Assembly: GCA_003612485.1 (NCBI GenBank)
Contig: RAZA01000006.1
Location: 62,001 to 126,000, forward strand
Length of the DNA stretch: 64,000 bases
Direction of reading: 5' to 3'
Origin: a bacterium D16-50
Lineage (GTDB): Bacteria; Bacillota; Clostridia; Lachnospirales; Lachnospiraceae
The first letter of the stretch is position 1, and each line of letters opens with the position of its first letter. The notes under the pieces were generated by a model, which was given only the letters and a program-made list of their open reading frames with translations, was not told where the DNA came from and did no database searches. This document shows positions 1-64,000 of the stretch, in pieces. Both the position numbers and the translations under genes were made by a program.

Positions 1-2
1 AG

Positions 3-335
3 GGAGTGGATCTGATCATCTGCGTGGGGGAGGAATCGAGGCATATGTATGCTGAGGCCCAGAGGAGCATGGAAGAAGCGCGAATTTGTGAAAGGGCGGA
101 AAACTCTGATGAAAGGCAGGGATATTTGTGCTGCGGGACAGAATGTTCTGCGGAGGAGAAAACACAGCGGGCAGTATACTTCCCGGATCGCAAGGCTCTG
201 ATGGAGGCTCTGAACAGTGGACTTGGGGATCTGGTGCCTGAGGGGGCCACGGTTCTTGTGAAGGCATCTCATGGAATGGAGTTCATTGAGGTGCTGGACT
301 TTCTGCAAAATAGTGCCGCTGCGGAAAAGCCATAG
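3..335 (+). CDS. murF: MurF C-terminal part (UDP-MurNAc-tripeptide--D-Ala-D-Ala ligase), partial
   Basis: The reading frame is open through the left edge, so only about the last 110 residues are visible. They match the C-terminal (ligand-binding Rossmann-like) domain of Mur ligases: a GEESRHMYAEA stretch near residues 8-18, then the strongly conserved ending with ATVLVKASHGMEFIEV. MurF adds D-Ala-D-Ala to UDP-MurNAc-tripeptide in the cytoplasm, the last soluble step of the peptidoglycan precursor. An insertion of charged residues lies between the two conserved parts. A strong intrinsic terminator follows about 115 bases downstream. The ATP-binding and central domains lie outside the window, so the identification rests on the C-terminus alone, but the KASHGM motif is characteristic. 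Confidence 0.85.
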   Translation, partial: GVDLIICVGEESRHMYAEAQRSMEEARICERAENSDERQGYLCCGTECSAEEKTQRAVYFPDRKALMEALNSGLGDLVPEGATVLVKASHGMEFIEVLDFLQNSAAAEKP

Positions 336-814
336 AACCAAGGCAGCCCTTTCCTTCTTGTCTTTTGGAGGGTTCAAGTAATAATTTTGTTTGTAAAAAG
401 ATGTATCTTGCAATTAAAATTTGCATGTATAACGTGGAGAGGATAGAGAACACCGCCCCTTGGACTTTGGTGAATGTCAGGGCGGTGTTTTTATCAGGTA
501 AAGAATAGTTGATGCTCTTTTCTGCGCAAAGAGTATTCAGCCACATGGGGATGCTTAAAATCTTCTCAGACTGGCAGCAGGACACAAAGGAATTCTCAGA
601 AATTCACTCCAATTTCGATCTATATAAGCATGGATGAAGTTAAACGCAAAAAAAGATGAAAATTGCGTTTTGGATTAACTGTCCAATGACAATGACCGGG
701 GATGCTGTTAGAATGGTATTGAGGCAGAGAATTTCCGTGAGATTTGCTTAATTAAACCGCAATGGGATTGAGTATGGTCACGGAACATGGTAAAATGAGA
801 GAAGGAAGCTGATT
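336..814. other. Intergenic region with one terminator
   Basis: About 480 bases between murF and the Rpn-like gene. Apart from the terminator listed separately I see no convincing coding sequence; the open frames on either strand are short, without ribosome sites or recognisable motifs. Confidence 0.6.
449..493 (+). terminator. Rho-independent terminator after murF
   Basis: A 10-bp perfect stem (AACACCGCCC with GGGCGGTGTT) with a 22-base loop is followed by a run of T. It is the first strong terminator after murF on the plus strand. Confidence 0.75.
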
Positions 815-1753
815 ATGGAAGAATCAAAGGTGGTAGGCACGCCGTATGATGATGTGTTCCGCACTTTGCTGAACGATTGCAGCAGTTTGATAGTTCCGGT
901 TATCAATGAGATATTTGGGGAAAGATATTCCGGGGCGGAAGAGATTGTGTTTTCAAAAGAGAGCCATTTCATGAACAAACAAGGCGGAAGGACTGATGAG
1001 AGGATTACGGATACCAGCTTTGCAATAGTGGGAAAAGAGAGCAAAAAGTACCATTTAGAATGTCAAAGCAATGCGGACAACAGCATGCTTGTGCGTTTTT
1101 TTGAATATGATACCCAGATAGCGCTGGACGAGGAAAAAATCAGCGATCATGTTCTGACAGTGACGTTTCCTCATTCAGCGGTGCTATTTCTGAGATGTAC
1201 TGCGTCTACTCCGAATCGGATGAAAATAAGGATGATTACGCCGGGTGGGAATGTGGAGTATGGTATACATGTAATTAAGATACAAAGCTATACGATAGAG
1301 AGCATTTTTGATAAGAATTTATTGTTTTTGATTCCTTTTTACATTTTTACCCATGAGCATTTGTTTACGGAATATGTGAGAGACAAGTCAAAACTGAGAT
1401 CGCTGGTGTATGAATATTTGGAGATTAGGAATCGCTTGGAAGAATTACTGAGGAAACATTATATCAGCGAATATGTAAAATGTACGATTATAGAAATGTC
1501 GGATAGGGTACTGGAAAATATTGCAGGAAAATATGAGTCTGTCAGGGAAGGAGTGAAGGCTGTAATGGGAGGAAAAGTGCTTGAATACGAGGCTAAAACC
1601 ATAAGAAATGAAGGTTTGAAGGAGGGAGTGGAGAAGGGAATCGAAGGAACAGTTTCCATATTAAAGAGTATGGGGCTTATGCCGCAGGAGATCATGTTCA
1701 AGATACAAGAGCAGTATAAGCTGAGCCCGGAGGCTGCCAGAAAATATATTTAA
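815..1753 (+). CDS. Rpn/PD-(D/E)XK nuclease family protein (transposase-like)
   Basis: 312 residues resembling the Rpn (recombination-promoting nuclease; PDDEXK_2 type) proteins that are multiplied in Lachnospiraceae. The N-terminus (GTPYDDVFRTLLND) matches the usual opening of the family, which precedes the nuclease core; a TDTSFAIVG-type strand followed by YHLECQSN (about residues 66-86) fits the D...(E)xQ active site of this branch. The C-terminal part is a charged helical tail with EGLKEGVEKGIEGT, the repeated EG-K pattern usual in these proteins. It starts at ATG after GAGAGAAGGAAG. It stands alone between intergenic stretches and shows no inverted repeats, so it is not itself a transposon. 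Family assignment is fairly sure; biological role (DNA repair, defence or toxin) is not. Confidence 0.7.
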   Translation: MEESKVVGTPYDDVFRTLLNDCSSLIVPVINEIFGERYSGAEEIVFSKESHFMNKQGGRTDERITDTSFAIVGKESKKYHLECQSNADNSMLVRFFEYDTQIALDEEKISDHVLTVTFPHSAVLFLRCTASTPNRMKIRMITPGGNVEYGIHVIKIQSYTIESIFDKNLLFLIPFYIFTHEHLFTEYVRDKSKLRSLVYEYLEIRNRLEELLRKHYISEYVKCTIIEMSDRVLENIAGKYESVREGVKAVMGGKVLEYEAKTIRNEGLKEGVEKGIEGTVSILKSMGLMPQEIMFKIQEQYKLSPEAARKYI

Positions 1754-1928
1754 AATTATACAAGAAACGATTTGCCTCATGAAGGTCTCCGGCTTTGATG
1801 GGGCTTATGTGCAATGTGATTTTAAGAGCGACACGCAGAATCTTATGAAAATCTTAATCAAATCCTGTTTTATCTGTGAGATAATCCTAAAGGAATAGAG
1901 AGTGTATGAACTGAGATAGAGTTCCCAT

Positions 1929-2138
1929 TTGGAAATTTACCGCTATTTAGTCAAGCAGGAATCGGATGAATTTGTCGGGGAAATAGCTTATCATTTTGAT
2001 GATGAAAGGAAGACTTGGATTCAGCGAAAAATACCGCACCGAGGAAAGCATTATGTTGAAGAAAGACTTGCAGAAATAATTTCCGGTGAACGGAACTTTG
2101 AAGTCGGTATGAGAACATTTTTCCGAAGAGAGATATAG
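1929..2138 (+). CDS. Small hypothetical protein, possibly a gene remnant
   Basis: A 69-residue frame beginning at TTG with no good ribosome site, ending 32 bases before the response regulator. It is hydrophilic and reads like a folded small domain (QESDEFVGEIAYHFDDE, GKHYVEERLAE), but I do not recognise the family. The lack of an ATG or SD makes either a decayed gene or a wrong start likely. The 175 bases between the Rpn-like gene and this frame hold nothing I can identify. Confidence 0.3.
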   Translation: MEIYRYLVKQESDEFVGEIAYHFDDERKTWIQRKIPHRGKHYVEERLAEIISGERNFEVGMRTFFRREI

Positions 2139-2170
2139 GGATATATAAGAGTTTAAGAAGGATCATAGAC

Positions 2171-2863
2171 ATGGATGAAAGAATTTTGATAGTAGATGAT
2201 GAAAAGGAAATAACGGATCTGGTGGCGCTGTATCTGGAGGGTGAAGGTTTTCATGTGGTGAAGTGCTATACGGGAACCGAGGCCATGGGGTATGTGGAGT
2301 CCGGGAGCTTCGATCTTGCGATTTTGGATATTATGCTGCCCGGAGTCAGCGGTCTGACCATTTGCCGCAAAATCAGGGAAAAGCAAAATTACCCGGTGAT
2401 CATGCTGACGGCCAAGGGAGAGGAGACGGACAAGATCACGGGACTGACGCTGGGGGCGGACGATTATATCACCAAGCCCTTTCTGCCGCTGGAGCTGGTG
2501 GCCAGAGTGAAGGCCCAGCTGCGCAGGTATATCAGGTACAACACGGGAGTCCAAAGGGAGGAGGTGCTTTCCGTGTCCGGCCTGATGCTGAATATCAAGA
2601 CACATGAGTGTCTTCTGAACGAGAAGCCCCTTTCACTTACTCCCACTGAGTTTTCCATTCTTCGGATTCTCGTACAGAGGAAGGGAGAGGTGGTCAGCGC
2701 TGAGGAGCTCTTTCACGAGATCTGGGAAGAGGAGTATTACACCAAGAACAACAATACCATCACGGTGCATATAAGGCATCTGCGGGAAAAGATGGGGGAT
2801 TCTTTCGAGAATCCGAAATATATCAAGACGGTCTGGGGGTGCGGGTACAAAATTGAAGGTTGA
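2171..2863 (+). CDS. OmpR/PhoB-family response regulator (VanR-like)
   Basis: A DNA-binding response regulator of 230 residues, activated by phosphoryl transfer from the kinase encoded next. The receiver domain has the acidic pocket D9-D10, phospho-acceptor D53 (in AILDIMLPG), T80 and K102 (ITKPF); residues about 130-228 form the winged-helix output domain with the typical NTITVHIRHLREKM recognition region. Sequence character is closest to VanR-type regulators, but no vanH/A/X genes are nearby, so a vancomycin-resistance role is not supported; many clostridial VanRS pairs control cell-envelope genes. The kinase start overlaps its end by 11 bases, so the two are co-translated. Confidence 0.9.
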   Translation: MDERILIVDDEKEITDLVALYLEGEGFHVVKCYTGTEAMGYVESGSFDLAILDIMLPGVSGLTICRKIREKQNYPVIMLTAKGEETDKITGLTLGADDYITKPFLPLELVARVKAQLRRYIRYNTGVQREEVLSVSGLMLNIKTHECLLNEKPLSLTPTEFSILRILVQRKGEVVSAEELFHEIWEEEYYTKNNNTITVHIRHLREKMGDSFENPKYIKTVWGCGYKIEG

Positions 2864-3998
2864 TGGGAGGCTGAAAAGGCTGCTGGTCACGGTTCTGCTG
2901 ATCATAGGAGGTATCTATCTGTGCAATATGCTCTATATAATGATCGATCAGCTTATGAACGGGTTTGTGGTGGACTGGTTTGAAGACAACTACGTGGAGG
3001 AAAAACAGCTGTTTACGAAGGATGGGCTTACCTATTATACTAAGGCCATCCGTTGGGGAAAGGTCAAGGAGCTGCTGCTGAAAATTCTCATCGGTCTGGT
3101 AATTTTCTGGATTGTGAGCGTCCGTTTGATTTCCGTGCTGTATGCCTCCCGTCAGGAGACTAAGGTGCTCAAGGAGGCAGGAAAAATGATAGGAGACTAT
3201 ATGCGTCAGGGAAGAGAGGCATCGGACATTTTTCCAAGTGAATACGCTCCGGTTTCCGTGGAGATGGCGGAAATCAAGGCGGCCATGCAGCGTCAGGAAC
3301 AACTGCAGAAGGAGGAGGCAGGCAGGAAGAACGATCTGATCACATATCTTGCCCATGATCTAAAGACACCTCTCACATCCGTCATTGGCTATTTGAGCTT
3401 AATGGAGGAGGTGCCTGAAATGCCGGCGGAGCAGAGGGTGAAATATGTGCACATTACTTTGGACAAGGCTCTGCGGCTGGAAAGGCTGATCAACGAATTC
3501 TTTGAGATCACTAGATACAATCTGCAGCAGATCGTTCTGGAGAAGGAGTCCTTGGATCTTTCTTTTATGCTGGTGCAGATGGCAGACGAATTTTACCCTA
3601 TCCTCAGCGATCATGGAAACACATTGAAGCTGCAAGGGACGAATGAAGAGAGCATAATGGTCTATGGGGACGGGGACAAGCTGGCAAGAGTGTTTCGGAA
3701 TATATTGAAGAATGCCATAGCCTATAGCTACCCAGACACGGAAATTCTTGTGGACTGCAAAACGGCAGGGGAAAAGCTTTTTGTCACCTTCTCAAACAAG
3801 GGCAAAACCATCCCCAGACAGAAGCTGGAAGCCATTTTCGAGAAATTTTTCCGGTTGGACGATGCCAGAGGCACCAATCAAGGGGGAGCCGGGCTGGGAC
3901 TGGCCATTGCCCGGGAGATTGTGACGCTGCACGGCGGTGCCATCAGGGCGGAAAGCGGGAACGAAGTGACTGCCTTCACGGTGGAGCTGCCCATTTGA
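2853..3998 (+). CDS. Sensor histidine kinase (VanS-like)
   Basis: A membrane-bound kinase of 381 residues, partner of the upstream response regulator. Two membrane segments (about residues 9-30 and 75-98) bracket a short extracytoplasmic loop of roughly 45 residues; then a HAMP-like linker, the HisKA box with phospho-acceptor H168 (YLAHDLKTPLTSVIG) and an HATPase_c domain with N box (NILKNAIAYS), G1 (FSNKGKTI) and G2 (GGAGLGLAIA) motifs. The start codon is TTG inside the end of the regulator gene. Its 3' end faces the acyltransferase gene with only 4 bases between the two stop codons, so transcription converges there. The ligand is unknown. Confidence 0.88.
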   Translation: MKVDGRLKRLLVTVLLIIGGIYLCNMLYIMIDQLMNGFVVDWFEDNYVEEKQLFTKDGLTYYTKAIRWGKVKELLLKILIGLVIFWIVSVRLISVLYASRQETKVLKEAGKMIGDYMRQGREASDIFPSEYAPVSVEMAEIKAAMQRQEQLQKEEAGRKNDLITYLAHDLKTPLTSVIGYLSLMEEVPEMPAEQRVKYVHITLDKALRLERLINEFFEITRYNLQQIVLEKESLDLSFMLVQMADEFYPILSDHGNTLKLQGTNEESIMVYGDGDKLARVFRNILKNAIAYSYPDTEILVDCKTAGEKLFVTFSNKGKTIPRQKLEAIFEKFFRLDDARGTNQGGAGLGLAIAREIVTLHGGAIRAESGNEVTAFTVELPI

Positions 3999-4002
3999 GG
4001 GA

Positions 4003-4740
4003 TTAGAAATATTCCTTTTTCAATTCAAAATACCTCCGGGAGATAATGCCGCTGACATAGGCTCCCGGATTCTTTTTATCTTCTTTGCTCAGCTGTTTCA
4101 GATCAATGGGTTCTTCAAAAGAAATCACTACGGTAGCTCTTTTGATTCGGGGCAGATGATCCTCGAACACGCCGGCGGTGTTCACCATAACCAGAGGAAT
4201 CACGGGGATGTTGCCTTTGTCTGCGATCTTGAAGCTGCCGTCATGGAAAGGCAGGAAAGTGTCGTTGACCTTGTTGCGGGTTCCTTCCGGAAAAATACAT
4301 AGAGATATGCCGCTTTTGACTTCCTCCACACCTTTCAGGATGGTTTTCAGGCCCTCCTTGATATTGTCCCGATCCAGAAACAGACAGTGGATGTTTTTCA
4401 TCCAGTCCTTCAATAAGGGCCACCGGAGCATTTCTTTTTTTGCTACATAGCCGGTGACTCCGGGAAAAATGGGGCAGGTGAGCACAATGTCCAGATAGCT
4501 TCTGTGATTGCCCACATAGAGCACAGCCGTATCAGAGGGGATGTTTTCCAGTCCCTTGACGATCACTTTAGTGCCCGTGATAAACCGGATACAGCGAAAG
4601 CCCCAGGCCACGATGGCCTTGGAACTTCTGTCCTTTAATCCGGGATTGAACTTGCCGATGATCCACTCCGCAAGCAGCAAGGGTATGCCCAGCACCAAAA
4701 ATGAAAACAAAAAAATTGCCACCAGAATGAGACGAATCAT
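4003..4740 (-). CDS. plsC: 1-acyl-sn-glycerol-3-phosphate acyltransferase (PlsC family)
   Basis: Transfers an acyl chain to lysophosphatidic acid to make phosphatidic acid in membrane phospholipid synthesis. 245 residues with an N-terminal hydrophobic helix (about 1-25), the catalytic NHRSYLD (H-x4-D) motif near residue 78, a downstream FLDRD block, and the FPEGTR substrate-binding motif near residue 150. The length fits the family. It is alone on the minus strand, convergent with the histidine kinase. A second PlsC-type gene lies at 33 kb; which of them is the housekeeping enzyme cannot be told here. Confidence 0.85.
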   Translation of the reverse strand: MIRLILVAIFLFSFLVLGIPLLLAEWIIGKFNPGLKDRSSKAIVAWGFRCIRFITGTKVIVKGLENIPSDTAVLYVGNHRSYLDIVLTCPIFPGVTGYVAKKEMLRWPLLKDWMKNIHCLFLDRDNIKEGLKTILKGVEEVKSGISLCIFPEGTRNKVNDTFLPFHDGSFKIADKGNIPVIPLVMVNTAGVFEDHLPRIKRATVVISFEEPIDLKQLSKEDKKNPGAYVSGIISRRYFELKKEYF

Positions 4741-5058
4741 ATCAGGGATCCTCCCTATTGTGCTAATATATGTCCTCTGCCGTTCATATTCCCTATCTGC
4801 AGGTTTTATGGCCTTTTTTAGATGGAGAGGGGCGAGGGCCGTACAATGTCCTTATTTTATCATAGAACCTAAAAACTGTACATAGAATAAGGTAAAAGAA
4901 TATGAGGAATCGCCACATTTTCGCTATGATGAAAATGGCGGCGGGAATTATGAGGTGTATTCTTGAACTTTCTATGGAACTTTTCGTTGGAAATTCGATC
5001 GTGTTTGCGGGAAAAGGGGATTTTACGGAAAAGGGAATGTTTACACAAAAAGCAACGG
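4741..5058. other. Intergenic region between plsC and the lipoprotein gene
   Basis: About 320 bases. I see no conserved coding sequence; it must hold the promoters for the two divergently transcribed neighbours, but no box is good enough to call. Confidence 0.4.
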
Positions 5059-5469
5059 ATGTACAGCGGACCCAGAGTTTGGGGGATATTGACGGCCTGC
5101 GTTTTGCTCTTTACCGGCTGCGCTTTGCTCAGTGAGGAAAAAATCAAGCTCCGGGATTTGGATTTCACGGTGATAAGCGAGGAGAAGATTCCGGAGCAGC
5201 TGAAGACCATCATTGAGGAGAAAAAGTCTCAGCCATTTCAGATCACTTATACGGACAACAAGAATCTATACATATGCATCGGCTATGGAGAGCAGGAGAC
5301 GGGAGGCTACAGCATAGCGGTGAACGAGCTGTATCTGACGGATACCAATATATGCGTCAGCACCGTCCTTCTGGGGCCGGAACCGGATGAGAAGAACACC
5401 CCTGCGCCCTCCTATCCGGTCATTGTGATCAAGACGGAATTTTTGGAGCAGACGGTGATGTTCGAGTAA
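5059..5469 (+). CDS. Small secreted lipoprotein, PrcB-like C-terminal domain
   Basis: 136 residues from the chosen ATG. The N-terminus (MYSGPRVWGILTACVLLFTGCALL) is a lipoprotein signal with lipobox LFTGC, so the mature protein would be anchored on the outer face of the membrane. The rest (DLDFTVISEEKIPEQLKTIIEEK... GGYSIAVNELYLTDTNICVSTVLLGPEPDE) resembles the PrcB C-terminal / protease-complex domain with its GGYSI motif. A longer frame starting at an upstream TTG exists, but it would bury the signal peptide behind 32 charged residues. It has no operon partner. The domain call is from motif memory and is moderate. Confidence 0.6.
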   Translation: MYSGPRVWGILTACVLLFTGCALLSEEKIKLRDLDFTVISEEKIPEQLKTIIEEKKSQPFQITYTDNKNLYICIGYGEQETGGYSIAVNELYLTDTNICVSTVLLGPEPDEKNTPAPSYPVIVIKTEFLEQTVMFE

Positions 5470-5976
5470 GGGCAGCGAAGTTGTCATTGAGTTCCGGGAG
5501 CATATGTGCTATGCTGAAAATGAAGCTAATGTGCCTAAGCGGCAAAAATATAGGAGCAGTAAGAGGAAAGGGAGAGGACCTGCAGAAAAGGTCGCGGAAC
5601 CCGGTCTGAAAAAGTGTGGAAACCGTAGGACAAGACAGTACGGGTGGGTAGAGGCATAGGTGCAGGCATGTAGAGCGGCACTGATGCATCCGGCGGAGGG
5701 AAATGATGCTGCCAGACAGAAGAGAACCAAAAAAGAATGCTTGCAGAAGCAGAAGAACGCGATTTGGGTTTGCGGTGCGGCCAAAGCAGCATGGCGGCCC
5801 GCTGGGCCTATTTGAGAGAACAGAGATATGGTGAGGCAGCGAAAATCTGTCTCACCCATTCGCTTTGCGTATAGAACGTGGGTGTATATAGAAACAGCAA
5901 TCATAGAAAAGATAATTGAAGAAACGACAATTAGAGAAACGACAATTGAAGAGATGGGGCGGCAGAGGAGGAAGAT
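5470..5976. other. Intergenic region upstream of pyrC
   Basis: About 500 bases without a convincing gene. The long open frame on the minus strand across this region is antisense to pyrC and codon-wise a shadow. I see no clear PyrR binding loop or attenuator. The last 90 bases contain four 15-bp tandem repeats, listed separately. Confidence 0.5.
5891..5950 (+). repeat. Four tandem 15-bp repeats before pyrC
   Basis: Four consecutive units of 15 bases with consensus GAAACGACAATTGAA, increasingly exact toward pyrC, ending 26 bases before its start codon and just before the GGAGGAAG ribosome site. Being a multiple of three, the array keeps one frame open (ETTIRETTIEE-like). Confidence 0.7.
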
Positions 5977-7278
5977 ATGATTCTGATAAAGAACGCTTAT
6001 ATGATTGATCCCAAGTCGGGAAGGGAAGGAAGATACGATATCCTGACGGAAGGTGACAGAATCGCAAGAATCGAAGAAAAAATCGAGAAGCCGGCAGGGG
6101 AGTGCATCGTGATTGAGGCTCAGGGGCTTTTGGCGGCTCCGGGTCTGGTGGATGTACATGTGCATTTCCGGGAGCCGGGCCGTACCGATAAGGAGGACAT
6201 TGTCACCGGGGCGGCCGCGGCGGCCAAAGGTGGATTTACCACTGTGGTTATGATGGCAAACACCGCTCCCGCCATAGACAACGGCCAGACGCTTAGGCAG
6301 GTGCTGGAACGGGGCAAAAAGACCGGAATCCATGTGCTTTCTTGTGCCAACGTGACTATGGGCATGCAGGGAAAGGAGCTGACTTCCATGGAGGAGCTGG
6401 CAGCGCAGGGAGCGGCAGGCTTTACCGATGACGGAAAACCCCTGACGGATGAAAATCTGGTGCGGGCGGCTATGGAGAGAGCTGCCGGACTGGACAAGCC
6501 AATCAGCTTTCATGAGGAGGATCCGGCCCTGATCGCTCAGAACGGTATTAACCGGGGGAAGGCAAGCAGGCACTTCGGGCTGGACGGCTCGCCCAGAGAG
6601 GCGGAGAGCCGTCTGGTGGAACGGGATTTGGAGCTTGCGCTGGAAACGGGGGCAAAAATCAATATACAGCATATCAGTGCAAAGGAGTCGGTGGAGCTGG
6701 TGCGGCAGGCGAAGCAAAGAGGGGGAAATATCCATGCGGAGGCCACGCCCCATCATTTCACATTGACGGAAGAGGCCTTGATTCAGTATGGCTCGCTGGC
6801 AAAGATGAACCCTCCTCTGAGGGAGGAGGAGGATCGGCAGGCGATCATAAGGGGGCTTGCAGACGGCACCATTGATATTATCGCTACGGATCACGCGCCG
6901 CACACTGCGCAGGAGAAGGCAAAACCTCTCACGGAGGCACCCAGCGGCATCATCGGGCTGGAGACAGCATTATCTCTGGGCATTACCGAGCTGGTGGAAA
7001 AAAAGTATCTAGCCATGAAACAGCTGCTGCGCCTGATGAGCACGAATCCGGCGGCGCTCTATGGTCTGGACGCCGGATATTTGGCGGAGGGAGGTCCCGG
7101 AGACATTATATTGATAGACGGGGAGGCGGAGACGATTCCCGGGCAATATGCCTCCAAAGCATGTAACACACCGTTCACCGGCTGGAAATTAAAAGGAAGG
7201 GTAGTTTGCACTATTGCTTCCGGTCAAGTGGTGTATGGAGATGAGCTCATGGGAAGAAAAGGGACGGCCGCGCTGTAA
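5977..7278 (+). CDS. pyrC: Dihydroorotase
   Basis: Interconverts N-carbamoyl-aspartate and dihydroorotate, third step of pyrimidine synthesis, in the cytoplasm. 433 residues, the usual length of type I (PyrC, zinc) dihydroorotases. The metal-binding HVHFREPG (H61, H63) follows the LAAPGLVDV strand; further ligands are in NIQHISAKESVE, AEATPHHF and the catalytic Asp in IIATDHAPH near residue 305. The C-terminal GDIILID/VVCTIASGQVVY block is typical of amidohydrolases. ATG follows GGAGGAAGAT. It heads the run pyrC-pyrK-pyrD; pyrB, pyrE and pyrF are not in the window. Confidence 0.95.
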   Translation: MILIKNAYMIDPKSGREGRYDILTEGDRIARIEEKIEKPAGECIVIEAQGLLAAPGLVDVHVHFREPGRTDKEDIVTGAAAAAKGGFTTVVMMANTAPAIDNGQTLRQVLERGKKTGIHVLSCANVTMGMQGKELTSMEELAAQGAAGFTDDGKPLTDENLVRAAMERAAGLDKPISFHEEDPALIAQNGINRGKASRHFGLDGSPREAESRLVERDLELALETGAKINIQHISAKESVELVRQAKQRGGNIHAEATPHHFTLTEEALIQYGSLAKMNPPLREEEDRQAIIRGLADGTIDIIATDHAPHTAQEKAKPLTEAPSGIIGLETALSLGITELVEKKYLAMKQLLRLMSTNPAALYGLDAGYLAEGGPGDIILIDGEAETIPGQYASKACNTPFTGWKLKGRVVCTIASGQVVYGDELMGRKGTAAL

Positions 7279-7387
7279 AGCGGAAAATATAAATTGAACG
7301 GCTTCTGTTGAGCCGGGCGGGATACAACAAATATACGTAAAAAGCAAAAAAGCATGATAAAAAAGAGAAAAGAAAGGAATTTTCGCC

Positions 7388-8158
7388 ATGAGACAAAAGC
7401 AGACGGCGGTGGTGATCTCCCAGAGAGAAATTGCACCGGATATTTACGATATGTGGCTGGAGACGGCGCTGGCACGGGAGGCCGGACCCGGTCAGTTCCT
7501 TGGAATCTATCCAAAGGATAAGAGTACTCTGCTCCCCCGTCCCATCAGTATCTGCGAAATAAATGAGCAGATAGGCGCCCTGCGCTTGGTATATCGCGTT
7601 GCAGGCGCGGGCACCAGAGAGTTTTGCGGCTATGAGGCAGGGGATTCGGTTTCAATATTGGGAGTTTTGGGGAACGGTTTTCCTTTGGAGCAGGGAATGG
7701 GAAAGAAAGTATTTTTGATGGGCGGCGGGATCGGTGTCCCTCCTATTCTGGAGCTGGCGAAACGGCTGGAAGGGGACAAACAGATTATTCTGGGATATCG
7801 GGATCAGAAGCTTTTTCTGAAGGATGATCTGAAACAAAATGGCAGGGTCTATGTGGCCACTGAGGACGGAACCGTGGGAACCAGAGGAAACGTCATGGAC
7901 GCCATCAGGGAGAACGGTCTGGAGGCCGAGGTGATATTTGCCTGCGGGCCAATGCCCATGCTTCGGGCCATCAAGGCGTATGCGGCCAAGAAGGGGATTC
8001 CGGCCTATATTTCTCTGGAGGAGCATATGGCCTGCGGTGTGGGGGCATGTCTGGGCTGCGTGGTGAAGACGAAGGAGATAGACGGCCACTCCCATGTACA
8101 CAATGCCAGAATCTGTACGGAGGGTCCCGTATTCGAGGCGGCTGAGGTGGAGATATAG
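7388..8158 (+). CDS. pyrK: Dihydroorotate dehydrogenase electron-transfer subunit
   Basis: The FAD and 2Fe-2S subunit that passes electrons from PyrD to NAD+ in class 1B dihydroorotate dehydrogenase. 256 residues with the ferredoxin-reductase fold: FAD-binding RPISICE near residue 45, the NAD-binding GGGIGVPPILELAKRL near residue 115, CGPMPMLRAI near residue 185, and the cysteine cluster EHMACGVGACLGCVV with a later Cys in ARICTEGP that hold the 2Fe-2S centre. A 109-base gap with no obvious terminator separates it from pyrC; pyrD follows after 53 bases. The combination establishes a PyrDB-PyrK enzyme. Confidence 0.95.
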   Translation: MRQKQTAVVISQREIAPDIYDMWLETALAREAGPGQFLGIYPKDKSTLLPRPISICEINEQIGALRLVYRVAGAGTREFCGYEAGDSVSILGVLGNGFPLEQGMGKKVFLMGGGIGVPPILELAKRLEGDKQIILGYRDQKLFLKDDLKQNGRVYVATEDGTVGTRGNVMDAIRENGLEAEVIFACGPMPMLRAIKAYAAKKGIPAYISLEEHMACGVGACLGCVVKTKEIDGHSHVHNARICTEGPVFEAAEVEI

Positions 8159-8211
8159 GAAGCGGGAAGGCAGTTCTAGAAGCGGCTTCAGAGCCGGAAT
8201 GGAGGATAGGC

Positions 8212-9120
8212 ATGAATACAGAAGTCAAAATCGCAGGGGTCTCATTCAAGAATCCGGTCATGACAGCATCGGGAACTTTTGGATCCGGCGTGGAATATTC
8301 GGAATTCGTGGATTTGGACAAGCTGGGGGCGGTGGTGACCAAGGGCGTGGCGAACGTACCGTGGCCGGGAAATCCTACGCCCAGAGTGGCGGAGGTCTAT
8401 GGGGGGATGCTGAACGCCATCGGGCTGCAGAATCCTGGCATCGACGTCTTTATGGAGAGGGATATTCCCTTTTTAAAAAAGTATGACACCAAAATCATTG
8501 TAAACGTCTGCGGCAAGACGGTGGAAGATTATGTGGAGGTAGTGGAACGTCTGGGGGAGGAGCCTGCAGTAGCCATGCTGGAAATCAATGTATCCTGCCC
8601 CAATGTAAAGGAAGGGGCCATCGCCTTCGGGCAGAGGGTGGATGCGCTGTCCTCCATAACGGCACAGATCAAGAAGCATGCGAGACAGCCCATTATCATG
8701 AAGCTGAGTCCCAATGTGACGGACATTGCCGAGATGGCCAAGGCAGCGGAGGCGGCAGGGGCCGATGCACTGTCTTTGATCAATACCATCACGGGCATGA
8801 AGATCGATATCCATAGGAGAAAGTTTGCCATCGCCAACAAGACCGGTGGCATGAGCGGACCTGCCATCAAGCCCATTGCGGTGCGCATGGTGTATCAGGC
8901 GGCTCAGGCAGTGAAGATTCCCATTATCGGAATGGGGGGGATCGCTACCGGGGAGGATGCCGTGGAGTTTTTGCTGGCGGGAGCCAGCGCGGTCAGCGTG
9001 GGTGCTATGAACTTTGTGAATCCCTATGCCACGGTGGAGGTGCTGGAGGGCATCCGAAGCTACATGGAAAAGTACCATGTGGAGAATGTCACAGATCTGA
9101 TAGGAGCCGTGGAGGGGTAA
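8212..9120 (+). CDS. pyrD: Dihydroorotate dehydrogenase, class 1B catalytic subunit
   Basis: Oxidises dihydroorotate to orotate with FMN and works with the PyrK subunit encoded just upstream. 302 residues, normal for the family, folding as a TIM barrel. Visible signatures are TASGTFGSGVEY near the N-terminus, the flavin-contacting VVTKGV, the catalytic cysteine in EINVSCPNVKEG, NTITGMKIDI, and the phosphate-binding GMGGIATGEDAVEFLLAGASAVSVGA. The start follows GGAGGATAGGC. Probably transcribed with pyrC and pyrK. Confidence 0.95.
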   Translation: MNTEVKIAGVSFKNPVMTASGTFGSGVEYSEFVDLDKLGAVVTKGVANVPWPGNPTPRVAEVYGGMLNAIGLQNPGIDVFMERDIPFLKKYDTKIIVNVCGKTVEDYVEVVERLGEEPAVAMLEINVSCPNVKEGAIAFGQRVDALSSITAQIKKHARQPIIMKLSPNVTDIAEMAKAAEAAGADALSLINTITGMKIDIHRRKFAIANKTGGMSGPAIKPIAVRMVYQAAQAVKIPIIGMGGIATGEDAVEFLLAGASAVSVGAMNFVNPYATVEVLEGIRSYMEKYHVENVTDLIGAVEG

Positions 9121-9203
9121 GCCGGGGGCCGGGGAGAAGAGGACGGAACCAATTTCCTCAGGCAGGTATTGGATAGAAGAGACAAGGCTGGAATGGAGGA
9201 CAA

Positions 9204-9962
9204 ATGAACACGATTAAAATCAGCAAAGGCAGCACGAAGATGATAGCCCATAGGGGCTTAAGCGGTCTGGAGACGGAGAATTCCATTCAGGCATTCATAG
9301 CAGCCGGAAACCGCAGCTACTATGGAGTGGAAACGGATGTTCATGTGACAAAAGATGGAAAATTTGTGGTAATTCATGACGACGCCACGGGGAGAGTGGC
9401 GTATGGCGATATAAAGGTGGAGGAATCTGCTTACGAGCTGGTGCGAAAAATCCGGTTGAGGAGTCTGTGCCCGGCTGCAGGGAAAGCTGAGGACAGTGAG
9501 GGCCCGTGGGAGGAAGAAGGTCGTCAGGATCTGGTTATCCCCAATCTGGGTGAATATGTCCGCATCTGCAAAAAGTATGAAAAGAGATGCATCTTGGAGC
9601 TGAAGAATGAGTTTCGGAGGGAGGATGTGGAGAGGCTGGTGAAGGAAATAAAGGACATGGGCTATCTGGATCAGGTCACATTCATTTCCTTCAGTCTGAA
9701 CAATATGATCTGCCTGAGGGAGCTTCTTCCAGAGCAGGAGCTGTATTATCTGACGGGGGCATACGACGAGGAGATCCATGCTGCCCTGAAAAAGCATGGG
9801 CTTCATCTGGATATCTATTACCGGGCCTTGACCAAGGAGATCGTGGAGTCCCTTCATGGGGACGGCATTCTGGTCAACTGCTGGACCTGCGACGACAAAC
9901 AAGACGGGGAGAGGCTGGCAGAGTGGGGTGTCGAATATATCACATCCAATATATTAGAGTAA
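9204..9962 (+). CDS. Glycerophosphodiester phosphodiesterase family protein
   Basis: Hydrolyses glycerophosphodiesters to glycerol 3-phosphate and an alcohol, or a related phosphodiester. 252 residues of GDPD TIM-barrel type: MIAHRGLSGLETENSIQAF at the start carries the catalytic His and the Glu-Asn metal ligands, and GVETDVHVTKDGKFVVIHDD has the E-x-D pair and second catalytic His. No signal peptide, so cytoplasmic. A charged linker of about 20 residues (near residues 90-110) is longer than in typical short bacterial enzymes. It lies 83 bases after pyrD with no terminator between, so it may be read with the pyr genes, and is followed by a strong terminator. Confidence 0.85.
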   Translation: MNTIKISKGSTKMIAHRGLSGLETENSIQAFIAAGNRSYYGVETDVHVTKDGKFVVIHDDATGRVAYGDIKVEESAYELVRKIRLRSLCPAAGKAEDSEGPWEEEGRQDLVIPNLGEYVRICKKYEKRCILELKNEFRREDVERLVKEIKDMGYLDQVTFISFSLNNMICLRELLPEQELYYLTGAYDEEIHAALKKHGLHLDIYYRALTKEIVESLHGDGILVNCWTCDDKQDGERLAEWGVEYITSNILE

Positions 9963-9970
9963 AAGCGAGC

Positions 9971-10018
9971 GGCGGGGCTGGTCTGCCCGATAGGCTGCAG
10001 GCCAGCCCCGCTGTTCTT
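9971..10018 (+). terminator. Rho-independent terminator after the pyr/glycerophosphodiesterase genes
   Basis: A GC-rich stem, GCGGGGCTGG with CCAGCCCCGC, around a loop that can itself pair partly, followed by TGTTCTTT, starts about 8 bases after the stop codon. Confidence 0.75.
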
Positions 10019-10347
10019 TACGGTGTCTGCCAGATCAGGAAATTGCTGTCCTCGGTGCCATTAACAGCAGTCTGGTCAGGGCCCAATGGCCTCCGGCCAG
10101 AATCAAGCACGCGCAGATCGTGATCAGCACGCCCTTGCAAAAACTTTTTTACAGATCGATGCCATATCTTTTACCATATCCTCCTGATTTTGTTCTAATT
10201 TTTTCCATTGTTGATTTCAGGTTACGCTCTGTATATAAGAGATGGAAATCCATAATTCGTTACAAGGTTCTACCTATAAATTTGGGCATATAAATTACGG
10301 GCCTTTCATATATATTTTCATACGAGTGTATATAGGGAGGTTATATC
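10019..10347. other. Intergenic region upstream of the SPOCS/LysM gene
   Basis: About 330 bases. No convincing gene; the half next to the SPOCS gene is AT-rich and presumably holds its promoter, ending in the ribosome site GGGAGG. Short hydrophobic frames on the minus strand near 10,050-10,190 could be the tail of a lost gene but I cannot name it. Confidence 0.4.
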
Positions 10348-11898
10348 GTGGAGCTTTTAAAGAGAAATATACATATGGACCGGACCCGGGTTCAGGCACT
10401 CACCCAGTTTGCGCTGGAGGATGATTTGAATATTCCTGAGAACAAGCCGGACATCAATGTCCTGAATCTGGAGAAAGGGGAGCTGGTGGTGGACGAGATC
10501 AAGCCTTCCATGGATTTCGTCATTGTCCGGGGCAGGCTTACGCTGGTGGTGCTTTACCATACCATGGAGGAGGGCAGCAGTCTGGTGGTGCTGGAGGGAA
10601 AGATTCCCTTTGAAGAGAAGATCAACATGCAGGGAGTGGCGCCTACGGATACGGTGACGGTGGAAGGGGAGGTGGAGGATCTCACCATCAACATGATCAA
10701 CTCCCGCAAGCTGAACATTCAGTCACTGATCACTATGACGGCCAGAGTGGAAGAGCTGTATGACGAGGAGGCACCCATTGCCGTTCATGGGGACGAGAAG
10801 GTGGAGTACCGCAGGATGCCGCTGAATCTGGCTCAGATCGCTATCTGCAAGAATGACATTTTCCGCCTGAAGGAGGAGGTGGCCCTGCCCTCAAACTATC
10901 CCAATATCTTCCAGATTCTCTGGAGCACCCTTTCTTTGGGGGATGTGGAATTCAAGGTGATGGAGGAGAAGATTACGATCTCCGGAGACATTCATTTGTT
11001 TGTTCTATATGAGGGAGAAGGAGAGGATCATCCATGCCGCAGTTTTGAGACTGCACTGCCCTTCAGCGGGGTGCTGGAATGCCACGGCTGCCGTGAAGGC
11101 ATGCTGCCGGACATCCGCTACAAGCTGAGTCAGCAGGAGCTGACGCCCAGACCGGACTTCGACGGCGAGGAGCGCAACATTGGCTTGGAGCTGGTTCTGG
11201 ACATCGCCATCCGGGTCTATGAGGAGGAAAAGCTGGAGATCATTTCCGATATTTACGGCGTATCAAAGGAGGTCAACACCGTCACTCATAGGGCTAATCT
11301 GCGCAAGCTTCTTTCCAGAGTCACGGGGAAGACCAAGGTGACGGATCATGTCCATGTAAGCGGGGGAGCCGTGCTGCAGCTGCTGCACAGCGAGGGCAGC
11401 GTGACGCTGGAGCAGCAGAGCACAGTGGAAAACGGCATTCTGCTGCAGGGAAGTATGCTGGTGAAGGTCATGTACATCATAGGGGAGGACGAGTCGCCCT
11501 ATCGCTGTACCCAAGCCCAGATTCCCTACCAGTATACGCTGGAAGTGCCCGACATCGCTCCTGAGGATCTGGGCAAGGTCCATGCGGAGGTAGAGCAGCT
11601 TCAGGTCACTATGCTGGACGGGGAAGAGATGGATGTAAAGGCGGTGCTCTGCTTCTCCACCGTAGTGTTTAAAAACATTCCCGTGGAGCTGATCAGTCAG
11701 GTGAACGTGACAGAGCTGGACAGCGGCAAGATGAGCAGCCTTCCGGGAATGGTGATCTATATGGTGAAAGACGGAGATAATCTATGGAACATCGGTAAGA
11801 AGTATTATGTTCCAGTGAACACCCTGCGGGAGCTGAACTCTCTTGACAGCGACGAGCTGAAGACGGGGCAGAAGCTGCTGATCGTTAAAGGGGCGTGA
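10348..11898 (+). CDS. SPOCS (DUF3794) and LysM domain protein, spore-coat type
   Basis: 516 residues. The body consists of DUF3794/SPOCS domains: conserved segments such as NKPDINVLNLEKGELVVDEIK near residue 32 and GRLTLVVLYHTMEE recur in variant form near residues 180-260 (SGDIHLFVLYEGE) and 330-420 (GGAVLQLLHSE, GSMLVKVMYIIGED). Residues about 470-515 are a LysM peptidoglycan-binding module (YMVKDGDNLWNIGKKY ... LKTGQKLLIVKG). This architecture is common in spore-forming Clostridia and is related to the SafA/SpoVID type coat proteins, which suggests the cell makes spores. GTG start 8 bases after GGGAGG. Single gene followed by a terminator. Confidence 0.85.
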   Translation: MELLKRNIHMDRTRVQALTQFALEDDLNIPENKPDINVLNLEKGELVVDEIKPSMDFVIVRGRLTLVVLYHTMEEGSSLVVLEGKIPFEEKINMQGVAPTDTVTVEGEVEDLTINMINSRKLNIQSLITMTARVEELYDEEAPIAVHGDEKVEYRRMPLNLAQIAICKNDIFRLKEEVALPSNYPNIFQILWSTLSLGDVEFKVMEEKITISGDIHLFVLYEGEGEDHPCRSFETALPFSGVLECHGCREGMLPDIRYKLSQQELTPRPDFDGEERNIGLELVLDIAIRVYEEEKLEIISDIYGVSKEVNTVTHRANLRKLLSRVTGKTKVTDHVHVSGGAVLQLLHSEGSVTLEQQSTVENGILLQGSMLVKVMYIIGEDESPYRCTQAQIPYQYTLEVPDIAPEDLGKVHAEVEQLQVTMLDGEEMDVKAVLCFSTVVFKNIPVELISQVNVTELDSGKMSSLPGMVIYMVKDGDNLWNIGKKYYVPVNTLRELNSLDSDELKTGQKLLIVKGA

Positions 11899-11936
11899 GG
11901 CGGTCTTAAAGAATGGGATGGTTTCGGAATTAGGAA

Positions 11937-11974
11937 AGGATGCTCTCAGGCGTAGGCCTGAGGGGATCCTTTTT
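11937..11974 (+). terminator. Rho-independent terminator after the SPOCS/LysM gene
   Basis: Stem AGGAT..CTCAGGC pairs with GCCTGAG..ATCCT around a GTAG loop, followed by five T. Confidence 0.75.
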
Positions 11975-12052
11975 GGGTTTGAGGGTTGGCAAGTTATCTC
12001 TGTCTTCTCACCACTTTGGACGCCTCTTATATTTGTGCAATTGTACAGCAAT

Positions 12053-12696
12053 ATGGAAGATAAAGAAATACTTGCTCAAAGTGATAATAAATATAATAAG
12101 ATTTCTGTTGAGCCAGATGAAAAATGCTTAGGTTCTCTGGGATACGGATATCTGAACAGTTTTTGACAAACAAGGGAATCAAAAAATGTATTGTTTTCCT
12201 TTCTGATAATCGTATATATGCGTGGCAATATGATAAATATTAGCAGCAATAAATTTGAACGCTTTAATATGCACCAAACTATTGATTTAGAGGATATTAC
12301 AAGAATAGGCTTTATCTATGCCGGCCCTCAATTATGGCAATTGATAATTGCACTTTTAACGATACCTCTCATCATTCCAGCGATTTTATTGATTGTGTCG
12401 TACATAAAAAGCAGAGATACCTTATTAAGTGTTCTCTTAAGAAATGCCTTATGCTTGTGATTGCCGGTTCCATATTAGTGGCAGTCAACATGATCATTGA
12501 TAAGCATACAGAATGGGTGGATAAAGCAAATGATTACCTTAAATGGATAGATAAATCCATTACCATGCCAGAGTGGATGAACCATATCATGAACGCTCTG
12601 GCGGTAATATGTGTTTTGTCTGCTGTTGCTTTATTCTTTTCAAAAAAGAAAGTAATTGAAATATCATTTACTGATAAAAGAATCTGTGTGCCGTAA
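12053..12696 (+). pseudogene. Frameshifted remnant of a small membrane protein
   Basis: One protein can be followed through successive reading frames. Starting at the ATG, the first frame gives EPDEKCLGSLGYGYLNSF and stops; one base over, the text goes on as FLTNKGIKKCIVFLSDNRIYAW; a second shift leads into INISSNKFERFNMHQTIDLEDI followed by a membrane segment (LIIALLTIPLIIPAILLIVSYI); a third shift enters CLMLVIAGSILVAVNM, a soluble stretch and a last membrane segment (ALAVICVLSAVALFF). At least three frameshifts therefore break an integral membrane protein with a soluble N-terminal domain. I cannot name the family. It directly precedes the invertible cassette. Confidence 0.6.
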
Positions 12697-12981
12697 ACAA
12701 GCCTGACAAGAAGTGAATATAATATGCGGTATCAGAGCATTATGAATGCCAAGAATATGAAGTAAAAAGATTTTATTGGTAATCAAGGGCTCTTTCAGAG
12801 TAGTAACTTGAAATATTCCTAGTCTCATTATAGGTTTGCTATTTCCGCCAGTCAATCCCGGCGCTTACGAGTGTCTATGGCAAAGGGATGGGCTGGCTTT
12901 TGTGTATTAACTGCTCTTTGATTTCTACACCGTTTCCAGTACTTTAAGCTTTTATCGTTCGTTACACACTGGAAAAAAATA
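12697..12981. other. Spacer between the pseudogene and the invertible cassette
   Basis: About 285 bases with no open frame of note. AT content rises toward the promoter on its right. Confidence 0.4.
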
Positions 12982-13010
12982 TTGACTTTTTCAAGTAGTC
13001 GTTGTAAAAT
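12982..13010 (+). promoter_or_regulatory. Sigma-A promoter outside the left inverted repeat, reading into the cassette
   Basis: TTGACT, a spacer of exactly 17 bases, then TAAAAT. Transcription would start at about 13,017, at the very edge of the 94-bp inverted repeat, and run through the repeat into whichever gene faces it. In the present orientation that is the nuclease-ATPase gene. Because the promoter lies outside the repeat it would stay in place if the segment inverted. Confidence 0.7.
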
Positions 13011-13020
13011 GGGGAGTAGA

Positions 13021-13114
13021 AATGAAGGATAATTTAGGATTATCCGGTGAGTAGGGTAATGGGTAATTCCTTATTATCGGAGGGTGGGGAGCTAACAGAA
13101 AGCTGTCTGCCAGT
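13021..13114 (+). repeat. Left 94-bp inverted repeat of the cassette
   Basis: Base-for-base identical over 94 positions to the reverse complement of 17,909-18,002; the bases just outside and inside differ, so the match ends sharply. Within it lies a 19-base palindrome (13,027-13,045): GGATAAT, spacer TTAGG, ATTATCC, the size and shape of a tyrosine-recombinase core site with two arms and a short crossover region. Confidence 0.95.
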
Positions 13115-13149
13115 GACTTACATACCAAATAGTATATAATTTCACACAA

Positions 13150-16100
13150 ATGAGAGAAGAGAATCTTATGGAATATTTGATAGAGGAATACTGGAAAAAA
13201 ATTAACGCTGGCGAAAGTGCCAATAAGGGAATTAGTTTTGAGAAACTTGTTCAAGATTTATTGATTGCCGAATATGGGAAGGCAGCATTTCAAAATACAA
13301 AACATTCATGGGATGGAAGTAAAGATTTTTTTTGCTATTCTAAGCAAAAAAATTTCTGGGCCGAATGCAAGAACTATGCCTCTAGCATAGATTTACAAGT
13401 GCTGGCTTCTACAATAATTATGGCACAGATCTCTGAAATTGACACGGTGCTTTTTTATAGTTATTCGCCCATTAATATTAACACAAAAGCAAAGTTACTT
13501 ATAAATGCTGAGAAAAAAGGTAAAATAATATATTTTTATGATGATGTTGTGCTTGAAAGAAAAATATTTCAATATTGGGATTATATAGGAAAACAATATT
13601 TTTCTGGATTCCCTTATAAAGAAATATCTTCAGTACAATCAGAACAAAGTTTTGAAACAAAATGCCTCTTGTTTGGAAATCCTTTAGACACAGCTTCTTC
13701 AATAGAGGGATATGAGTTAAAACATTTGACTCTTTTTAAAATGTTTGAAATGAATATCTGCGTCATTAATAAAGAAAATAAAAGTAATACAATTTCTTTA
13801 GGATTCAAAAAAACTGAACATATTAAATCATACTTTGATATTTATCCTGAACATATTGTTAAATCAAAAATAGCAATATCTTTGGCTCCCTACGAGGGAA
13901 AAAACATTCGGATATGGTTTATACCTATCAAAGAAAATTGCACAATTCCGCATCCGTACATTAATGGTAAACGATTGTCTCTTCCTAAAAATGTAGAGTT
14001 TAAAGCATTAGAAGTTAGAAACAAAAATATAAGACGATTGATTGGACAAAGTTATGAGCAATGTCTTGTGGACTTTAAGCAGAATGTATTATTTGAAAAC
14101 AATAAATTGAAAATGGGGATATTCTACGGTAATAGTGGAACAGGAAAGTCAAAGCTTTATGAAGAATGCTTGAATATATCAAAAATCAATGGTTATGAAA
14201 TTATCAACTTTTGCAGTGCAATTAATACTGAAAGAGCGATATCTATACAAGACTTTGTTCAAAAACTGCTAATTGCTATTTATGATATATCATTGGATGT
14301 ACTTGAAAATATTCTCAGAGTTTTAACCTTTAATGAAAATAATGATCCAATTCTTTTACAACCAGAATATCGTATGCTGGCTGATATATTTTGCGTGAAA
14401 AATGAAATTGATATGAAAAATTGGATGGAACAATATTTGCAGTTAGTTGTATTAAAATTTGCAAAAAGCAAATATGTAATTGCAATTGATAATTTCCAAT
14501 TCTTTAGTGATAATATCCTTGATTTAGTCGATGATATATGCAATCGGTTAAATAATGTAAAACCTTGTTGTACGAAATTTTTGTTTACCTTTAATTTGGA
14601 TTATATAAAAAGGAATTCAAAAGCTGATAAACTATTAGGAAATTATACATCAAACCGTTTAGTTACTTTAGTTAAACATATTAAAGGCTTTGAAAATCAT
14701 AAAGAATGCTTTGAATTTTTACAAGAAGTTTTTTCTATTGGAGACATATTTCAGGATACAGAAATAAAGGAAATTTCACAAAACTTAAACCAAAATCCGT
14801 TTTATTTGGAACAAATGATATATTGGCTCCAAGAGAAGCATGTTTTAGAACAAGTAGAAAATCAATATATAGTTAAGAATGTATTCTTACTAAAAAGCCT
14901 AATCAGAAATATTCCAAATAACGTGTATGATATTTTAGTTGAACGCTGGGAGTATTATAAAAAGCATAATGATTTAGATTTCGAAAAAGCATTAACTCTT
15001 TTTTCTGCGATTCACTTATACAAAGAATTGGAGAAAAAGGATATTGATGATTTGCGCATTTCTTGGGATATGATTAAAGAATTGGAAAGAATGGGATTTT
15101 TAACAATAGAGGATTCTTTCAGCAGTATAAATATAAAATTTAGACATGATTTAATAGATAATTTCTTTTCGAAAATGTACAATTCTGTTTCTGAAATAAT
15201 TATTCTTTATGAAGAACAATTGGATTTTTGCTTGAGAAATACTGAGTTACGGTATTATTTTGGAATTCTTTATGCCTCAAAAGCAGAATGCTGCTTGTCT
15301 AATTCACAGTTATCGGAAGTTTTGACTCTTCAGATTGATGGTAGGCTAGCTTACGAATTCTATTTACTCGTTTTTGAAAAATGCCTTTCTAGCTTTGATA
15401 ATAATTACTCTAAAGATAAAATTGCTTGGATAAAGAATATGCATCAAACAATAATTTTTATTCACGATATTTTGGGTAATGCTACTATGAAAAAATGTAC
15501 AGATAGACTATTCTTTAAATTAAGGAATATTAATGAAATTTTTCTATATACAGAATATGGGAAATTATTACTCTACATAAGTGAAGCCTTTGACTCTATG
15601 GGAAATTATCAGGAGGCAGTTCGACTTATTAAAGAATACAAAGATAAAGCATTTGAAAATCAGAATATTAGTAATTACACATTACAACAGCGTAAACTTC
15701 TCTCAGAAATTTATAACCGGCTACATGTTTATTGCCGTCATCAGGTATTGGATCCTTTAGATAGCAAAGAGATTATGGATTATTTAAATACTTCGACCCA
15801 AATTGCTGATGATATTTCAGATGCTGTAATGCAATATGTAAATTACTCAGATAAAGGATATTTATATTATGATCTTCCTCTTTCTGATGAAAGACAAAAT
15901 AACACTGTGCGCTATTGGATGAATGCATGCAAAATATATGAAAGCGGTGGCGCAGAGACAAAATTACTAAATTATCTGAGAAAAAAAGTCCAGCTCGCTT
16001 TATTACAGGGAGAATCTGAAAAAGCTGTTCTGGCAGCAGAGTTAGGACTAGCTCAAATCGATTTTAGTCCTTATGCTTATCAACAAACCTTTTTTAAATG

Positions 16101-16470
16101 GTGGTTTAATCATGCTTTAGCGGAAGGATATTTGTTAAACTATGAGGCTAAAAATACAACTGCAATTGAAAAGGCCTTGGAACGCGCTCATTTTTTTTCA
16201 GAATTACTGGAGTCAAATAAAAAATTTTATTATTTACAGCTAAGATCTGTTTACATGTACTATTTAGGAAAAAGGGAAAAGGCAATTCTATTAAATAATG
16301 AGGCATTAGAGTTAGTGGAAACCAGCAATTATATAATGAAGAAAAATTCTATAAGATGCCAGTTATTAGAAAACGGTGAATTTTTATGCGAAAATGTTTC
16401 AAAATCGCAACGTGATTTATATTCTCAAGTTCATACTAAAGATTGGCTATTTAATTTACCGTGTATATAA
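13150..16470 (+). CDS. Nuclease-STAND ATPase protein resembling Avs antiphage proteins
   Basis: 1106 residues, strongly AT-rich. Residues about 20-140 form a Mrr/restriction-endonuclease-like PD-(D/E)XK domain: an opening helix GISFEKLVQDLL, then WDGSKDF (D55, D59) and WAECKNY (E72-x-K74), the catalytic D...ExK. A P-loop ATPase follows: Walker A GNSGTGKS at 327-334, Walker B hydrophobic strand ending in D447 (YVIAIDN), and a helical region with ENHKECFEFL/QNPFYLEQ features as in STAND/AP-ATPases. The last 450 residues are all-helical with TPR-like pairs (GNYQEAVRLIKEYKDKA, YLGKREKAILLNNEALEL). Nuclease, STAND ATPase and TPR sensor is the plan of Avs proteins, which detect phage proteins and then cut DNA; that role is inferred. 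The first ATG lacks a ribosome site; a second ATG six codons in has a weak one. It lies inside the inverted-repeat segment. Confidence 0.7.
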   Translation: MREENLMEYLIEEYWKKINAGESANKGISFEKLVQDLLIAEYGKAAFQNTKHSWDGSKDFFCYSKQKNFWAECKNYASSIDLQVLASTIIMAQISEIDTVLFYSYSPININTKAKLLINAEKKGKIIYFYDDVVLERKIFQYWDYIGKQYFSGFPYKEISSVQSEQSFETKCLLFGNPLDTASSIEGYELKHLTLFKMFEMNICVINKENKSNTISLGFKKTEHIKSYFDIYPEHIVKSKIAISLAPYEGKNIRIWFIPIKENCTIPHPYINGKRLSLPKNVEFKALEVRNKNIRRLIGQSYEQCLVDFKQNVLFENNKLKMGIFYGNSGTGKSKLYEECLNISKINGYEIINFCSAINTERAISIQDFVQKLLIAIYDISLDVLENILRVLTFNENNDPILLQPEYRMLADIFCVKNEIDMKNWMEQYLQLVVLKFAKSKYVIAIDNFQFFSDNILDLVDDICNRLNNVKPCCTKFLFTFNLDYIKRNSKADKLLGNYTSNRLVTLVKHIKGFENHKECFEFLQEVFSIGDIFQDTEIKEISQNLNQNPFYLEQMIYWLQEKHVLEQVENQYIVKNVFLLKSLIRNIPNNVYDILVERWEYYKKHNDLDFEKALTLFSAIHLYKELEKKDIDDLRISWDMIKELERMGFLTIEDSFSSINIKFRHDLIDNFFSKMYNSVSEIIILYEEQLDFCLRNTELRYYFGILYASKAECCLSNSQLSEVLTLQIDGRLAYEFYLLVFEKCLSSFDNNYSKDKIAWIKNMHQTIIFIHDILGNATMKKCTDRLFFKLRNINEIFLYTEYGKLLLYISEAFDSMGNYQEAVRLIKEYKDKAFENQNISNYTLQQRKLLSEIYNRLHVYCRHQVLDPLDSKEIMDYLNTSTQIADDISDAVMQYVNYSDKGYLYYDLPLSDERQNNTVRYWMNACKIYESGGAETKLLNYLRKKVQLALLQGESEKAVLAAELGLAQIDFSPYAYQQTFFKWWFNHALAEGYLLNYEAKNTTAIEKALERAHFFSELLESNKKFYYLQLRSVYMYYLGKREKAILLNNEALELVETSNYIMKKNSIRCQLLENGEFLCENVSKSQRDLYSQVHTKDWLFNLPCI

Positions 16471-16524
16471 ACCTACCGAAAACCGAACAAACTTGCCTAT
16501 GTATCCGATAATGAAAAATTAATT

Positions 16525-16689
16525 CTAGTATAATTCGTTTTAAATAACCTTATGTTTCGCTGGTCTGCTTTCCCGAGAGCATAAAGGGAAAATACTCAAC
16601 GCAGTACCACTACGCCTCTGCATTTCCCTTTGCACTCTTCAAAAGCATCCTCACCGAAACAGAAAGATATTTAAAACGAATTATATTAG
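16525..16689. repeat. MITE-like hairpin element between the two cassette genes
   Basis: Terminal inverted repeats of 22 bases (left CTAGTATAATTCGTTTTAAATA, right end with one mismatch) enclose about 120 bases that also pair: GTTTCG with CGAAAC, and AGGGAAAAT with ATTTCCCT near the centre. The whole could fold into one long hairpin. It sits between the 3' ends of two convergent genes, so it may act as a two-way terminator; it may equally be a miniature transposable element. Confidence 0.6.
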
Positions 16690-16729
16690 TATAAATTAAA
16701 TTTTATTGTGGTAAATTTAGAAAATTCAG

Positions 16730-17866
16730 CTACACAAGTTTTGCACTTATATCATAGGCGAATATAATGTTGCACTGTCGATCCACCACAATGTCTTTAG
16801 AAACATCGCGCAATCTAAAATAAAGGTCATTATTATGTAATGAAGCAAAGTTATCTACAAAGTAAATAAAGGGCATATTTGAACATAACATTTTAGAGGG
16901 GATATGGTCATAAAGGCTAATATGTGGAGCGTCTCTTTGGGAAATAACAATCTTTTTTTGATTTATAATAGTCATTCCCAAGGCCGGAAAAAGTTGGATA
17001 TAATCTTCGGCATCAAGTAATGTACAAAAGTTAAATAAATAATATCCATATTGAAAGCAAAAATCGGTACTTTTAATCCAGCCATACATGTAATTAAAGC
17101 ATTCAAAAATATCAGCTTTTATTTTGTTCTTATTTTTTGCATAAAAGGCGGCTTTTGAGTCTTCGCGTAAATATTGAAAGTTTTCATATTTGGAATTGTG
17201 CTCATCTGTATTTCCTTTATGATATATTATAGATTTGCTTGATACCCAAGTTTCGTAACCTAATTCCGAAATCTTAATGGAATAATCATTATCACAGTAT
17301 ATATATGGCATCGTAGTGTCTATGCCATTAACCTTATCAAATAAATAATGAGGAGTAAGAAATACGGCACCACAAGCAGATTGTACTTTCCTATCTGCCA
17401 AAGTACTCGGATGATTATACGGAAGTTCTTTGCCTATATGAATGGTATTAAAACGATTATATCCCATTCCAAAATCCATAATTCTATTATTTAGCGGATT
17501 AATTATTTTTGCACTTAATACACCTATATTTTCATGTTGATTAAAGCATTCAATAAGGTTTTCAAGCCAATTTTCTGTATAAAATAAGTCGGGATCGCAA
17601 AAAAGCAAGTATTCTTTATTGGTTCGGCTAGCTCCATAGTTAATGGCTCCTGGCCAAAATAAATTTTCATTTATTTTGTATATATTATATTTAATGAAAG
17701 TTGTATCTGTTAATTCCAATTCGTAGGGGTTACTGTTATTCGCCACAATATTGATTTCGGGACAATGTCCATGTAAGGAGTCATCCAAAGTAAAAAGGCT
17801 CAGCTTTAACATTTCAATATTTTTGTGAAAGGGAATAATAATAGATATATTGTCCTTTGTAACCAT
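16730..17866 (-). CDS. Family 2 glycosyltransferase
   Basis: 378 residues, AT-rich like its partner gene. The N-terminal GT-A domain is clear: ISIIIPFHKNIEMLKLSLFTLD, VANNSN, then LLFCDPDLFY with the metal-binding D91-P-D93, and a long acceptor-side region including CGAVFLTPHYLFDKV and YIYCDNDYSIKISELG (the ED/DxD-like acceptor motif of rhamnosyltransferase-type enzymes). It would transfer a sugar to a surface polysaccharide or protein at the inner face of the membrane. It starts 42 bases inside the right inverted repeat, after a GGGGGGG ribosome site, and reads toward the nuclease-ATPase gene. A TATAAT box and a TTGTTC-like box lie just inside the repeat, so a weak own promoter is possible. 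Confidence 0.8.
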   Translation of the reverse strand: MVTKDNISIIIPFHKNIEMLKLSLFTLDDSLHGHCPEINIVANNSNPYELELTDTTFIKYNIYKINENLFWPGAINYGASRTNKEYLLFCDPDLFYTENWLENLIECFNQHENIGVLSAKIINPLNNRIMDFGMGYNRFNTIHIGKELPYNHPSTLADRKVQSACGAVFLTPHYLFDKVNGIDTTMPYIYCDNDYSIKISELGYETWVSSKSIIYHKGNTDEHNSKYENFQYLREDSKAAFYAKNKNKIKADIFECFNYMYGWIKSTDFCFQYGYYLFNFCTLLDAEDYIQLFPALGMTIINQKKIVISQRDAPHISLYDHIPSKMLCSNMPFIYFVDNFASLHNNDLYFRLRDVSKDIVVDRQCNIIFAYDISAKLV

Positions 17867-17908
17867 GCTTGTACCCCCCCAATTAGTATTATATATGCTG
17901 GAACAAGT

Positions 17909-18002
17909 ACTGGCAGACAGCTTTCTGTTAGCTCCCCACCCTCCGATAATAAGGAATTACCCATTACCCTACTCACCGGATAATCCTAAATTATCCTTCA
18001 TT
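17909..18002 (-). repeat. Right 94-bp inverted repeat, overlapping the recombinase stop codon
   Basis: Reverse complement of 13,021-13,114 without a mismatch. Its 19-base palindromic core (17,978-17,996) covers the stop codon of the recombinase gene, whose last three codons also lie in the repeat. Inversion between the two copies would therefore leave the recombinase protein unchanged. Confidence 0.95.
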
Positions 18003-18917
18003 CATCCTCATCAGATTCCTCGGATGCTTATGCATCAAAATATCTTTTTGCTTGGTGTTGGAGACGTGGGTGTAGATTTCTGTTGTGCTGATGGAGCTGT
18101 GTCCCAGCATCTTTTGGATGTAGCGGATATCCACATCTTGCTCCAGCAGGAGTGTGGCAAAGGAATGGCGAAACATGTGGGGCGTGATGTGCTGGCTGAG
18201 GCCGGCAAGGCCGGCATAGCGGCTGATCATAAAGCGGACGGACTGGTCTGAAAGCTTATGTCCAAGCCTATTTACGAAAAAGTATCCGCAAATTTCGATG
18301 TCCTTTTGGAAGGTTTCCTGATATATGTTTAAGGCCGAGATGACTTCAGGGTTGCCGATTTGGAGAATTCTTTCTTTGGAGCCTTTTCCGTAGATCAGGA
18401 TATTGCTGCTTTTCAAATCTATGTCGGAGGGCCTTAGAGAGCATAGCTCCGATATGCGGACTCCGGTGGCGAACAGTAATTCAATTACAGCAATATCGCG
18501 GATGCAGCATCGAAGCTGATATTGGGATTTGGCTTCTTCCTTTTGCGCATACAGCGTGGATAAAAAGGTCTGGATAGAATGGAAGGGGATGGTTTTAGGG
18601 AGAAGTTTGGCTTCTCTGAAGCGTATGTCCAGCTTTGCAAAGGGCGTTTCGGGCACCAGTTCTCTGTACTCCAGATAGTGGAAAAAGGCTTTTAGGCTTG
18701 CGATTTTGCGTTTGACAGTTTTAGGCTTGTATTGTTTGTGAAGATTGGTGATGAAGCTGTCAACAGTGGATTTGGATGCATAGTCATGGATATCAGGGCA
18801 AAAAAGCTTATATTGCCGAAGATCTATTTTGTAGGATTTTAAAGTTTTGGGATCCAGACGCTTGCGGAATTGGCAATATTCAAGGTATTCGTCGATGGCG
18901 CTGTTCAAGGGTTTCAT
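17991..18917 (-). CDS. Tyrosine recombinase (XerC/XerD family) next to the invertible segment
   Basis: Cuts and rejoins DNA at paired sites. 308 residues from the chosen ATG, which has GGAG 11 bases upstream; a longer frame starting at 19,040 would add 41 residues not usual in the family. The N-terminal SAM-like core-binding domain (PLNSAIDEYLEYCQF ... TVKRKIASLKAFFHYLE) is followed by the catalytic domain with the full set: R154 (ATGVRISELC), K in GKGSKER, H247 and R250 (TPHMFRHSF), H273 (LGHSS) and nucleophile Y282 (TEIYTHVS). The active site is intact. The gene ends inside the right inverted repeat, which is therefore its most likely substrate, as in linked invertase-switch systems. Confidence 0.9.
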   Translation of the reverse strand: MKPLNSAIDEYLEYCQFRKRLDPKTLKSYKIDLRQYKLFCPDIHDYASKSTVDSFITNLHKQYKPKTVKRKIASLKAFFHYLEYRELVPETPFAKLDIRFREAKLLPKTIPFHSIQTFLSTLYAQKEEAKSQYQLRCCIRDIAVIELLFATGVRISELCSLRPSDIDLKSSNILIYGKGSKERILQIGNPEVISALNIYQETFQKDIEICGYFFVNRLGHKLSDQSVRFMISRYAGLAGLSQHITPHMFRHSFATLLLEQDVDIRYIQKMLGHSSISTTEIYTHVSNTKQKDILMHKHPRNLMRMNEG

Positions 18918-18960
18918 ATGTAGATATTCTCCTTCGTATTTTTTATCATTATGAATCGTT

Positions 18961-18971
18961 GAAGGATAATT
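18961..18971 (+). promoter_or_regulatory. Third copy of the repeat's arm sequence upstream of the recombinase
   Basis: GAAGGATAATT occurs here, 44 bases before the recombinase start, and also at the outer edge of both 94-bp repeats (13,024-13,034 and its mirror). It includes one arm of the palindromic core. It may be a binding site through which the recombinase limits its own expression; an 11-base match by chance in an AT-rich region cannot be excluded. Confidence 0.35.
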
Positions 18972-19145
18972 GTCCAGCTTGAGTATTTTTCTGGATAACG
19001 TATAATAAATTTCGCAAATTAATTTCAAAAAAATAGACATGATCTATAGCCGTTTGGTAGAATTAAGTCACCACAACAAAACCTACAAATGGAGGTCAAT
19101 TTGTACCATAAGATAAAGCGGACCGGATACGGCAGAACGGAAGAG

Positions 19146-19298
19146 CAGCCCAAACAAGCAGGACAAGCAAAACGAGCAAAGCAGCCCAAACAAGCAGGAC
19201 AAGCAAAACGAGCAGAGCAGCCAAAACAAGCAGGGCAGCCAAAACAAGCAGAATAGCGAAAACAGACAAAACAAACAACACAGCCAAAACAAACACAA
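19146..19298. repeat. Degenerate 9-bp tandem repeat array
   Basis: About 17 units of 9 bases related to CAAGCARAA / CAGCCCAAA, with a larger period of 36 bases visible at the left end. Being a multiple of three, it leaves frames open on both strands, but the resulting leucine-cysteine-phenylalanine string is not a credible protein. Confidence 0.8.
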
Positions 19299-19344
19299 CA
19301 GCCCCCATCACCGGCCCATTGTGGCCGGCGATGGGGGCTGTTTT
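19299..19344 (+). terminator. Strong hairpin, probably a two-way terminator
   Basis: CAGCCCCCATC pairs with GATGGGGGCTG, with an inner GGCC/GGCC extension, then TTTT on the plus strand. It lies between the recombinase start and the 3' end of the next minus-strand gene and probably ends that gene's transcript. Confidence 0.65.
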
Positions 19345-19434
19345 ACCCTCTGCAGTTCATATGATACAAACCGTATCCACGGTTTAGTCTGTTAGATTGC
19401 TTCATCCCTGCAGCAATGCCCTTGCAGCGGTGTC

Positions 19435-20097
19435 TTATTTTTCCGTGGTAGGATCGGCAGGATTGGGCGTGGAAGGCGTGGTAGAAGTGGTCTTCTTTGC
19501 TTCCTCGGCCATCTTGTCAAATTTCTCCATAACTGCTTCGTAGGTGCGCTGGGAAATGTCGGGCAGGTCGCCGCCCCAGGTCTTGCCGGCTCTCTTGAAG
19601 CCCTTTTCAAAAGCAGCGCGCATATCTTCGATCTTGTCAGGATCGCCGCCGGTCAGAGCCTTGGCGAAATCAATGATTCTATCGGAAGTCTGGTTCACGC
19701 CCCAGTAGCCGTCCTCTGCAATGTCGGCCTGAGCCTGCGCCCTGGTAGCAGGATCCACAGTGAAATTGCCGCTTCTTAAGAAGGACCAGATATCGTTGGC
19801 TTTGCCGTAGGTATTGGCCTGCTGCGACATCATCTTCTCTACCAGACTGCGCATCTGGGCGGTGCGGGCGTCTGCGTCAGCCTTCATCTTGTTGATCAGA
19901 TTGGTGTCAGGAGTATATGTCTTCTTTGTGGAAGCAGCACTGGTTTCCTTGGAAGGCTCGTATACGGCGCCGGCTCCTGCAGAAGTGCCTTCTGTTTTGG
20001 TATTTTCGGTAGCGGCAGCGTTCGTCTTCACGTTCTCCGTAGCTGAATAGCTGTAGGGAGCCGTTGTCTGGCTTGATGTAACTCCGTTTACACTCAT
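19435..20097 (-). CDS. Conserved Lachnospiraceae protein with Ser/Thr-rich head, function unknown
   Basis: 220 residues from an ATG preceded by AGGAGG. The first 70 residues are Ser/Thr/Ala-rich and probably unstructured (MSVNGVTSSQTTAPYSYS); the remainder is a conserved helical domain with QMRSLVEKMMSQQANTYG, AQADIAEDGYWGVNQTSDRI, FAKALTGGDPDKIEDM and GFKRAGKTWGGDLPDIS. The same domain occurs in proteins of motile Clostridia and resembles the LafX-type lateral-flagellum accessory proteins, but no flagellar genes are here and the function is unknown. No signal peptide. It ends in a Thr/Pro-rich tail. Confidence 0.6.
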   Translation of the reverse strand: MSVNGVTSSQTTAPYSYSATENVKTNAAATENTKTEGTSAGAGAVYEPSKETSAASTKKTYTPDTNLINKMKADADARTAQMRSLVEKMMSQQANTYGKANDIWSFLRSGNFTVDPATRAQAQADIAEDGYWGVNQTSDRIIDFAKALTGGDPDKIEDMRAAFEKGFKRAGKTWGGDLPDISQRTYEAVMEKFDKMAEEAKKTTSTTPSTPNPADPTTEK

Positions 20098-20262
20098 AGT
20101 ATCCTCCTTCTGGCGAATGGTTCCTTCGCCTTGTATGTCCGGTTCGGACACATCATCCTTGATTTAATTGAAATAGAAAATCACGAATAGCGCATACTTC
20201 TATTTACGTCTACCAAATATTTCGGCATATGCAATTGGAATATTTAGCCTATTTCCAATAAA

Positions 20263-20697
20263 TTATGTAGATTTTGAGAGGGGATGCGCCATAATTTCCA
20301 TGATGCAGTGGGAGAAGGGCTCCCCCTGAGCGGTCAAGCTGTATTCCATGCGGATATCCAGCCTCTCATCCTCCCTCAGGAACTCCATTTTTTTCGTGCG
20401 GATCCCCATTTTCATACTTCCGTAGGGAGTGGCATAGTCGGTGAGGTATTCCTTGCCCTCCTGAAAAACCATTCGGGTGCGGACGGCTCCGTTCTTGGTG
20501 ATCTCCAGAACAGAGTCTTTTAATTTGATGCAGCACTTTGCAGCTGAACCGTTCTGGTCCAAAGGCTCCTGATACAAGAGATAGAGGCTGCCGGCCCTTG
20601 TGTAGCATTCGGACTCCACAGTGATCTCGGTGAGGGTTTCCTCCCCCTCCTCCGTGCGCTGCCTGCCGGTTAAAGTCAGATGAACTATGTCTGCCAT
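20263..20697 (-). CDS. DUF1934 family beta-barrel protein
   Basis: 144 residues from an ATG 5 bases after GGGAGG. The pattern of alternating strands (VHLTLTGRQRTEEGEETLTEITVES, GSLYLLYQE, CIKLKDSVLEITKNGAVRTRMVFQEG, TPYGSMKMGIRTK, RLDIRMEYSL) matches DUF1934 (YwiB-like) lipocalin-type barrels, widespread in Firmicutes, cytoplasmic and of unknown function. The conserved TPYGSM motif is present. The gene lies 57 bases downstream of murI on the same strand. Confidence 0.8.
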   Translation of the reverse strand: MADIVHLTLTGRQRTEEGEETLTEITVESECYTRAGSLYLLYQEPLDQNGSAAKCCIKLKDSVLEITKNGAVRTRMVFQEGKEYLTDYATPYGSMKMGIRTKKMEFLREDERLDIRMEYSLTAQGEPFSHCIMEIMAHPLSKST

Positions 20698-20754
20698 AAA
20701 AACCTCCCCATAGGAAAAATCCGGAATCATAAGGCGCAGGCTTTCCGCTTCAGA

Positions 20755-21603
20755 TCAGTATTCCTCGATATTTACCGCCTTTGCGGAGAGGATTCCGTAC
20801 TTGATAATGGAATTGGCAAAATGAACAAACTTTTCTGCTTTGTCGCTGACATAGAACTGATAACGATTGCTGCCCAGCCCCAGAGGCTCTTCGTCAAGCA
20901 GATCCAGCTGGCCCAGCATTTCCTTAAGCTCCCTTGCGGTTTCGTAGGCCGGATTCACCAGCCTGACGCCCTCCCCCATGATTCTGCCCAAAGTGGAGCG
21001 GATCAGGGGATAATGGGTGCAGCCCAGTATCAGCGTGTCGATGTCGATGTCGATAAGCTCCGTCAGATACCTGCGGGCGATCTCGTCGGTGACGGGATCC
21101 TCCAGCAGCCCCTCCTCCACCAGAGGAACGAATAGGGGACAAGCCTTGCCGTAGATGGTTATGTCTCTGTTCAGGTTCTGTATGTACTTGGTGTAGATCT
21201 GGCTGCCGATGGTGGCCTCCGTGCCTATGACCCCGATTCGGCCGTTTCTGGTGGCCTCCCAGGCAGCTTTGGCGCCGGGTTTCACCACATCGATGATGGG
21301 AATGTCTATGTCCCTCTCCAGCGCGTCCAGAGCGCACGCGCTGGCAGTGTTGCACGCCACCACGATGGTCTTCACCTGAAAAGTTCGGAGGAACCGCACA
21401 ATCTGTTCCGAGAACCGGGTAACGGTCTCTTTGGACTTGCTCCCATAGGGAACCCGGGCGGTATCTCCGAAATATATGATTTTTTCATTGGGAATCTGGC
21501 GTATGATCTCCCGCGCCACAGTGAGCCCGCCTACGCCGGAATCGAAGACTCCAATAGGGGCGTCCTTTTTTAAAAGGCTTCTATTTATCTGCTTCCCTGC
21601 CAT
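20755..21603 (-). CDS. murI: Glutamate racemase
   Basis: Makes D-glutamate for peptidoglycan from L-glutamate, without cofactor. 282 residues, normal length. Signatures: IGVFDSGVGGLTV (catalytic Asp and Ser), GDTARVPYG, the first catalytic cysteine C84 in VACNTAS, TEATIGS, and the second catalytic cysteine C195 in LGCTHYPL. Start overlaps the end of the upstream small membrane-protein gene by 23 bases, so the two are probably translated together. Confidence 0.95.
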   Translation of the reverse strand: MAGKQINRSLLKKDAPIGVFDSGVGGLTVAREIIRQIPNEKIIYFGDTARVPYGSKSKETVTRFSEQIVRFLRTFQVKTIVVACNTASACALDALERDIDIPIIDVVKPGAKAAWEATRNGRIGVIGTEATIGSQIYTKYIQNLNRDITIYGKACPLFVPLVEEGLLEDPVTDEIARRYLTELIDIDIDTLILGCTHYPLIRSTLGRIMGEGVRLVNPAYETARELKEMLGQLDLLDEEPLGLGSNRYQFYVSDKAEKFVHFANSIIKYGILSAKAVNIEEY

Positions 21604-21868
21604 GAAAGGCCTCCCAAAATAAATTTAAGTTTGCCAGCAGTTTGCTCCGGAAAGTGATTTTGTCCCGCCCTGCATGCACTAGATCAAGATAGAGGCTGCC
21701 GTCCAAGTCCCAGTCATCAGGGAGGTCAGAAAGGTTGCCGTTCTCGTCCACTGTCTTTATGTCTAAGGTGTCAGGCGTCAGAACCAGTTCCGGGTAGAGA
21801 AATCCCCACCAGCCCAGCATGGCGCACATGCTTATGATGATCTGAAATCCGATCCGTCTTTTTTTCAT
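21581..21868 (-). CDS. Small membrane-anchored protein upstream of murI
   Basis: 95 residues. One N-terminal membrane helix or signal anchor (IGFQIIISMCAMLGWWGFLYPEL), then an acidic extracytoplasmic segment (TLDIKTVDENGNLSDLPDDWDLDGSLYLDL) and a basic end. I do not recognise a family; the position directly before and overlapping murI is the main clue and hints at a cell-wall link, no more. The start follows GGGGGTTATCGG. Confidence 0.55.
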   Translation of the reverse strand: MKKRRIGFQIIISMCAMLGWWGFLYPELVLTPDTLDIKTVDENGNLSDLPDDWDLDGSLYLDLVHAGRDKITFRSKLLANLNLFWEAFHGREADK

Positions 21869-22077
21869 CCGATAACCCCCTTGCCGTTTGCCGCGGCACA
21901 AAGCGATAGATCTGCTTCTGCAGTATATCTGCTTCTGCGATAGATCTGCTTGTTGTGAAAGGCCGTCCTATGGGCCTAATGGGATTATTGCCGGATTTGT
22001 TCGGATTATTCAACCAGCTTGTCAATGGCGCTGTCAGCTGCTGTTATTTTATGCGCCTTGGCAGGCGTTTCATGCAT

Positions 22078-22758
22078 CTATAACTTTCTGCCGTTCTTCC
22101 GATCCAGACGTATCTGGCGGATGATGGCCTTTTTCTGGTTGTCGATATGGGTTCTGGCAGCGGCGGCAGCCGTATCCTTGTCCTTGTTGAGAATGCTCTG
22201 GTAGATGATCTTGTGTTCTTCCACCAGTCTTTCATGCTGACTGCTGTCCTTGATATATTCAAAGCGGTAGCGGTACATCTGCTCCGCCAGATTGTTCACC
22301 ATCTGGATCAGACGCTGGTTTCCGGTTGCCTGCAGGATGATGTCGTGAAGGGCCACGTCGGCCTGAGCGATTCGCTGGGCATCCCTGCCGGCCACGCACT
22401 GTTCAAACTGGCCGCAGGCATCCTTCAGGGCGGCGAGCCCCTCCTCGGAGATCCGGTCGCAGGCAAGTTCCGCACAGAGCGCATCCAGCGTCCTCCGGAC
22501 TTCCAGTACGTCGCTCATGCTCTTCTCGGTGATCTGGGCCACTTCTGCGCCCCGCCTCGGAATCATGGTCACCAGCCCTTCCAGCTCCAGCTTGCGGATG
22601 GCCTCCCGAATGGGCGTGCGGCTCACTCCCAGCTTATCCGCCAGATGGATTTCCATAAGGCGTTCTCCGGGCTTTAACTCACCGGTGAGGATGGCTTGAC
22701 GCAATGTGTTGAATACCAGATCGCGGAGCGGTAGATCCGCTTGTAAAGAAAGCTGCAT
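22078..22758 (-). CDS. GntR family transcriptional regulator, FadR/FCD type
   Basis: 226 residues. Residues about 10-75 are the GntR winged helix (LRDLVFNTLRQAILTGELKPGERLMEIHLADKLGVSRTPIREAIRKLELEGLV), residues 85-215 the all-helical FCD ligand-binding domain with the metal ligands in ADVALHDIILQATGN and VEEHKIIYQSI. It lies 16 bases after ispE on the same strand and so is co-transcribed, an arrangement found in several Clostridia. The regulated genes and the ligand are not evident. Confidence 0.88.
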   Translation of the reverse strand: MQLSLQADLPLRDLVFNTLRQAILTGELKPGERLMEIHLADKLGVSRTPIREAIRKLELEGLVTMIPRRGAEVAQITEKSMSDVLEVRRTLDALCAELACDRISEEGLAALKDACGQFEQCVAGRDAQRIAQADVALHDIILQATGNQRLIQMVNNLAEQMYRYRFEYIKDSSQHERLVEEHKIIYQSILNKDKDTAAAAARTHIDNQKKAIIRQIRLDRKNGRKL

Positions 22759-22774
22759 GGCAATCCTCCTTGTG

Positions 22775-23635
22775 TTAGATGGGCCTGACCAGAAATGCTT
22801 GTTCCAGACCCTCCTGCCGCAGACTGTCCAGAGCGGCCTTTGCGGATGCCTCCTGCCCCTGAGGGAAGATGCCGAATACTGTTGGGCCGCTGCCGCTCAT
22901 GAGACTGCCTGCCGCCCCCAGACTGCGCATTCTGTCCTTTATGGTGCGGATGACGGGATGGGCAGGGACGGTGACAGCCTCCAGAACATTTTCCATGCGA
23001 GCCAGAACGCCTGCCAGATCCTTGGCGGAAAGAGCGCCTACAATGCCGTCTATATCCGGATGCCCAGTGAGCTCCTGAGCGTCGAGACTCTGGTAGACAG
23101 ATTTTGTGGAAACGCTGATTTTCGGAGTGACTGTAAGAATATGGCAGTCCGGAAGAGGCGGGAGGGCCGTGAGCTTTTCTCCGATGCCTTCTGCCAGAGC
23201 GGTGCCTCCCATAAGGCAGTAGGGAACGTCGGCGCCGATTGAAACGCCGTATTCCATCAGCCGCTTTTGGGGAAGATTCAGGTCAAACAGACGGCACACT
23301 CCCTTCAGGGCTGCCGCGGCATCCGTGCTGCCGCCGGCCATGCCTGCCGCAATGGGAATGTTTTTCTTTAGATGTATGCCGACGCCGGAGGATATATTGC
23401 ACTCCTTCAGCAGCAGCGCGGCGGCCTTATAGATCAGGTTGTTTTCATCCAAAGGAAGCTCACTGGAATCGGAGGTGACAGAAATGCCCTTGCGGATCCT
23501 CCTGAAAGTAAGCTCATCCCATAGATCGATGCTCTGCATGATCATTTTTACCTGATGGTAGCCGTTGGGCAGACGGCCTATAACGTCCAGTCCCAGATTG
23601 ATTTTGGCATATGCCCTGATGCTGAATTCGTCCAT
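22775..23635 (-). CDS. ispE: 4-diphosphocytidyl-2-C-methyl-D-erythritol kinase
   Basis: Phosphorylates the 2-hydroxyl of CDP-methylerythritol in the MEP isoprenoid pathway. 286 residues of the GHMP kinase fold: AYAKINLGLDVIGRLPNGYH with the substrate Lys and Asp near the start, the ATP-binding KNIPIAAGMAGGSTDAAAAL near residue 90, and the C-terminal SLMSGSGPTVFGIF motif near residue 250. The length is typical. First gene of the ispE-gntR pair. Confidence 0.95.
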   Translation of the reverse strand: MDEFSIRAYAKINLGLDVIGRLPNGYHQVKMIMQSIDLWDELTFRRIRKGISVTSDSSELPLDENNLIYKAAALLLKECNISSGVGIHLKKNIPIAAGMAGGSTDAAAALKGVCRLFDLNLPQKRLMEYGVSIGADVPYCLMGGTALAEGIGEKLTALPPLPDCHILTVTPKISVSTKSVYQSLDAQELTGHPDIDGIVGALSAKDLAGVLARMENVLEAVTVPAHPVIRTIKDRMRSLGAAGSLMSGSGPTVFGIFPQGQEASAKAALDSLRQEGLEQAFLVRPI

Positions 23636-23725
23636 TTATGTCTCCATGCCCCGGGCCGGCGGGGCGGCTTTTGCCGATTGATGAAAAATTGATTTGCTTT
23701 GTCCCGCCTCAGATCTAAACCGGAA

Positions 23726-24205
23726 TCACTTCAGGGGCTTTGCGCCTGCCTTTTCCTGAGCGGATTCCAAGGCCCTTTTGAACCAGCCCTTCTTCTTGGC
23801 GGGGACATTGGACTGGGACTTGCCGTGAAGCCCCTTTACGCTCAGAACATAGATGCCGCTCACTACCGCCTTGACCTCCTTTTTTGTGGGGACGGTGTCG
23901 AAAATCTTTTCGTCACAGATCAGAGACATGATCTGGGGTCCGATTTTCACTTTGACGATAGGGAGCTTCGACCCTCTCATGAGCTTGGGAGTCTGATCCA
24001 GAACGATCTGAGGCAGCCCTGCGTCCCTCAGCTTCATCCTTTTCTTGTCGATGATCAGCATGGAGACATTCTGCTTGTTGGCCTCCAGCATGGCCTGCTG
24101 TTCATCCTGCTTTTTCTTTGCTCTCTTTCCCAGAAAGTATAATGCGATAATCGATGCGACGATTACCACCGATATCACGATCAATACAATCATCCATGGT
24201 TTCAT
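23726..24205 (-). CDS. Conserved membrane-anchored protein, function unknown
   Basis: 159 residues. An N-terminal membrane helix (MIVLIVISVVIVASIIALYFLG) is followed by a basic, helical stretch (KRAKKKQDEQQAMLEANKQ) and a small beta-rich domain (NVSMLIIDKKRMKLRDAGLPQIVLDQ ... VKVKIGPQIMSLICDEKIFDTVPTKKEVKAVVSGIYV). The tail is basic. It looks conserved rather than random and is probably a cytoplasmic domain tethered to the membrane, but I cannot name a family. ATG follows AGGAGGCTAC. Confidence 0.6.
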   Translation of the reverse strand: MKPWMIVLIVISVVIVASIIALYFLGKRAKKKQDEQQAMLEANKQNVSMLIIDKKRMKLRDAGLPQIVLDQTPKLMRGSKLPIVKVKIGPQIMSLICDEKIFDTVPTKKEVKAVVSGIYVLSVKGLHGKSQSNVPAKKKGWFKRALESAQEKAGAKPLK

Positions 24206-24419
24206 AAAATGTAGCCTCCTATACGTCCGTTGCTTATTTTTTCCATTTTAACACAGAAGACCCGGGATAGGCAAGGATAAGCATTCAATTTTTGAAAAGA
24301 AAAAGCTTTCCATCGGCAGGTTAATGTGGTATATATAAGAGATGGGGCAAAGGTGTGCGCCCTCCGGCAGAAGGCGGATTTTTAGGGAACCCTCCGCTGC
24401 CGGGAGTCAGGAGGAGATT

Positions 24420-25487
24420 ATGAAAAAAAGAATAGCGCGGGGAGCGCTGGCGCTGCTTGTGGCAGCTCTGTCGGTGGGCTGCGGCAGCGGAGGCGAGACC
24501 AATGCCGACTTAAAGGATATGCCGGTGGACAAGTATGTCACGTTGGGCGACTATAGCGGCTTTGAAGTTACCGCAGCGCCTGCTCAGGTGGACGAAGAGA
24601 AGTGCGACCAGCTTCTTTATGCGGTCTATCTCAGCAATGTGACCAAGGACAACGGCGGCATCACCGATAGGGCAGTGGCCGAAGGGGATACGGTGTCCAT
24701 TGACTATGAGGGCAAAAAGGACGGTGTGCCCTTTCAAAACGGAAGCGATACGGGAGCGGAGCTTACCATCGGCTCGGGGAGCTTTATCGAGGGCTTCGAG
24801 GAGGGGCTGGTGGGCGTGATGCCGGGGGAGACCGTGGAGCTTGCGCTCACCTTCCCGGAGGGCTATAAGAAGAGTGCGGAGCTTGCGGGACAGGCGGTGA
24901 CATTTACAGTCACGGTGCATTATATTTACCCTGATGCGGATAATATGGAGGATTCTGTGGTGGCGGCGCTGGGGATTCCGGAGGTGAGCACGGTGGCGGA
25001 TATGAGGCAGGTCGTCTTCGACTATCTGTGGGAGATGGCCGCGGAGAGCTATCAATATGAGCTTCAGAACGCCGTTATGGAGCAGCTGATGAATTCCAGT
25101 CAGGTGGAGGAGCTGCCGGAGACCTTTGTGGATTCCTACAAGCATATGTTTATCGAATCCAATGCGAACATGGCCGCGATAAACGGCATGGACGCGGAAA
25201 CCTTTGCAAACAATCAATATGGTATGAGCAGCGAAGAGTATGCCAAGGTCAGCGCGCAGGTACAGGCAAGACAGGAGGTTGTGCTGCAGGCCATTGCCAA
25301 CAGAGAAGGTCTGACTGTGGGCGACGAGGAGCTTCAGGAAAAGCTGGAGGAGTACGCAGGAGAGATGGGAGTGGCGGTGGAAGAGCTGCTGGGAACCTTT
25401 TCCTCAGAGGAATACCGGAATTATTTCATGAGCGAAAAGGTGATGGCCTTTCTTTTGGAAAGAGCCAATACCACAGATCAGCAGTAA
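24420..25487 (+). CDS. Lipoprotein with FKBP and trigger-factor C-terminal domains (peptidyl-prolyl isomerase)
   Basis: Probably an extracytoplasmic chaperone and proline isomerase helping secreted proteins fold. 355 residues from the ATG after GAGGAG. A lipoprotein signal with lipobox LSVGC ends near residue 21. Residues about 95-185 are an FKBP domain (GDTVSIDYEGKKDGVPF, SFIEGFEEGLVGVMPGE, GQAVTFTVTVHYI) and the rest resembles the helical C-terminal chaperone arm of trigger factor (VMEQLMNSSQVEELPETFVD...). Unlike ribosome-bound trigger factor, the ribosome-binding N-domain is replaced by the lipoprotein head. Single gene ahead of asnS. Confidence 0.85.
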   Translation: MKKRIARGALALLVAALSVGCGSGGETNADLKDMPVDKYVTLGDYSGFEVTAAPAQVDEEKCDQLLYAVYLSNVTKDNGGITDRAVAEGDTVSIDYEGKKDGVPFQNGSDTGAELTIGSGSFIEGFEEGLVGVMPGETVELALTFPEGYKKSAELAGQAVTFTVTVHYIYPDADNMEDSVVAALGIPEVSTVADMRQVVFDYLWEMAAESYQYELQNAVMEQLMNSSQVEELPETFVDSYKHMFIESNANMAAINGMDAETFANNQYGMSSEEYAKVSAQVQARQEVVLQAIANREGLTVGDEELQEKLEEYAGEMGVAVEELLGTFSSEEYRNYFMSEKVMAFLLERANTTDQQ

Positions 25488-25549
25488 ATATAGGCGAATA
25501 AAATAATTGTGAAAATAAATCAGCGTGGGTGCTGAGGGGAGGTATGAAG

Positions 25550-26941
25550 ATGCAATTGACAGAAATCAAGGAGCTATATCGCAGGAAAGAGGAGTACATC
25601 GGCAAGGAGGTGACCGTTGGCGGCTGGGTCAGGAGCAATAGGGATTCCAAGAATTTTGGATTCCTGATGATGAATGACGGAACCTTTTTTGAGTCGCTTC
25701 AGGTGGTTTACAGCGATGCGCTGGCCAATTTCGATGCGCTGTGCAAAATCAATGTGGGGGCGGCCCTGATCCTGCGGGGAACCATTGTGGAGACCCCCGG
25801 CGCAAAGCAGCCCTTTGAGATGCAGGCAGCTGAGGCGGTGGTGGAAGGCGCTTCCGGAGCGGAGTATCCTTTGCAGAAGAAGCGTCATAGCTTTGAGTAT
25901 CTGCGGACCATTTCTCATCTGCGCCCCAGAACCAATACCTTTCAGGCAGTCTTTCGTGTTCGCTCCCTGATTGCCTATGCCATCCACAGCTTTTTCAACG
26001 AGAGAGGCTTCGTGTATGTCCATACCCCTTTGATCACAGGCAGCGACTGCGAGGGGGCAGGGGAGATGTTTCAGGTGACTACTCTGGATCTGAACAACGT
26101 TCCCAAGACCAAGGAGGGAAAGGTGGACTTTAGCCAGGACTTCTTCGGCAAGCCCACCAATCTTACCGTCAGCGGACAGCTGAACGGCGAAGCGTATGCC
26201 CTTGCATTTAAAAACATATACACCTTCGGCCCCACCTTCCGGGCGGAGAATTCCAATACCACCCGCCATGCAGCGGAATTCTGGATGATTGAGCCGGAAA
26301 TGGCATTTGCGGATCTGCAGGATGATATGATATTGGCGGAGAGCATGCTGAAATACATTATCCGGTATGTGCTGGAGAACGCTCCGGAGGAGATGGCTTT
26401 CTTTAACCAGTTCGTGGACAAGGGGCTGATGGAGAGGCTGAATCATGTGCTGAACTCCGACTTTGCCCATGTGACCTATACGGAGGCGGTGGAGATTCTG
26501 GAGAAGCGCAATGATGCATTTGACTACAAGGTGTTCTGGGGATGCGACCTGCAGACCGAGCATGAGAGATATCTGACGGAGGAGGTGTTCAAGCGCCCCG
26601 TCTTTGTGACAGACTACCCCAAGGAGATCAAGGCCTTTTATATGAAGCTCAGTGAGGACGGCAGAACCGTTGCCGCCATGGACTGTCTGGTGCCCGGAAT
26701 CGGAGAGATCATCGGCGGCAGCCAGAGAGAGGATAAGCTGGAGCTTCTGGAAAAGAGAATGGAGGAGCTGGGGCTGAACAAGGAGGACTACAGCTTCTAT
26801 CTGGATCTGCGCAGGTTTGGCTCCGTCCGCCACTCGGGCTTTGGGCTGGGCTTTGAGAGATGTGTGATGTACCTTACCGGGATGAGCAATATCCGGGACG
26901 TGATTCCCTTCCCCAGAACGGTGAACAACTGCGATCTGTAG
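25550..26941 (+). CDS. asnS: Asparaginyl-tRNA synthetase
   Basis: Charges tRNA-Asn. 463 residues, normal length. The N-terminal OB-fold ([27 protein letters not shown]) is followed by the class II core: motif 1 around [25 protein letters not shown], motif 2 [23 protein letters not shown], and motif 3 [16 protein letters not shown] chose the ATG that lies 8 bases after GGGGAGG; another in-frame ATG two codons upstream is too close to that ribosome site. A clear terminator follows. Confidence 0.95.
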
Positions 26942-26996
26942 GCGCTTTCTCAAGTGAGCCAGCCAAAGGGCAGCGGAAGGGCTCTTTATGTCATCC

Positions 26997-27029
26997 GGGC
27001 GAAGACTTGGTCTTCGCCCTTGATGTTTT
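26997..27029 (+). terminator. Rho-independent terminator after asnS
   Basis: Perfect 10-bp stem GGGCGAAGAC / GTCTTCGCCC with a TTG loop, followed by TTGATGTTTT. Confidence 0.85.
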
Positions 27030-27159
27030 CCCCAGTTTATCATTTCTTAATTTTTGAGGGGATGAAATATGGCCGGGAATGTGGTATGCTGTAACCGTGG
27101 CAAAGGAGACAATGTTTGAAGCCTGATTTGGACGGCTGGCAGAGAGAGGTTTGAGCTTG

Positions 27160-28530
27160 ATGAAATTCATTATGAAGGGTTTTGGGAGACAGAAAGCGGA
27201 ACGGGACGGATATGAAAAAAAGGGCAGGGCATGGGAATCGTCTATCTGGAAGATGGCCATGCCTGCTTTTGTTCTTTTGATTGCGGGGACTTTTTTGCCT
27301 TCTCTGGAGGTCAAGGCCGGCTCCATCAATGCGATTCAGCAGGACATTAAGGACCATACCGATCAGCTTGCAAATATCAACAACCAGATTTCGTCTCTGG
27401 AGGAGGAGCAGGATCTGATTCAGGAGGAGATTGACGATCTGAATGCAGAGATCTTGAATACCCTGACCAGCATCGGCATGAAGGAGGATGAGATTGCCGC
27501 CAAGGAAAAGGAAATCTCAACCAAGGAAGATGAGATTGTAGCAAAAGCGGACGAGATAGGGCGGAAGAAACGCCAGATAGAGGAGACGCAGGCAGAGTAT
27601 GATGCGGCGGTGGGCCGTGAGGAGGCCCAGCGGAAGGACATAGCCATGTGTACCCGTCTGATTTACGAGAGAGGAGACAGCACCTTTCTGGAGGCCATTT
27701 TGGGCGGGAAGGGGCTGGCGGACATCTTGAACCGGGCGGATCAGGTGGAAAAGGTTTATGAATATGAACGGAATATGCTGTTGGCATATATAGAACTTAA
27801 GAATTATGTGCATGATCTCTGGGAGAAGCTGGAGGGAGAGAAGACGGCTCTGGAGGCGGACAAGGAGCAGCTGGAGGCGGACAAAGAGCAGCTGCAGGAG
27901 GACAGGAAGCAGCTGGAGGCAGATCGGGATGAGCTGGAAAGCCAGAAGGGCTATCTGAACGGAATGCTTGCCAGAAAGAAACAGGAATCTGCTAATTTCG
28001 AGGCGGAGATAGAGAAGGCCAAACGGGAGGCCGCAGTGGCCAAGAAGCTGCTGCAGCAGGACCAGCAGAGGCTGAAGCAGCTGCAGGCGTCCCAGAACGC
28101 AGCTCAGAACGGGGCGAATGTGACCTATACCGATACCAATTATACCTCCACCATCAACGGCGCCACGGGAAGCGATCTGGGCAAGAAGATCGCCAACTAT
28201 GCATGTCAGTTTATCGGGAACCCTTATGTGTACGGGGGAACCAGCCTGACTTCGGGAGCGGACTGCTCCGGCTTTACCTATAGGGTGTACAGCAACTTCG
28301 GGTATACGCTTCCCAGAACCTCCTTCCAGCAGAGGAGCGCCGGAAAGGGAGTTTCTTATGAGGAGGCCCAGCCGGGGGACCTGATCTGCTATGAGGGGCA
28401 TGTGGGAATGTATATCGGGGGCGGTCTGATCGTACATGCAAGCAGCAGCGCTCCCTATCCCAGAGGGGGTATCAAGGTGAACAACGCCCAGTACAAGACC
28501 ATTCTTGCAGTGCGGCGGATCATCCAATAG
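27160..28530 (+). CDS. Secreted NlpC/P60 peptidoglycan hydrolase with coiled-coil domain (PcsB/CwlO type)
   Basis: Cleaves peptide crosslinks in the cell wall, typically during growth or division, often controlled by FtsEX. About 456 residues. A signal peptide (PAFVLLIAGTFLPSLEVKAG) follows an unusually long basic head. Residues about 55-310 are coiled coil, including near-exact repeats of a 7-14 residue unit (LEADKEQLEADKEQLQED). After a Thr/Asn linker, the C-terminal NlpC/P60 domain has the catalytic Cys in GADCSGFTYRVY, His in EGHVGMYIGGGLIVHASS, and a polar third residue after it. ATG 10 bases after GAGAGG; a TTG three codons upstream is possible. Confidence 0.88.
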   Translation: MKFIMKGFGRQKAERDGYEKKGRAWESSIWKMAMPAFVLLIAGTFLPSLEVKAGSINAIQQDIKDHTDQLANINNQISSLEEEQDLIQEEIDDLNAEILNTLTSIGMKEDEIAAKEKEISTKEDEIVAKADEIGRKKRQIEETQAEYDAAVGREEAQRKDIAMCTRLIYERGDSTFLEAILGGKGLADILNRADQVEKVYEYERNMLLAYIELKNYVHDLWEKLEGEKTALEADKEQLEADKEQLQEDRKQLEADRDELESQKGYLNGMLARKKQESANFEAEIEKAKREAAVAKKLLQQDQQRLKQLQASQNAAQNGANVTYTDTNYTSTINGATGSDLGKKIANYACQFIGNPYVYGGTSLTSGADCSGFTYRVYSNFGYTLPRTSFQQRSAGKGVSYEEAQPGDLICYEGHVGMYIGGGLIVHASSSAPYPRGGIKVNNAQYKTILAVRRIIQ

Positions 28531-28586
28531 GGTGAGCAAAGCATCAGACAAAAATCATAGAATGAAAAAAGCGAGGCCTGAAGGTA

Positions 28587-29945
28587 GTGAAAATAATAAT
28601 AGCCGGCGACGGAAAGATGGGTGCGGCATTGACTCGGAAGCTGTCGGCCGAGGGAGAAGATTTGACATTGATTGACTCCAATCCGGAGGTTCTTGAGTCC
28701 AGTGAGGAGCGGTATGACGTGATGGTGGTTCATGGGAACTGCGCGTCCATGGATGTGCTGCTGCAGGCGGGGGTGAAGGAGGCGGATCTGCTGATCGCCA
28801 TGGCGGGGGCTGACGAGGTGAACCTGCTGTGCTGCATGACCGCCCATGGCCTTAACGGAAACATCCATACCATAGCCAGAGTGTGCAATCCGGAATATAC
28901 GGATCAGGCCTATGCCATGAGGGACATGTTCGCCCTTTCCATGGCGGTGAACCCGGAGAGGCAGGCGGCCATAGAGATAGAGCGGCTTTTGCGGTATCCC
29001 GGCTTTCTGAAGAGGGACACCTTCACCAAGGGGCGGGTGGAGATCGTGGAGCTGAGGATCGATGCCAAGAGCAAGCTCTGCAACGTGGCCCTCAATGATA
29101 TGTACAAGATCGTAAAGTGCAAGATTCTGGTGTGCGCCGTGCTGCGGGAGGGAAAGGCGGTGGCTCCTAACGGCATGTTCGTGCTGCGGGAGGGGGACCG
29201 TATCTTTGTGACGGCCTCCACCAATACATTGACCATCCTGCTGAAGAATCTGGGGATTATCAGTCATAAGGTGAAGCGGGTGATGCTCTGCGGAGGCGGG
29301 CGGGTCAGCTATTATCTGGCCAAGCTTCTGGAGAACAGCGGCATCGGGGTACAGATCATAGAGAAGAATCCCGAGCGCTGCATCCAGCTGGCGGCCATGC
29401 TGCCGGGGGCCAGCATCATTCAGGGGGATGCCAGCAATCAGTTCCTTCTGGATCAGGAGGGGATTTCCAGCTGCGACGCTATGGCTACCCTTACGGGTCT
29501 GGACGAACTGAACATGATCTTGTCTCTTTACGGCAACAGCAACGGCGTGTCTCAGGTGATCACGAAGCTGGGACATATCGACAATGCGAATATATTGGGA
29601 AATCTGTCTTTGGGAAGCGTGGTGAGTCCCAAGGAATTATGCTGCAATACGATTGTGCAGTACGTTCGCGCTATGAAGAATCAGACAGGCGCCGCCCTGA
29701 CGGTTTATGCCATTGCAGACGGGCAGGCGGAGGCCATGGAGTTTCTGGCGGACAGTACAACCAAAAACTGCGGGGTGCCTCTTAAGGATCTGAAGCTCAA
29801 AAAGGGCGTGCTGGTAGTGGGCATCGTGAAGGGGGCAAAGATTGAGATCCCCAACGGAGATTCTTCTTTCCACAGCGGAAATACCGTTTACGTGGTGACG
29901 GGACGGGAAAAGGGTATTTACCAGCTGAATGATATCTTTGAGTGA
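28587..29945 (+). CDS. trkA: Trk potassium uptake protein, NAD-binding subunit
   Basis: Cytoplasmic gating subunit of the K+ transporter encoded by the next gene. 452 residues with two tandem RCK units, each an NAD-binding Rossmann domain plus TrkA-C domain: first KIIIAGDGKMGAALTRKL with LTLIDSNPE, second RVMLCGGGRVSYYLAKLL with VQIIEKNPER. TrkA-C parts contain REGDRIFVTAS and HSGNTVYVVTG. GTG start after AAGGTA. The stop codon is 13 bases before the trkH start. Confidence 0.92.
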   Translation: MKIIIAGDGKMGAALTRKLSAEGEDLTLIDSNPEVLESSEERYDVMVVHGNCASMDVLLQAGVKEADLLIAMAGADEVNLLCCMTAHGLNGNIHTIARVCNPEYTDQAYAMRDMFALSMAVNPERQAAIEIERLLRYPGFLKRDTFTKGRVEIVELRIDAKSKLCNVALNDMYKIVKCKILVCAVLREGKAVAPNGMFVLREGDRIFVTASTNTLTILLKNLGIISHKVKRVMLCGGGRVSYYLAKLLENSGIGVQIIEKNPERCIQLAAMLPGASIIQGDASNQFLLDQEGISSCDAMATLTGLDELNMILSLYGNSNGVSQVITKLGHIDNANILGNLSLGSVVSPKELCCNTIVQYVRAMKNQTGAALTVYAIADGQAEAMEFLADSTTKNCGVPLKDLKLKKGVLVVGIVKGAKIEIPNGDSSFHSGNTVYVVTGREKGIYQLNDIFE

Positions 29946-29958
29946 TGCGAGGCTGAAT

Positions 29959-31413
29959 ATGAACTATAAGATGATGGGAAGATTTATCGGCAGGATCCTG
30001 ATGGTGGAGGCCGTGTTCATGGTGCCCGCAATGCTGATCAGCCTTTGGGAAAAGGAATTCGATGCAGTGTGGGCCTTTATGTGGAGTCTGGGAATCATTA
30101 TGGCGGTTTCCGGAGTGCTGCTGTTTTTCTGCAGAGGTTCAAAAAACAGGTTTTATGCCAAGGAAGGCATGGCCTGCGTGGGCCTGAGCTGGTTCTTCAT
30201 GAGTCTATTGGGATGTCTGCCCTTTTATATTTCCGGGGTCATTCCGGATTTTGTGGACGCATTTTTTGAGATCGTATCCGGCTTTACTACCACTGGGGCA
30301 TCCATACTGCCTGCGGTAGAGGGACTGCCCAAGGGAATTCTCTACTGGAGAAGCTTCAGCCACTGGCTGGGAGGCATGGGGGTGCTGGTATTCCTGCTGG
30401 CGATTTCCTCCATGGGCGGCAGGGAGAACGGGTTCACCATGCATCTGCTTCGGGCGGAGAGCCCCGGCCCCAACGTGGGGAAGCTGGTGCCCAAGATGAA
30501 GAAAACCGCAAGGATTCTCTATCTTTTATATATACTGCTGACGGTGCTGAATGTGTTCTTTCTTATGCTGGGCGACATGTCCCTTTTCGAGGCGGTCTGC
30601 ACCGCGTTCGGAACCGTGGGCACGGGAGGCTTCGGCATCCGCAACGACAGCATAGCCAGCTTCAGCCCTTATGTCCAGAATGTCTGTACCGTGTTCATGA
30701 TATTGTGCGGGGTGAACTTTTCCTGCTTTTATCTATTGCTGATGAAGGAGTTCAAAAATGTGTTTCGGGACGAGGAGCTGCGGCTGTACTTGGGCCTGAT
30801 TTTGGGCAGCGTGGTTCTGATCGTGCTGAATCTGGGAGATTTTTATTCCACATTGGGAGAGACGGTCCGGCATGCCTTCTTTCAGGTGGCCACTATCATC
30901 ACCACCACGGGCTATGCTACCACGGATTATGAATTATGGCCGGGGCTGTCCAAAGCCATATTGCTGTGCCTGATGGTGGTGGGGGCAAGCGCAGGCAGCA
31001 CAGGAGGAGGCTTCAAGTGCAGCAGGCTGCTGCTGGTGCTGAAGAGCCTGCGCAGGAGCGTGCGCAAGATTGTGCATCCCCAGAAGGTGCAGGCAGTGCG
31101 GATGAACGGCCATCCGGTGGACGAGAAGGTGATTCAGAATACCAACGCCTATCTTGCGGCATATGTGACGGCGGTGATGGCGAGCTTTCTGCTGATCTCC
31201 GTGGACGGTTTTTCCATTACCACCAACCTTTCCGCAGTGCTGGCCTGCTTCAACAATATCGGCCCCGGCTTTGAGATGGTGGGCCCTACCTGCAATTTTG
31301 CCGTGTACGGCACTTTTTCCAAGCTGGTGCTCATCATGGACATGTTGGCGGGGAGGCTGGAGATATTCCCTATATTGATATTGTTTTCCAGAACCACATG
31401 GAGGCATCGGTAA
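29959..31413 (+). CDS. trkH: Trk/Ktr potassium transporter, membrane subunit
   Basis: Pore-forming K+ uptake protein working with TrkA. 484 residues with about ten membrane helices and the four selectivity P-loops of the SKT family, seen as SGFTTTGAS, AFGTVGTGGFG, ATIITTTGYAT and FNNIGPGFEMVG, each with the key glycine. A VGASAGSTGGGFKCSR helix break between P-loops 3 and 4 is typical of the family. I chose the ATG 7 bases after GAGG; a start 10 codons earlier overlaps trkA. Operon trkA-trkH. Confidence 0.92.
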   Translation: MNYKMMGRFIGRILMVEAVFMVPAMLISLWEKEFDAVWAFMWSLGIIMAVSGVLLFFCRGSKNRFYAKEGMACVGLSWFFMSLLGCLPFYISGVIPDFVDAFFEIVSGFTTTGASILPAVEGLPKGILYWRSFSHWLGGMGVLVFLLAISSMGGRENGFTMHLLRAESPGPNVGKLVPKMKKTARILYLLYILLTVLNVFFLMLGDMSLFEAVCTAFGTVGTGGFGIRNDSIASFSPYVQNVCTVFMILCGVNFSCFYLLLMKEFKNVFRDEELRLYLGLILGSVVLIVLNLGDFYSTLGETVRHAFFQVATIITTTGYATTDYELWPGLSKAILLCLMVVGASAGSTGGGFKCSRLLLVLKSLRRSVRKIVHPQKVQAVRMNGHPVDEKVIQNTNAYLAAYVTAVMASFLLISVDGFSITTNLSAVLACFNNIGPGFEMVGPTCNFAVYGTFSKLVLIMDMLAGRLEIFPILILFSRTTWRHR

Positions 31414-31580
31414 GCCGACCATTACAGCATGATCCCTGAAAAGAGTATCAATAGGAGGCCGGGTTTTCCGGATCCGGCTTCTATGACAGACGATTCGGCG
31501 CCGGATTTTTGGTATGCGGGGTTTTGATTTTAGGTTTGCGGATTTTCCCAAAAAGGGATTAAAAATAGGAGGAGAAACGG

Positions 31581-32711
31581 ATGATTAAACTGACGCCCCC
31601 CATGGGATGGAATTCATGGAATACCTTTGGGGCAAACATCAATGAGCAGCTCATTTTCGAGACTGCGGACGCCATGGTGGCAAATGGGCTGCCCCAGAAG
31701 GGGTACGAGTATCTGGTGATCGACGATTGCTGGTCGCTGCGGGAGAGGGACGCAAATCAGCGTTTGGTGGCGGATCCTGAAAAGTTCCCTCAGGGCATGA
31801 AGGCCGTGGCGGACTATGTGCATTCCAAGGGACTTAAGTTCGGCATGTATTCATGCGCCGGCAACCTGACCTGCGCCGGATATCCGGGGAGCTTCGAGCA
31901 TGAGTTTCTGGATGCGGAGACCTTTGCAGAGTGGGATGTGGATTTCCTGAAGTATGATTATTGCTATCACAGCCCCATCATTCCCGGAAAGTATCTCTAC
32001 CGCCGCATGGGACTGGCCTTGGAGAACTGCGGCAGGGACATTCTCTTCAGCGCCTGCTCCTGGGGGGCGGATGAAACCCATGAGTGGATCAAGACCACCG
32101 GGGCTTCCATGTGGCGCTCTACCGGAGACATTTTCGACACTTGGGAGTCGGTGAAAGATCTGACCAAGCAGCAGGAAAAGCTCCATCCCTATAACGGGGT
32201 AGGATGCTTCAACGATATGGATATGCTGATTGTGGGCATGTACGGCAAGGGCAATGTGGGCCTGAAGGGCTGCAGCGATGTTCAGTACAAAACCCATTTC
32301 TCCATCTGGGCCTTTATGGGATCGCCGCTGATGATCGGCTGCGATGTCAGGAGCATGAATCAGGCCACTCTGGACATTCTGGGGAACGAGGAAATCATCC
32401 GGATCAATCAGGACAGAACCTGCCGTCAGCCGGTGAAGCTGGTGGGAACCTGGTCGGGAGAGGATCTTCTGCTGTATTCCAGACAGCTGGAGAACGGAGA
32501 TCTGGCCATAGGGCTTTTCAACATGGGCGACAAGGATGCCTACGCAAGACTGAATCTGGACGAGGTGGGTCTTCCTTTCAGCACGGGCAAGACGCTGGAG
32601 GTGAAGGAGCTGTGGACCGGAGAGGTGTCCAAGGTGAAGAACTCCACTCTGACTTGGGGGCTGAAGCCTTATGACTGCGCGGTTCTGCGGGCGAAGGTGG
32701 TGGATCTGTAA
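31581..32711 (+). CDS. Alpha-galactosidase, glycoside hydrolase family 27
   Basis: Releases terminal alpha-galactose from plant or host glycans. 376 residues, without a signal peptide, so it would act on imported oligosaccharides. GH27 hallmarks: LTPPMGWNSWNTFG at the start, YEYLVIDDCWSL, FPQGMKAVADYVHSKGLKFGMYSCAG, the nucleophile Asp in DFLKYDYC, and the acid/base Asp in the SMWRSTGDI region, then SIWAFMGSPLMIGCDVR. A C-terminal beta-sandwich of about 80 residues follows. ATG after AGGAGG. The next gene starts on the last base of its stop codon. Confidence 0.93.
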   Translation: MIKLTPPMGWNSWNTFGANINEQLIFETADAMVANGLPQKGYEYLVIDDCWSLRERDANQRLVADPEKFPQGMKAVADYVHSKGLKFGMYSCAGNLTCAGYPGSFEHEFLDAETFAEWDVDFLKYDYCYHSPIIPGKYLYRRMGLALENCGRDILFSACSWGADETHEWIKTTGASMWRSTGDIFDTWESVKDLTKQQEKLHPYNGVGCFNDMDMLIVGMYGKGNVGLKGCSDVQYKTHFSIWAFMGSPLMIGCDVRSMNQATLDILGNEEIIRINQDRTCRQPVKLVGTWSGEDLLLYSRQLENGDLAIGLFNMGDKDAYARLNLDEVGLPFSTGKTLEVKELWTGEVSKVKNSTLTWGLKPYDCAVLRAKVVDL

Positions 32712-32902
32712 TGAGCGCCTGCATACAGTGCGGCAGGCAGCTGAATTACAATGAGATCGGTGCGCACAAGAAGTTTATAAACCGGGGCAGCAGAGAATTC
32801 CTCTGTATCGACTGTCTGGCCAAGAAGCTGGACGTGACGGTGGATGACATCAATAGAAAGATTGAGGAATTCAAGCTGCAGGGCTGTACCCTTTTTGTGT
32901 AG
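32711..32902 (+). CDS. Small zinc-ribbon-like protein
   Basis: 63 residues, start codon overlapping the alpha-galactosidase stop (TAATG), hence translationally coupled. Two CxxC pairs (CIQCGRQL near the start and CIDCLAKK near residue 34) should bind zinc; the second half is a helix-rich DVTVDDINRKIEEFKLQG. Small proteins of this kind occur in Lachnospiraceae but the function is unknown. A single Cys also lies near the end (GCTLFV). Confidence 0.7.
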   Translation: MSACIQCGRQLNYNEIGAHKKFINRGSREFLCIDCLAKKLDVTVDDINRKIEEFKLQGCTLFV

Positions 32903-32989
32903 GAAGTATACGCAGTCAATGGATCCAGACAAGAAAATGGACGGGCGGAGCATGGAAGCATGGCGTCTGCCGGAAGGAGAGTGGAAGAT

Positions 32990-33706
32990 ATGCGCCGGAT
33001 TGCCATGATGGTGCTGAGGCTTTTTCTGAAAGCGCCCTATTATCTGTTCTGTATCTGGAGGTGCGGCAGGAGGGAGGTTGGTCTGGAGGAGGCCTATGCC
33101 TGCGTGAAGAAGGTTACTAAGGCGGCCAACCGGGCCGGGCGGGTCACCATTGAGGCCCATGGACTGGAAAACATACCTCAGGAGAAGGGGTTCATTTTTT
33201 TCCCCAATCATCAGGGGTTGTTCGATGTGCTGGTGTTTCTGGAATCCTGCCCCGTCCCCTTCTCCTTCGTGATCAAAAAGGAGGCCAGCAAGGTAATTCT
33301 GCTCAAGCAGGTGGTGGCCGCCCTGCGGTCCATCATCATCGATAGGGAGGATGTGCGGCAGAGTATGCAGGTGATCAATCAGATGGCGGAGGAAGTGAAG
33401 AAAGGGCGTAATTTTCTGATCTTTGCGGAGGGAACCAGAAGCAGGGAGGGGAACCGCCTGCTGCCCTTCAAAGGGGGAACCTTCAAAAGCGCCCAGAAGG
33501 CCAAGTGCCCCATCGTGCCTTGCGCCCTTATCGACTCCTTCAAGCCCTTTGACGAGAAATCCATCGCGCCTGTGACGGTGAAGCTGTATTATCTAAAGCC
33601 TATGTACTATGAGGAGTACGCCGGTATGAAGACCAACGAGATCGCAGCGGAGGTGAAGCGCAGGATCGAGGAGGCCATAGCAGTACATGATATACCAGCC
33701 GTCTGA
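32990..33706 (+). CDS. 1-acyl-sn-glycerol-3-phosphate acyltransferase-like protein
   Basis: 238 residues from an ATG 7 bases after GGAGAG. The catalytic motif is FFPNHQGLFD (NHxxxxD), followed by FVIKKEA, RSIIIDRED and FAEGTRS (the EGTR motif), then VPCALIDS. An N-terminal hydrophobic stretch anchors it to the membrane. A second PlsC-family member in this window; the substrate may be a lysophospholipid or another acyl acceptor. It lies 88 bases after the zinc-ribbon gene and is probably in the same transcript. Confidence 0.83.
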   Translation: MRRIAMMVLRLFLKAPYYLFCIWRCGRREVGLEEAYACVKKVTKAANRAGRVTIEAHGLENIPQEKGFIFFPNHQGLFDVLVFLESCPVPFSFVIKKEASKVILLKQVVAALRSIIIDREDVRQSMQVINQMAEEVKKGRNFLIFAEGTRSREGNRLLPFKGGTFKSAQKAKCPIVPCALIDSFKPFDEKSIAPVTVKLYYLKPMYYEEYAGMKTNEIAAEVKRRIEEAIAVHDIPAV

Positions 33707-33725
33707 AAGAAAAAGGCAAGGAAAC

Positions 33726-34535
33726 TTAAAAGGTAAGGAAACGGTTTCCCGCATATTTCGCCCGGAATTCCATGGGGGAATACCCTTCCTTTTCCTTGAA
33801 GAACCTGCTGAAATAATGGACGCTCTGAAAGCCTATGAGATCGGAGATCTGGGAGATGCCGGCATCGGTGCCCACCAACAGCTCCTTTGCCTTCTGCAGC
33901 CGGATCTGTATGATGTAGCCGAAGGGCGTGCTGCCGTAGACCTCCTTGAAGGCCTGAATCAGAGTGGTCTTGCTGCAGCCTGCCAGAGCCGTCAGATCCT
34001 CCAGAGTGATCTGGCGCATATAGCTTTCCCGGATGAAGCGTTCCACCTTCTGGATGTGGATGCCTTTATATGTCTGGGGCTGCCTTGTCTCGGCGGCTGC
34101 CATTTCCGGGGAAGGGCAGCCGGGACGGAGAAGCTGGATCAGGATCATCCAGAAATAGGAGGATATGATCTGGGGATAGAAAGGCTGTCTGGCATCTCCC
34201 TCCCTCATGATCCATTGGAAATACAGCTTCATTTTCTGGAAATCCTCCGGCTCTGCCAGCAGCGGAAGGTGCTGCAGCGCCGTGAGAAGCCCAGAGTCAT
34301 GTACCTCGAATTTTGCGTCATATACATGGAACGCATTTCCCCGGCGGATGCCGTGGGGGCAGCGGGGCCGGATCAGCAGAAGCTTTCCCGGCGTCAGCTC
34401 CCATTCCTGCCCGTCCGCATTTGCTCTGGCGCTGCCGCCCGTCACCAGAATTATCTGAAAAAAACCATGTTCATGGGGTTCGTTCTCCCAGTCTTGGGAG
34501 TACTCGCCGCACCATAATAAGTCAAAGCTGTTCAT
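33726..34535 (-). CDS. AraC family transcriptional regulator with cupin domain
   Basis: 269 residues. The N-terminal cupin (about 1-140; HEHGFFQIILVTGGSARANADGQEWELTPGKLLLIRPRCPHGI) probably binds a sugar-like effector; the C-terminal 100 residues carry two helix-turn-helix motifs (ITLEDLTALAGCSKTTLIQAFKEVYGSTPFGYI and ISQISDLIGFQSVHYFSRFFKEKEGYSPMEFRAKY). It is convergent with the acyltransferase and divergent from the NUDIX gene. The targets could be nearby sugar genes such as the alpha-galactosidase, but nothing in the sequence proves it. Confidence 0.88.
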   Translation of the reverse strand: MNSFDLLWCGEYSQDWENEPHEHGFFQIILVTGGSARANADGQEWELTPGKLLLIRPRCPHGIRRGNAFHVYDAKFEVHDSGLLTALQHLPLLAEPEDFQKMKLYFQWIMREGDARQPFYPQIISSYFWMILIQLLRPGCPSPEMAAAETRQPQTYKGIHIQKVERFIRESYMRQITLEDLTALAGCSKTTLIQAFKEVYGSTPFGYIIQIRLQKAKELLVGTDAGISQISDLIGFQSVHYFSRFFKEKEGYSPMEFRAKYAGNRFLTF

Positions 34536-34657
34536 CTTTTTGCCGTCCTTGTATGTGCGGGGATATGTGTTTTTTAAGGATTCTCTTATGTTATAACCTT
34601 ATAGGGCGAAATGGTCAAGCTTTTTTAAATTGTCTATAAAAGGATGACAAGATTATC

Positions 34658-35176
34658 ATGAGATTATTGTTTGAAATGGATAAAAATGACTATGGCAAAT
34701 GCACACATTCTTTTGTACGCAACTCTGCCAGAAGTATAGTGATAAAGAACCAAAAGGTAGCCATGATTCACAGCCTCAAATATGATTATTATAAGTTTCC
34801 CGGCGGCGGCATAGAAAATGGCGAGAACCCGGTGGACGCGATGATACGGGAAACACGTGAAGAAGCAGGATTAGTCATTATTCCTGATTCAGTCAAAGAA
34901 TATGGGTATGTGCATCGTATTCAAAGAAGCGATACGGATGAGACAGAGTGCTTTATACAAGATAACTATTACTATCTTTGCAGGACGGAAGAGAATACCC
35001 TGTCCCAAAAGCTGGATGACTACGAAGCGAAAGAAGGCTATACTTTGGAATATGTGGATCCCGATCTTGCGGTCAGGAAAAACCGTCATGTAATCAAAAG
35101 CCCGTATAATCAAATGATGTTTGAGCGGGAGGCGCGTGTTCTTGAATTGCTCATAGCAGAAGGATTGTTTGAATGA
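34658..35176 (+). CDS. NUDIX hydrolase
   Basis: 172 residues. The Nudix box is complete: GGGIENGENPVDAMIRETREEAGLVI (G-x5-E-x7-REUxEE-x-GU) near residues 49-73. The protein would hydrolyse a nucleoside diphosphate linked to another moiety; the specific substrate cannot be read from the sequence. Base composition is more AT-rich than the neighbours. Single gene, convergent with the OLD-type gene; starts at ATG without a strong ribosome site. Confidence 0.85.
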   Translation: MRLLFEMDKNDYGKCTHSFVRNSARSIVIKNQKVAMIHSLKYDYYKFPGGGIENGENPVDAMIRETREEAGLVIIPDSVKEYGYVHRIQRSDTDETECFIQDNYYYLCRTEENTLSQKLDDYEAKEGYTLEYVDPDLAVRKNRHVIKSPYNQMMFEREARVLELLIAEGLFE

Positions 35177-35274
35177 AATTTTGCTTTAACGGTCTTTTCC
35201 GGGGGTGCCTTTCCTGAATAATAGATTTCAATAAAATGCGCAATTGAGATTCCGGAGCAGCCGAGGCCGGCGGC

Positions 35275-37128
35275 TTAAACACCCCGCCGGCTCTCGAAGT
35301 AGGGAAAACGCTCCAGCGCTGAAAAAATATCCTGAAAATCTTCCTTGGGAGCCAGATCGATATATCGCTCCAAAAGCTCTGTCTCCTGATCTTTGTATTT
35401 CCCATAGAAAATGTCGAAGAGATTATGCCCCCGCAGATAGGTGCGTATTTCTTCCATATGTTCTTTCACATCCTGAACGCATTCCAGATCATGGCCTAGA
35501 ATCTCTGTCAGATGGCGGCCGCTCTGGATACGGTGGAGGTATTCTTTCCATTTCTCCAAAAGCGTCTCATAAAAAGCTTCCTCGGATTCCACCACACCCA
35601 GCCGGGCCATGACCTTGGGATTTAAAAAGTAGTTTTCAAAGGAATAGTATTTCAGGATCAGAACGTTCTCCGGCCGCACCTTGGGCAGTTTGTCCATGTC
35701 CTCCTGATTTCTTTCCTGATAATAGCGGCAAAGCTGGCTGCCCAGCAGCTGGGGATCCTTGCCGTCGCCGTCACGGACCATGAGAAACTGATCCCGGAGG
35801 TAGATCTGGTTCATATATTTCAGATTGGCGTAAGTCTTGATGTTGGTGCAGCTGTTGGTGGTGATGATGGCAATGCGGGATAGGTTGCCCTGATCATCCA
35901 CGGTCTCCGCATAATATTTGCCCAGCAATAGGGGCAGACGGGATTTGTCCTGCTTGCCCTCCACGATAAAGACGAAGTTCACGTTCATCAGATCCCCTGC
36001 GGTGTAGCCCAGATCGTCCAAAATGGCGCTGATATCCGTGCGCTCCCGGATATCGCTGGAACCGTCCTGTGACAGAACCACCTGCCGTATCTGCCTGCTG
36101 TTGAAATTGGGCAGAAGATTGGGAGAGTGGGTGGTGAAGACTACCTGATTCTTGGCCGCCAGCCGGTAGAGTATCCTGCCGCAGACCTTTTGAAGGCTGG
36201 GATGGAGAAATATTTCCGGATCCTCGATCATGATGATGCTGGACAGATTCTCTTTGATCTGGGTGTAGGCCTCCAGAAGGGAAAAGAGGTATATGGACCG
36301 CATTCCCTTTCCCATGCGGGAAATAGGCCGGGGCACATTCTGGGCCGGGTGGCGTATTTCTGTTGTCACACTCAGTATCTTCTCCACGTCCCGATTCATG
36401 GAATAGAGAATGCTCTCCCGGCCGCCGTTTTTGTGGAAGCAGTCGTTGACCATGCGGGCGAAGGTGTCCAGATTCAATTGGTATAGTTTGTAGTCAAGAA
36501 GCTTGGAAGTCTCCAGAGCGTTCAGCTGTGCCGGAGTCTTCTGCTCGATAAGTCCGATGCAGTGGAAACAGTAGGTGCAGTCTCTGGCCTGATTGAACAT
36601 GCAGCAGCCGGAGCGCATCTGTTTTAAGATTTCATGTTCCTGCAAGAGCAGCAGGTCGCTCTGGAGCTGCTCCAGCCGCCGCTCCGTATCCACATGGTAG
36701 ATCTTGGGGAAGACCTCCCGGATGTAGGGATTATTCTTGTTGGCGCCGTCCTGATAGCGGATTTTGCCGTCCTTGTTTGCGGTCATGGTGAAGGTCAGGG
36801 TTCCGTTTAAGAAGGAGGGCAGCTTTCTGCAAAAGTCCTGCATCCATGCCTCCTTTCGGCGGTACTGGCTCACCACGCCCCGGAGGCGCAGCAGTTCCAG
36901 ATCCTCCTCCGTGAAGGATAGGGACACCCGGATCCGGATTTTGGCCCCGGCTTCACCGAAGTCCTCGGAGCTTATTGGGCATTGGCCTCCCGCCGCCCGG
37001 ATGGCGTCAAGGACGGTGGTCTTGCCGGTGTTGTTCTGTCCTACCAGAATCAGGGCGTTTTCGATATCCGGAATGTGCATGTCATGGATGGACTTGAAAT
37101 TCTGGATATGCAGATCTGTAATTTTCAT
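35275..37128 (-). CDS. OLD-type ATPase with TOPRIM nuclease domain and a cysteine-rich insert
   Basis: 617 residues. N-terminal ABC-type ATPase: Walker A GQNNTGKT at 30-37, and after a long helical insert the signature-like MGKGMRSIYLFSLLEA, Walker B IIMIEDPEIFLHP and H-loop VVFTTHSPNLLP. The TOPRIM domain follows: FIVEGKQDKSRLPLL (catalytic Glu) and VRDGDGKD. This is the plan of OLD family nucleases, which act in DNA repair or phage defence. The insert contains five cysteines within 16 residues (C175, C176, C184, C187, C190, plus H189), a likely zinc or Fe-S site not usual in OLD proteins. No UvrD/Gabija helicase gene lies alongside, so it is a stand-alone (class 1) type. Confidence 0.8.
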   Translation of the reverse strand: MKITDLHIQNFKSIHDMHIPDIENALILVGQNNTGKTTVLDAIRAAGGQCPISSEDFGEAGAKIRIRVSLSFTEEDLELLRLRGVVSQYRRKEAWMQDFCRKLPSFLNGTLTFTMTANKDGKIRYQDGANKNNPYIREVFPKIYHVDTERRLEQLQSDLLLLQEHEILKQMRSGCCMFNQARDCTYCFHCIGLIEQKTPAQLNALETSKLLDYKLYQLNLDTFARMVNDCFHKNGGRESILYSMNRDVEKILSVTTEIRHPAQNVPRPISRMGKGMRSIYLFSLLEAYTQIKENLSSIIMIEDPEIFLHPSLQKVCGRILYRLAAKNQVVFTTHSPNLLPNFNSRQIRQVVLSQDGSSDIRERTDISAILDDLGYTAGDLMNVNFVFIVEGKQDKSRLPLLLGKYYAETVDDQGNLSRIAIITTNSCTNIKTYANLKYMNQIYLRDQFLMVRDGDGKDPQLLGSQLCRYYQERNQEDMDKLPKVRPENVLILKYYSFENYFLNPKVMARLGVVESEEAFYETLLEKWKEYLHRIQSGRHLTEILGHDLECVQDVKEHMEEIRTYLRGHNLFDIFYGKYKDQETELLERYIDLAPKEDFQDIFSALERFPYFESRRGV

Positions 37129-37425
37129 AAGCGGCTCCTCCGGGAGGGTTTGTCTGTTGATTCCATTATAGTGGCATGGATGTAAAAAGGCAATGGGCAG
37201 ATGGAGGCATGTGGGGGAATGGGTTTCCCATGGGCAGCGTACAAGGCGGCTTTGCGCGGAAGAATCTGCAAATTTCCTTGAAGATATTGAATGGGAATCG
37301 GGAACCGATCCTGCTATACTGAAAAAAAGAACCTGAGCCGCTGCAGGAGGCAGAACCGGAGAGAAAGAAGGCTGAGGCCTGAGGGCTCTGCCGCGGGGCT
37401 GAAGGGTTTTGGCAGGATGTCGGAA
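37129..37425. other. Intergenic region upstream of the 47-bp repeats
   Basis: Nearly 300 bases between the start of the OLD-type gene and the repeat array. I see no gene; the long open frame that continues into the oxidoreductase gene here has no start signal and is kept open by purine-rich sequence. Confidence 0.45.
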
Positions 37426-37611
37426 CCGGAGCAGGGGAATATCCAGAGGAAAGAAGGCTGCGGCGCGGTGCCGGAGCAGGAGAAGGAACCATGGGGAAAG
37501 AAGGCTGCGGTATGGTGCCGGAGCAGGAGAAGGAACCAGAGGGAAAGAAGGTTGCGGTATGGCACCGGAGCAGGAGAAGGAACCATGGGGAAAGAAGGCT
37601 GCGGCGCGGCG
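37426..37611 (+). repeat. 47-bp tandem repeats carrying a ribosome site and start codon
   Basis: Four units (45, 47, 47 and 47 bases) beginning CCGGAGCAGGAGAAGGAACC. In two of them an ATG follows the GGAG at 8-base spacing, and the unit ends GGCTGCGG; the third full unit has AGA instead of ATG. The region just after the array, where the oxidoreductase gene starts (GGGAGGACGGT-ATGGAGGG), is a diverged further copy. Confidence 0.85.
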
Positions 37612-37629
37612 TTGGGGCGGGAGGACGGT

Positions 37630-38823
37630 ATGGAGGGAAAAGTCGGCTTTGCGGTAATCGGATGCGGAATGATTTCAAAATTTCATATATCGGCTATTTC
37701 CGGGATTGCGGAGGCCTATCTGGCAGGCGTGTATGATGTCTCGGAAGAGCATGCCCGAAGGACGGCGGCTCAGTACGGGGTCAGGGCATATGGCTCTTCT
37801 GAGGAAATCTGGCAGGACGGGAGGGTGGATGCGGTGTGTATCTGCACGCCCAGCGGTCTGCATGGAGAGATGGCTTGTCAGGCGCTGGCCCATGGGCGGC
37901 ATGTGCTGGTGGAAAAGCCCATGGCGCTGACGCTGGAGGATTGTGACAGAATGCTGCAGCTTGCCCAAGAGCACGGCGTGAAGCTGGGCGTGGTGAGCCA
38001 GCTTCGATTTGCGCCGGCAGTTGGTCAGGCCAAGAGGCTTTTGGATAGCGGGGCCTTGGGAAGGCTGGTAAACGCGGATCTTTATATGAAGTATTTTCGC
38101 AGTCAAGAGTACTACGACTCCGGCGGCTGGCGGGGAACATGGGCCATGGACGGCGGAGGAGCATTGATGAATCAGGGCATTCACGGGATTGATCTTTTGC
38201 TCTATCTGGCGGGGCCGGCGGCGGAGGTATATGGCCGGGCGGCTACTCTGGCCCGCAGAATCGAGGTGGAGGATACCCTGAGCGCGGTAGCGGTATTTGA
38301 AAGCGGCGCGTTGGGGGTGGTTTCCGCCGGCACAAGCATCTATCCGGGATTTCCCAGACGGATTGAGCTGTGCGGGGATAGGGGCTCCCTGATTTTGCAG
38401 GAGGATAAAATCGTCTATGCCGCCTTTGAGGAGGAGCCGAGGAATTCTCATGTGGAGGAATTCTGTCAAGAGGCGCAAAAAGGGCGTGGAAAAGACCGGG
38501 GAGTGCAAAGCATCCACGACTGTGAGGGGCCGAAAAAGGGAGGCGGAGAAGGGCGGAAAACCGTCGGCGGAGGGCATCGAAATCCCGGAGATATCGGAGC
38601 GGAGGGGCATCTTTATCAGGTTGGGAATCTGGTGCGGGCAATCCTTCGGGACGAGCCTCTGCTGGTGGACGGACAAGAGGGACGGAAGGCAGTGGAGATG
38701 ATATTGCGAATTTATGAATCTGCCGGACGGGGAATGCCGGTGGCCCTGAGGGGAGAATGCAGCCCTCAGGTTATGGGGCAGAGTGTATCACCGGATACGA
38801 GAGGGGCCAAAAGCCGGATATAA
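37630..38823 (+). CDS. Gfo/Idh/MocA family oxidoreductase with low-complexity insert
   Basis: NAD(P)-dependent sugar or cyclitol dehydrogenase type, 397 residues. Rossmann start VGFAVIGCGMISKFHISAI, then VCICTPSGLHGEMACQAL, the conserved EKPMAL with catalytic Lys, and GGGALMNQGIHGIDLLLYLAG with the catalytic His in the C-terminal domain. Between about residues 280 and 330 lies a highly charged, Gly/Lys/Arg-rich insert (KKGGGEGRKTVGGGHR) that interrupts the family's usual run toward GHLYQVGNLVRAIL and looks like a slippage expansion. An in-frame ATG at 37,585, in the last 47-bp repeat, has an equally good ribosome site and would add 15 residues. First gene of a five-gene sugar operon. Confidence 0.85.
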   Translation: MEGKVGFAVIGCGMISKFHISAISGIAEAYLAGVYDVSEEHARRTAAQYGVRAYGSSEEIWQDGRVDAVCICTPSGLHGEMACQALAHGRHVLVEKPMALTLEDCDRMLQLAQEHGVKLGVVSQLRFAPAVGQAKRLLDSGALGRLVNADLYMKYFRSQEYYDSGGWRGTWAMDGGGALMNQGIHGIDLLLYLAGPAAEVYGRAATLARRIEVEDTLSAVAVFESGALGVVSAGTSIYPGFPRRIELCGDRGSLILQEDKIVYAAFEEEPRNSHVEEFCQEAQKGRGKDRGVQSIHDCEGPKKGGGEGRKTVGGGHRNPGDIGAEGHLYQVGNLVRAILRDEPLLVDGQEGRKAVEMILRIYESAGRGMPVALRGECSPQVMGQSVSPDTRGAKSRI

Positions 38824-38833
38824 GGAGACAAAA

Positions 38834-39778
38834 ATGATACGTATAGGGGCAGTGAACATAGACACCTCCCATCCGCTGGGCTTCGGGGAAGTCATGGAGA
38901 GGGATAACCGGGCCAGATATGTGGCAGTATACAACGATTCCTTCCGGGATCATGGGGAGGTGGAGGGATTTATCCGCCGATTCGGGCTGGAGAGACGATG
39001 CGATACGCTGGAGGAGCTGGCGGAAATCTGCGACATAGGGTTCATCCATGGCTGCAACTGGGATGACCACCTTCGCTGCGCAATGCCCTTTATCAGGAAG
39101 GGCAAGCCGGTCTTTATCGACAAGCCTCTGGTGGGAAATTTGGCGGACTGCGGCAGGGTGGAGGAGCTGGTTCACCGTGGGGCTGTCATTCTGGGGGCCT
39201 CCAGCGCCCGCTATGCCGTGGAGATTCAGGAATTCCTTGCAATTCCGGAGGAAGAGCGGGGACAGATCGTGCAGGTCTTCGGGACGGCGGGAGTGGACGA
39301 GTTCAATTATGGCATCCATATCGCGGAGGCTTTGGCGGGGATTCTGGGCAGCGGCTTTACTTCCGTGGGCTACCTGGGGCGGGGCCAGAGGGGCACGAAG
39401 TATTCCGAAAGCTATTACCTTTCCCATAAAAGCGGCGCAAGCGCCATTTTCAATACCTTCACGGGCACATGGCAGCCGTTTGTCATCACGGTTATGACCA
39501 CAACGAAAACCTATTATTTTCAGCTGGATTCCTCTAAGCTGTATGGGGCGCTGCTGGAACAGATATGCAATTATATGGAGGGAAAGGAGCATATTCTGGC
39601 TGGGCCTAAGGAGCTTCTGGAGTCCGTGAAAGTCATGCTGGCAGCCGCGGCCTCCCGTGAGAAGAAGGGGGAGACTGTTGCGCTGGAGGAACTGGACATT
39701 GCAGGTCCCTGCTATGACGGCGGGAAATTTCAAAAAGAATACGCTGCCGGAGCGGGGACAATGTATGGAAATTTATAG
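38834..39778 (+). CDS. Gfo/Idh/MocA-like oxidoreductase, second copy
   Basis: 314 residues, 10 bases after the preceding gene, with AAGGAG before the ATG. The opening is atypical for the family: IGAVNIDTSHPLGFGEVMER, a form found in dehydrogenase-like proteins with a THP motif, rather than GxGxxG. It retains FIHGCNWDDHLRCAMPF and VFIDKPLVGN (catalytic-type Lys), and a C-terminal beta domain. The poor glycine-rich loop suggests altered cofactor use. Substrate unknown; context suggests a sugar acid or keto-sugar derived from an aminosugar or glycoside. Confidence 0.75.
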   Translation: MIRIGAVNIDTSHPLGFGEVMERDNRARYVAVYNDSFRDHGEVEGFIRRFGLERRCDTLEELAEICDIGFIHGCNWDDHLRCAMPFIRKGKPVFIDKPLVGNLADCGRVEELVHRGAVILGASSARYAVEIQEFLAIPEEERGQIVQVFGTAGVDEFNYGIHIAEALAGILGSGFTSVGYLGRGQRGTKYSESYYLSHKSGASAIFNTFTGTWQPFVITVMTTTKTYYFQLDSSKLYGALLEQICNYMEGKEHILAGPKELLESVKVMLAAAASREKKGETVALEELDIAGPCYDGGKFQKEYAAGAGTMYGNL

Positions 39779-39882
39779 CCGGAGAGCGGTTCTGAAAGCA
39801 TGGACATGGGATTTTAATGGGTATGTTCCCGGAGCGTGGGGAGGAACGGCAGGAAAGGACGAGTCTGAAAGGCGGATGGGAT

Positions 39883-40731
39883 ATGAAACTGGCATTTATC
39901 ACGGATGAGGCCACACAGAATTTTTCGGAGGCTGTGGAACTGGCCAAGGACTGCGGGCTGCAGGGGCTGGAGCTTCGCAGTGTCAACGACATGCCCATTG
40001 ACGGGATTGCCCCTGAGCTTCTGAGAGAATGGAAGAGGCGGCTGGACGGGGAGGGGCTTTCGGTATGCAATCTTGCGTCCACTTTTTACAAATGCGGGCT
40101 GGGAGAGGGCCTGCAGGAGGAGCTGGGGAAGCTTTCCAGATTGTGCGATGCGGCGGACATTCTGGGATGTGAGACTATTCGCGGCTTTGCCTTTTTTGCC
40201 CCTATGGGCAGGAAGGTTTTGGCAGAGGAACTGGCATCTTTTTTCCATGATCCCGAAAGGCTTTTGAGGGAGCGGGGGAAGAGGCTGCTTCTGGAGGCGG
40301 ATCCCGGTGTGAACACTACGAACCATCATGGGCTGGCAGAGCTTTTGGGGATGCTGGACAAGGAGGTGTTCGGAGCGATTTATGATCCGGGAAACGATGT
40401 CTTCGATCCACTGGGAGAAAGGCCTTTTCCGGAGGGCTATGCGGCGATAAGGCCCTATTTGGGGCATGTGCATATCAAGGATGCCGTGCTTTCGGAGGGA
40501 GTTCCCTTGTGCGTGAAGCCGGGGACAGGGCTGGTGGATTACAAGGGGATATTAGACGCTCTGGATCAGGACGGCTATGACGGATGGCTGTCTCTGGAGC
40601 CTCATTATCGTAAGGATGTGATACTGACTCAGGGCCAGATGCGGATTCCGCAGGGATCGGACTTTTCACGGGGAGGGAGAGAGGCCCTGCGGGAAAGCGC
40701 GGTGGCTCTAAAGGCAATGCTGGGATCCTGA
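39883..40731 (+). CDS. Sugar phosphate isomerase/epimerase family (TIM barrel, xylose-isomerase-like)
   Basis: 282 residues from the ATG after GGCGGATGGGAT. It follows the AP-endonuclease-2 TIM-barrel pattern: MKLAFITDEATQNFSEAVELAKDCGLQGLELRS at the start, VCNLASTFYKCG, LLLEADPGVNTTNHHGLAELL with metal-binding Glu and His, IYDPGNDVFDP and HVHIKDAV, GYDGWLSLEPHY at the end. Such enzymes isomerise or epimerise keto-sugars or inosose-type compounds and often pair with Gfo/Idh dehydrogenases, as here. Exact substrate unknown. Confidence 0.83.
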   Translation: MKLAFITDEATQNFSEAVELAKDCGLQGLELRSVNDMPIDGIAPELLREWKRRLDGEGLSVCNLASTFYKCGLGEGLQEELGKLSRLCDAADILGCETIRGFAFFAPMGRKVLAEELASFFHDPERLLRERGKRLLLEADPGVNTTNHHGLAELLGMLDKEVFGAIYDPGNDVFDPLGERPFPEGYAAIRPYLGHVHIKDAVLSEGVPLCVKPGTGLVDYKGILDALDQDGYDGWLSLEPHYRKDVILTQGQMRIPQGSDFSRGGREALRESAVALKAMLGS

Positions 40732-40748
40732 GCCGAGGCCGGCAGCGC

Positions 40749-41168
40749 AGAAGGCCAAAGAGGGCAGAAGAGCGGAAGGACAAGAAGAGCAGAAGGACAA
40801 AGAGGGCGGAAGGACAAGAAGAGCAGAAGGACAAAGAGGGCGGAAGTCCAAGAAGGGCGGAAGTCCAAGAAGAGCGGAAGGCCAAGAAGGGCAGAAGGAC
40901 AAGAAGAGCGGAAGGCCAAGAAGGGCAGAAGGACAAGAAGAGCGGAAGGCCAAGAAGGGCAGAAGGACAAGAAGAGCGGAAGGCCAAGAAGGGCAGAAGG
41001 ACAAGAAGAGCGGAAGACCAAAGAGGGCGGAAGGACAAGAAGAGCGGAAGGCCAAAGAGGGCGGAAGGACAAGAAGAGCGGAAGGCCAAAGAGGGCAGAA
41101 GGACAAGAAGAGCGGAAGGCCAAGAAGGGCGGAAGGACAAGAAGAGCAGAAGGACAAAAAGGCAGAAG
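40749..41168. repeat. 17-bp tandem repeat array (about 25 units)
   Basis: Continuous units of 17 bases with consensus GAAGRGCRGAAGGMCAA; two versions alternate so that a 34-bp period is also visible (GAAGAGCGGAAGGCCAA next to GAAGGGCAGAAGGACAA). Because stop codons are absent and 17 is not a multiple of three, all three minus-strand frames stay open and give Leu/Pro/Ser/Phe strings with a 34-residue period. I do not regard these as genes. The array fills most of the 520-base gap between the epimerase gene and nagA. Confidence 0.9.
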
Positions 41169-41250
41169 GAGATGGGGCAAGGAAGGGCGAAAGCACGATG
41201 TGGAACGGGGTAAAACATAGATCGAAAGGATAGAGGAGGGGGAGCGTTCC

Positions 41251-42453
41251 GTGAAGACAGTATTGCATAATGTAAAGCTGGTGCAGGACGGCAGAGTGGA
41301 GTCAGGCAGTCTTCTGCTGGAGGCAGATAGGATTCTGGAATGGTTTCCGTCCCAAAGGGGCGGCCTGTCTTGGGAGTTGGAGTCCTATGCGTGTCTGGAG
41401 GGCAGAGGTCTATATCTTTCTCACGGATTCATCGATATTCACGTCCACGGAGGCGGGGGCCATGATTTCATGGATGGCACCAAGGAGGCGTGGGACGGCG
41501 CAGGCAGATTCCATTTGATCCATGGAACAACGGGAATCGTGGCTACTACCATGGCCTCCACCACGGAGGAGATGGAGCAGGCGGCCCGCTTGTGGGAAGG
41601 ATGCAGGGGCCGGGCGGGGGGCGCCAGACTGCTGGGGCTGCATATGGAGGGCCCGTATCTTGCCCCCGGACAGAGCGGGGCTCAGGATAGAGCTTATATC
41701 AGAAATCCCGTTCCGGAGGAATACAAGGGATTGGCGCGGATATGTCCCGGCATTGTGCGGTGGACCGTTGCGCCGGAACTGCCGGGAGCTCTTGCCATGG
41801 GGGATTATCTGGCATCCCGGGGGATTCTGCCGTCCATAGGGCATAGCGATGCGGTCTTTAGTCAGGTAAAGGAGGCCATGGAGCACGGCTACACCCATGT
41901 GACGCATTTGTACTCCGCCATGTCGGGCATTACTCGGGCAGGCGGGTTTCGCAGGGCGGGCGTTGTGGAAAGCGCCTATTTGCTGCCCGGTCTGACCAGC
42001 GAGGTGATTGCGGACGGATGTCATTTGCCCGGGGAACTGCTGGCCATGGCGTATCGGTTCATCGGTCCGGACCGTCTGGCGCTGGTGACGGACGCCATGC
42101 GGGCTGCAGGGCAGGAATCGGGAGAGAGCATTCTGGGAAGCCTAGCCAGAGGCCGGAGGGTGCTGGTGGAGGACGGGGTGGCCAAGATGCCGGACCGCAG
42201 TGCCTTTGCCGGGAGTCTGTGTACGGCGGATCGTCTGGTGCGCAACATGGTGAGGCTGGGAGGGGCCTCGCTGCCTGACGCGGTAAAAATGGCTACGGAA
42301 ACGCCTGCAAGGATCGTAGGATTGCAGGATAAAGCGGGGAGAGTGGAGCCGGGGCGGCAGGCGGATCTGATACTGTTTGACGAGGAAATCAGCGTGAAGC
42401 TGGTGCTGGTGGACGGGGAAACAAGATATGCGGCGGCCCCGCTTATGTCTTAG
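41251..42453 (+). CDS. nagA: N-acetylglucosamine-6-phosphate deacetylase
   Basis: Removes acetate from GlcNAc-6-phosphate, the first step after uptake in aminosugar use. 400 residues of the amidohydrolase fold: LSHGFIDIHVHGGGGHDFMDGT (metal/phosphate site), LLGLHMEGPYLAPGQSGAQD with the metal-binding Glu, GHSDA and YTHVTHLYSAMSG (metal-binding His residues), and the catalytic Asp in ALVTDAMRAAG. GTG start 7 bases after GAGGAGGGGGA. It is followed by a nagB-type gene, giving GlcNAc-6-P to fructose-6-P. Confidence 0.92.
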   Translation: MKTVLHNVKLVQDGRVESGSLLLEADRILEWFPSQRGGLSWELESYACLEGRGLYLSHGFIDIHVHGGGGHDFMDGTKEAWDGAGRFHLIHGTTGIVATTMASTTEEMEQAARLWEGCRGRAGGARLLGLHMEGPYLAPGQSGAQDRAYIRNPVPEEYKGLARICPGIVRWTVAPELPGALAMGDYLASRGILPSIGHSDAVFSQVKEAMEHGYTHVTHLYSAMSGITRAGGFRRAGVVESAYLLPGLTSEVIADGCHLPGELLAMAYRFIGPDRLALVTDAMRAAGQESGESILGSLARGRRVLVEDGVAKMPDRSAFAGSLCTADRLVRNMVRLGGASLPDAVKMATETPARIVGLQDKAGRVEPGRQADLILFDEEISVKLVLVDGETRYAAAPLMS

Positions 42454-42541
42454 GCCGGAATTGGCTTAGGAAGCTGTGGAGGCGGAACTATGCAGAGAAT
42501 GACAGAGGGAACGCAGGGGAGATCCGGCGGAGGAGAGCGGA

Positions 42542-43300
42542 ATGATTGGGAAAAAATATGATGAACTGGATGTAAGAATTTATGGCAGCCCCAGAGAGAT
42601 GGGGCAGGCTGCGGCTTTGGACATAGCGGAGGCAGTGCGGGAGGTTTTGGGACGGAAGGAGGAATGCTGCATGATCTTTGCGGCGGCACCCTCCCAGAAT
42701 GAAATGCTGGAGGCGCTGCAAAAGGATGCATCCGTTGAGTGGGGGCGAATCAGAGCTTTCCACATGGACGAGTATTGCGGCCTTGTGCCGGATGCACCTC
42801 AGACTTTCGGCAATTTTCTGGAGAAAGCGCTTTTTGCGAAGGTTCCTCTGAAGGCCGTGCATTATCTCAGGGACGCAGGAACCTCGCCCGAGGAAATCTG
42901 CGGGAATTATGCCGAACTGCTGGAGCGGTATCCGGCGGATATCGTATGCCTGGGCATAGGCGAGAACGGCCATATCGCTTTTAACGATCCCCCAGTGGCG
43001 GACTTCGGAGATCCGAAACTGGTGAAGCTGGTGGAGCTGGATCCCTTGTGCCGCCGGCAGCAGGTGAATGACGGATGCTTTTGTTCACTGGAGGAGGTGC
43101 CTGCCTATGCGGTGACGCTTACCGTGCCGGCGCTCTGCAGGGCGGAGAAAATGTTCTGTGTGGTGCCCGGAGCCCGAAAGGCGGCTGCAGTGCGGGATAC
43201 TTGTAAGGGGGAGGTGGGGGAAAAATGCCCTGCCACAGCCCTGCGTCTCCACGGTGCAGCCGTGCTTTATCTGGATGGGGACAGCGCAGCGGGGCTGTAG
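42542..43300 (+). CDS. nagB: Glucosamine-6-phosphate deaminase family protein
   Basis: Converts glucosamine-6-phosphate to fructose-6-phosphate and ammonia. 252 residues. Family marks: AAAPSQNEMLEAL (phosphate-binding loop, where NagB usually has TGSTP), RAFHMDEYCGL with the catalytic Asp, and GIGENGHIAFNDPP with the Asn/His catalytic relay. The variant phosphate loop and the somewhat low similarity to classical NagB leave room for a related activity such as a galactosamine- or other aminosugar-6-phosphate deaminase. 88 bases after nagA, same operon. Confidence 0.82.
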   Translation: MIGKKYDELDVRIYGSPREMGQAAALDIAEAVREVLGRKEECCMIFAAAPSQNEMLEALQKDASVEWGRIRAFHMDEYCGLVPDAPQTFGNFLEKALFAKVPLKAVHYLRDAGTSPEEICGNYAELLERYPADIVCLGIGENGHIAFNDPPVADFGDPKLVKLVELDPLCRRQQVNDGCFCSLEEVPAYAVTLTVPALCRAEKMFCVVPGARKAAAVRDTCKGEVGEKCPATALRLHGAAVLYLDGDSAAGL

Positions 43301-43343
43301 TTATATTAGGATATTGAAGTTTTTTGGTTATATTCATACTTTG

Positions 43344-43390
43344 GGCGGCATCAGGGGGATAGAACATCCCGCCAGATGCCGCCGTCGTTT
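43344..43390. terminator. Hairpin terminator between convergent genes
   Basis: GGCGGCATC pairs with GATGCCGCC over nine bases, with an inner GGAT/ATCC pairing, and is followed by GTCGTTTT on the plus strand. It lies after nagB and overlaps the 3' end of the minus-strand enolase-superfamily gene. Confidence 0.55.
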
Positions 43391-44625
43391 TGGAAGAAGT
43401 CGTGGTTCAGCCTATAAAGCCCCTTTGCGGGAAGGGCCCAGGACTCTCCGGCGGCAGGATCTTCCGATAGCATTCTGTCCCAGGCCAGATAGTTTTGAGC
43501 GCCGTTGCTTTCCATGACGCCGCATTTTAGGCCGGGCAGCAGGGGGAGCCTTGCCGCCAGAGCCTTATTGTATTCCGTCATGGCGGGATTTACGGTGAGA
43601 TCGGCACAAAAGCAAGGGATGCGGCGCTGCCGGGCCACCTCCAGCACCTCCAGAGTGACGGACAAGGTTTTTGCCACGGGCTTCAAGGCCATTGCCGAAT
43701 AGCCGTATTCTTCTATGAGCCGTCTGGCATCATCGGCGCTGTGAGCGCTTTCGTCCCCCACAACGGGAATGGGGAGATGCCTTACGTTTTGGAGATTGTC
43801 TTCCGCAAAGGGTTCCTCCAGCAGCAGGATCCGGTCCAGAAAGCCTTGCCGGGAAGCAAAGTCCAGCAGACGCTCCACCCGTTCCGGGCTGTCATAGCGA
43901 CCGTTGGCGTCCAGATAATACATGGGATGGCCGCAGTGGGTATGGGGTGTGGCCCTGCCGGATACCAGCTTGTGGATATCCAGCAGCCGTCTGCAGTCCC
44001 ACTCCAGCATGGCGTCCAGCTGATGAGGTCCCTCCGGGGCGGAACCGATTTTTATCTTGTACAGAAATGCTCCTTCCCCGGCCAGCCGGAGAATTTCTTC
44101 CGGGGAAGTGCCGTAGCTGATCAGAGGAATGCCTCCCAGAAGAGGCTGACGGCAGCTTAAGGCAGAGGTGATGGGAGCGGCAAGCCGGGTGAGCTGCAGA
44201 CAGCCGCAGGCTTTTGCATACAGCTGCCAGAGCGCCCAATCCACCGGGGTCAGTGCGTTCAGCACAAAGGTCAGCCGCAGGTTTTTGAGGCCGCTTTTCC
44301 GGCGGCCGTATTCCCATAGGGCCGGAATCAGGTCATGGAGCATGAGGTCCGGGCGGGAAAGAGGACGGCCTTCCAGCAAAAGGAGGGCGTGCCGGGTCAT
44401 GGACAGCATCAGTTGGTTGCCCTGTTCTTGGCCCAGCCGGGCGAAGACGGCGGAATCGCTCCACAGAACGCTTTGTACCCCCAGCCCTATGCCATGATGT
44501 CCTTCGCTGTCCCAAAGGCGGCAGACTACCTGCCACAGCTCGGTGAGTGTGCCGCCTTTGAAGCCGAAGGGACTGATGAGAGGTTCCGGGCGGCAAGTAC
44601 ATTCGTGGGAAAGAATCGTGTTCAT
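43351..44625 (-). CDS. Enolase-superfamily enzyme (mandelate racemase / muconate-lactonizing type)
   Basis: 424 residues. A capping N-domain precedes a TIM barrel with the metal ligands of the superfamily: Asp in YYLDANGRYD, Glu in ILLLEEPFAEDN, Asp/Glu in PVVGDESAH, and a KxK-like pair in FLYKIKIGSAP with an additional Lys in AMALKPVAKT. The pattern suggests an acid-sugar dehydratase, a racemase or a dipeptide epimerase; the substrate is not evident. It faces the nag operon and is downstream of the dehydrogenase gene on the same strand, so it may process an acidic sugar made by the Gfo/Idh enzymes (inference). Confidence 0.75.
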   Translation of the reverse strand: MNTILSHECTCRPEPLISPFGFKGGTLTELWQVVCRLWDSEGHHGIGLGVQSVLWSDSAVFARLGQEQGNQLMLSMTRHALLLLEGRPLSRPDLMLHDLIPALWEYGRRKSGLKNLRLTFVLNALTPVDWALWQLYAKACGCLQLTRLAAPITSALSCRQPLLGGIPLISYGTSPEEILRLAGEGAFLYKIKIGSAPEGPHQLDAMLEWDCRRLLDIHKLVSGRATPHTHCGHPMYYLDANGRYDSPERVERLLDFASRQGFLDRILLLEEPFAEDNLQNVRHLPIPVVGDESAHSADDARRLIEEYGYSAMALKPVAKTLSVTLEVLEVARQRRIPCFCADLTVNPAMTEYNKALAARLPLLPGLKCGVMESNGAQNYLAWDRMLSEDPAAGESWALPAKGLYRLNHDFFQNDGGIWRDVLSP

Positions 44626-44723
44626 GGGGTCTCCTTTTTATCCTCTGGCCTATATCCCTATGCCATGATATCCTTCGGTTCCCATACAGCAGGGGGAAAG
44701 ATAGGCTCTTGTCTGGAAGCATC

Positions 44724-45707
44724 CTATGCCATTCTGGCAAGCATCTCTTCTGTCACGCCGTAGAGAAGGGGCTTTCCGGCGAGAAAGCGCTCCAGCTCCA
44801 GACAGCAGTGCAGCCCGATCTTGCGCAGTCCGTTCCCGGCCTGCCCGGCCAGATGGGGAGTGAGAATGCAGTTGGGCAGAGTGCGGAGCCTGCTGTCCGG
44901 CGCGGGAGGCTCCGGATCGGTGACGTCAAGACAAGCGGCTTTAAGCTTGCCGCTTTCCAAGGCGTGGATCAATGCCTCCTGATCCACCAGAGAGCCTCTG
45001 GCGGTGTTGATGAGGATTGCTCCGTCCTTCATTTTTTGCAGCGTCTTGCTGTTTATCATGTGGTAGGTTTCATCTATGGAGGGGGCGTGCAGGCTTACTA
45101 CATCGCTGCGCCGCAGAAGCTCCTCGAATTCCACCTTCTCCACCCCCAGAGCCTCCATGCGCGGGGCCGGGACATAAAGGTCATAGGAGATGACCTTTAC
45201 GCTGAAATTGGCCAGCAGCTCTGCAAAATGGCTTCCGGCGATGCCGAAGCCCACGATGCCGACGGTAATGCCGTACAAATCTGTGATGTCTGTATGGGAC
45301 CATCCCCCTTGACGGATTTCCTGATTCAGGGAAAAGAAGTTTTTGCAGCTGGCTATGGTCAGGCCCAGCGCGGTTTCCGAGACGCCGGAGCTTAGGACAT
45401 AGGCGGAGGAAATGATCCGGATGCCTCGCCGGTACATTTCTTCGGTGACAATGGGCTTTACGCTGCCTGCAGCGTGGAGAACCAGCTTCAGGCCCGGCGC
45501 TTCGTCCAGAAGCTCCTTGGTCATGGGGGGGCTTCCCCAGCTGGTGACGGCCACATCCGCTCCCCGGATGATCCTTTTGGCATTTTCCGTCTCGTTCTGT
45601 TCCGTTTCGTTCCATGCAAGCTCTCCGTGAGTCGCGAAACGCCGGATGGTCTCTTGATCCAGAACCTGAGCTCGGGTATTTTTATCCATAAGCATTGCGA
45701 TTTTCAA
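44724..45707 (-). CDS. D-isomer-specific 2-hydroxyacid dehydrogenase
   Basis: Reduces a 2-keto acid or oxidises a D-2-hydroxyacid with NAD(P). 327 residues. NAD-binding domain with VGIVGFGIAGSHFAELL (GxGxxG), then DLYVPAP as the nucleotide-specificity acidic residue, and catalytic Arg in LINTARGSLVD, Glu in DVTDPEPPAPDS and His in LTPHLAGQAGNG. It lies just upstream of the enolase-superfamily gene, separated by 98 bases, and the two are likely to be one transcript. The substrate could be phosphoglycerate-like or a sugar-derived keto acid. Confidence 0.85.
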   Translation of the reverse strand: MKIAMLMDKNTRAQVLDQETIRRFATHGELAWNETEQNETENAKRIIRGADVAVTSWGSPPMTKELLDEAPGLKLVLHAAGSVKPIVTEEMYRRGIRIISSAYVLSSGVSETALGLTIASCKNFFSLNQEIRQGGWSHTDITDLYGITVGIVGFGIAGSHFAELLANFSVKVISYDLYVPAPRMEALGVEKVEFEELLRRSDVVSLHAPSIDETYHMINSKTLQKMKDGAILINTARGSLVDQEALIHALESGKLKAACLDVTDPEPPAPDSRLRTLPNCILTPHLAGQAGNGLRKIGLHCCLELERFLAGKPLLYGVTEEMLARMA

Positions 45708-45880
45708 AGCGGCACCTCCCTGCCCGCCCTAGCAGGCATCCGTTTACATTGTGTAGACAAAGTATAACATAAGAGGGCCAAGATGGCTTTGGGGATTATT
45801 TCACACTATTTGTATTATCTGCAGTTTGATTCCAAAGCCGCCCGAAATGAACCTCTTTCGGGTGAAAGATTTCTGCCAAT

Positions 45881-46308
45881 GAGTATCAACAAAAAGCGGA
45901 GGAAAATGAATATGCAAAAACATACAAGCCATTGATAGGGTGGATTGTCTCATTTGTATTGACAGCCTTGTTTTTGGATTTGGGTGGAGCTCATTTAGGA
46001 AACGCTAAAATATTATCCCAAATAGTAATTATAGTGGTAATGGCATTTGTCGATATACTCTTCATGATTATTTTTAAAGGGGAATATGTGTACTGAATTG
46101 TTGATGAACCTGACTTTGAAACCGCAAAAATTTTAGGTTATGCATTTGCACTACTGTTTTTAGGCGTTACTAATTATATAGCTTACCATAAAATGAATAA
46201 CAAGTCTACTCTTTTTTTCTTTTACCTGCTAAAATTTTTTTATCAGCTGATAAATACCAATAAAATATCCCTGCAGAAAGAGATTAGGATAATCGGTTGC
46301 TCCTGACT
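45881..46308 (+). pseudogene. Interrupted membrane-protein remnant
   Basis: One frame reads as a membrane protein without a start codon: EYQQKAEENEYAKTYKPLIGWIVSF, three hydrophobic segments (IVSFVLTALFLDLGG, ILSQIVIIVVMAFVDILFMIIF, ILGYAFALLFLGVTNYIAY), with a TGA stop in frame at 46,094 and continuation beyond it in the same frame. So the gene has lost its 5' end and carries a nonsense codon. Family not recognised. Confidence 0.6.
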
Positions 46309-46336
46309 TTTTCTATAGGAAAAGGAGAGATTTATT

Positions 46337-47068
46337 TTGATAGAATTTAATGATATTTGCAAAACATATAGGGTAGCCAGACGCGAGTCCGGGCTCGGCA
46401 ATGCGGTAAAATCGCTTTTTAAAAGAGAGTACAGCACAATTAATGCCATAAACCATATCAGTTTTTCCATAGATAATGGTGAAATGGTAGGTTATATCGG
46501 TCCGAACGGAGCAGGCAAAAGCTCCACAATCAAGATTTTAAGCGGAATATTGATGCCGGATAGCGGAACATGCTTGGTGAATGGGCAGGTGCCATGGAAG
46601 GATAGGAAGGAGTATGTCCGACAGATAGGTGTAGTTTTTGGTCAGCGTTCCCAATTATGGTGGGATATTCCGGTCATAGATTCGTTTGAACTTCTGCAGA
46701 CAATTTATTCCATACCTAAACCGAAGTATCGTAACAAATTGGATGAACTGACGCAGCTTTTACATTTGGAGGAGATATTGAAAACACCCACAAGGCAGTT
46801 GTCATTGGGACAGCGTATGCGCTGTGAACTTGCTGCGTCTTTGCTGCATGAACCCAAGCTGCTGTTTCTGGATGAACCGACTATCGGATTAGACGCAGTA
46901 TCTAAGATTGCTGTCCGCGACTTCATCAAAAAGTTGAATGAAGAACATAAAACCACAGTGATCTTAACAACACATGATATGCAGGATATTGAAGCGATTA
47001 CTTCTGGGAATTGTTCTATGGAAACGGGCGGGAAAAAGAATCATAATACAAGGAGGTTGACGCCATGA
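46337..47068 (+). CDS. ABC transporter ATPase, truncated at the C-terminus
   Basis: 243 residues of an ABC-2 type exporter ATPase. Walker A YIGPNGAGKSS, Q-loop VVFGQRSQLWWD, signature LSLGQRMRCELAA, Walker B LLFLDEPTIGLD and H-loop TTHDMQDIE are intact. After that, family members continue with a strand (for example DRVxVIxxGxI) and about 70-80 more residues; here the text turns into SGNCSMETGGKKNHNTRRLTP and stops, consistent with an internal deletion plus frameshift. TTG start after AAAGGAGAG. It overlaps the permease start by 4 bases (ATGA). Function is doubtful. Confidence 0.75.
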   Translation: MIEFNDICKTYRVARRESGLGNAVKSLFKREYSTINAINHISFSIDNGEMVGYIGPNGAGKSSTIKILSGILMPDSGTCLVNGQVPWKDRKEYVRQIGVVFGQRSQLWWDIPVIDSFELLQTIYSIPKPKYRNKLDELTQLLHLEEILKTPTRQLSLGQRMRCELAASLLHEPKLLFLDEPTIGLDAVSKIAVRDFIKKLNEEHKTTVILTTHDMQDIEAITSGNCSMETGGKKNHNTRRLTP

Positions 47069-47859
47069 AAATCAAAGAAATTTTAAAATTGTATTTTAAG
47101 TATGCCTCTGTCTGTACGCAAAGTGTAATGGAATATAAGTTGTCTTTTCTGCTGATGGTCATTGCGCGGTTCATGATTGCATTTTGTGAATTGGTTGCAA
47201 TTCAATTCCTTTTCTCCGGTTTTACACAGATAAAAGGCTACACCTATGGGGATGTTTTGTTGTGCTTTTCTGTCATTCAAATGTCCTTTACATTTGCGGA
47301 GCTGTTTGGCAGTGGATTCAAATCTTTTTCAGGGATGGTGAGGGGAGGCGGATTTGACCGAATGATGCTCAGACCATGCAGTCTGATCCTCCAAATAATG
47401 GGAAATGGTTTTGCAGTAGGAAGAATTGGACCGCTATTCACTGCCATTGTTACACTGGTGCTGGGGATCAGGCATAGCCAGATCACATGGAGTATCATAA
47501 CTGTCTGGACAATGGCTGCCATGATCATAGGGGGTATGTTATTGTTTGTAGGACTGTTCATGCTGGAGGCGAGTTTTTGCTTTTTTTCCATTCAAGATAC
47601 TGCGCTAATCAATGTATTGACATATGGGGCAAAATCCCATGGAAAGTATCCCATAGACATTTATGGGAAAGGGATTCTGAGGTTCTGTACTTATGTTATT
47701 CCATATACATTGATTCAATATTATCCCTTGCAGTTTCTGCTGGGCAAAACCCGCAATTGGCATCTGGCATTTTGCCCTCTTGGAATTATTGTGTTTTTGC
47801 TTATTTGTTATTTCATATGGCGGTTTGGAGTAAAACATTATAAGTCATGTGGTTCATGA
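47065..47859 (+). CDS. ABC-2 type permease (DUF990 family)
   Basis: 264 residues with about six membrane helices, including FLLMVIARFMIAFCELVAIQFLF, VLLCFSVIQMSFTFAELFG and LAFCPLGIIVFLLICYFIW; the GGGFDRMMLRPCS motif between helices is typical of DUF990 permeases. These usually occur in pairs next to their ATPase; here only one is present, which with the shortened ATPase suggests a decaying transporter. ATG overlaps the ATPase stop. Confidence 0.78.
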   Translation: MKIKEILKLYFKYASVCTQSVMEYKLSFLLMVIARFMIAFCELVAIQFLFSGFTQIKGYTYGDVLLCFSVIQMSFTFAELFGSGFKSFSGMVRGGGFDRMMLRPCSLILQIMGNGFAVGRIGPLFTAIVTLVLGIRHSQITWSIITVWTMAAMIIGGMLLFVGLFMLEASFCFFSIQDTALINVLTYGAKSHGKYPIDIYGKGILRFCTYVIPYTLIQYYPLQFLLGKTRNWHLAFCPLGIIVFLLICYFIWRFGVKHYKSCGS

Positions 47860-48031
47860 GGGTGATAAGCTTTTGGCTGTCTTCAACATCACTCCATATA
47901 TATCAGACTGGCGCGAAAAGGAGCAGCTTAAATTTGATTGCGCAATCGGTGGAAATTCGGTATACTTAAAATACAGAGGGCAGTCACTTGGGCCATCGGG
48001 GAATATGACATGGGAAACGGGAGGCGTGGAT

Positions 48032-49369
48032 ATGGAGCAGCTTTCTCTATTTGATATGCAGAGCGATCAGGGGGCGGTTTCCGGGCTGGTGCCGCTGGCG
48101 GACAGAATGCGCCCGCAGACCCTTGAGGATTACGTGGGACAGAGCCAGCTGCTGGGAGAGGGTATGATCCTGCGCCGGATGTTGGAGAAAGACATGGTAT
48201 CGTCTATGATTTTCTGGGGGCCTCCCGGAGTGGGGAAAACCACCTTGGCCCGGATCATCGCAAACCGCACCAAGTCCAATTTCGTGAATTTCAGCGCGGT
48301 CACCAGCGGCATCAAGGAGATCAAGGACATCATGAAGCAGGCTGAGGAGAGCAGGATTTACGGTGTGCGCACATTGGTGTTCGTGGATGAGATACATCGT
48401 TTCAACAAGGCCCAGCAGGACGCCTTCCTGCCCTATGTGGAGAAGGGCAGCATTACCCTCATCGGGGCCACTACAGAGAATCCTTCTTTTGAGATCAATG
48501 CCGCATTGCTGTCCCGCTGCAGGGTCTTCGTGCTAAAGGAGCTGGATGGGGAAGACCTGACAAAGCTGCTGTGCCGTGCCCTGCGGGATAAGAGGGGATT
48601 TGGGGGCATGACGGTACATATGGAGGAGCGTCTCGTGGGCGTTATCGCCTCCTTCGCCAACGGGGACGCCCGAAGGGCATTGAACGGGCTGGAGACCGCG
48701 GTCCTCAACGGCAAAATATCCCCGGACGGTTCCGTTACCGTGACGGAGGAGCTTCTGGAGCAGTGTCTGGGAAAAAAGACATTGCTGTATGATAAGAAAG
48801 GGGAAGAGCATTACAATTTGATCTCGGCCCTCCACAAGTCCATGCGCAATTCCGACCCGGATGCAGCTGTTTACTGGCTGGCCAGAATGCTGGAAGCGGG
48901 AGAGGATCCCCTTTTTATCGCCAGACGGCTGATCCGATTCGCCAGCGAGGACGTGGGTCTTGCGGACAGTCAGGCGCTGCAGATCGCTGTTGCCGCCTAT
49001 CAGGCCTGCCATTTCAACGGTATGCCGGAATGCAATCTGAACCTGACGCAGGCAGTGGTCTATCTGACCCTTGCCCCCCGTTCCAATGCACTGTATAGGG
49101 CCTATGAAACGGCCAAGGCGGATGCTCTGAACAGTCTTTCGGAGCCGGTGCCGCTGGTGATCCGCAATGCCCCCACCAGCCTTATGGAGGAGCTTCATTA
49201 TGGGGAGGGCTATGTCTACGCCCATGACACCAAGGAGAAGATTGCCCGGATGACCTGCCTGCCGGAGGGGCTGAAGGATAAGCGGTATTACATTCCCACA
49301 AAGGAGGGGGAGGAAAGAATCTTTCAGGAGAGGCTGGAGCAGAGCAGAGAGTTCAGAAACGGGAGGTGA
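48032..49369 (+). CDS. rarA: Replication-associated recombination protein RarA (MgsA, WRNIP1 family)
   Basis: AAA+ ATPase that acts at stalled replication forks. 445 residues from the ATG after GGGAGGCGTGGAT. Opening LPLADRMRPQTLEDYVGQ is diagnostic; Walker A GPPGVGKT at 63-70, Walker B LVFVDEIHRF (D119, E120), sensor 1 LIGATTENPSFE, arginine finger in LLSRCRVF, and the C-terminal tetramerisation part with ALHKSMRNSDPDAAVYWLARML and VYAHDTKEKIARM. The frame is open for another 61 codons upstream, in sequence unlike RarA (see findings). Confidence 0.93.
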   Translation: MEQLSLFDMQSDQGAVSGLVPLADRMRPQTLEDYVGQSQLLGEGMILRRMLEKDMVSSMIFWGPPGVGKTTLARIIANRTKSNFVNFSAVTSGIKEIKDIMKQAEESRIYGVRTLVFVDEIHRFNKAQQDAFLPYVEKGSITLIGATTENPSFEINAALLSRCRVFVLKELDGEDLTKLLCRALRDKRGFGGMTVHMEERLVGVIASFANGDARRALNGLETAVLNGKISPDGSVTVTEELLEQCLGKKTLLYDKKGEEHYNLISALHKSMRNSDPDAAVYWLARMLEAGEDPLFIARRLIRFASEDVGLADSQALQIAVAAYQACHFNGMPECNLNLTQAVVYLTLAPRSNALYRAYETAKADALNSLSEPVPLVIRNAPTSLMEELHYGEGYVYAHDTKEKIARMTCLPEGLKDKRYYIPTKEGEERIFQERLEQSREFRNGR

Positions 49370-49430
49370 GCTTTCTCTGATCCATGTAAAAAGCCCTATG
49401 AAAAAACTGCTTTTTTTTGCTATGCAAATA

Positions 49431-49439
49431 TGATATAAT
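49431..49439 (+). promoter_or_regulatory. Extended -10 promoter candidate for the hybrid kinase
   Basis: TGATATAAT gives TGn before a perfect TATAAT box; the -35 region is only a T-rich stretch. About 103 bases upstream of the start codon. Confidence 0.4.
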
Positions 49440-49541
49440 TTTACTGATGTCAGCGCCGCAGAAATTTTTGGCTTTCGGCCTTGACGGCAGTCAGCCGCTA
49501 TCTGTTTGTATTCTGTCTTTGTATAAGAAAGAGGAAAATGT

Positions 49542-52148
49542 ATGTTGAATAAAGAGGAAAAAATGTCCCAACGGCACGAATCGAGAATGAAGGCCCGTTG
49601 GGGAGACCGCGTGACCCATTTCTTGTTTGGGAGCTTTCTCCTTCTCCTGCTGGTCAGCATAGGGGCATTTGTGTGCTTGGGACGCTATATGAGCAGAGTG
49701 AGCGAGGAGGCCATCAACAAAGTCGGCAATATATATATGGCAGGCATAGACGATCACATCTCAGCCCATTTCCGGACGCTGATCAATCTGAAGCTGGAGC
49801 AGGCGCAAACCGCTGTGGAGGTGGTCTCGGCGGATTCTTTTGACATAGAGGAGCTGTATGAGGAGCTGATCTACAGAATCAAGGTCAGGAATTTCGATTA
49901 TCTGGCGCTCTGTACGGAGGACGGACGTCTGGAGATGCTGGAAGGAGAGCAGGTTCGGCTTGCGGATCCGGAGCCCTTCTGCGAATCGCTGAGAAACAAT
50001 GAAAAGAAGGTGGCAGTGGGCAACGATGTAGTGGGCAACGAAGTGGTTTTATTCGGGGTCAGTGCGGAATATCCCATGGAAAACGGCGAGAAAAGTATGG
50101 CGCTGGTGGTGGGGGTTCCCATTGAATATGTCAGCTCCATGCTGGGAACGGATGAAGAAGATGCCATGATATTTTCTCACATTATCCGTCGTGACGGCAG
50201 TTTCATAGTCAGTGACCTGAGCGGGGAATATGAGGATTATTTCAGCAGCCTATATGGCAGATATACGCAGGATGATCCAAAGAAGATAGAAGTGTGCGTA
50301 AATGACCTTTCCGAAGCTATGGCGAACAGAGAAAATTATTCGGGGGTATTGAACTTGGACGGGAGCAGCCAGCAGGTGTACTGTACCCCGCTTCCCTACT
50401 CGGAATGGTATCTTGTGACGATACTTCCGTTCGGCGCGCTGAACCAGACTGTAGAAGGGCTCAACAGCGATAGGACGGTTGCCACGATGATAGTCTGTCT
50501 GGTTATTTTTCTGGTGCTGTTGTTCATTTTTTTTGTTTATTTTAAAATGACCTGCCAGCAGCTGGATGATCTGGAGAAGGCGCGGGAGGAGGCCTTGGCC
50601 GCAACCAAGGCAAAGAGCTCGTTCCTTTCGAATATGAGCCACGACATCCGCACGCCCATGAACGCCATCGTGGGCATGACGGCCATTGCGGTGACGCATA
50701 TAGATGATAAAGAGCAGGTGCAGAATTGTCTCAGGAAGATCACCTTGTCAGGTAAGCACCTGCTGGGGCTGATCAACGACGTTCTGGATATGTCCAAGAT
50801 CGAGAGCGGCAAGATGACGCTGACCGCAGAGAGGATATCACTGTGCGAAGTGGTAGAGGGGGTCGTCGGCATTGTTCAGTCTCAGGTCAGGGGAAAAGGG
50901 CAGAATTTCAATGTACATATTGATAATATCGTGGCAGAGGATGTATGCTGCGACAGTGTCCGTCTGAATCAGATTCTGCTGAATCTGCTGTCCAATGCAG
51001 TCAAGTACACCCATGAGGGAGGAACCATAGAGTTGTCCTTGTTTCAGGAGACGGCCCCCGAGGAGAAAGGGGATGCCTATATCCGGACGCATATCACAGT
51101 GAAGGACAACGGAATAGGGATGGAGGAGAGCTTTATGGAGCATATCTTCGATTCCTATACAAGGGCGGACAGCATGCGGGTTCATAAGACCGAGGGCGCG
51201 GGGCTGGGGATGACCATCACAAAGTATATCGTGGACGCCATGGGCGGATCCATTGCCGTGAAGAGCGAGGTGAACAAAGGAACCGAATTCCATGTGGTCT
51301 TGGATTTGGAGAAGGCCGACTCAAAGGAAACGGATATGATTCTTCCTGCATGGAAGATGCTGGTGGTTGACGATGACGAGATCCTATGCCATACGGCTGT
51401 GGAGGCTTTGGATTCCATCGGAATTCAAGCGGATTGGACCATGAGCGGGGAGAAGGCAGTGGAAATGGTCGACAAGCATCATCAGGCGCGGGACGGATAT
51501 CAGATCGTCCTTCTTGACTGGAAGCTTCCCGGTATGGACGGGCTTTCGGCCGCCAGACAGATTCGGAAAATTGTAGGCGACGAGATGCCGATTATATTGA
51601 TTTCGGCATATGACTGGAGCGAGCTTGAGCCGGAGGCAAAAGCGGCGGGCATCAACGGCTTTATTTCAAAGCCTCTGTTCAGGTCGACCTTGTTCTATGG
51701 GCTCAAAAAATATATGGGCGTGGCGGAGCCTCAGAGTAGTGCGGATCGGGATACGGATAAGGATCTGTCCGGGCGGCATATACTGGCGGCTGAAGACAAT
51801 GAGCTGAACTGGGAGATCCTTAAAGAGCTGCTGTCCGATGCGGGAATGATATTGGATTGGGCGGAGAACGGACAGATCTGTCTGGAGAAGTTCCAGAACT
51901 CCGAGGAGGGATTCTATGACGCCATTCTGATGGATATCCGCATGCCCATTATGAACGGCTATGAGGCTACCGAGAAGATTCGTGGCTTGGATCGTCCTGA
52001 TGCCCGGTCCATTCCGATCATTGCCATGACAGCAGACGCATTTTCCGATGATGTCAAGCGGTGTCTGGACAGCGGAATGAACGCGCATACTGCAAAACCG
52101 ATCAATCTGGAGGAAATCCTTTCTCTGCTGAAAAAACATATGCGATAG
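49542..52148 (+). CDS. Hybrid sensor histidine kinase with two receiver domains
   Basis: 868 residues, membrane bound. Helix 1 about 27-47, an extracytoplasmic Cache-like sensor about 50-310, helix 2 about 313-335, coiled linker, HisKA with H367 (FLSNMSHDIRTPMNAIVGM), HATPase_c with NLLSNAVKYT, DNGIGM and GAGLGMTI, then receiver 1 (phospho-Asp in IVLLDWKLPGMDG, Lys in GFISKPLF) and receiver 2 (AILMDIRMPIMNG, MTADAF, TAKPI). No output domain, so it must signal through a phosphotransfer protein or its own receiver. ATG after GAGG. Ends 230 bases before the next gene. Confidence 0.9.
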   Translation: MLNKEEKMSQRHESRMKARWGDRVTHFLFGSFLLLLLVSIGAFVCLGRYMSRVSEEAINKVGNIYMAGIDDHISAHFRTLINLKLEQAQTAVEVVSADSFDIEELYEELIYRIKVRNFDYLALCTEDGRLEMLEGEQVRLADPEPFCESLRNNEKKVAVGNDVVGNEVVLFGVSAEYPMENGEKSMALVVGVPIEYVSSMLGTDEEDAMIFSHIIRRDGSFIVSDLSGEYEDYFSSLYGRYTQDDPKKIEVCVNDLSEAMANRENYSGVLNLDGSSQQVYCTPLPYSEWYLVTILPFGALNQTVEGLNSDRTVATMIVCLVIFLVLLFIFFVYFKMTCQQLDDLEKAREEALAATKAKSSFLSNMSHDIRTPMNAIVGMTAIAVTHIDDKEQVQNCLRKITLSGKHLLGLINDVLDMSKIESGKMTLTAERISLCEVVEGVVGIVQSQVRGKGQNFNVHIDNIVAEDVCCDSVRLNQILLNLLSNAVKYTHEGGTIELSLFQETAPEEKGDAYIRTHITVKDNGIGMEESFMEHIFDSYTRADSMRVHKTEGAGLGMTITKYIVDAMGGSIAVKSEVNKGTEFHVVLDLEKADSKETDMILPAWKMLVVDDDEILCHTAVEALDSIGIQADWTMSGEKAVEMVDKHHQARDGYQIVLLDWKLPGMDGLSAARQIRKIVGDEMPIILISAYDWSELEPEAKAAGINGFISKPLFRSTLFYGLKKYMGVAEPQSSADRDTDKDLSGRHILAAEDNELNWEILKELLSDAGMILDWAENGQICLEKFQNSEEGFYDAILMDIRMPIMNGYEATEKIRGLDRPDARSIPIIAMTADAFSDDVKRCLDSGMNAHTAKPINLEEILSLLKKHMR

Positions 52149-52377
52149 CTGTGCAGGGCATGTGGCTGCCATGGCGGAATGGTTCTGGGGTTTTATTTCG
52201 ATTACGGTTCAGTTTTTGTTGTGCAGTCTTTCATGCAATGTGTTCAGCCAGTGCCCTGAAGAGAGAGCAGGAAAGAAATTGGGCGCTGATTATACAGAAA
52301 GCATTGGCTGGAAGGCCGGTAGATTGAAACGAAAGGCACTATCAGAGATTGAGCCGGAAAGGAATAGAGGCATAGAG

Positions 52378-54117
52378 ATGGCACGGACAGTAAGCATCGG
52401 AAATCAGGATTTTGAGAGTCTGCGGGTAAAAAACTGCTTCTATGTGGACAAGACGGGCTTTATTCGGGAATGGTGGGAGTCGGAAGACGTGGTGACGCTG
52501 ATTGCCCGCCCAAGGCGCTTCGGGAAGACCTTGAACATGAATATGCTGGAGAAGTTTTTCTCAGTGGAATATGCCGGCAGGAGCGACTTGTTTGAGGGGC
52601 TGGATATCTGGAAGGAGGAAAAGTACCGCAGACTGCAGGGGGCATATCCGGTGGTCATGGTCAGCTTCGCCAGTATCAAGGAGACAAATTATGCCATGGC
52701 CAGAAGAAAAATCTGTCAAATCCTCACGGATGAATTCAACAAACATCACTTTCTTTTGGAGGAAGAGTGCCTGACTGATCAGGAAAAAGAGACATTTTGC
52801 AGGAAGAATATTGATATGGATGATGCGGACGCGACACTGGCGCTGAACCAGCTGTCCCTCTATCTCTCCCGTTACTATGGGAGGAAGGTGATCATCCTTT
52901 TGGACGAATATGACACTCCCATGCAGGAAGCATATATGAACGGATACTGGGAGGAGCTTGTAGCTTTTACCAGAAGTCTCTTCAATGCCACCTTTAAGAG
53001 CAATCCTTATTTGGAGCGGGCGGTGATGACGGGAATCACTCGGGTCAGCAGGGAATCCATGTTCTCAGATTTAAACAATCTAAAGGTGGTGGCTTCTACT
53101 TCAGAGGAATACAGTGACAGTTTCGGATTCACGGAAAAAGAGGTGTTTGCTGCATTGGATGAATTCGGCATGTCTGACCGCAGGGAAGAAGTGAAGCGGT
53201 GGTATGACGGGTTCATATTCGGAAGCCAAGCCGATATCTATAATCCATGGTCCATTCTTAACTATCTGGACACGGGAAGGTTAGATCTCTACTGGGTCAA
53301 CACCAGCTCCAACAGTCTGGTGGGAAAGCTGGTACAAGAGGGGAGCCGTGAGCTTAAAATGACCATGGAAAGGCTGCTGCAGGGGGAGACCTTCGCCGTC
53401 AAGCTGGAAGAACAGATTGTATTCAGCGAGCTGGATCAGGGGGATGAGGCGGTGTGGAGCTTGCTGCTTGCCAGCGGTTATCTAAAGGCGGTGCATCATG
53501 AATTCAATACCGATCTGGGCAAGGCAGAATATGAACTGCAGCTGACGAATAGGGAAGTCCGTGCCATGTTTGAAGGAATAATAGGGGGGTGGTTCAGGAG
53601 ATGCCGGGGAGTGAATAACGCCTTTCTGCAGGCCATGCTTTCCGACGATCTAAGGGGGATGAACGCCTATATGAATAAGATTGCCCTTCAGACTTTCAGC
53701 TATTTTGATACGGGGACGAATCCCTCAGAACAGGAGCCGGAACGGTTCTACCACGGCTTTGTACTGGGGATGATGGTGGAACTGTCAGATAGATATGTGC
53801 TGACCTCCAATCGGGAGAGCGGATTTGGCAGGTATGATGTGATGCTGGAGCCGAGGCTTGGGAAAGGAAGCCCTGATGTCTCGCCTCTGGATGCCGCCGT
53901 AAATAATTGCGGAACAGATGCAATTATTATAGAGTTCAAGGTGCTGGATCCGGAGGAAGAGGAGGAACTGGCTGATACGGTGCAGGAAGCGCTGAATCAG
54001 ATTGAGAGGAAACAGTACGAAGCCGTATTGCAGGCAAAGGGTATCCCTTCAGAGCGAATCAGAAAATATGGCTTTGCATTCTGCGGGAAAAGGGTTTTGA
54101 TTGGGAAAGCAGGGTGA
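52378..54117 (+). CDS. AAA-ATPase-like / PD-(D/E)XK nuclease superfamily protein (DUF1703 type)
   Basis: 579 residues. Opening SIGNQDFESLRVKNCFYVDKTGFIREW followed by RPRRFGKTLNMNML (a P-loop variant, 44-51) is the hallmark of the AAA-ATPase_like family; Walker B is VIILLDEYDTPM. The C-terminus carries a PD-(D/E)XK-type core: FGRYDVMLEP with Asp, then IIIEFKVLDPEEEEEL (ExK). These proteins are strongly multiplied in gut Clostridia and Bacteroidetes and have no settled function. The ATG is the first with the family's N-terminus; a longer upstream frame is unrelated. Confidence 0.85.
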   Translation: MARTVSIGNQDFESLRVKNCFYVDKTGFIREWWESEDVVTLIARPRRFGKTLNMNMLEKFFSVEYAGRSDLFEGLDIWKEEKYRRLQGAYPVVMVSFASIKETNYAMARRKICQILTDEFNKHHFLLEEECLTDQEKETFCRKNIDMDDADATLALNQLSLYLSRYYGRKVIILLDEYDTPMQEAYMNGYWEELVAFTRSLFNATFKSNPYLERAVMTGITRVSRESMFSDLNNLKVVASTSEEYSDSFGFTEKEVFAALDEFGMSDRREEVKRWYDGFIFGSQADIYNPWSILNYLDTGRLDLYWVNTSSNSLVGKLVQEGSRELKMTMERLLQGETFAVKLEEQIVFSELDQGDEAVWSLLLASGYLKAVHHEFNTDLGKAEYELQLTNREVRAMFEGIIGGWFRRCRGVNNAFLQAMLSDDLRGMNAYMNKIALQTFSYFDTGTNPSEQEPERFYHGFVLGMMVELSDRYVLTSNRESGFGRYDVMLEPRLGKGSPDVSPLDAAVNNCGTDAIIIEFKVLDPEEEEELADTVQEALNQIERKQYEAVLQAKGIPSERIRKYGFAFCGKRVLIGKAG

Positions 54118-54268
54118 TTCCGGCGAATGTCCTGAAGAATTTTGAGTCATCTAAGCGCTTCTGGGTGACTGCTTCACACGGAAACAGTATGGACTTTTCC
54201 TAACCCAGTTCCGGGACAGCTGTGGTTTGACTGACTGCTTATGTGTATAGAGCTTCCGAAGGCCTCAA
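54118..54268. other. Left border zone of the mobile element
   Basis: No gene. The character changes here from core-type genes to the resistance module; the precise left end of the element cannot be fixed because no matching direct repeat is visible without the right end. Confidence 0.35.
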
Positions 54269-54294
54269 AATAGGCAAACGCAAGTTTGCCTATT
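54269..54294. promoter_or_regulatory. Perfect palindrome overlapping the promoter (operator-like)
   Basis: AATAGGCAAAC, a GCAA spacer, then GTTTGCCTATT: 11-bp arms without a mismatch. Its right arm covers the first two bases of the -35 box of the promoter below. It could be a repressor operator; without a T-run it is not a good terminator. Confidence 0.6.
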
Positions 54295-54321
54295 GAACAT
54301 TATCACTGAATGTGCTACACT
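54293..54321 (+). promoter_or_regulatory. Sigma-A promoter of the ABC exporter leader
   Basis: TTGAAC, exactly 17 bases, TACACT. The transcript would begin near 54,328 and carry about 340 bases of leader before the first exporter gene. Confidence 0.65.
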
Positions 54322-54369
54322 CAGATAGAATCAATCTGTTTCAACAGATTGTGAAAGGAGAGAAAAAAT

Positions 54370-54402
54370 ATGACTAATTTATATGAGGTAATTGCGTCTT
54401 AA
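54370..54402 (+). CDS. Leader peptide MTNLYEVIAS (10 residues)
   Basis: A 10-codon frame with an excellent ribosome site (GAAAGGAG, 8 bases before ATG), closed by TAA, located between a good promoter and an intrinsic terminator and in front of antibiotic-type transport and Tet-like genes. That arrangement is the form of ribosome-stalling leader peptides which control erm, ABC-F and tet genes. Just after it a small hairpin (CTGCA / TGCAG, 54,405-54,421) could be remodelled by a stalled ribosome. The peptide itself is not one I know. Confidence 0.55.
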   Translation: MTNLYEVIAS

Positions 54403-54541
54403 AACTGCATATTTGGTGCAGACAATTATTGAGGTATAAGAGCTCTTTATTGTTGTGCCGTTTTCAGGTAACCTTTCGTGAATACTATGCCTTTCGGTTG
54501 TAGCACACTCAAGAGGTGTGTTATTTTTATGCCCATTATCA

Positions 54542-54588
54542 GCCGCAGGAAGTACCCACAGATTAAGGATACTTTCTGCGGCATTTTT
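54542..54588 (+). terminator. Leader terminator (attenuator) before the ABC exporter
   Basis: GCCGCAG with CTGCGGC (extended by AA/TT) around a 27-base loop, followed by ATTTTTG. It lies within the leader transcript, about 80 bases before the exporter start, and would cut off transcription unless an alternative fold forms. A weaker upstream hairpin (CACAC / GTGTG, then TTATTTTT) lies near 54,504-54,528. Confidence 0.55.
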
Positions 54589-54665
54589 GCACCCATTTTC
54601 AGGAAATCGAGAACAAAAAATATAGGAATGGCTGGGCGTGGAGTACCGGAAAGGGTATGGTTTAT

Positions 54666-56378
54666 ATGAAAATTATCTGTTCTATTTTTAATATTACAGA
54701 CATGAAGAAAAAAAGCTTTATAGGATTATGTTTCCTTAGCTTTGCAAGAGGTATCTTCTATATTTTCTATATCAATTATATTAAAGAAATGATGAACTGT
54801 CTCATAAATAGGCAATTTCAGGAAGTGTATCTTTATATCGGTCTTTTTATCCTATTTGCAATATTGCAGCTGCTTGTAAAATATATTTTTGATATGCTCC
54901 GCAATAAAGAGCAGGCTGCTTTGGAGGCGCATGTCAAAAAGAAATATTTTGATAAGTTAAGCACGGCAAAAATATCTGAACTGTATCAATTCTCCACATC
55001 AGATATATTGACGAGATTTGATGCGGAGATAAGCCGGATCGTGACATTTAACGTAGTGACATTGATAGATATTTTTTCAGATGTTCTCATGCTGTCATTT
55101 ATTATCATATACATCGGCATCAATAACGTGTTCTTGCTTTCTTTCTTATTCTTAACGCCGTTTATTGTCATGCTCACCAAACGATTTGGGGTAAAAAGCA
55201 GAAACGAATATAAAGAGGGACAGAACGCCCTGATTGACCGTAATGAGCTTGCAAAGAATATCGTCGATTATTCAGATAATATCCGGGCTTATTTGGCGGA
55301 ACCGTTTTTTATTGCGAAATATGATAAATATGAATGTAGGTTTACGAAACATAAAAGGAAAGAAGCTTTTTATAACAGGATTTTCTGGCTGGCTAATATT
55401 GCGGGCTATCAATGCATTTACATGTTGTTCTATATAGTGGGCGGATTCCTTGCTTTTGGCGGCATGTTTGAATTTGGGATTATCATCAGTCTTTTCGTTC
55501 TATTGGATCCGTTGATTATTATGATTCAGGCCCTTGCCAATATATCCCCTGCTTTTTATAAGGCAGGTGTCAGCATCGACTTTTATAACGATATTGCCGA
55601 CCTGCAGGATGTAACCGACAAAACCGCGTTTCTCCCCTCCGATGATTGTCAAATCGCTTTTGAGCATTTGAATTATTCCTATCAGAATAGAGAATCTGGC
55701 ATCCCGGTGCCGGTACTGGAAAATATCACCATGAAATTTGGCATAGGACAAAAAATTGCTGTCATTGGTGAAAGCGGTAGCGGCAAAAGTACATTATTGA
55801 AGCTTCTGATGGGGTATGACGACAAATATGAGGGTATAATTTCTATCAATAATATAGAGGCCAGAGATCTGGACCTGAAAATTCTAAAGGAACTCTTTTC
55901 TTATTTACCTCAGGAGGAACGATTTCTGAATGAAACCATTGAAGAAAATGTATTAAATATGATCGACGCAGAGTTGGATGGCTCAAAAATGCGCTATTAT
56001 GCAGCCATGGCAGAGATTGATAAAGATATACAAGGTTTCGCAGATTCCTACCAGACCATGATGGAGGATGGCGGACAGAATATTTCCACCGGACAGAGAC
56101 AACGGATTTGCCTTCTTATGGCTTTGATAAAAGAGCGTCCTATGCTTTTGCTTGATGAGAGCTTCTCGGCAGTGGATCCGGATACTATGTTAAAAATAAT
56201 CGACAACATAAGTGAGCAGAAAAAGTGTGGAATGGTTGTAATTATGCACACGGTCTATGAAGCTGTTTTGAGTAGATTTGATTCCATAATCATAATGGAG
56301 AACGGCAGAATCGTATCAAGCGGAGAATACAATGTGGTGAGACACAGTATACACTACCAAAAACTTGAAAAAATATAA
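54666..56378 (+). CDS. ABC exporter subunit 1 (fused membrane and ATPase domains)
   Basis: About 570 residues: six membrane helices in the first 310 residues, then an ATPase with Walker A GESGSGKSTLL, Q-loop FSYLPQEERF, signature ISTGQRQR (changed from LSGGQ), Walker B MLLLDESFSAVD and H-loop IMHTVYE. One of two half-transporters that should form a heterodimer like the TetAB(46)/(60) or other drug exporters. The signature change suggests one of the two ATP sites is degenerate, usual in heterodimers. I chose the ATG farther from GGAAAGGG; an ATG three codons earlier is also possible. Behind an attenuator-type leader. Confidence 0.82.
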   Translation: MKIICSIFNITDMKKKSFIGLCFLSFARGIFYIFYINYIKEMMNCLINRQFQEVYLYIGLFILFAILQLLVKYIFDMLRNKEQAALEAHVKKKYFDKLSTAKISELYQFSTSDILTRFDAEISRIVTFNVVTLIDIFSDVLMLSFIIIYIGINNVFLLSFLFLTPFIVMLTKRFGVKSRNEYKEGQNALIDRNELAKNIVDYSDNIRAYLAEPFFIAKYDKYECRFTKHKRKEAFYNRIFWLANIAGYQCIYMLFYIVGGFLAFGGMFEFGIIISLFVLLDPLIIMIQALANISPAFYKAGVSIDFYNDIADLQDVTDKTAFLPSDDCQIAFEHLNYSYQNRESGIPVPVLENITMKFGIGQKIAVIGESGSGKSTLLKLLMGYDDKYEGIISINNIEARDLDLKILKELFSYLPQEERFLNETIEENVLNMIDAELDGSKMRYYAAMAEIDKDIQGFADSYQTMMEDGGQNISTGQRQRICLLMALIKERPMLLLDESFSAVDPDTMLKIIDNISEQKKCGMVVIMHTVYEAVLSRFDSIIIMENGRIVSSGEYNVVRHSIHYQKLEKI

Positions 56379-56396
56379 CACATGAGGTACGAAACA

Positions 56397-58052
56397 ATGA
56401 TATCTTGCTTTTATAAAGAATATTTTGGCTGCATCAAAAAATATCGCTGCGCTTCCTTCCTTTTTGCAGCATCTTTCATCGAAATAGTGAGAGGGTTTGT
56501 CATGACCCAAGGTGTTGCATGGGGAGTGAACTGGATCACTGCAGGCTGCGTAAATAAGGATTACTCTATTTTCGTTACTGGTATTATCGTATTTGCCGCA
56601 TCCATTATTTTTTCTGTTGTAGTGGTAAATGTAAGCGGCATATTAGTGGATTATAAGATGATTCAATTGGAAAGCGATATCAGAAGCAGCATCATCAGGA
56701 ATATATTATCCGGTAATTACAAAGACATAAAGGCTTTTGAAAAGGACGATATATTATACCGGTATAATAATAATGTGGCTGATATCAAAAATATTTTTAT
56801 GGGCACCATGAACTTTATCGGCGGTTTTGGCAAAATACTGGGAGGGTATATAGCAGGTCTGATGATTTCATGGCAGCTGACACTTATATTGGTGGGTTTT
56901 GGATTTGTAAAGATATTTGCCGATCGGTGGATCATGAGACCGGTTGTGGAAATGGCTGAGAAGAGAAATGCTGCCGCAAACAAAATATTTTCCAATATAC
57001 TGCAATTTTTGGAAGGTTTATTATTCTTCCGCCTGACTGCCAATCAAGATAAAATCAAGAAAAGCTTTGACCATGAGCTTGAACAGTACAAAAATATTGT
57101 TGTTCCCGCAAACAGCATCCAAGTCTGCATGGATACGTTCGGCAATTTGATAGAGTTGGCTGTCATACTCAGTGTAATAGGAATCGGCGCAGTGCTGTAT
57201 ATCAATCAGGTCATTTTGCTGGGAGCCTACGTGTCGCTGATTTCGTTATATGATTTTTTCGTCAATCCTTATAAATTTGTAAGCAATTTTATCCACATGA
57301 AAAGACGGTTCTCCGTGGGCTGTGTGAAAGTTTTTGGATTATTGAAAATAACAGAAAACGTAAACCGCAATCAGGAGCAGATAAACTTAACGGACATTCC
57401 TTTTCGCTTAAAAATCGAAGATGTGAGATTCGCCTACGAGGAAGGCCATCCTGTACTGAAGCGTCTGAGCGCAGATTTTTCATCCGGCCAGATAGTTTAT
57501 ATAACAGGCGTCAGCGGGGCGGGAAAAAGCACATTGTTGAAACTGATTCAGGGGATTGTACCCATGCAAAGCGGCCGGATATATCTGGAAACAAGCACGG
57601 GAATGCGTTTTAATGTCATTGATTCACCGCTGGTTACATATGTGTCACAGACGCCGTTTTTATTCCCCGGGTCAATCGCTGAGAATATTGCCCTCTGCGA
57701 AGAATCGGATATGGATCTTGGCAAAATCAAATATGCACTTGAAAAATCCTATAGCCGTAACTTTGTGGAGAAACTGCCGGGTGAAAGCAACTACATCATT
57801 CAGGATAACTCAAAAAATCTATCAGGAGGCGAGAAAGGCAGAATTGCCCTTGCACGGGCGTTTTATAAGCCGACACCTATTATTTTATTGGACGAAGTTT
57901 ATGCATCTCTCGACAACGCGGCTATCCTCGAAATCGAGCAGGCCATACAAGAGCTGTGCAAGCTTAACTGCTGTATTTTGTTTGTAACCCATCGGCTGGA
58001 ATGGATCCCGAAAGATTCCAGAATTTATTGTTTGGATTCTTGTAGAGCGTAA
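56397..58052 (+). CDS. ABC exporter subunit 2 (fused membrane and ATPase domains)
   Basis: 551 residues, partner of the preceding subunit. Membrane helices occupy residues up to about 300; ATPase with Walker A GVSGAGKSTLL, Q-loop VSQTPFLFPG, complete signature LSGGEKGRIALARA, Walker B IILLDEVYASLD and H-loop FVTHRLEW. ATG 9 bases after GAGG; another in-frame ATG lies five codons upstream without a ribosome site. It ends 14 bases before the Tet-like fragment, suggesting all three once formed one inducible operon. Substrate (tetracyclines, macrolides or peptides) is not shown by sequence. Confidence 0.82.
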   Translation: MISCFYKEYFGCIKKYRCASFLFAASFIEIVRGFVMTQGVAWGVNWITAGCVNKDYSIFVTGIIVFAASIIFSVVVVNVSGILVDYKMIQLESDIRSSIIRNILSGNYKDIKAFEKDDILYRYNNNVADIKNIFMGTMNFIGGFGKILGGYIAGLMISWQLTLILVGFGFVKIFADRWIMRPVVEMAEKRNAAANKIFSNILQFLEGLLFFRLTANQDKIKKSFDHELEQYKNIVVPANSIQVCMDTFGNLIELAVILSVIGIGAVLYINQVILLGAYVSLISLYDFFVNPYKFVSNFIHMKRRFSVGCVKVFGLLKITENVNRNQEQINLTDIPFRLKIEDVRFAYEEGHPVLKRLSADFSSGQIVYITGVSGAGKSTLLKLIQGIVPMQSGRIYLETSTGMRFNVIDSPLVTYVSQTPFLFPGSIAENIALCEESDMDLGKIKYALEKSYSRNFVEKLPGESNYIIQDNSKNLSGGEKGRIALARAFYKPTPIILLDEVYASLDNAAILEIEQAIQELCKLNCCILFVTHRLEWIPKDSRIYCLDSCRA

Positions 58053-58066
58053 GGCAGGTAAAGAGC

Positions 58067-58729
58067 ATGAATGTAATTAATTTGGGAATTCTTGCGCATG
58101 TGGACGCGGGCAAAACGACGCTGACTGAGGGCATGCTGTTTCAGGCCGGATGTATCCGGAAAATGGGGAATGTAGATGATGGAACAACTGTTACGGATTC
58201 AATGGACTTAGAGAAAAAGCGGGGAATGACAATTAAGTCATCGGTTATTTCGTTTGAATGGAATCATTTGAAGATTAATTTGATCGATACCCCTGGGCAT
58301 TTTGATTTTTTGTCCGAAGTTGAAAGCGTATTACATGTACTTGATGTTGTTGTGCTGGTGATTGCTGCCAGAGAAGGGGTTCAGCCGCAGACAAGATTAT
58401 TTTTCAGGAAGCTTTCGGAACTGAATATCCCGACGGTTATTTTTATCAACAAACTGGATAGGATGGGGGTAAATTATGAAGATCTGATCAAAACCATAAG
58501 AACGAAGCTGACGGACGAAATTCTGGAATGTCAAAGGTATCACGGGGTAGGCGGGAAGCAGGTAGAAATAGAGGATATCCCTTTGGAGGATGAAGAACTT
58601 CAGATGAAATTATTGCTTTCATCAGAAACATTGCTAAAAAAATTTGATGAGTCTCAGGAAATAACGACAAAAGAGTATGAATCGGAATTTGAATACTACG
58701 ATTTTATGAGCGATTATCGCTCACCGTAG
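58067..58729 (+). pseudogene. Truncated Tet(M/O/W)-like ribosomal protection GTPase
   Basis: 220 residues corresponding to the N-terminal third of ribosomal-protection proteins (normally about 640). The GTPase motifs are present: G1 AHVDAGKT at 10-17, RGMTIKSS (G2 region), G3 DTPGHFDFLSEV, G4 NKLDRMG. After about residue 195 it leaves the family and stops soon, losing the domains that enter the ribosome, so it should not confer tetracycline resistance. It may be a decayed resistance gene, or a shortened GTPase kept for another use. Follows the ABC pair by 14 bases. Confidence 0.8.
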
Positions 58730-58738
58730 GTTTTCTAT

Positions 58739-58778
58739 AAAATCCTCCAAAAGCCTTGAAACAAAACAAAGGATTTTT
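58739..58778 (+). terminator. Probable terminator after the Tet-like fragment
   Basis: AAAATCCT pairs with AGGATTTT at the end of a 23-base loop, and the stem runs into five T. Confidence 0.5.
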
Positions 58779-58950
58779 CACAGTGTGTTCACCTTATCCC
58801 TTTATTCGGTTTCACACAAGTTTACCCTTGTCCTGACTGCCCATAAGGGCAAAAGCAAGGGCAAGAAAATCTCGCAACAGGATATGACAACGTGTGGCAA
58901 TCGGAGAACTATGACGTATGTGCGAATATATTATGGCGGAGGATTTCACT

Positions 58951-59328
58951 ATGGACAAGTACATTTTTGACAAGAACAACGGTCTTTGGTATGAACTGAT
59001 TGGTGACTACTATTTCCCCTGCCTGACCGCTCCCACTGAAAAAGAACAGCCGGTTGGCGTGTGGGGTCAGCGGCACAAGCAGTATCTCAAAGAACACCGT
59101 CCAGCCCGGTATAACGCCTTGCTGTTGAGCGGCAAGCTGGACGGCTACCTTGTAGACATTGACCAGCAGGCACAGGAAATGATGAACCTAATCGTCCAGC
59201 AGATGGCCCAGGCCCAGGGTATCACCGAGGCGCTGAAATCTACCGACCAAATGGCCTGGGTCGGCAAGATGAACAACATCCAAGCGTGTGCGAGGGAACT
59301 TGTTGACAAAGAGATCATATACGCTTGA
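58951..59328 (+). CDS. tnpV: TnpV family protein (transposon-encoded)
   Basis: 125 residues, starting 8 bases after GGAGG. It matches TnpV, a small protein found in Tn4451-like and other mobilizable elements of Clostridia: opening MDKYIFDKNNGLWYELIGDYYFPCL, middle VGVWGQRHKQYLKEHRPARYNALLLSGKL, and a helical C-terminal half with DQQAQEMMNLIVQQMAQAQGITE. Function unknown; it marks the element as mobile. A perfect terminator follows three bases after the stop. Confidence 0.82.
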   Translation: MDKYIFDKNNGLWYELIGDYYFPCLTAPTEKEQPVGVWGQRHKQYLKEHRPARYNALLLSGKLDGYLVDIDQQAQEMMNLIVQQMAQAQGITEALKSTDQMAWVGKMNNIQACARELVDKEIIYA

Positions 59329-59331
59329 CAA

Positions 59332-59363
59332 AATGGCGGCAGGGATACGTCCCTGCCGCCATT
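59332..59363 (+). terminator. Perfect-stem terminator after tnpV
   Basis: AATGGCGGCAGGGA pairs with TCCCTGCCGCCATT (14 bp) around TACG. The following T-run is weak, so it may also be a site for DNA or RNA-binding proteins. Confidence 0.65.
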
Positions 59364-59418
59364 ACGTGTTAAGAAGTTGATAGCTCTTGTGACAACATAG
59401 ATCATGATGCTGACTGTC

Positions 59419-60552
59419 TCATGAATTTATCAATCCAAGTCCAATAGACTGCACATTGCCATTCACGGCATCATAGAGCCAGTCGCACACACTTTTTCCA
59501 TTCTCCAGTTTGTCCAGGAAGTTGCTTGAAATAATTGTGTGCTGGGTATTATGCGTCGTTGGATCTTCGTTAAGATTCCAAATGTAAATACCGACATTGG
59601 GAATGTTGGTCTGCAATCCAATGACCATTTCTCTCAAATTGTTTTGAAATTGATCGCCAAGTTCTTTTGTTTTGTCCATTACCCCGGTATTGATATAAGA
59701 TTGATATTGAAGCAAAGTATCATCACGGTAGGAGCAGTCAAACAGGATTTTTACGTTGTCCCCATGTTTTTCATGAAGTGCGATCAAGCTGTCAAGCACA
59801 ATGTTGTTAGAAGTCAACCTGTTGGAAATTTCTTTTGGGGCCTGCCACAAATTCACAGCGGTATCATGCCAACCATCATACAGGAGAAGCGAGCTATCAA
59901 CACATACTGTGACATTTTTTGCTGTCGGAAAGCGTCCAATCACATCATCCGCAAGCAAGGATGTTGCAAATCCACCTGCCGAAAAACCAGTTACAAGTAA
60001 GGTGTCAGGCTCCCCTACATATGCCTTGATTTCATCTATGAACGCAGAGTAATTGTTATAACCGTTGTGATAAACTGTCTTGTCTTTCCCGTCTTGGGTG
60101 TAATGGTATTCACCCGTTCCAGTATGAAAGTCACCAGACGCATAGGGAACAACGATAAACGTCCAATCCTTGAACGGGTTTTCATCAACTGTACTGCCAA
60201 TACCACCCTGCGCCACAAAATCCTGTCCGAACACCGTGGTCGCAAAAAAGTTTTTGCCAGCTTCTGAGGTTTCTCCGGCAATGCTTACCCCACCACCAAA
60301 GAAGTATACGATCACCTTGTTCTCGCTACCCTTTCGGAAAATACCGTGCCATTCGCTGCCATCAGAAGACTTCGCAGATTTTACAGGTACATCATACCAC
60401 TTCCCGATTTCCACTTCTCCACGGAATGTTGGGAAGGTTTTCAAAAAGGTGAGTTTTAGAAAAATGAATATGCCGATTATCAGGATTAAAAAAGCGGAAC
60501 CGATGATTGCCAAAATTTTTATACCCTTATGAAAATGTGTGTTTTTCTCCAT
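59419..60552 (-). CDS. Membrane-anchored serine hydrolase, pectin-acetylesterase-like
   Basis: 377 residues. An N-terminal membrane anchor (ILAIIGSAFLILIIGIFIFL) places the enzyme outside the cell. The alpha/beta-hydrolase-type core shows an oxyanion GGG (VIVYFFGGGVS, 86-88), the nucleophile S191 in TGFSAGGFA, an Asp in VCVDSSLLL near 218 and a late His in the THNTQHT region, the arrangement of pectin acetylesterase/Notum-like enzymes, which deacetylate or deacylate carbohydrates or proteins. ATG 8 bases after GGAGG. It is divergent from the TetR gene, which probably controls it. Confidence 0.72.
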   Translation of the reverse strand: MEKNTHFHKGIKILAIIGSAFLILIIGIFIFLKLTFLKTFPTFRGEVEIGKWYDVPVKSAKSSDGSEWHGIFRKGSENKVIVYFFGGGVSIAGETSEAGKNFFATTVFGQDFVAQGGIGSTVDENPFKDWTFIVVPYASGDFHTGTGEYHYTQDGKDKTVYHNGYNNYSAFIDEIKAYVGEPDTLLVTGFSAGGFATSLLADDVIGRFPTAKNVTVCVDSSLLLYDGWHDTAVNLWQAPKEISNRLTSNNIVLDSLIALHEKHGDNVKILFDCSYRDDTLLQYQSYINTGVMDKTKELGDQFQNNLREMVIGLQTNIPNVGIYIWNLNEDPTTHNTQHTIISSNFLDKLENGKSVCDWLYDAVNGNVQSIGLGLINS

Positions 60553-60683
60553 CTTGACATACCTCCAAATCAGAAATTCTTATCTGAAATATTCAAACAA
60601 TATCCCAGCTAAAACCAGCTAAAATGAACACCGCTAAAATTGTCAGCCTTATGATGGTGCCTTTCTTCATAACACAGTCCTCA

Positions 60684-60712
60684 TTGACAACCGCACAAGA
60701 TTTATGTATCAT
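60684..60712 (+). promoter_or_regulatory. Sigma-A promoter for the TetR gene
   Basis: TTGACA, a 17-base spacer and TATCAT. TGTATCA occurs twice here (60,705 and 60,724), a possible regulator half-site. The promoter lies in the gap between the hydrolase and TetR genes. Confidence 0.6.
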
Positions 60713-60791
60713 AGGCATGACAAGTGTATCACAAGGGCTTGCAATGTCAATACCTGCTGCAAAAATGAGACAAACAAGGGGATTTTGTATC

Positions 60792-61274
60792 ATGGAAACG
60801 GGCTATGCGGTGGAGAAAATCACGGACGGGCTGTTGGAGTTGATGGGCGAGAAGCCCTTTGAGAAAATTACGGTCAGTGATATTGTCCGTAGGGCGGAGG
60901 TAGGCCGGGCCTCTTTTTACCGCCATTTTGACAGCAAGGAGGCGGTGGTACACCATCACTTGTCAAGGCTTCTGAAAGAGTGGGGCAGGGAGTTTGAGGC
61001 CATTGGAAAGCCGGAAGAATTGGAGCCGAGCTTGCTGCGGCATTTTTATGGTCATAGGAATTTCTATCTATTGCTTCATCATTGTGGTATGAGCCACTAT
61101 CTGTTGGAGGCGATCCGGGGAGCGATGGAGTTGGACAGTAAATTAGAGCAGGAGGCATACCCTTTGAGTTGGTTTGCCGGGGGATTGTATGGTCTGGTGG
61201 ACGAGTGGATGCGTCGGGGGATGGTCACATCACCAGATGAACTTGAGGCAATGTCACGGGAGAACAGCGAGTAA
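60792..61274 (+). CDS. TetR family transcriptional regulator
   Basis: 160 residues from the chosen ATG (12-base spacing to AAGGGG). The helix-turn-helix (LLELMGEKPFEKITVSDIVRRAEVGRASFYRHFDSKEAVV) is near the start, and the C-terminal ligand/dimer domain resembles the short clostridial TetR_C type (HFYGHRNFYLLLHHCGMSHYL). In-frame codons upstream would add a non-family extension. It reads away from the hydrolase gene, the usual place for a local repressor. The ligand is unknown. Confidence 0.82.
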   Translation: METGYAVEKITDGLLELMGEKPFEKITVSDIVRRAEVGRASFYRHFDSKEAVVHHHLSRLLKEWGREFEAIGKPEELEPSLLRHFYGHRNFYLLLHHCGMSHYLLEAIRGAMELDSKLEQEAYPLSWFAGGLYGLVDEWMRRGMVTSPDELEAMSRENSE

Positions 61275-61341
61275 AGGGTATGTGGAATGATATTCTATGT
61301 ACGCACCGCATGGCCGTATAGCTGTGCGGTGCTTTTTGCCG

Positions 61342-61659
61342 TCAGTCTTTCGTGTAAGCGTCCACGATACGTACTTCCAGTTCCCGGTTCCGCTCTAACG
61401 CCCTGCGGAGTTCAGGCACTTCCAGCAACCCCCTGGCGTTGGCAATGATGAGGATTCGGTTCAGGCTGGCTCCAACTCTGCGGACTTCGTAGATCAGCTT
61501 CGGTACGTCAACGGAGGGGGCCTCTCTAATGGCAGCGCCGCTGATACACTGACGGATAAACCGCTCACGGGAACCTCTTACCCTGCTGACCTTTTCGTTG
61601 AGGTCAGCCAGTTCCTCATCGGACAGCCAGACGTTGATTCGGTTTGTTCTGCTTCGCAT
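61342..61659 (-). CDS. mobC: MobC-like mobilization (relaxosome) protein
   Basis: 105 residues from an ATG after AAGGAG. The N-terminal ribbon-helix-helix (RTNRINVWLSDEELADLNEKVSRV) and the GASLNRILIIANARG motif with basic helix match plasmid/IME MobC proteins, which bind oriT and aid a relaxase. No relaxase gene is present downstream, where the TetR gene stands instead, so the mobilization module appears broken here or its remainder was lost; the element may depend on another relaxase. Confidence 0.78.
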   Translation of the reverse strand: MRSRTNRINVWLSDEELADLNEKVSRVRGSRERFIRQCISGAAIREAPSVDVPKLIYEVRRVGASLNRILIIANARGLLEVPELRRALERNRELEVRIVDAYTKD

Positions 61660-61683
61660 AGCTTCTCCTTTCTCCGGGGTCAT

Positions 61684-61735
61684 AGGGGTGGAACCCCTGT
61701 CAAGCGGTATTGTGGCCCCACAATACGTTGCTTGT
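61684..61735. promoter_or_regulatory. Two adjacent palindromes, candidate oriT
   Basis: AGGGGT-GGA-ACCCCT (61,684-61,698) and next to it CAAGC...GTATTGTGG-CC-CCACAATAC...GCTTG (61,701-61,734, 9-bp inner arms with an outer five-base pairing). They lie immediately upstream of mobC, the usual position of a transfer origin. No nick-site motif can be confirmed. Confidence 0.4.
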
Positions 61736-61827
61736 TAAGACTGTACCACTTCTGCCCCGATATATTTTGCAGGTGCGTCCCCACCGCCCCGGTTGCTCTT
61801 TTCAGCCGGTGAATTTTTGAGGGAAGG

Positions 61828-62043
61828 TCACTCGACCCGGCGGACGTCACCCTCCCGGAGCAGGTTTCGCCCCTGGTTGGCAGCCATAAACCGTTCCAGC
61901 GTGTCCCGCCGGATGATGGCTTTCCGGCCCACCTTCAGCACCGGCAGCTTGCCCCAGTCCACCAGCTTCCGCATGGTGTTGCGCCCAATGCCCGTACATT
62001 CGGCGGCTTCCTCGATGGTCAGCCCCATTTTAACTGCGCTCAT
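61828..62043 (-). CDS. xis: Excisionase / helix-turn-helix protein
   Basis: 71 residues from the ATG after AAGGAG. The MerR-like excisionase helix-turn-helix is plain: GLTIEEAAECTGIGRNTMRKLVDWGKLPVLKVGRKAIIRRDTLERFM. Such proteins bind the attachment site and steer the integrase to excision. Divergent from the XRE repressor, with the control region of the element between them. Confidence 0.83.
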   Translation of the reverse strand: MSAVKMGLTIEEAAECTGIGRNTMRKLVDWGKLPVLKVGRKAIIRRDTLERFMAANQGRNLLREGDVRRVE

Positions 62044-62225
62044 TCTGCACGCTCCTTTCTGTTGCACTTATTTCGCAACTACGACGCCGTTATTATATTT
62101 AAAACGCCGCTGTTTGTCAACTCGTTTTAAGGCGTTTCAAAAAATGCTTCTGAAAATATATGAAAAATAGGGTTGCAATTCAAATCTGGCTATGTTATAC
62201 TCACACTCGATAGGAGGTGAACTTC

Positions 62226-62900
62226 TTGGATAACGCAGAAATGCTCACTCCAAAAGAGGTCGGCAAACGTATCAAAGAGCGTAGGAACGAGATCGGTATC
62301 TCCATGCCGGAGCTTGGACGGCGGGTGGGGGTCAACAAGTCCACCATCCAGCGGTATGAAACGGACGGGGTCAATCCCAACCGCAGCATGATTATCAATG
62401 GCTTGGCGGACGCTCTGCAAACCACCCCGGAATGGCTCACGGGTCTGTCCGAGGAAAAAGAAGTCAAAGACGTGGATGGCCGAACCATCTGCGAGGGAGA
62501 GGTTTTAGACCATCTGAACAGCTTCTTGGACGCTGTAAGCAGGACAGTACAGCCGGAAGTCCAGCAGCGGTTCCTCACGTCCACGCTTTGCCTGCTGATT
62601 GACCTGTTCTCCATCACCGCCCAGCACTATGGCCGGACGCTGGACGAGATCGACCGGCTGGCCGGGGATGAAGCCCTCAAAAAATCCATCCAGCAGTACA
62701 CCATCCACGTTGATGACATCATCGTGCCGGTCTATCGCCGGGAGATGGATGCTCCTATCGAGGATATGAAGCGGTTCTTGGACGGGCTGTTACATATCTT
62801 CGACAAAGGGCGTACCAGAGTCGATACAGTCTATCTGTATAACATCCTGCATGACGCCCAGGTGCGGCTGAACGCCGCCAATGATTCCGTGGCACCTTGA
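62226..62900 (+). CDS. XRE-family (cI-like) repressor of the element
   Basis: 224 residues. TTG start 8 bases after AGGAGG, giving MDNAEMLTPKEVGKRIKERRNEIGISM. The helix-turn-helix (GISMPELGRRVGVNKSTIQRYETDGVNPNRSMIINGLADAL) resembles phage and ICE repressors. The C-terminal 140 residues are helical without an evident S24 peptidase, so it is unlikely to self-cleave like LexA-type repressors. It probably silences excision and transfer, and lies between xis and int. Confidence 0.8.
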   Translation: MDNAEMLTPKEVGKRIKERRNEIGISMPELGRRVGVNKSTIQRYETDGVNPNRSMIINGLADALQTTPEWLTGLSEEKEVKDVDGRTICEGEVLDHLNSFLDAVSRTVQPEVQQRFLTSTLCLLIDLFSITAQHYGRTLDEIDRLAGDEALKKSIQQYTIHVDDIIVPVYRREMDAPIEDMKRFLDGLLHIFDKGRTRVDTVYLYNILHDAQVRLNAANDSVAP

Positions 62901-62995
62901 CAACATAATATGCCGGGAAAACCCGGCAGAAATGATGGAACGCACATCATACGTCACAGGCCCGATTGCCACGGATAGAAAGGAGCATTTCATCT

Positions 62996-64000
62996 ATGGC
63001 AAAAGGTTCTGTACGCAAAAAGGGCAAAAAGTGGTACTATCGTTTCTATATTGAGGACGAGAGCGGGCGGCAGGTACAGCGGGAGTTCGCCGGGACGGAG
63101 AGTAAATCCGAAACGGAGGCCCTGCTTCGTAAGGCGATGGAGGACTACGAGGCAAAGAAATTCGTGGCAAAATCCGAGAACACCACTGTGGGCCAACTGT
63201 TGGATCTATGGGTGGAGGAAGAATTGAAGCCCGGAAATCTCAGCAACGGCACCGTGATGGCCTATCAGGGGACGGTCAACCGTATCAAGCAGCACCCCAT
63301 CGGAAATCGCAAGCTGAAAAGCGTCACCCCCGACCATCTGCAAGCCTACATCGACCTGCTCAGCTTCGGCGGGACAAACCCGGACGGGACAGCGGCAAAG
63401 GCGCTGAGTAAAGGGTACTTACGGCAGTATTCGGCAGTCCTGCAAGGGGCGTTCCGCTTTGCGGTGTTCCCCAAGCGGCTCATCAGCTTCAACCCCATGC
63501 AGTATGTGGTCTGGCGGGGGAAGAAAGAGGAATACGAGCTGTTCTCCCAGGAGGACGGGGACGGCCCGGCGGTGCCCACCCTCACCCATGAACAGTTCCG
63601 GGCGCTGGAGGACTTTCTGAAAAGGAAAGACAACCCGGCCCTGCTGCCCATTCAGATTGCCTACTACACCGGGCTTCGCATTGGCGAGGTCTGCGCCCTC
63701 ACCTGGCAGGATGTCAACCTGGACGAGCAGTATCTCACCGTGCGGCGCAGCATCCGCTACAACGGGGCGAGGCACAAGACGGAGATTGGGGCCACCAAGC
63801 GGAAGAAAGTCCGTACTGTGGACTTCTGCGACACGCTGGCGGCGATCCTGCAAAGGGCCAAAAAGGAGCAGATCGGGAACCGCCTGCGCTATGGGGAGCT
63901 TTACAGCCTGAACTACTGCACCGAGGTCAGGGAGAAAGACCGGGCCTATTATGAGGTCTACACCCTGCCCAGGACGGCAGGCGTGCCGGAGGGGTATAGG
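62996..64000 (+). CDS. int: Tn916-type tyrosine integrase (3' end outside the window)
   Basis: 335 residues are visible and the frame is open through the right edge. N-terminal arm-binding domain (GSVRKKGKKWYYRFYIEDESGR), SAM-like core-binding domain (TVGQLLDLWVEEELKPGNLSNGTVMAY), and the first part of the catalytic domain with the first catalytic Arg in TGLRIGEVCALTWQDVNL and the Lys region GATKRKKVRTV; the HxxR and Tyr motifs lie beyond the edge. ATG 10 bases after AGGAG. Its position after xis and the repressor marks the integration/regulation end of the element, so the attachment site should lie shortly beyond 64,000. Confidence 0.88.
   Translation, partial: MAKGSVRKKGKKWYYRFYIEDESGRQVQREFAGTESKSETEALLRKAMEDYEAKKFVAKSENTTVGQLLDLWVEEELKPGNLSNGTVMAYQGTVNRIKQHPIGNRKLKSVTPDHLQAYIDLLSFGGTNPDGTAAKALSKGYLRQYSAVLQGAFRFAVFPKRLISFNPMQYVVWRGKKEEYELFSQEDGDGPAVPTLTHEQFRALEDFLKRKDNPALLPIQIAYYTGLRIGEVCALTWQDVNLDEQYLTVRRSIRYNGARHKTEIGATKRKKVRTVDFCDTLAAILQRAKKEQIGNRLRYGELYSLNYCTEVREKDRAYYEVYTLPRTAGVPEGYR

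What the first reader, a model, noticed from the sequence alone, without database searches (positions are those of the whole stretch)
13021..18002. A 4,982-bp segment bounded by a perfect 94-bp inverted repeat next to a tyrosine recombinase: likely invertible cassette
Two 94-bp copies are identical in inverse orientation and stop sharply at both ends. Between them lie two convergent AT-rich genes. An intact XerC/D-type recombinase is encoded immediately outside and ends inside the right copy. Established analogy: recombinases linked to inverted repeats drive phase variation in gut bacteria. Here whole genes rather than a promoter would be flipped.
Basis: partly seen in the sequence, partly recalled or inferred. 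Interest (0 to 1): 0.92.

Follow-up and report, generated by a model that had tools for sequence, protein, structure and literature searches.

The report
Invertible two-gene switch cassette
A gut bacterium carries a 5-kb DNA block with two genes facing each other that a neighbouring enzyme can probably flip over, and the same kind of flipping block, often carrying virus-defence-like genes, turns up in related bacteria in both orientations.

Summary
13021-13114 and 17909-18002 are identical 94-bp copies in inverse orientation, the only such pair in the window and the only two copies in the assembly. They enclose two convergent genes: a 1106-aa nuclease/STAND-type protein and a GT2 glycosyltransferase. 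An intact 308-aa XerD-like recombinase (17991-18917, minus strand) ends inside the right copy.

Each arm contains a palindromic core, GGATAAT-N5-RTTATCC, which overlaps the recombinase stop codon. Lachnospiraceae relatives repeat the arrangement with different cargo. Partner cores with the same 5-nt spacer are inverted in 25 of 37 testable loci, direct in 0. Minimal arms are little more than the core.

Inversion is well supported in relatives. Two near-identical genomes carry the same cassette in opposite orientation, switching at the core. Three assemblies of named strains or isolates hold or imply both junctions. For the window itself only one orientation was seen.

Cargo pairs recur as units: glycosyltransferase/STAND-nuclease, ATP-grasp/TIR, radical-SAM/pentapeptide, TIR/ThsA-like SIR2 (Thoeris-like). 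Seven of eight types occur in both orientations.

Best reading: a site-specific gene-swap switch, like the Mu G segment but with a tyrosine recombinase, exchanging which of two partner genes sits behind an outside promoter. The expression effect is inferred. My paper searches listed no such cassettes.

The parts
13021..13114 (+). left (recombinase-distal) 94-bp inverted-repeat arm
17909..18002 (-). right (recombinase-proximal) 94-bp inverted-repeat arm; holds the recombinase stop codon
13027..13045 (+). palindromic recombination core GGATAAT-TTAGG-ATTATCC, left copy
   Evidence: conserved at the 3' end of close relatives' recombinases
17978..17996 (-). core, right copy, overlapping the recombinase stop codon
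13061..13079 (+). second core-like site (GGGTAAT-TCCTT-ATTATCG), left arm
17944..17962 (-). second core-like site, right arm
13150..16470 (+). 1106-aa protein: PD-(D/E)xK/Mrr-like N-terminus (conserved E31, D55, E72-x-K74), P-loop G332-K333, helical repeats at the C-terminus; STAND-type
   Evidence: no own Pfam or PADLOC hit; homologues hit Mrr_cat and AAA models; alignment; low-confidence model and fold matches
16730..17866 (-). 378-aa family-2 glycosyltransferase, convergent partner
   Evidence: PF00535 1e-11
17991..18917 (-). 308-aa XerD-like tyrosine recombinase (ORF also open from 19040)
   Evidence: PF00589 5e-41; PDB XerD 4.8e-32; start inferred from relatives
12982..13010 (+). promoter-like TTGACT-N17-TAAAAT just outside the left arm, pointing inward (fixed)
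   Evidence: consensus match only
13113..13140 (+). promoter-like site at the inner edge of the left arm
   Evidence: consensus match only
17888..17916 (-). promoter-like site at the inner edge of the right arm
   Evidence: consensus match only

Best explanation
The segment is a site-specific DNA inversion switch that swaps whole genes. The recombinase encoded at 17991-18917 acts on a 19-bp palindromic core with a 5-nt asymmetric spacer, present in each arm, and inverts the 4.8 kb between the arms. Because the spacer lies just after its stop codon, the recombinase gene is unchanged by the flip. Each of the two convergent genes starts next to an arm. Inversion therefore exchanges which gene lies next to the promoter-like sequence outside the left arm and which lies downstream of the recombinase. 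The pair is most likely a conflict (anti-phage-type) module: a small-molecule or sugar enzyme facing an effector or sensor protein, expressed alternately or in swapped dose. Shown: anatomy, core, spacer rule, inverted orientation, recurrent pairs, and inversion in relatives. Inferred: that this exact locus flips, that the adjacent recombinase does it, the expression effect, and the defence role.
For: Exact 94-bp arms. In five close relatives the core at the recombinase 3' end is kept while the rest of the arm differs. Genus pattern search: 17 of 138 genomes hit, 0 of 138 with the reversed-pattern control; pairs with the same spacer on one contig in 6 genomes, each pair inverted. Motif search with free spacer, 37 testable loci: same-spacer core downstream inverted in 25, direct in 0; where a far core exists (26), the best one has the same spacer in 23 against a shuffled mean of 1.8. 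Both end genes point inward in 21 of 25 loci. In-place inversion between L127 and L202: flanks 97-98% identical and collinear (one further 533-bp piece 95%), the 4.68-kb cassette 95% identical and inverted, switching at the core. The H. murintestinalis NM72_1-8 assembly holds recombinase-geneA, outer-geneA and geneB-recombinase junctions; two more records (HBUAS56010, src4) have contigs ending at the branch points that two orientations predict. Contig ends within 300 bp: 21 of 80 at the recombinase 3' side, 3 of 80 at the 5' side. Cargo-first test: in all 5 of 397 genomes with this STAND protein it lies opposite a GT2 between inverted cores, the window's included.
Against: Only one orientation of the window's own locus is in its assembly. 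The outside-promoter signal over 23 loci is weak: exact TATAAT 15 inward against 7 outward (p = 0.07), and with a relaxed -10 motif about 23 against 18; a terminator between recombinase and core was found in 4 of 10 loci by a crude scan. The window also has promoter-like sites just inside both arms, so both genes might be transcribed in either state. In 38 of 101 recombinase loci no near core was found (six of these contigs end within 420 bp), and 12 of 48 recombinases in the family sample had neither cassette nor contig break. In Thoeris both components are thought to be needed together (recalled), which sits badly with strict either-or expression of Thoeris-like cassettes.
Confidence: 0.82

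Rival explanations
1. The 94-bp repeats are terminal repeats of a transposon-like element that carried two cargo genes next to an unrelated recombinase gene.
For: Low-GC cargo (0.30) in a 0.53-0.54 GC context; homologous cargo (76% nt) lies in another genus beside a different recombinase, so the cargo moves between genomes.
Against: The two genes between the arms are not transposases, and the bases just outside the two arms do not match each other as a target duplication would. The core is tied to the recombinase 3' end in many genomes. Inversion in place with unchanged flanks in relatives.
Confidence: 0.05
2. Inversion is ordinary RecA-dependent recombination between long repeats, and the recombinase is a bystander.
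For: 94 bp of identity could in principle support homologous exchange.
Against: 10 of 25 arm pairs are 19-29 bp long, some in the family sample only 17 bp, and inversion is seen or implied at shared stretches of 18 to about 36 bp. The spacer-identity rule and the recombinase linkage are hallmarks of site-specific recombination.
Confidence: 0.04
3. The cassette is a two-component immune system with both genes always transcribed, one from the outside promoter and one by read-through from the recombinase; inversion only swaps their relative dose.
For: Pairs such as ThsA-like SIR2 and ThsB-like TIR, which act together in known Thoeris (recalled), recur as units. In the near clade no terminator fits between the recombinase stop and the core. 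Promoter-like sites lie inside both arms of the window.
Against: At 13 of 25 convergent junctions the 3' ends of the genes overlap, so simultaneous transcription would collide. In some loci with short arms both genes start within 2-33 bp of the arm (L076, L088, L126), leaving little room for inner promoters.
Confidence: 0.3
4. An integron-like gene-capture platform in which the arm beside the recombinase is an attachment site for mobile cassettes, and inversion is a by-product.
For: Very different cargo at the same kind of core; recombinase loci with near cores but no partner core in 10 kb (L129, L137); inner arm ends in several loci fall near secondary cores (seen by eye).
Against: Same-spacer partner cores are inverted and never direct (25 against 0 of 37), whereas circle integration gives direct repeats; I noticed no arrays of several cassettes, but did not search for them.
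Confidence: 0.08

Closest known systems
G segment of phage Mu and C segment of P1 (Gin/Cin; recalled; inversions in Mu and P1 are named in a passage of PMC5903667)
   Same: A few-kb segment with convergent alternative genes flipped between short inverted sites so that one or the other gene is read
   Different: Those use serine invertases and swap tail-fibre genes in phages (recalled); here a XerD-like tyrosine recombinase, chromosomal, with conflict-type and enzyme genes
Ureaplasma mba and UU172 loci; mycoplasma vsp and vpma loci (PMC3047005, passages read)
   Same: [quoted passage not shown] A related paper lists three putative tyrosine recombinases as possible mediators (PMC3599477, start of abstract seen)
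   Different: Those are surface-protein loci; here pairs of unrelated, intact genes that recur as units, with a recombinase whose 3' end can overlap the site
Invertons and invertible promoters of gut bacteria and C. difficile (PMC11892184, passages; PMC5903667, passages)
   Same: Short inverted repeats, linked tyrosine recombinase, orientation mixture. PMC11892184 reports a Clostridia inverton group (139) tied to a tyrosine-recombinase group; PMC5903667 mentions an 844-bp segment that encloses a recombinase gene
   Different: The quoted group-139 example has about 200 bp between repeats; here about 2-9 kb with pairs of whole genes. The motif of group 139 is in a supplement I could not read, so whether it is the same family is open
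Thoeris (ThsA/ThsB)
   Same: L106 and L240 carry ThsA-like SIR2-STALD proteins and TIR proteins of the kind that hits ThsB models
   Different: The two genes face each other inside an invertible cassette instead of running together (recalled); the L106 TIR's best PADLOC hit is PDC-S66, ThsB second. The window itself is not Thoeris
Avs / STAND anti-phage NTPases
   Same: The window protein has a nuclease-NTPase-repeat layout; Avs4 (8dgf) is among its fold matches
   Different: No PADLOC hit, low-confidence model, pairing with a glycosyltransferase in each of the five genomes found

Membership tests
Phase-variable invertible element (conservative site-specific inversion) | inverted recombination sites flanking the segment | tested here: met
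Phase-variable invertible element (conservative site-specific inversion) | linked site-specific recombinase | tested here: met
Phase-variable invertible element (conservative site-specific inversion) | both orientations exist: relatives | tested here: met
Phase-variable invertible element (conservative site-specific inversion) | both orientations exist: this locus | tested here: inconclusive
   one assembly, one orientation; no reads available
Phase-variable invertible element (conservative site-specific inversion) | orientation changes expression | not testable with these tools
   promoter scans only
Mu G-segment type gene-swap | convergent alternative genes inside the segment | tested here: met
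   window; both end genes inward in 21 of 25 loci
Mu G-segment type gene-swap | serine invertase (recalled) | tested here: not met
   Phage_integrase/XerD-like tyrosine recombinase
Mu G-segment type gene-swap | single promoter outside the segment (recalled) | tested here: inconclusive
Integron | directly repeated cassette sites (recalled) | tested here: not met
   same-spacer partner core direct in 0, inverted in 25 of 37 loci
Thoeris (for L106, L240) | ThsA- and ThsB-type proteins | tested here: met
   L106: ThsA 1.1e-59; TIR protein ThsB 5.6e-12 but PDC-S66 6.3e-21 is its best hit; L240 proteins 74-77% identical to those of L106
Thoeris (for the window) | ThsA- and ThsB-type proteins | tested here: not met
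Avs-type STAND defence | match to a defence profile or close fold | tested here: inconclusive
   no PADLOC hit; Foldseek matches 6mfv, 8dgf with low TM-scores on a low-confidence model
Transposon with terminal inverted repeats | transposase between the repeats | tested here: not met

The most novel reading that the evidence does not exclude
A class of two-component immune modules, Thoeris-like ones included, keeps its two components on opposite strands of an invertible cassette so that they are never co-transcribed. The system would be armed only in cells that have just flipped, by protein carry-over, or would exist as two complementary subpopulations, making DNA inversion the safety catch of abortive-infection-type immunity.
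Probability: 0.2. Interest if true: 0.93.

Novelty: new variant of a known kind. Interest (0 to 1): 0.78.

Why it matters
It extends phase variation from flipping promoters to swapping whole, recurrently paired genes, apparently by a dedicated tyrosine recombinase. 24 of the 48 recombinase genes found in a draw of 397 Lachnospiraceae genomes flank a complete core pair. Part of the cargo resembles anti-phage systems, including a Thoeris-like pair split on opposite strands. That makes it testable whether bacteria regulate costly immunity by DNA inversion. Cassettes bounded by this core are also a way to find new two-gene conflict systems, and the core and recombinase may give a compact gene-swap tool.

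Tried and rejected
Rfam and tRNA scans of the window found nothing. PADLOC found nothing for the four window proteins scanned. A DNA search with the whole 101-bp arm in 397 family genomes matched, outside the window's genome, only 23-28-nt stretches around the core in two genomes, which showed that the arm as a whole is not conserved. The promoter idea was tested on relatives and gave only weak support. The structure model of the 1106-aa protein was poor (mean pLDDT 57), so its fold matches are a hint only. The 16517-16697 hairpin between the two genes was checked as a repeated element and is single-copy. Transposon and integron readings were considered and set aside (see rivals).

Rows dropped. 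Of the 104 loci, three are known duplicates (L066, L072, L073) and were left out of the counts. A 33-bp inverted pair in L087, whose partner lies upstream, was not counted as a cassette. In the orientation count I left out SHMT-type pairs, because the partner in L051 was not shown to be homologous to that in L273, and cassettes on the 5' side of the recombinase (L203, L204, L255, L258), because 'near' means something else there. L200 and L186 carry no recombinase on the stretch and have no defined orientation. The gene calls are from my own longest-first ORF script. Contig ends in G344, G561 and G564 share 60 bp or more and can be explained by long arms alone, so I did not use them as evidence of two orientations.

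Literature: nine searches. In the listings I saw no gene-swap cassettes of this kind, but I saw titles and abstract starts only, some listings were cut (15 of 88, 15 of 49, 10 of 13), and most subscription papers are not in the library.
Full report
OBSERVATION. The two 94-bp arms at 13021-13114 and 17909-18002 are exact inverted copies. No other exact inverted pair of 30 nt or more (copies more than 60 bp apart) exists in the window, and the arm gives only these two matches in the 4.96-Mb, 97.4% complete assembly. Between them lie two convergent ORFs of 1106 aa (13150-16470, +) and 378 aa (16730-17866, -). GC is 0.30 between the arms against 0.53-0.54 in flanking stretches. The recombinase ORF ends at 17991 in the right arm. 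Several close relatives have 308 aa, which matches a start at the internal ATG at 18917; an AAGGAG stretch stands just upstream of it.

THE SITE. Inside each arm is a palindrome, GGATAAT-TTAGG-ATTATCC, at 13027-13045 and 17978-17996; the recombinase stop codon lies in it. In five relatives whose contigs go beyond the gene (L007-L011, recombinase 73-79% identical) the sequence around this core is kept at the 3' end of the recombinase gene while the rest of the arm differs; a sixth contig (L012) stops inside the core. Of five more distant ones (L013-L017, 50-66%), L014 and L015 have a core further downstream and the other three show none there. A core pattern gave hits in 17 of 138 genomes of the genus and in none of them when reversed; in six genomes two cores with the same spacer lie on one contig, each pair inverted. 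Among 104 recombinase loci I took 25 distinct ones, the window included, with perfect arms of 19 to 166 bp that start at or within about 270 bp of the recombinase stop and have a partner about 2 to 9 kb away; in L074 the arm is exactly the 19-bp core. So the core is most likely the recombination site and the rest of the 94 bp is extra. The motif comes from these loci, so I then searched with the spacer left free. Of 101 distinct loci, 63 have a near core and 37 of these have enough sequence downstream. In 26 of the 37 a reverse-strand core follows; the best one has the same 5-nt spacer in 23 and some far core does in 25 (shuffled mean 1.8, maximum 9 in 2000). Same-spacer cores in direct orientation: 0 of 37. 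The other 11 have no far core, seven of them with less than 2.6 kb to look in. 38 loci have no near core; six of those contigs end within 420 bp. Identity of the spacer is what a tyrosine recombinase requires of two partner sites (established knowledge).

THE RECOMBINASE. It matches Phage_integrase (5e-41) with a SAM-like N-terminus, and E. coli XerD is the nearest solved structure (4.8e-32). In a draw of 397 Lachnospiraceae genomes, 45 have a relative at E <= 1e-90, 48 genes in all. I read the surroundings of all 48 (five were already in hand). 24 flank a complete inverted-core pair, four of them (L255, L258, L203, L204) on the 5' side of the recombinase. 12 lie on contigs that stop within about 210 bp on that side, 11 of them with a core. 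12 show neither a pair nor such a contig end. This sample shares some genomes with the first.

DOES IT INVERT? (a) L127 (Lachnospiraceae MAG S26_Bin3) and L202 (unnamed single-contig genome G341) have collinear flanks at 97-98% identity (95% in one further 533-bp piece), but the 4.68-kb cassette, 95% identical, is inverted, and the alignments switch strand within the shared core. Among all fetched loci of 4 kb or more no other genome pair showed this; L091 and L117 (one genome) also have pieces on both strands, in another layout. (b) In Hominisplanchenecus murintestinalis NM72_1-8, one contig reads recombinase-core-geneA, another reads outer flank-core-geneA and at its far end geneB-core-recombinase flank, with a 55-nt overlap: junctions of both orientations in one assembly. 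(c) In Clostridium sp. HBUAS56010 the recombinase contig, the far-flank contig and a 3077-bp cassette contig all end exactly at an 18-bp shared core; in Lacrimispora amygdalina src4 the contigs overlap by exactly 119 nt around the points where two orientations would branch, although the shared repeat is only 24 bp. An assembly graph should break there only if alternative junctions are in the reads; this is inference, since I saw no reads. MAGs G566 and G563 show similar ends; G344, G561 and G564 share longer ends that repeats alone could explain. (d) Over the 80 loci kept (of 219), contigs end within 300 bp of the gene on the 3' side in 21 and on the 5' side in 3 (p = 1.4e-4). Long repeats also break contigs, so (d) alone is weaker. 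For the window itself only one orientation was seen.

CARGO. In 21 of 25 loci the gene next to each arm points inward (exceptions L062, L145, L147, L154), and at 13 of 25 convergent junctions the 3' ends overlap. The pairs recur. GT2 or nucleotidyl/glycosyl transferase faces a Mrr/STAND-type protein in the window, L102, L127, L133, L147, L148, L200, L202, L203 and L204. D-Ala-D-Ala-ligase-like ATP-grasp faces TIR (L076, L111, L254, L256). SIR2-STALD faces TIR (L075, L106, L240, and the G563 contig L186). Radical SAM, with or without ATP-grasp, faces pentapeptide repeats (L083, L132, L139, L237, L242). Radical SAM faces TIR (L153, L272). Polyprenyl synthase with a partner of unknown family, in L145 and L154 also an FAD enzyme (L135, L145, L154). 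A 352/562-aa pair without Pfam hits, the smaller weakly similar to the ATP-grasp group (L088, L258, L267, L275, L277). ATP-grasp faces an AAA/TPR-like protein (L063, L243). Sources; for the loci, and some others, the type rests on BLAST similarity and not on Pfam. Other cassettes were seen once or fit no type. Of these eight types, seven occur with either member next to the recombinase 3' end; radical SAM/TIR was seen one way only (two loci). L240 and L106 (74-77% identical proteins) and L256 and L111 (75-81%) are opposite in orientation. PADLOC calls the L106 SIR2 protein ThsA (1.1e-59); its TIR protein hits PDC-S66 best (6.3e-21) and ThsB next (5.6e-12). Starting from the cargo instead, a profile of six STAND homologues (all six from cassettes) found 5 of 397 genomes at E <= 1e-30, the window's included; all five have it opposite a GT2 between inverted cores. 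L203 carries window-like cargo (76% nt) in another genus beside a recombinase only 54% identical, so pairs appear to move as units.

THE WINDOW'S OWN PAIR. The 378-aa protein is a GT2 (1e-11). The 1106-aa protein hits nothing in Pfam or PADLOC itself, but homologues L127 and L133 hit Mrr_cat above its cut-off (L102 below it) and AAA models, some of them below cut-off. The six-way alignment keeps E31, D55, D59, E72, K74, G332, K333 and D447, which fits a PD-(D/E)xK nuclease plus a P-loop NTPase. A low-confidence model (pLDDT 57) matched a STAND protein with TPRs (6mfv) and Avs4 (8dgf) with low TM-scores.

HOW IT LIKELY WORKS. A promoter-like TTGACT-N17-TAAAAT stands 10 bp outside the left arm, reading in. 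Inversion would put either gene behind it and the other behind the recombinase. In some loci with short arms both genes start within 2-33 bp of the arm (L076, L088, L126), so an inner promoter hardly fits. Against this, the promoter signal over 23 loci is weak (exact TATAAT 15 inward, 7 outward, p = 0.07; relaxed motif about 23 against 18), terminators were found in 4 of 10, and the window has promoter-like sites just inside both arms as well. Either-or expression is thus likely but not shown; swapped dose is the main rival. Thoeris-like pairs make the question sharp, because both components are thought to be needed together (recalled).

KNOWN OR NEW. It works like the Mu G segment (recalled) and like the alternating loci of Ureaplasma and the vsp/vpma loci of mycoplasmas (PMC3047005, passages), but with recurring enzyme/conflict pairs and a linked tyrosine recombinase. 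PMC11892184 (passages) ties a Clostridia inverton group to a tyrosine-recombinase group; its quoted example is promoter-sized and its motif was not readable to me. PMC5903667 (passages) mentions an 844-bp segment enclosing a recombinase gene. A term search in PMC7159879 found no text on inversion. Listings of searches, partly cut, showed no such cassettes as far as titles and abstract starts tell. I call it a new variant of a known kind.

Noticed in passing
window 16517-16697: Imperfect hairpin (46-nt arms, 85% complementary, 89 nt between) between the two convergent genes; single-copy in the genome and outside the parts that align with the similar L203 cassette.
   Followed up: partly
window 19144-19342: Array of 9-bp-periodic repeats followed by a strong terminator-like hairpin, just upstream of the recombinase ORF.
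   Followed up: no
window 12172-12207 and 13580-13615: 36-nt, 81% inverted match between the AT-rich left flank and the inside of the STAND gene; may be chance or an old remnant.
   Followed up: no
L139 11081-11192 and 14933-15044: The arms include the start codons of both convergent genes, so the two proteins share their first residues.
   Followed up: no
L147 8219-8384 and 14819-14984: 166-bp arms contain two cores with different spacers, so more than one possible crossover site per arm.
   Followed up: no
L129 and L137, after the recombinase gene: One (L129) or three (L137) core-like sites and no partner core within 10 kb: possible empty or cassette-free sites.
   Followed up: partly
L091 16473-20933 against L117 16011-20470: Two recombinase loci of one genome share a 4.5-kb 90% identical stretch in opposite strand sense.
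   Followed up: no
L075 2064-3410: The ThsA-like gene appears split into two ORFs of 129 and 313 aa, so this copy may be broken.
   Followed up: no
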